Source of the DNA: Mycobacterium sp.
GTDB taxonomy: Bacteria; Actinomycetota; Actinomycetes; Mycobacteriales; Mycobacteriaceae
Assembly (NCBI GenBank): GCA_023264755.1
Contig: JAHFVB010000003.1
Location: 1-12,893 of the forward strand
Direction: 5' to 3'
Length of the DNA stretch: 12,893 bases
The position numbers and the translations under genes are program-made. The notes beneath the pieces were generated by a model. That model saw nothing but the letters and a program-made list of their open reading frames with translations. It ran no database searches and had not been told where the DNA came from. Below are positions 1-12,893 of the stretch, in pieces. Numbering within the stretch: position 1 is the stretch's first letter; every line of letters starts with the position of its first letter.

Positions 1-138
1 TTCGCCAAGTCGGCGATCCTCAATGTCGATTCCTCCGACGTGGTCAAGCAGGGCGGCCCGCCATCGGGGGCGCACAGCGACATCTTCCACCCGGAGTTGG
101 CCTGGATCGTCGCGTCCGCGGCGCAGCTGACGGACTGA
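1..138 (+). CDS. C-terminal fragment of an unidentified protein
   Basis: The reading frame is open from the first base and ends at TGA 136-138, giving the last 45 residues of a protein that starts outside the window. The fragment begins FAKSAILNVD and ends VASAAQLTD. It contains a GAHSDIFHPELAW stretch followed by a short hydrophobic, probably helical end. A His near the C-terminus before a final helix would suit an alpha/beta hydrolase, but this is only a guess from shape; I do not recognise the family. Codon use is typical of the window (mostly G or C in third position), which supports real coding. The gene converges on the small secreted protein gene at 196-426, with 57 bases between the two stops. 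Confidence 0.6.
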   Translation, partial: FAKSAILNVDSSDVVKQGGPPSGAHSDIFHPELAWIVASAAQLTD

Positions 139-195
139 AGACCACGGCGTTGGCTGACGGCGTCAACCGTTGTCGGGCAGCTTGTTTCGCAAAGG

Positions 196-426
196 CTAGT
201 AGTGATGCCCACCGTTCTGGCCACCCGTGCTGGAACCGGACGAGCCGCCAGATGGGGCTTGGGTCATGTTCGGCGGTGGCGGAGTGTTGCATTGACCATC
301 GATGACGATCTGGCCTGGCTCGCAAACCGTGTTTCCAGGGTCGGCGATTGCGGCAGGTGCGCAGAGCATCCCAAACGCACCGATGGCGGCCAACAACGAC
401 GCGACTCTTACTCGTGGCAGGCGCAT
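196..426 (-). CDS. Small secreted protein with signal peptide
   Basis: This encodes a 76-residue protein with a clear Sec-type signal peptide: basic start (MRLPRVRVA), hydrophobic core to about residue 25, and a probable cut after APAAIA (residue 28), before Asp29. The mature part is only about 48 residues. It has two cysteines (35 and 46) in a CEPGQ-to-DGQC loop that could form one disulfide. A short proline run (PPPP) and a flexible Gly/Ser/Thr/Gln tail ending HHY follow. A purine-rich AAGGGGGGG stretch sits just upstream of the ATG as ribosome binding site. Small exported proteins of this style are common in mycobacteria, mostly without known function. The gene is divergent from the TetR gene at 699; the shared 427-698 region holds a dyad that could serve both. 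Confidence 0.78.
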   Translation of the reverse strand: MRLPRVRVASLLAAIGAFGMLCAPAAIADPGNTVCEPGQIVIDGQCNTPPPPNMTQAPSGGSSGSSTGGQNGGHHY

Positions 427-483
427 GGTGCACCCCCCCTTCCGTTCCAGAGGGGCTACAAGCTACGCCCTGAACCTTCGCTT

Positions 484-497
484 TGACAGGGGTGTCA
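484..497. promoter_or_regulatory. Candidate operator, TGACA-GGGG-TGTCA dyad
   Basis: A perfect dyad with 5-bp arms (TGACA and TGTCA) and a 4-bp GGGG spacer lies in the gap between the secreted-protein gene (minus) and the first TetR gene (plus). Short dyads of this kind between a TetR gene and a divergent neighbour are often the regulator's own binding site, so the TetR gene at 699 is the natural candidate. The preceding TTGACA (483-488) also resembles a -35 box, but no matching -10 lies 16-18 bases downstream. The assignment is inference from position and symmetry only. Confidence 0.35.
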
Positions 498-532
498 GTA
501 ACGGAGGCGAACGCTTCTCGTCGCTTGAATGT

Positions 533-538
533 TATGAT
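533..538 (+). promoter_or_regulatory. Possible -10 box of the first TetR gene
   Basis: TATGAT matches the TATAAT consensus at 5 of 6 positions in an otherwise GC-rich gap. It would start transcription near 545, leaving a leader of about 150 bases before the start at 699. No good -35 box is seen at the expected distance, which is not rare for actinobacterial promoters. The rest of the 427-698 gap shows no open frame I can support. Confidence 0.3.
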
Positions 539-698
539 TCGCGTCATTTACTAGCGCGTCGCCTCGATGCTCCAGAATGGAAGAACCGTAACCATGCGGC
601 AGCCTGACCGCCTCACGACAGCGGACACCGGTGCCACCGGGGCGTGGGCGACGGCAGCATGAAGCGCGCAGGTGGAGGTCCAGGTGGAGGTCATTGCC

Positions 699-1334
699 AT
701 GGCCGGGCGTGACCAGGAGCTGGCTTCGGAGCCCTCGCCGCCCGACGCGACGAGCGTCCGGATATTGGATGCAGTGATGCAGGTGCTGACCGACTTCGGT
801 TTCAAGAAGGCCACCGTAGAACTGGTGGCGAAAGCCGCTGGAGTCGCCCATACGACGGTCTATCGGCGCTGGCCGACCAGAGCTGACCTGTTTCTTGCCG
901 CGATTGTCCGGGAAGTTCACGCCGTCGCCGATGCGGCGTTCGCCGCCGTCGATGACGCTGCGACGTTCGATGACAAGGTGCTCGTCGCATTCGTCGAAGT
1001 GGTCTGGTCCGTGCACACGCACCCACTGATGGCGCGCGAACTGCGAACCGACCCGGAGCGCGCGCTGCCGTTGTTGACCACCGCGTCGGCGCCGCTCATG
1101 CCTGGGGCGCTCGCGTATGTGGCGCAGCGGCTGCGCGACATGGCAGCCGATAGTGGGGTGGGTCTCGACGATCCAGAGTCGCTGGCCGATGTCTTGTTGC
1201 GGCTGGCGCATTCCCTGGTACTGATGCCCAATCCCAGCCGTCCGCTGAGCCGCAAGCTCGACGTCGACGACTATGCCCGGCGCTACTTGACACCGCTGAC
1301 CCGAGCTGCGGTCACGACGAATATCGGCTCGTGA
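699..1334 (+). CDS. TetR/AcrR-family transcriptional regulator (first of three tandem TetR-type genes)
   Basis: A complete TetR regulator of 211 residues. The N-terminal DNA-binding domain spans about residues 18-65. Its helix-turn-helix is at about 39-58, including AAGVAHTTVYRRW, and is followed by the usual basic/acidic P-T-R-A-D-L start of helix 4. The remaining 145 residues form the helical ligand-binding and dimer domain, with a conserved-looking block DDPESLADVLLRLAHSLVL near 157-175. I chose ATG 699 because GGAGG at 686-690 is spaced 8 bases from it. An in-frame GTG at 672 would add nine residues but has no better ribosome site. The stop overlaps no gene, but a short frame begins 4 bases later and the second TetR-type gene starts 111 bases on, so the array is probably one operon. 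Targets are unknown; the divergent secreted protein gene and the operon itself are the obvious candidates. Confidence 0.9.
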   Translation: MAGRDQELASEPSPPDATSVRILDAVMQVLTDFGFKKATVELVAKAAGVAHTTVYRRWPTRADLFLAAIVREVHAVADAAFAAVDDAATFDDKVLVAFVEVVWSVHTHPLMARELRTDPERALPLLTTASAPLMPGALAYVAQRLRDMAADSGVGLDDPESLADVLLRLAHSLVLMPNPSRPLSRKLDVDDYARRYLTPLTRAAVTTNIGS

Positions 1335-1338
1335 GCTC

Positions 1339-1449
1339 ATGGAGCACGCGCAACAGTTCGGTGTTGCCGGCCTGATCTGGCGGCCCGACTGCTGCCGCGC
1401 CACGGCGGTCGTCTCCACGTTCGACGCTGACCCCGGGGCCGCGAGATGA
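1339..1449 (+). CDS. Possible 36-residue linking ORF
   Basis: The ATG lies 4 bases after the stop of the first TetR gene. The frame runs 36 codons and ends in TGA 1447-1449, sharing ATGA with the start of the second TetR-type gene. The product begins MEHAQQFGVAGLIW and contains an adjacent Cys-Cys pair. There is no Shine-Dalgarno sequence, so it would depend on reinitiation. It may encode no stable protein and act only to carry ribosomes to the next gene, or it may be a chance frame. I recognise no family. Confidence 0.25.
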   Translation: MEHAQQFGVAGLIWRPDCCRATAVVSTFDADPGAAR

Positions 1450-2093
1450 CCGCAACGCCAGGCGAGTTCGGTGCGCCCGGCGCACTGACACCGAGTTGCG
1501 TCGCGGAACGCATCCTCGCGGCGGCGTCAGACCTCTGCACCCTCGTCGGCGTCAAACGCACGACGATCACCGACATCGCTCGTTACGCCGACCTCGACGA
1601 CACGCTCATCCGCAGTCAATGGGAGACCGTGACCGACATCGTCGGCGCAGTCGTCATCCGCGACTTTCACGCCGGCATCGACCACACCGAGTCACGAATT
1701 CGCTCGCACGAGCAACTCCGTGACGTGATCGCTGAGGCATTCGCCGCCGCCTACTGGTTCCTCGACAGTCATCCCATCGTCGGGGGAGTGGTGCGCTCCG
1801 ATGCCGATACCCTCCTGCCGACGGCGACGGTGTCGATCACCGCGGTCGTCACGGCAGTTACGCGCTGGCTGGTCGACGTCGTGACGACGGCCGCGCGTCA
1901 GCGCGCCGGTCTGATCGTCGACGCGGAGCGGCTAGAAGAGGTAACCACTCGGCTGATTCAATCGATGTTGTTGGCGCCCAATGTTTCTGCGCCAACCGAC
2001 ACATTCGGGGCGGTCATCGGATACGCGGGACTGCGGTACGTGCCGTTGGTCTATGCCATGTGCCTGCCGGGCGCCGACGAGGCGCCATGTTGA
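1446..2093 (+). CDS. TetR-like protein with degenerate DNA-binding helix-turn-helix
   Basis: A 215-residue protein with the TetR layout. A first helix (ERILAAASDLCTLVGVKRTT, about 21-40) is followed by a helix-turn-helix-like segment at about 39-59 and an all-helical C-terminal domain. The start of the HTH (TTITDIARYADL) is acceptable. The recognition helix, however, reads DDTLIRSQWETVTDI where the first gene has AHTTVYRRWPTRADL: the Tyr and the basic residues are lost and only the Trp is aligned. The C-terminal half resembles that of the first gene in spacing, for example a helix with LDSHPIVGGVVRSD and a later RLIQSMLLAPN block. DNA binding may be weak or altered, or it may act through a partner. 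Its ATG overlaps the stop of the 36-codon frame, and no strong ribosome site is present. The stop lies 13 bases before the start chosen for the third gene. Confidence 0.8.
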   Translation: MTATPGEFGAPGALTPSCVAERILAAASDLCTLVGVKRTTITDIARYADLDDTLIRSQWETVTDIVGAVVIRDFHAGIDHTESRIRSHEQLRDVIAEAFAAAYWFLDSHPIVGGVVRSDADTLLPTATVSITAVVTAVTRWLVDVVTTAARQRAGLIVDAERLEEVTTRLIQSMLLAPNVSAPTDTFGAVIGYAGLRYVPLVYAMCLPGADEAPC

Positions 2094-2106
2094 ATCGCGA
2101 CGTGCG

Positions 2107-3147
2107 ATGACGGGACGTCATCGGAGGTGGATGCCGGCGCCGATGCCGGAGCCAGATCTGCTGGCGGCAGAGGTGACGGCGGTGATCGACTCGGCGCTGG
2201 ATGCGCGCGACGACCGCCGGGAGTTCGAAGGCGCAGTGCTGGATGCCTTCTCGGAGGTGATCTGGACATTGCAGCGCGATCACCGATTGGTGAGCTCGCA
2301 TTCTGCGCCCGAAACGGCCATGCCGGCAATGATGGCTGCGTCGACGGTGGCGCTGCCGGCACTCGTGGAGGCCACCACACTGCGCCTCGGTGCGCTCGCT
2401 GCGGCCACCGGGACTCGACTCGATGACCTCGAATCGTTGGCCGAGATCCTGGTGCGGTTGGCTCACGCTGTACTACTCGTCACCGGGGCCGGATCCGACA
2501 GCCGGAGCGATGTGGATGCCTACGTGCAACGACACGTGGCGCCCGTGGTGCGGTATGCCGTCAGCGGACGAGCGGCGCGCATCGACGGCGGCCCGGGGCT
2601 GCCGCGGGTGCGCCGGTTTCGCGGGGAGTTGTTGGTAGCCACGCTGATTGCGGCGATGATCGGTTCAGGGGGCTGGATGGCGGTTGCGTCGCGTTCGGCT
2701 CCACCTTCGGTGACGCCGACCAATGTCACCGGGACGGTGCCGGAGCCGAGCCAGGAGGTCACGCCGGTGAGTGCGATCTCGACTTCGGCGACCGCTGCGC
2801 AGCCGCACCCATCCGAGCCGCCGGCGGCGCAGTCACCGTCGATATCGACGCCCACGCAGGTGTCGCCGCTGCCAACGAGCACACTGACCACCGCCGATCG
2901 CACCGCATCAGATGGCTCTGGTGGACTTCCGCCGCGACCTGCGGGCGGGGCGCCGGGTGCTCCGCCTCCGACTCGGGTTCCTTCGACCGTAGGCGCTGGT
3001 GGCGCTCCCGCCGCAGGGGCGGGTCAGCCGGGCGCACCCGCAGCGCCGTCAGGTTCCTCGCCAGGCTCGGCTGGTGCCGGCCGCGCTGGGCCCAGCCACG
3101 CGGGTCCCGGCGCCGGTGGTGGCGGTCGTCCCAACGGACATCCGTAG
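2107..3147 (+). CDS. Membrane-anchored TetR ligand-binding domain lacking the DNA-binding domain, with Pro/Ser/Gly-rich tail
   Basis: A 346-residue protein of unusual build. Residues 1-8 (MTGRHRRW) align with the very end of a TetR recognition helix (HTTVYRRW in the gene at 699); the rest of the helix-turn-helix is absent. Residues about 17-155 align with the ligand-binding half of that same gene; compare LDDLESLAEILVRLAHAVLL (105-124) with LDDPESLADVLLRLAHSLVL. Next comes a basic stretch (RVRRFRGE, 167-174) and one hydrophobic segment (about 175-194), predicted to be a membrane helix with the TetR-like part in the cytoplasm. Residues 195-346 are low in complexity and rich in Pro, Ser, Thr, Ala and Gly, and would lie outside the membrane. 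Start choice is uncertain: ATG 2107 has no good ribosome site; in-frame GTG 2128 and ATG 2131 and 2143 also exist. It may be a signalling or sequestering partner of the two upstream proteins. An evolved remnant is the alternative. Confidence 0.75.
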   Translation: MTGRHRRWMPAPMPEPDLLAAEVTAVIDSALDARDDRREFEGAVLDAFSEVIWTLQRDHRLVSSHSAPETAMPAMMAASTVALPALVEATTLRLGALAAATGTRLDDLESLAEILVRLAHAVLLVTGAGSDSRSDVDAYVQRHVAPVVRYAVSGRAARIDGGPGLPRVRRFRGELLVATLIAAMIGSGGWMAVASRSAPPSVTPTNVTGTVPEPSQEVTPVSAISTSATAAQPHPSEPPAAQSPSISTPTQVSPLPTSTLTTADRTASDGSGGLPPRPAGGAPGAPPPTRVPSTVGAGGAPAAGAGQPGAPAAPSGSSPGSAGAGRAGPSHAGPGAGGGGRPNGHP

Positions 3148-3482
3148 CCGGCGCGATGTGACAATGCCTGCGGTCGTTACAGGTTGATTCGCGAATGGCG
3201 TTGTCGATCAAGATGACTCGGATTGTCGATGACCAAATGGCAACGATGCCTACGCGTTGCAGTCGGGACAATGGAGGAGACCGCCTCGCCACACGGGGGG
3301 TTGTGGCGAGGCGGTCACCGGAGCGCCGTTCTCGTTGCGGTCGCAGCCTCATCAGGGGGTGGGGGCCACGGCCTCTCACGAACGCTCGAACGCTACGATA
3401 TCACTATCTTCATAGCGCTGCCAAGGCGACGAGGAAACGACGTACGAGGCCCTCGCGCCAGCCGTGATGCGCGAGACTGCCG
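3148..3482. other. Convergent intergenic region
   Basis: This lies between the convergent TetR-array and tenA genes. It holds the strong hairpin at 3279-3316 and an 8-bp tandem duplication CGAACGCT CGAACGCT at 3379-3394. A single TGACCAAAT (3230-3238) matches one arm of the operator at 10225 but has no partner arm. Frames crossing the region are short and have poor codon use, so I call no gene. Confidence 0.6.
3279..3316. terminator. Strong perfect hairpin, likely terminator between convergent genes
   Basis: A perfect 15-bp stem (GACCGCCTCGCCACA at 3279-3293 pairing with 3302-3316) encloses an 8-base G-rich loop. It sits between the stops of the membrane-anchored TetR-like gene (3147) and tenA (3483), where a two-way terminator is expected. 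There is no T-run on either side. Hairpins without a T-run are common at actinobacterial gene ends, but that absence lowers confidence in intrinsic termination. Confidence 0.6.
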
Positions 3483-4178
3483 TCAGATTGGCCAGGTCTC
3501 TCGTCGGTGCGCGGCGTCGAAGAACATCCATTCGTAGCGGGCCGTGGTCACGAAGTGCGCGCGGGCGAGCGCTTCCTGCCCAGCGGTCAACGTCGGCCCG
3601 GTTTGGTCGGTCAGCTCGAGCACCTCGGCGACGGTGGTGGCGAAGTCCTCGCCGGAATAGCTGTCGATCCAGCGTTGATAGCGCTGATCGGGGGAGCCGC
3701 GCTCGAGGAGCGCGGTGCCGACGCGAGCGTAGATCCAGTAGCAGGGCAGGATCGCGGCCAAGCCGTCGGCGAAGCTGCCACCTCGGGTCGTCGCCAGCAG
3801 GTAGCTGGTGTACGCCAGCGTCGTAGGAGTCGGCGGGGTCGCTTCGATGCTGCTCGGGTCCAGGCCCAGTTCGGGCAGCAGGCTGCCGTGCAGGGCGAGT
3901 TCGACGTCATACACCTCGGCGGCGTGGCGGGAGAACATCGCAGTCGCCGACAGCCCAGGGGCCTTGGCTCCCACAATGTCCAATGCGCGAGCGTAGTCGC
4001 GCAGGTAGTGGACGTCCTGGGCGACATAGTGGGCGAAGGCAATCGGGTCGAGCGTGCCGTCGGTCAGACCCGTCACGAACGGATGCTTGAGGGTTGCGTC
4101 GAATATCGGCTCGATGTCTGCCCACAATCGAGCAGACCAGGGGGTGATGGAGCCGATGCTTGTCTCGCTGTGATTCAT
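3483..4178 (-). CDS. tenA: TenA-family protein, probable aminopyrimidine aminohydrolase (thiaminase II)
   Basis: A 231-residue protein of the usual TenA length (about 220-240). TenA enzymes hydrolyse aminopyrimidine breakdown products of thiamine, or thiamine itself, so that the pyrimidine can be reused. Family residues are visible in order: Tyr51 and Asp55 in FAHYVAQDVHYLRDY, Tyr123 in LAYTSYLLA, the catalytic Cys146 in ILPCYWIYARVG with Tyr150, Tyr174 in DSYSGEDF, and Glu216 in RYEWMFFDAA. The cysteine places it in the TenA_C type. An AAGG about 7 bases before the ATG can serve as ribosome site. No other thiamine gene is in the window and I see no TPP-riboswitch consensus upstream, so it is probably a lone salvage gene. 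It is divergent from the large LuxR regulator with about 230 bases between them. Confidence 0.9.
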   Translation of the reverse strand: MNHSETSIGSITPWSARLWADIEPIFDATLKHPFVTGLTDGTLDPIAFAHYVAQDVHYLRDYARALDIVGAKAPGLSATAMFSRHAAEVYDVELALHGSLLPELGLDPSSIEATPPTPTTLAYTSYLLATTRGGSFADGLAAILPCYWIYARVGTALLERGSPDQRYQRWIDSYSGEDFATTVAEVLELTDQTGPTLTAGQEALARAHFVTTARYEWMFFDAAHRRETWPI

Positions 4179-4325
4179 GTACCGGCCTTAATCGTCGATG
4201 TCGTCTACTGGTTTCGTTGCCTACGCTCTCGTACCACCCGACCGTAGTGGCATCGATGCGACAGATGCATGAAGGACGGTCCACGCCACGGGGCCGTGGT
4301 AAGCGCGGGCCACCGCCTGTGGAAT

Positions 4326-4343
4326 CGAGTAGTCCGCTACTCG
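4326..4343. repeat. Short dyad upstream of the LuxR-family gene
   Basis: CGAGTAG (4326-4332) and CTACTCG (4337-4343) form a perfect 7-bp inverted repeat around TCCG. It lies in the 4179-4406 gap between divergent tenA and the LuxR-family gene, about 65 bases before the latter. TTGACG (4349-4354) just downstream looks like a -35 box without a well-spaced -10. The dyad could be an operator or a small hairpin; position is the only support. Nothing else in the gap stands out. Confidence 0.3.
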
Positions 4344-4406
4344 GGCTGTTGACGGGGCGCGCGGCCTACGGTTCGTGACTAGTTTGCCAAGGTGCGGAGG
4401 GCGGTC

Positions 4407-7208
4407 GTGGTGATAACCGAGCTCAGGCGGGAGCCGACCCGTCGGACGGACTGGCGGTCGGCATCGGACTTCCTGGCGTCTGCTGCGGTCGGACCGAGCG
4501 CACTGGTGATCGAGGGCGAGGCCGGCATCGGCAAGACGACGTTCTGGTCGGCGGTGCTCGACCGCGCGGGAATGCTTGGTTTTGAGGTACTTTCGGCACG
4601 CCCGGCGGCAGCGGAATCGGTGTTGTCCTATGCCTCCTTGGCCGATTTGCTCGCCGGAGTGGATCCTTCGGTGTGGTCGGGTTTGCCGAGCCGGCAGTGT
4701 GACGCGATCGACCAAGTCCTGTTGCGGGCCAGTGTGCCTGAGAGTCCGACCGATCGGCGGCTGGTCTCCGCGGCCTTTCTCGCAGTCATCGATCGACTGG
4801 GCGAGCAGACGCCGATCATGTTGGCGATCGATGATCTGCAATGGTTGGATCCGTCGAGCACGCAGGTCTTGGCGTTCGCAGCACGACGGTTGTCGGGACG
4901 GATCGGGCTCGTTGCCGCGGTACGCGCCGACACCAACGGCGCTGCCGCGTCCTGGGTGCAGCTGTCGGCCGGGTCGGTCACTCGCATACGGCTCGGTCCG
5001 CTCCCTGTTGGTCAGTTGCATGCGGTGGTATCCGAGCAGCTCGGCCGTTCGTTCCCGCGGCCGACGATAGTGCGAATCTGCGAGGTGAGCGGCGGGAATC
5101 CCTTCTATGCAATTGAGTTGGCGCGCAGCCTTTCCGGCCACCGACCGGCCCAGGACATCGCGCTGCCGAACACGTTGTCAGAACTGGTCCGAGCGAGAGT
5201 CGGGGGGCTCGACCACAAGGTCCGCAACGCCCTGCTTGCGACTGCCTGTCTTGGAGCCCCGACGGTCGAAATAGTCGCCGAGGCCGTCGGTATGCGCGCA
5301 GACCATTTGGTCGAGCTACTGGAAGACGTTGAGGACAAGGGAATTATCGCGATCTCGGGCAATCGCCTTCATTTCGACCATCCGCTGCTGGCCCGGGGTG
5401 TCTACACCGATGCGAGCCCGGCTCAGCGGCGTACGCTGCATCGGCGGCTGGCGCAGGTCGTCGCTCAACCGGAGCTGCAAGCCAGGCATCTCGCACTTGC
5501 GGCCACCAGTGGCGACTCGACCACACTGCAGGCGCTCGACACCGCGGCGCGATCAGCTCGGATGCGCGGGGCCCCCGCTGCAGCCGCCGAACTGGTCGAG
5601 TTGGCGATCGGCCTCGGCGGTGACACACCGGAGCGTCGGATCATCTGTGCTAGAGAACATTTCGATGCTGGCGACCTGGGACGCGCTCGCGCCGTCCTTG
5701 AGCAGACGATTGCGCAGTTGGACGCCGGGAGTCTCCGTGCAGAGGCACTCACCGCGCTCGCCGTGATTCGCCTGTACGACGAGGGCTACCGGGAGGCAGC
5801 CAATCTGCTGAAACACGCCCTCGACGAGGCAGGTGAGCGACTCGAGTTGAGGGCGCCCCTGCTGGTGGCGTTGTCGTGGGCGCAGTTCAACGCAGGTCGG
5901 CTCGGCGAGGCTGTCGAGAGCGTGGACGAAGCCGTAGCGTGCGCCGAACGGCTAGGGGAGCCCAGCTGCCTGAATCAGGCTCTGAGCATGGGTGTCTTGA
6001 TGCGCTTCCTGCATGGCGATGGCTTCGATCAGACCACCATGCGACGTGCTCTGCAATTGGCCGAAACGTGTTGGTCCCACACGCCGATGCCGTTTCGGCC
6101 GAGAGTCCAGGCCGCGCTGCTGCACGCATTCACTGATCAGCTCCACGAGGCCCTCGCGCAGCTTCAGTCCATTCGCTGCGATGCGATCGCGAACGGCGAC
6201 GATGCGGACCTGGGGGTAGTCCTATTCCACCGCTTCCTGGTCGAGTGCTGGCTAGGGCACTTCTCGGAAGCCCACGTGGTGGCCGAGGACAACATCGAGC
6301 TCGCGATGCAGCACCGGAGCGGCCCGACGCTGGTTGGAGCCTTGACTGCCCGGGCCTGGCTTGCCGCTTATGCCGGGGAAGAATCCACCACCCGTCGATT
6401 GGTCGCCGAGGCGTTGGCGGCGAGTCAACGGAGCGGGGCCTTCCGGGTGGCTCAGTGGGCCATCAGAGCTCTGGGGTTTCTCGAGGTATCGCTCGGCAAC
6501 TACGAAGCGGCACTGGAGGTGCTGGAACCTTCGCTCATGGCAGTCGAGCTGGAGCCGAACGCGACGGAGATCGTGATGGCGTCCTTCGTCCCCGATGCCG
6601 TTGAGGCCCTTGTTCAGCTCGGGCGCATGGCCGATGCCGAGCCGTTGGTCGCGGCGCTGGAGCGCAATGGGCAGCGGCTGGACCGGGCGTGGATGTTGGC
6701 CATGGCAGGGCGCTGCCGCGCGATGGCATTGGCGGCGCGCGGCGACATCGTCGGCGCAAGCGAGGCGGTTGGACACGCCATGGAGCATCACGATCGCCTG
6801 ACAATGCCGTTCGAACGGGCCCGAACGCTGCTGCTGTTGGGTCAGTTGCAGCGTCGCCAGCGGAAGCGGGACACCGCGGTGGCAACCATCCGGGAAGCGC
6901 TGACGGTCTTCGAGGAACTGGACACTCCGTTGTGGATCGAGCGGGCGCGGATCGAACTGGAGCGTTCCAGTGTGGGCCGCAAACGCGGCACGGGGCTGAC
7001 CCCTGCCGAACAGCGGGTGGCAGAGCTGGCGGCTTCGGGCATGACCAACCGTGAAGTCGCGGCGAACCTGTTCATCAGCGCCAAAACGGTCGAGGCCAAT
7101 CTGGCGCGTGTCTACCGCAAACTGGGTATCCGCTCGCGCGCAGAACTCGGCCAGCACCTCGGGTCGGAAGCTACCGACAGTCGGCCTCGGCGCATCGCCC
7201 AGCGGTAA
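4407..7208 (+). CDS. Large ATP-binding LuxR-family (LAL/MalT-like) transcriptional regulator
   Basis: A 933-residue regulator. It opens with a P-loop ATPase: Walker A GEAGIGKT at about 37-44 and Walker B IMLAIDDLQW at about 137-146. A long helical middle of about 500 residues follows, with TPR-like character (many repeated A-L-E helices). It ends in a LuxR-type helix-turn-helix at about 863-915, including TPAEQRVAELAASGMTNREV and FISAKTVEANLARVYRKLGI. LAL proteins are ATP-dependent activators whose middle region senses an inducer or partner. The frame is open from GTG 4392, but GGAGG at 4396-4400 is well spaced only for GTG 4407 (6 bases) or GTG 4410 (9 bases), so I use 4407. No lesions are seen. 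Its target is not evident; the small gene downstream and tenA are the nearest candidates. Confidence 0.93.
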   Translation: MVITELRREPTRRTDWRSASDFLASAAVGPSALVIEGEAGIGKTTFWSAVLDRAGMLGFEVLSARPAAAESVLSYASLADLLAGVDPSVWSGLPSRQCDAIDQVLLRASVPESPTDRRLVSAAFLAVIDRLGEQTPIMLAIDDLQWLDPSSTQVLAFAARRLSGRIGLVAAVRADTNGAAASWVQLSAGSVTRIRLGPLPVGQLHAVVSEQLGRSFPRPTIVRICEVSGGNPFYAIELARSLSGHRPAQDIALPNTLSELVRARVGGLDHKVRNALLATACLGAPTVEIVAEAVGMRADHLVELLEDVEDKGIIAISGNRLHFDHPLLARGVYTDASPAQRRTLHRRLAQVVAQPELQARHLALAATSGDSTTLQALDTAARSARMRGAPAAAAELVELAIGLGGDTPERRIICAREHFDAGDLGRARAVLEQTIAQLDAGSLRAEALTALAVIRLYDEGYREAANLLKHALDEAGERLELRAPLLVALSWAQFNAGRLGEAVESVDEAVACAERLGEPSCLNQALSMGVLMRFLHGDGFDQTTMRRALQLAETCWSHTPMPFRPRVQAALLHAFTDQLHEALAQLQSIRCDAIANGDDADLGVVLFHRFLVECWLGHFSEAHVVAEDNIELAMQHRSGPTLVGALTARAWLAAYAGEESTTRRLVAEALAASQRSGAFRVAQWAIRALGFLEVSLGNYEAALEVLEPSLMAVELEPNATEIVMASFVPDAVEALVQLGRMADAEPLVAALERNGQRLDRAWMLAMAGRCRAMALAARGDIVGASEAVGHAMEHHDRLTMPFERARTLLLLGQLQRRQRKRDTAVATIREALTVFEELDTPLWIERARIELERSSVGRKRGTGLTPAEQRVAELAASGMTNREVAANLFISAKTVEANLARVYRKLGIRSRAELGQHLGSEATDSRPRRIAQR

Positions 7209-7240
7209 CTCACTCCACGTAAAGACTCACTGCAGCAGTC

Positions 7241-7265
7241 GATTCCACGGTCAGACGCTGGAATC
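7241..7265. terminator. Hairpin after the LuxR-family gene, possible terminator
   Basis: GATTCCA (7241-7247) and TGGAATC (7259-7265) form a perfect 7-bp stem with an 11-base loop, 33 bases after the LuxR-family stop. There is no T-run. It may end that transcript or be a protein-binding dyad; the stem is modest, so support is weak. Confidence 0.3.
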
Positions 7266-7438
7266 ACATTCGGGCTGCCCATGGCCGCCACAACGCAGCC
7301 ATGCTCGATCCGAACGTCAAGGAGCGCCGCCGCGAGGAATTTGCTCACAGGTCGATAGCGCAGGTGGTGAACAAATGGAGACATGCCGGTGAATTACAGG
7401 CAGCGTCGGCGCAACCGTCAGGTCCTACCGTCGCTGTC

Positions 7439-7831
7439 ATGACGTCGTCGCAGCGTGCCCAGTATGTCCATGGCAAGCACGTCGTCGAAGTGGAGCACCG
7501 GCAGCGCGGTAATTCCTCGATCGGCTCGGGCGGAGCGACGAGCGGGCGGCCACCGATCGACTCGCATGCCGAGCTGAGACAAGCCGAGTACTACCAAGGG
7601 GTGTTCGACGTACTTCGTGCGACGGTCAACGACGAATTGACTCATCATCGCGCCTTCCTGGCCGCACGCGAGGCAGACGGCGACTTGTTGGGAGTCAGCC
7701 GGCTGAAGCGGATCATTCGCGCCAAGGAAGCCGAGCTCGCGGAGATCGACCACATCACGGACGCAATCAGCTACAGATTTCCGACCTCGCAGGTGCGCGA
7801 CGACCAGGCGTCGAGCATTGCGAGCCGATAG
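7439..7831 (+). CDS. Unidentified small helical protein
   Basis: A 130-residue protein from ATG 7439. I do not recognise a family. Residues about 1-45 look loose and polar. From about 46 to 112 the sequence is strongly helical and charged (AELRQAEYYQGVFDVL, then RLKRIIRAKEAELAEIDHI), consistent with a helical hairpin or short coiled coil; it has no cysteine, signal peptide or membrane segment. The frame is open back to ATG 7301 (176 residues). The 7343-7400 stretch carries many codons rare in this window (AGG, ATA, AAA, AGA, TTA), and neither ATG has a clear ribosome site, so I prefer the later start. That ATG overlaps the stop of a short upstream frame (7389-7442). It lies in the same direction as the LuxR-family gene, 230 bases beyond its stop, and may or may not be co-transcribed. 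Confidence 0.55.
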   Translation: MTSSQRAQYVHGKHVVEVEHRQRGNSSIGSGGATSGRPPIDSHAELRQAEYYQGVFDVLRATVNDELTHHRAFLAAREADGDLLGVSRLKRIIRAKEAELAEIDHITDAISYRFPTSQVRDDQASSIASR

Positions 7832-8131
7832 AACGCGTGCGAAGCGACAGTCGTTTGAGGACCGGCCGACATCGACTACACAGCCCGTCTCATTCCGTCG
7901 GCGGGATCCGACGCGTGCTCAGGTTGTAGCCGGCGACACAAGACCGATGCCCCAACATGTAGCTACTGAAATCGTCTGTGACCGAGCGCCGTTGGAACTG
8001 CGTGATCAGTAGGTTGATGCGATCGTAGTCGCGGGCTCGGATGCGCCCACCGGCTACAGTCGTTCTGTGCCCGGGGCGTTTGCCCCGCGGCGAGGATGCC
8101 GTTGTGACGGGACGGGGATTGGCGGTGACTG
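7832..8131. other. Intergenic region before the IclR gene
   Basis: About 300 bases with no gene I can support. A minus-strand frame crosses it but also runs into the IclR gene and has no ribosome site. The region probably holds the IclR promoter: see the -10 candidate at 8055. A small GC hairpin, CGGGGC-GTTT-GCCCCG (8072-8087), lies in the presumed leader. Confidence 0.5.
8055..8060 (+). promoter_or_regulatory. Possible -10 box of the IclR gene
   Basis: TACAGT fits the TAnnnT pattern of actinobacterial -10 boxes and would start transcription near 8067, giving a leader of about 65 bases that contains the hairpin at 8072-8087. No convincing -35 box lies 17 bases upstream. Confidence 0.3.
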
Positions 8132-8875
8132 GTGCGTAACGTCGTGACCGCTTTGGAGGTGCTGGAGGGCGTGGCGCGCAGCCAGCCTGTCGGATTGAGC
8201 GCCCTGGCCCGCAAATTGAACCTGCCAAAGACCACCGTGCACCGGTGTCTCACGACGTTGGCGGCGGCGGGTTGGGTCGCGGCTGCCTCCGACGCTCAAG
8301 CCCAATGGACGGTGACGTCAAGGGTTTTCACGGTGGCGTTCGCCGCAGCGAACCGCGTGGATCTGGCGAGCAACGTCGTGCCTCATCTGCATCGATTGGC
8401 ACGTGAGGTGCGGGCAAGTGCACGCGCTCGGATACGCGACGGCGACGAATTGATCGTCATCGAACACGCCGGCGTCGGCGGTTATACGGAGTCGTTGGCC
8501 GTCGGGACTCGGGACCTGTTGCATGACGGAGGCGCCGAAGGGGCGGTCGTCCTGGCTTATGCCCCGCCGGAAGAACTCGGCGAGTACATCGAGCGACACC
8601 ACCTCGGAGCGGACCGTGAGGCGTTTCGGCGTGAACACGCAGTCATCCGCTCCCGGGGGTTTGCGGTCGACAGCCAAGATCAGGGCGCAGCCACCACGTT
8701 CGCCGCCGCGATCCGGTTCGGGCCGGGCTGGCCACTGGGAACGGTGTCAGCGAAGATTCCTGTTGCCGTCGACGCCGTGGGCGTACGCGACAAACTGGGC
8801 GCGGCCGTCGCCGCCACGGCAGGCGACATCGCCGCCGACCTGGCCGCATCCAGTGGAGCCGTTCACTCGCCTTGA
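8132..8875 (+). CDS. IclR-family transcriptional regulator
   Basis: A 247-residue regulator with the two-part IclR build and normal length. The N-terminal winged helix-turn-helix covers about residues 1-60. Its helices are ALEVLEGVA, GLSALARKLNL and the recognition helix KTTVHRCLTTLAAAGWV. The effector-binding IclR domain follows from about residue 75 to 240, with the family-typical RIRDGDELIVIEH, VGTRDLLHDGGAEGAVVLAYAP and EHAVIRSRGFAVDSQDQGA stretches. In the last of these the usual DGE/DNE before the glycine-rich turn is replaced by SQDQ. It starts at GTG 8132 with GGCGG six bases upstream. IclR proteins commonly control adjacent catabolic genes, so the lipocalin-like gene 172 bases downstream is the likely target; a dyad lies between the two. 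Confidence 0.92.
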   Translation: MRNVVTALEVLEGVARSQPVGLSALARKLNLPKTTVHRCLTTLAAAGWVAAASDAQAQWTVTSRVFTVAFAAANRVDLASNVVPHLHRLAREVRASARARIRDGDELIVIEHAGVGGYTESLAVGTRDLLHDGGAEGAVVLAYAPPEELGEYIERHHLGADREAFRREHAVIRSRGFAVDSQDQGAATTFAAAIRFGPGWPLGTVSAKIPVAVDAVGVRDKLGAAVAATAGDIAADLAASSGAVHSP

Positions 8876-8937
8876 CCCATCCCTGGGCGCTGACGACGAA
8901 CTGACGGCATTTCCCTCGGAGCCGCCCGACGATCGGT

Positions 8938-8954
8938 GGTCCGTGTGGCGGACC
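8938..8954. promoter_or_regulatory. Candidate IclR operator, GGTCCG-TGTGG-CGGACC dyad
   Basis: A perfect dyad with 6-bp arms and a 5-bp spacer (17 bp in all) sits between the IclR gene and the lipocalin-like gene, about 95 bases before the latter's start. A second, outer pair ATCGGT (8932-8937) and ACCGAT (8952-8957) overlaps it. Size and place suit an IclR-family site, but the link is inferred from position. Confidence 0.4.
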
Positions 8955-9047
8955 GATGGCCCCGCGGCGTCGCTGGCGCCTAAACACTCGTCGGTATGAG
9001 CCCGTCGGTACCTCGACCGGGCACGTATCCCAGGGAAGGAACCAGAA

Positions 9048-10172
9048 ATGAACACACTGCCGCTGAGGTTGGCCCATTCTCCGCAGGACTATCAGGCGCT
9101 GGGGTTGCAGCCCGGTCAGATCACCGCCAGCGAACAGCGGATGCACGTCGACGGTAGTCCCGGAACGATGGAATGGTGGTTCATGAAAGCAGATTTGGAC
9201 GGCTGCATGGTGGCGATCGGCATGATGACCTGTCCATATTTCCTCGCCGAGCTCGGCCTGAAACCAGGCGTGAGCCTGTTCGTTACGCTGCCCGACGGGA
9301 CCGTGATCGACTCGAGTGCGGTCTTCTCTGCTGATGATTGGTCGTCCGCCCCTGGCGATGACTGCGATGTCCAGGTTGGCAAGAATCGCTTCCGGCGTAT
9401 CGACGCCAATACCTACCACGCTCATTTCGAGAACAACGGCTACACCGTTGACCTTGAACTCACTCCCACCGCACCCGAATGGCGACCGGAGGCTGGGCAC
9501 ATCATCTTCGGCGAGAACGACGAGAACGTCTTCGGTTGGTCCATCCCGGTACCCGCTGGCGACATCCACGTGGTCATCCGTGGCAACGGGCTCGACATCG
9601 ACGGCCATGGCACCGGATACATCGACCGCGGCTGGATGAACAAGCCGCTCGGCGAATTCCTGCACGACTGGAACTGGTTCCATTGGGAGTTCAACGACTA
9701 CACCGTTCTCGCGGTGTACATGACGTTCGAGAAGGAATACGGCTACCCCGACATTCCATTCTTCATGGTGTTCCGCGGCGACCAACTGCTCGCCGGGGGA
9801 CCGGGCACCCAGGACAGTGACCACATCACCTATGGCATCGAAGGCTCCCAGGTGGACCCAGTAACCGGCAAGCCGGTACCGGACGCATTCACCTACGACT
9901 ATCGCGACGGTGCCACTCGCTTCACCCTGTCGGTCAAGAACGAGACGGCAACTGCCCAAATCAATTTCGCCGACGTTCTGCCTGGAACCGAAGCGGAGAA
10001 GTCGCAGGCCTCGATTTATGGTGGCGCCATGCTGCGATTCACCGGACCCGCCGAACTCACTCACTACGAAGATGGCGAAGTCGTCGAGCGAGTCCAGGTC
10101 CGGACGGGCCCGTTCTACGAACTCATGTACATGGGCGCCGCATCCGTGACGTCTGGCGCCACCAGGGGGTAG
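9048..10172 (+). CDS. CrtC/AttH-type lipocalin-like domain protein
   Basis: A 374-residue soluble protein rich in beta strands. The EWWF motif (residues 42-45) and the later GTGYIDRGW with LHDWNWFHWEF (about 188-215) are typical of the hydroxyneurosporene synthase (CrtC)/AttH lipocalin-like superfamily. This group has two consecutive lipocalin-like barrels and includes carotenoid hydratases and cyclases or isomerases acting on terpenoid and polyketide substrates. Conserved Trp, Asp and His residues line the pocket in known members. No signal peptide or membrane helix is seen. GGAAGGA lies about 7 bases before the ATG. It follows the IclR gene and precedes a TetR gene, an EthD-like gene and an SDR, so a role in changing or carrying a hydrophobic compound is a fair inference. 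The reaction is unknown. I give no gene symbol because CrtC function without other carotenoid genes is unlikely. Confidence 0.82.
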   Translation: MNTLPLRLAHSPQDYQALGLQPGQITASEQRMHVDGSPGTMEWWFMKADLDGCMVAIGMMTCPYFLAELGLKPGVSLFVTLPDGTVIDSSAVFSADDWSSAPGDDCDVQVGKNRFRRIDANTYHAHFENNGYTVDLELTPTAPEWRPEAGHIIFGENDENVFGWSIPVPAGDIHVVIRGNGLDIDGHGTGYIDRGWMNKPLGEFLHDWNWFHWEFNDYTVLAVYMTFEKEYGYPDIPFFMVFRGDQLLAGGPGTQDSDHITYGIEGSQVDPVTGKPVPDAFTYDYRDGATRFTLSVKNETATAQINFADVLPGTEAEKSQASIYGGAMLRFTGPAELTHYEDGEVVERVQVRTGPFYELMYMGAASVTSGATRG

Positions 10173-10187
10173 AGCGGGTGGCGCCGG
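10153..10187. terminator. Hairpin across the stop of the lipocalin-like gene
   Basis: GGCGCCACC (10155-10163) pairs perfectly with GGTGGCGCC (10177-10185). Two more base pairs outside, one a G-T, give an 11-bp stem with a 13-base loop. The TAG stop (10170-10172) lies in the loop. There is no T-run. It probably ends or attenuates transcription before the separately controlled TetR gene. Confidence 0.5.
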
Positions 10188-10224
10188 CTACGCGAAACTC
10201 GACCGCGAAACGTGCCCTGCGTCA

Positions 10225-10257
10225 CATACTGACCAAATGAGGAATTTGGTCAGTATG
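10225..10257. promoter_or_regulatory. TetR-type operator, perfect 14-5-14 inverted repeat
   Basis: CATACTGACCAAAT (10225-10238) and its exact reverse complement ATTTGGTCAGTATG (10244-10257) flank GAGGA. The dyad ends 10 bases before the ATG at 10268 of the TetR gene and is the strongest in the window. The inner TGACCAAAT/ATTTGGTCA arms look like a TetR-family site. The right arm overlaps a -10-like TATGCT (10254-10259), so a bound regulator would block the promoter. The evident model is autorepression of the TetR-EthD unit, relieved by a ligand. Confidence 0.8.
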
Positions 10258-10267
10258 CTCGCAGGGC

Positions 10268-11047
10268 ATGGCGGTGAGGCGCAACCGTTTCATCGACGCG
10301 ATCACGCCGCCAAGATCGAAAGGTCATGTGCTGATGAATTGCCTTCCCGAGGATCAGTCCGACAAGGCTCGCCGAACACTGGCCGCAGCCCACGACCTGC
10401 TCACCACCCGCGGGATTAAAGCAGTCACGATGTCCGATGTGGCGGAGAAGGCCTACGTCGGCAAGGGCACCGTGTACCTGTATTGGCCCACCAAGGATGA
10501 CCTTCTCGTGGGTTTGATCGCGCGCGACATGCTCGCCGTCGTCGACACCTTGGTCGCAGAACTCACGGCCGACCCCGAGCTGGCTCGACCATCCCGATTC
10601 TGCCTGTTGGTATTCCAGACCATTACGAACCGGCCCCTTGTCGCAGCGTTCGATGCTCACGATCGCGATCTGCTCGGAGCCATACTCGAGCATCCCCGCG
10701 CCATGGCCTTCGATGAAGCACTGGGACCGCGGGCGCTTGTCAGCGCCCTGGTTCCCGTCTGGCGCCGCTTCGGCTTGGCCAGGACTGATTGGGACGTCGA
10801 AGAACAAGTTTTGAGCCTGCACGCTCTGACGATCGGAATCAAGGAATCCACCGTGAGACCGCTGCCGCGTTTTGCCGGCGACTACACGCACGTTTACCGC
10901 AAGTGCGTCACGGCACTGCTGGGGCCTGAAGACGCTGACGAAGCCCAGATCGCATCTGCGGCAAGCGAAATCATCGACAAGCTCTCAGTCGGGCGCGCCG
11001 CCGCCAGGTCGTCATTGGTCATCAGCGAGTCACGACAGAACCGCTGA
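10268..11047 (+). CDS. TetR/AcrR-family transcriptional regulator, probably autoregulated
   Basis: A 259-residue regulator if started at ATG 10268. The DNA-binding domain spans about residues 33-80, with the HTH TMSDVAEKAYVGKGTVYLYW (about 54-73) followed by PTKDDLL. The rest is a long helical ligand-binding domain. The N-terminal 21 residues (MAVRRNRFIDA...) are an unusual basic extension. Starts at GTG 10328 or ATG 10334, preceded by AAAGG at 10319-10323, would remove it and give a protein of about 237 residues. ATG 10268 has no ribosome site, but it lies 8 bases after a -10-like TATGCT, so a leaderless message is possible. It lies directly behind the 14-5-14 operator and 72 bases before the EthD-like gene, which is probably in the same transcript. 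It is not a close paralogue of the TetR array at 699-3147 by eye. Confidence 0.9.
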   Translation: MAVRRNRFIDAITPPRSKGHVLMNCLPEDQSDKARRTLAAAHDLLTTRGIKAVTMSDVAEKAYVGKGTVYLYWPTKDDLLVGLIARDMLAVVDTLVAELTADPELARPSRFCLLVFQTITNRPLVAAFDAHDRDLLGAILEHPRAMAFDEALGPRALVSALVPVWRRFGLARTDWDVEEQVLSLHALTIGIKESTVRPLPRFAGDYTHVYRKCVTALLGPEDADEAQIASAASEIIDKLSVGRAAARSSLVISESRQNR

Positions 11048-11119
11048 TCTTCTTCTGCCACATCGAATATGTCCACCAGGACACCGGCACATCATCGAAT
11101 CAGACAGGAAGTGTTAACG

Positions 11120-11836
11120 ATGCTCAAGGTCACGATCCTTCTCAAGGCCAGCCCATCCGTCGAGCTCGGCGAGTTCGTCGCTCAACGCACCGATGCCTCG
11201 GAGGCGATCTTCGATCGTTTGGCGCACACCAAAGGAGCGCTCCGGTACGCCCAGAATCACTGTTTGCCGGCCGACAACCCCATCGCCAGCGCGGGGAGCA
11301 GCGCATTCGACGCTGCGGAAGAGTACTGGTTCGACACCATCGAGGCGGCCCGCGAATTCTTCTCCGATCCCGGAGCTACGGTTCTGCGCGACCAACCAAC
11401 AATCGACCTGTCGGCATGCCGGGAAGTCGCTGGCAACGTTCACCCGATCTGGGATTCCGCCCCTGAGGCGACCAAGATTCTCATCTTCGGACGACGCAAG
11501 CCCGGACTGTCGGTCGAGGAGTACCGCCACCATTGGATCAACGTCCACGGACCGCTGGCGATGGCCAGCCCGTTCGGCCACGAGGTGCGTGGACGAGTGG
11601 AGTATTGCCCTGCAGACGAACTCCACGTCACTGGATTGCAATTGGCCGACGTCGACGGCACTGGCACACTGACCGTGAAGGTGGGCCCGGACGGCTTTGG
11701 CGACCTGACGGACAACGACTACTACCGTGATGTCCTAGCGCCAGACGAACTACGCTTCGGCGACCCGGCGCATTCCAGCGGCATGGTGGTCATCGAGGAC
11801 TGCGTATGGGGTGAAATGCCCTACACGATCCGCTGA
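11120..11836 (+). CDS. EthD-type dimeric alpha-beta barrel protein (two tandem domains)
   Basis: A 238-residue protein containing two ferredoxin-like EthD/Dabb domains. The first runs from about 2 to 110 (KVTILLKASPSVELGEFVAQR..., then a strand-rich AEEYWFDT stretch). The second runs from about 118 to 235 and has the characteristic KILIFGRRKPGLSVEEYRHHW with NVHGPLA (about 119-147). EthD proteins are small cofactor-free enzymes or helper proteins found with oxidative catabolism of ethers, aromatics, steroids and polyketides. A fused pair would form the usual dimeric barrel within one chain. ATG 11120 is chosen because AGGAAG lies about 8 bases upstream; the frame extends back to 11069 without support. 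It follows the TetR gene by 72 bases, and that gap contains a TGTCC-ACCA-GGACA dyad (11070-11083). It converges on the SDR gene with only 19 bases between the stops. Confidence 0.85.
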   Translation: MLKVTILLKASPSVELGEFVAQRTDASEAIFDRLAHTKGALRYAQNHCLPADNPIASAGSSAFDAAEEYWFDTIEAAREFFSDPGATVLRDQPTIDLSACREVAGNVHPIWDSAPEATKILIFGRRKPGLSVEEYRHHWINVHGPLAMASPFGHEVRGRVEYCPADELHVTGLQLADVDGTGTLTVKVGPDGFGDLTDNDYYRDVLAPDELRFGDPAHSSGMVVIEDCVWGEMPYTIR

Positions 11837-11855
11837 AGTCGCACCTGCCCGCCGG

Positions 11856-12815
11856 TCAGGCCTGCTCTCCGACACTCAGTGCCTCGAGGACGAAGTCGGC
11901 TGGACTCGAGTAGGCGTCCTTGCCCTTGACGCCCTGCATGAATCCGGTGTGTTGAACCGGCACGTCCGCCAACGCCGCAGACAACGATTCCACCGTCCAG
12001 CCGTTCTCGCCATTGTCGATGTGATGTCCCACTGACCAGCCGTCGAAGATGGTGATGTCGTCGCCGACGACTCCGAAGATTCGGCCGGTGAATCGCAGCC
12101 CGGGAGACGATAGATATGTGACCAGTGCGGCTGCGTGTTCTGGGGCAAATCGGTCGAATCCGTCAGCAACCGGCTGGACCAATTCAGCGAAGATGGCCTC
12201 GCTGCTGCGGGTACGAGCCACCGGCGCAACGCCGTTCACGCGGACGCCGAGGTCCGCTAGCTCCATTGCGCTGGTGATGGTCAACGCTGCCACACCAGCT
12301 TTCGCGGCGGCGTACATCGGATTGCCGGGCACGGGTGTCAGCCCGATGCCGGAGCTGATATTGACGATTCGACGGCCGGCTTCCGGGCCTTGCTTTCGCC
12401 AGTATGATGCTGCCCAATGGCTCACTGCCGCAGTGCCGTTCAAGACGACGTCGATGGTGCGTTCCCAATCGAAGCGGGTCGCCGCGTCAATCGGAGCGAA
12501 TCGGTTGATGGCCGCATTGTTGACCACGATGTCGAGCCGGCCGAATGTGTCGACCGCAGTGTCGATGAGACCCTCAACCGCATCCCAGTCGGAGATGTCG
12601 ATGGTGTTGGCCACGGCGCGACCGCCGGCAGCTGTGATCGATTGGACCGCCCCGTCTGCGGGCCCGCTGCTCGGTACGCCGTCGCCGGCGAGTTCGCCGC
12701 CAAGATCGTTCACGACCACTGCCGCTCCGGCTCGGGCGAGTGCTTCGGCATGTGCGCGGCCCAGGCCTCGTCCACCGCCGGTCACGATTGCGACTTTGCC
12801 ATCCAGTTCGGGCAT
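11856..12815 (-). CDS. Short-chain dehydrogenase/reductase (classical SDR, 17-beta-HSD4-like)
   Basis: A 319-residue NAD(P)-dependent oxidoreductase with the classical SDR signature. The nucleotide-binding TGGGRGLG is at about 12-19, VVNDLGG (34-40) at the end of the second strand, NNAA at 99-102, and the catalytic Asn126, Ser155, Tyr168 and Lys172 (YAAAK). Asp37 after the second strand favours NAD(H). The VVNDLGG form and the longer C-terminal tail (about 250-319, DDITIFDGW...) resemble the hydroxyacyl-CoA or steroid dehydrogenases of the 17-beta-HSD4 group seen in mycobacteria. Its substrate is therefore probably a hydroxyl group on a lipid, steroid or CoA ester. I chose the ATG ending at 12815 because AGGAG (12822-12826) lies 6 bases from it; the ATG two codons earlier abuts that site. 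It is convergent with the EthD-like gene and may share its pathway. Confidence 0.92.
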   Translation of the reverse strand: MPELDGKVAIVTGGGRGLGRAHAEALARAGAAVVVNDLGGELAGDGVPSSGPADGAVQSITAAGGRAVANTIDISDWDAVEGLIDTAVDTFGRLDIVVNNAAINRFAPIDAATRFDWERTIDVVLNGTAAVSHWAASYWRKQGPEAGRRIVNISSGIGLTPVPGNPMYAAAKAGVAALTITSAMELADLGVRVNGVAPVARTRSSEAIFAELVQPVADGFDRFAPEHAAALVTYLSSPGLRFTGRIFGVVGDDITIFDGWSVGHHIDNGENGWTVESLSAALADVPVQHTGFMQGVKGKDAYSSPADFVLEALSVGEQA

Positions 12816-12849
12816 GTCCATCTCCTGGGTTGAAAAGCTTTGGGCGCGT

Positions 12850-12859
12850 GGGACGTCCC
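12850..12859. promoter_or_regulatory. GGGACGTCCC palindrome upstream of the SDR gene
   Basis: A perfect 10-bp palindrome lies about 35 bases upstream of the SDR start, in the right place for an operator on its promoter. Which regulator would bind is unknown; it shares no core with the dyads at 484, 8938 or 10225. The remaining end of the window (12860-12893) shows no gene. Confidence 0.3.
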
Positions 12860-12893
12860 GCGTCGCGCGGTTCTCCTGCGGATGACCTTCAGC

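Follow-up and report, generated by a model that had tools for sequence, protein, structure and literature searches.

A TetR-type ligand-binding domain lacking a detectable DNA-binding domain, with a predicted membrane helix and a long tail, encoded beside two TetR-like genes in a Mycobacterium

Introduction

TetR proteins are commonly taken as soluble one-component repressors. In the LuxR family, the account in PMC11655674 describes the pairs TrlR/TraR of Agrobacterium and CerN/CerM of Cereibacter, in which an antagonist without a helix-turn-helix (HTH) controls a full-length paralogue. In the LytTR regulatory systems, as outlined in PMC13384398, a DNA-binding regulator is encoded next to a membrane inhibitor. 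The transmembrane transcription regulators, including ToxR, CadC and others, are defined in PMC10269533 by a DNA-binding domain combined with one or more membrane regions; the word "TetR" is absent from the main text of that survey, whose supplement tallies more than a hundred DNA-binding domains. Our search of the open-licence literature found neither a membrane-anchored TetR nor an HTH-less membrane TetR, which is weak evidence of absence.

Here, we analysed a stretch of 12,893 nucleotides from a Mycobacterium sp. (hereafter, the window), in which an earlier note had pointed to an unusual gene at 2107-3147. This gene, HL, follows two TetR-like genes, TetR1 and TetR2, as listed below.

699..1334, forward strand: TetR1, a soluble TetR with an intact HTH and the likely partner of HL (TetR_N 43.5 bits; E 1.8e-67 with the profile of the fused family described below; tree)
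1446..2093, forward strand: TetR2, TetR-like (TetR_N 14.9 bits, cut-off 24), with a changed recognition helix; 69% identical in Mycolicibacterium stellerae
2094..2106, forward strand: gap between TetR2 and HL, 13 nt, of equal length in M. stellerae
2107..3147, forward strand: HL, ATG start, 346 a.a.; TetR C-terminal domain without HTH, predicted membrane helix and low-complexity tail
2152..2571, forward strand: TetR ligand-binding/dimerisation domain of HL, residues 16-155
2614..2688, forward strand: predicted membrane helix of HL, residues 170-194 (KD, K/R bias, low-confidence modelled helix, homology to the fused-family helix region)
2689..3144, forward strand: low-complexity tail of HL, residues 195-346, predicted to lie outside (composition, low pLDDT, pN/pS 0.67)

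The plan of this cassette resembles TraR/TrlR and the LytTR regulatory systems, yet it is built from TetR. Like the LuxR-type antagonists, HL is a paralogue that keeps the ligand-binding/dimerisation domain of its full-length relative and lacks the DNA-binding domain; control of the paralogue is demonstrated in PMC11655674 for those pairs and would have to be supposed here. Unlike HL, the TrlR- and CerN-type antagonists described there are soluble, without a membrane helix or tail, and TrlR is 88% identical to TraR, whereas HL is ~36% identical to TetR1. As in the LytTR systems outlined in PMC13384398, a soluble DNA-binding gene is followed by the gene of a membrane protein that may hold the regulator, and a fused one-chain form occurs in both; in the cassette the adjacency is present and the restraint is proposed. 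The LytTR systems described there use a LytTR domain, and their inhibitors have three or four helices, unlike the cassette, where TetR1 has TetR_N and no LytTR match, and where the membrane part, a TetR paralogue in its own right, has one predicted helix and an outer tail. The definition in PMC10269533 includes a DNA-binding domain, which HL lacks, whereas the fused relatives of HL, with an HTH, one helix and an outer part, fit that definition. Finally, HL shares the C-terminal domain fold with soluble TetR regulators (TetR1; QsdR, PDB 4za6; and others), which, as far as checked, have an HTH and no C-terminal membrane helix, unlike HL.

Results

HL is a TetR C-terminal domain without a detectable HTH

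HL aligned with TetR1 at 36% identity across residues 5-160 with an E-value of 1.9e-19, far beyond chance (phmmer E 3e-22), in agreement with the alignment of residues ~17-155 to the C-terminal half of the 699-1334 protein that the earlier note had described. Pfam assigned zero families to HL at E≤1, as did NCBIfam at E≤0.01. The N-terminal TetR_N HTH that characterises the TetR family was found in TetR1, fell below the cut-off in TetR2 and was found in HL by neither collection, while the all-helical C-terminal ligand-binding/dimerisation domain of the family is present in HL. An AlphaFold2 model placed helices inside residues 16-153, with pLDDT blocks mostly of 74-93 and dips to 59-65. Foldseek searches with HL gave weak E-values (best 0.055, none ≤0.001), and the 50 matches listed were mostly TetR-type. 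Judged by its sequence, HL thus has the domain make-up of a TetR ligand-binding/dimerisation domain without a detectable HTH, and the proposal of a TetR ligand-binding half devoid of its DNA-binding domain is borne out by the Pfam and NCBIfam blanks together with the TetR1 match.

Back-translated HL words matched 595 stretches in the species collection, with zero relatives among them. A plasmid or phage origin was also considered and rejected, as searches of plasmid and phage collections with residues 1-207 came back empty.

The domain is followed by a predicted membrane helix and a tail predicted to lie outside

The hydrophobic segment at residues 175-193 has a mean KD of 1.91, compared with ≤1.48 past residue 150 in soluble homologues. 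Behind it lies a tail of 153 residues, 78% of which are P/S/T/A/G, so that the single hydrophobic helix and the Pro/Ser/Thr/Ala/Gly tail of ~150 residues proposed earlier were recovered by KD, composition and length. AlphaFold2 modelled the helix at residues 170-194 with low confidence (pLDDT blocks 45-51), and the tail likewise. Six K/R residues precede the helix and one follows it; when stretches of 20 residues were compared, K/R were more numerous before than after the helix in 7/7 HL and in 16/19 fused proteins, with three ties. This excess predicts that the domain lies in the cytoplasm and the tail outside.

The HL frame is constrained and HTH-less homologues are diverse

Between the window and M. 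stellerae, the identities at the three codon positions of the HL domain plus helix were 0.64/0.70/0.50. The pN/pS values were 0.60 for this part of HL, 0.67 for its tail, 0.30 for TetR1 and 0.36 for TetR2, and the protein identities of 49% for HL and 74% for TetR1 mean that HL evolves faster. The start, ATGACGGGxCGTCA, is identical in both. The pN/pS of 0.60 indicates selective constraint on the HL frame. An untranslated frame would have spoken against the reading in the earlier note; instead, the frame is open and shows the codon-position bias, the pN/pS of 0.60-0.67 and the shared start expected of a translated one.

Protein searches yielded, besides the HL of the window, the homologues P0002, P0003, P0004, P0005, P0032 (the M. 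stellerae HL), P0033 and P0034. P0005 starts inside the domain, where an HTH is not judgeable, and was left out of the tree and the counts, giving seven HL sequences. The six other full-length homologues have no HTH, keep the helix and tail, and are 36-86% identical over the matched part. Five of the seven (window, M. stellerae, P0003, P0004 and P0033) start with MTGRH; the annotation of P0002 begins at a later Met, and the start of P0034 differs, both as judged from the protein only. P0034 is HTH-less too, differs at its N-terminus and branches apart from the remaining HL; it may represent a second independent HTH loss or a misplaced start.

A recent lesion or pseudogene was rejected as the main reading of HL, since the HTH-less homologues are diverse and keep the helix and tail, and the frame is constrained. 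The earlier note had taken homologues with an intact HTH as a sign of a recent lesion. Such homologues do exist, as the fused family below, but the lesion itself did not follow: the HTH-less branch is old and diverse with helix and tail retained, which makes a recent lesion very unlikely.

Two TetR-like genes precede HL in a rare cassette

The order TetR1-TetR2-HL is found in both the window and M. stellerae, and convincing translated similarity between the two loci spans ~744 to 2856 of the window. HL occurs in 2/396 Mycobacterium genomes, those of the window and of M. stellerae, and in the same two within a 297-genome set; a close TetR2 (69% identity) was found in the same 2/396. The conservation of gene order raised in the earlier note therefore extends to M. 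stellerae, but the order is confined to these two among the 396 genomes of the genus.

The upstream genes had both been called TetR proteins. This holds for TetR1 with its intact TetR_N, whereas TetR2 is no ordinary TetR: besides the low TetR_N score, the YRRW..K/R pattern of its relatives is altered in its recognition helix, which is more acidic, with ADLDDTLIRSQWETV at the place of AGVSHMTVYRRWSSK in P0008. Its model retains the HTH helices (18-34, 41-47 and 52-58), and the altered recognition helix makes normal DNA binding by TetR2 doubtful.

Elsewhere in the window, 9048-10172 encodes a 374-a.a. protein whose only family match is to the lipocalin-like Svf1_C, below threshold; another TetR gene and a gene with an EthD domain lie downstream of it.

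One-chain relatives carry the HTH, the domain, the helix and the tail

A weak match in genome G004 led to a family of fused proteins, single chains in which the C-terminal half known from HL sits between an intact TetR HTH and a membrane helix, and a long tail rich in Pro comes last. The fused gene was found in 13/396 genomes (G003, G004, G024, G078, G129, G135 with two, G217, G276, G281, G341, G389, G397 and G415), and G177 from the 297-genome set brings the count to at least 14 Mycobacterium genomes, a lower bound with weaker matches partly inspected. The proteins were checked for the helix, and for the tail wherever the contig extends far enough. Among named records, the fused form was present at 15/41 loci, all titled Mycobacterium, Mycolicibacterium or Mycobacteriaceae; these overlap the numbered genomes and are not additive, and L084 ends within the gene. 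In a set of 150 genomes from the order, G004 and HL itself were the only sources of fused-profile matches reaching the last ten positions of the profile. This one-chain family of Mycobacterium is apparently undescribed in the open-licence papers searched. Loci with a TetR, membrane helix and Pro-rich tail are L049-L060, L064-L066, L002, L103 and L116-L119.

HL and the fused family share an origin

We compared the helix regions (the helix with 10 residues before and 26 behind) of the 7 HL and 19 fused proteins by hhalign, which gave a probability of 97% and a score of 49.6. When the columns were permuted within three blocks, 0/100 controls reached this score (maximum 26.6). The comparison establishes homology of the two helix regions at the level of sequence profiles.

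A tree built from 41 rows and 145 columns of the C-terminal domain placed HL and TetR1 together with the fused family at 99/97, and the fused family alone formed one group at 97/98. HL minus P0034 joined TetR1 at 90/91, P0034 lay outside both with weak support (81/73), and the TetR2 branch was very long (2.2). Topology tests (AU p ~0.30) rejected neither TetR1 outside HL plus fused (p 0.296) nor HL outside fused plus TetR1 (p 0.295), and HL as a single clade was not rejected either (p 0.393). As the simplest account, we favour a history in which one anchored TetR was duplicated, after which one copy would have lost the anchor (TetR1) and the other the HTH (HL); it is not proved, because the alternative topologies were not rejected.

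Neighbouring genes suggest a possible link to the envelope

In M. stellerae, the cassette lies divergently next to a PKS gene, behind which come a gene with a condensation domain and an MmpL gene, an operon that we take to be of the envelope-lipid type; the contig of the window ends on the corresponding side. Ten fused loci (L049-L057 and L065) share a divergent neighbour of 634-750 a.a., which is an animal-type haem peroxidase in the three scanned (L049, L051 and L118, the last being the genome of L057). In 6/10 of these loci, a GcpE/IspG gene and a PBP gene, the latter convergent, form part of the cluster, and in five an M50-type gene does; of the remaining records three end too early and L054 was left out, and the families were assigned by Pfam on L049, with the PBP also on L118. 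In L049, the M50-family (site-2-protease type) gene at 11354-12706 lies ~4 kb from the fused TetR gene. An OmpR-type response-regulator gene adjoins other fused genes, at five loci and in G078, with four confirmed by Pfam. The loci with a fused TetR gene beside such a gene are L002, L058, L059, L064, L066 and L103. These neighbours, PKS/MmpL beside the M. stellerae cassette and the secreted peroxidase and the PBP beside fused relatives, hint at a link to the envelope or wall stress.

An inverted repeat, spotted by eye among related sequences, lies upstream of the fused gene in 9/10 loci (L049-L054, L056, L057 and L065). It reads exactly TGTTAT-N15-ATAACA in six, and its right half is TGTGAT on the other strand in three; L055 has no inverted repeat, and there the divergent ORF reads through the stretch taken. 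This repeat between the fused and divergent genes is a candidate operator or divergent promoter.

The cassette has a conserved upstream stretch of its own.

516..555, no strand: conserved non-coding block upstream of TetR1, a candidate control region; 30/40 bases common with the M. stellerae locus, 0/1000 shuffles

TGTTA occurs inside this block in both the window and M. stellerae. An operator common to the fused family and TetR1 was considered and rejected: the left-half PWM of the fused-family site was non-significant, with 227/1000 shuffles as good in the window and 440/1000 in M. stellerae, and its best places lay outside the conserved block. A promoter/terminator scan of 1-4400 gave zero terminators and one promoter-like site on the minus strand (3424-3395), which is of no relevance.

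The dimer surface is probably retained

TetR proteins dimerise via the last helices of the C-terminal domain. When two TetR1 were compared with two HL, the alpha8 identities were 0.59, 0.59, 0.65 and 0.53, against 0.32-0.44 for alpha6-7. Alpha8 was the best-conserved helix in three of the four comparisons; in the fourth, alpha9 (0.57) and alpha5 (0.56) were higher. Identity in alpha8 was 0.79 within HL and 0.39 between TetR2 and HL. The conservation of alpha8 suggests that the dimer surface is kept; it does not single out a heterodimer, because alpha8 was also the top helix against distant soluble homologues (0.51).

Discussion

The cassette looks like a soluble DNA-binding TetR1 with an anchored HTH-less paralogue, plus a TetR2 with a changed recognition helix. 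Given the fused one-chain relatives and the homologous helix regions, it resembles a membrane-tethered TetR divided between two proteins. On these grounds we tentatively propose, at a little short of an even chance, that HL is a membrane-held partner that pairs with TetR1 and bars it from the operator until released by a ligand or by a signal from the envelope. TetR1 and HL would form a heterodimer through alpha8/alpha9, and this dimer, with one HTH and one anchor, would be disarmed or membrane-bound, the HL tail presumably facing the cell wall. A ligand, or an outside signal conveyed by the tail, would then free TetR1. The target might be an envelope operon, of which the PKS-MmpL genes divergent to the M. 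stellerae cassette would be an example, and TetR2 could act as a further modulator that probably does not normally bind DNA. Overall, a membrane-tethered TetR would be run as two complementary chains.

HL could instead be a recruiter rather than an inhibitor, which we regard as unlikely: TetR1:HL together with another TetR1 would bind DNA and hold the operator at the membrane, as the two-chain equivalent of the fused relatives. A TetR1:HL dimer has one HTH, whereas TetR proteins bind DNA as dimers with two. Such recruitment would nevertheless accord with the intact HTH and anchor that the fused relatives keep in a single chain, with the conserved inverted repeat upstream of many fused genes, and with the binding of DNA from the membrane by transmembrane regulators, as described in PMC11856585. 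We give a similarly small chance to the idea that HL serves as a scaffold or a ligand sensor at the membrane, forming a homodimer or working mainly with TetR2, while TetR1 merely represses the cluster. The 13-nt TetR2-HL gap in both species and the confinement of close TetR2 to the genomes with HL (2/396 each) are in its favour, but HL is closer in sequence to TetR1, the TetR2 branch is very long, and alpha8 identity to HL is 0.39 for TetR2 versus 0.53-0.65 for TetR1. That HL is an anchored dominant-negative relic, a decaying fused-TetR copy with little function left, would agree with its lost HTH, its faster evolution than its neighbours and its occurrence in 2/396 genomes, but is highly improbable in view of the six further full-length homologues that retain helix and tail, the start conserved in 5/7, the open frames and the pN/pS of 0.60-0.67.

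The mycobacteria may possess a TetR-based family for membrane signalling, which we put forward with still more reserve than the pairing itself. Some of its members would be anchored TetRs made of one chain; in the two-chain version, a paralogue without HTH that reaches into the wall would capture the soluble TetR by heterodimerisation and free it on an envelope signal, as a membrane anti-TetR derived from TetR. If this is true, anchored and split TetRs would let mycobacteria link the state of their envelope to transcription with neither a kinase nor an anti-sigma factor. As the fused and split forms coexist, one-chain and two-chain tethering would be directly comparable by experiment.
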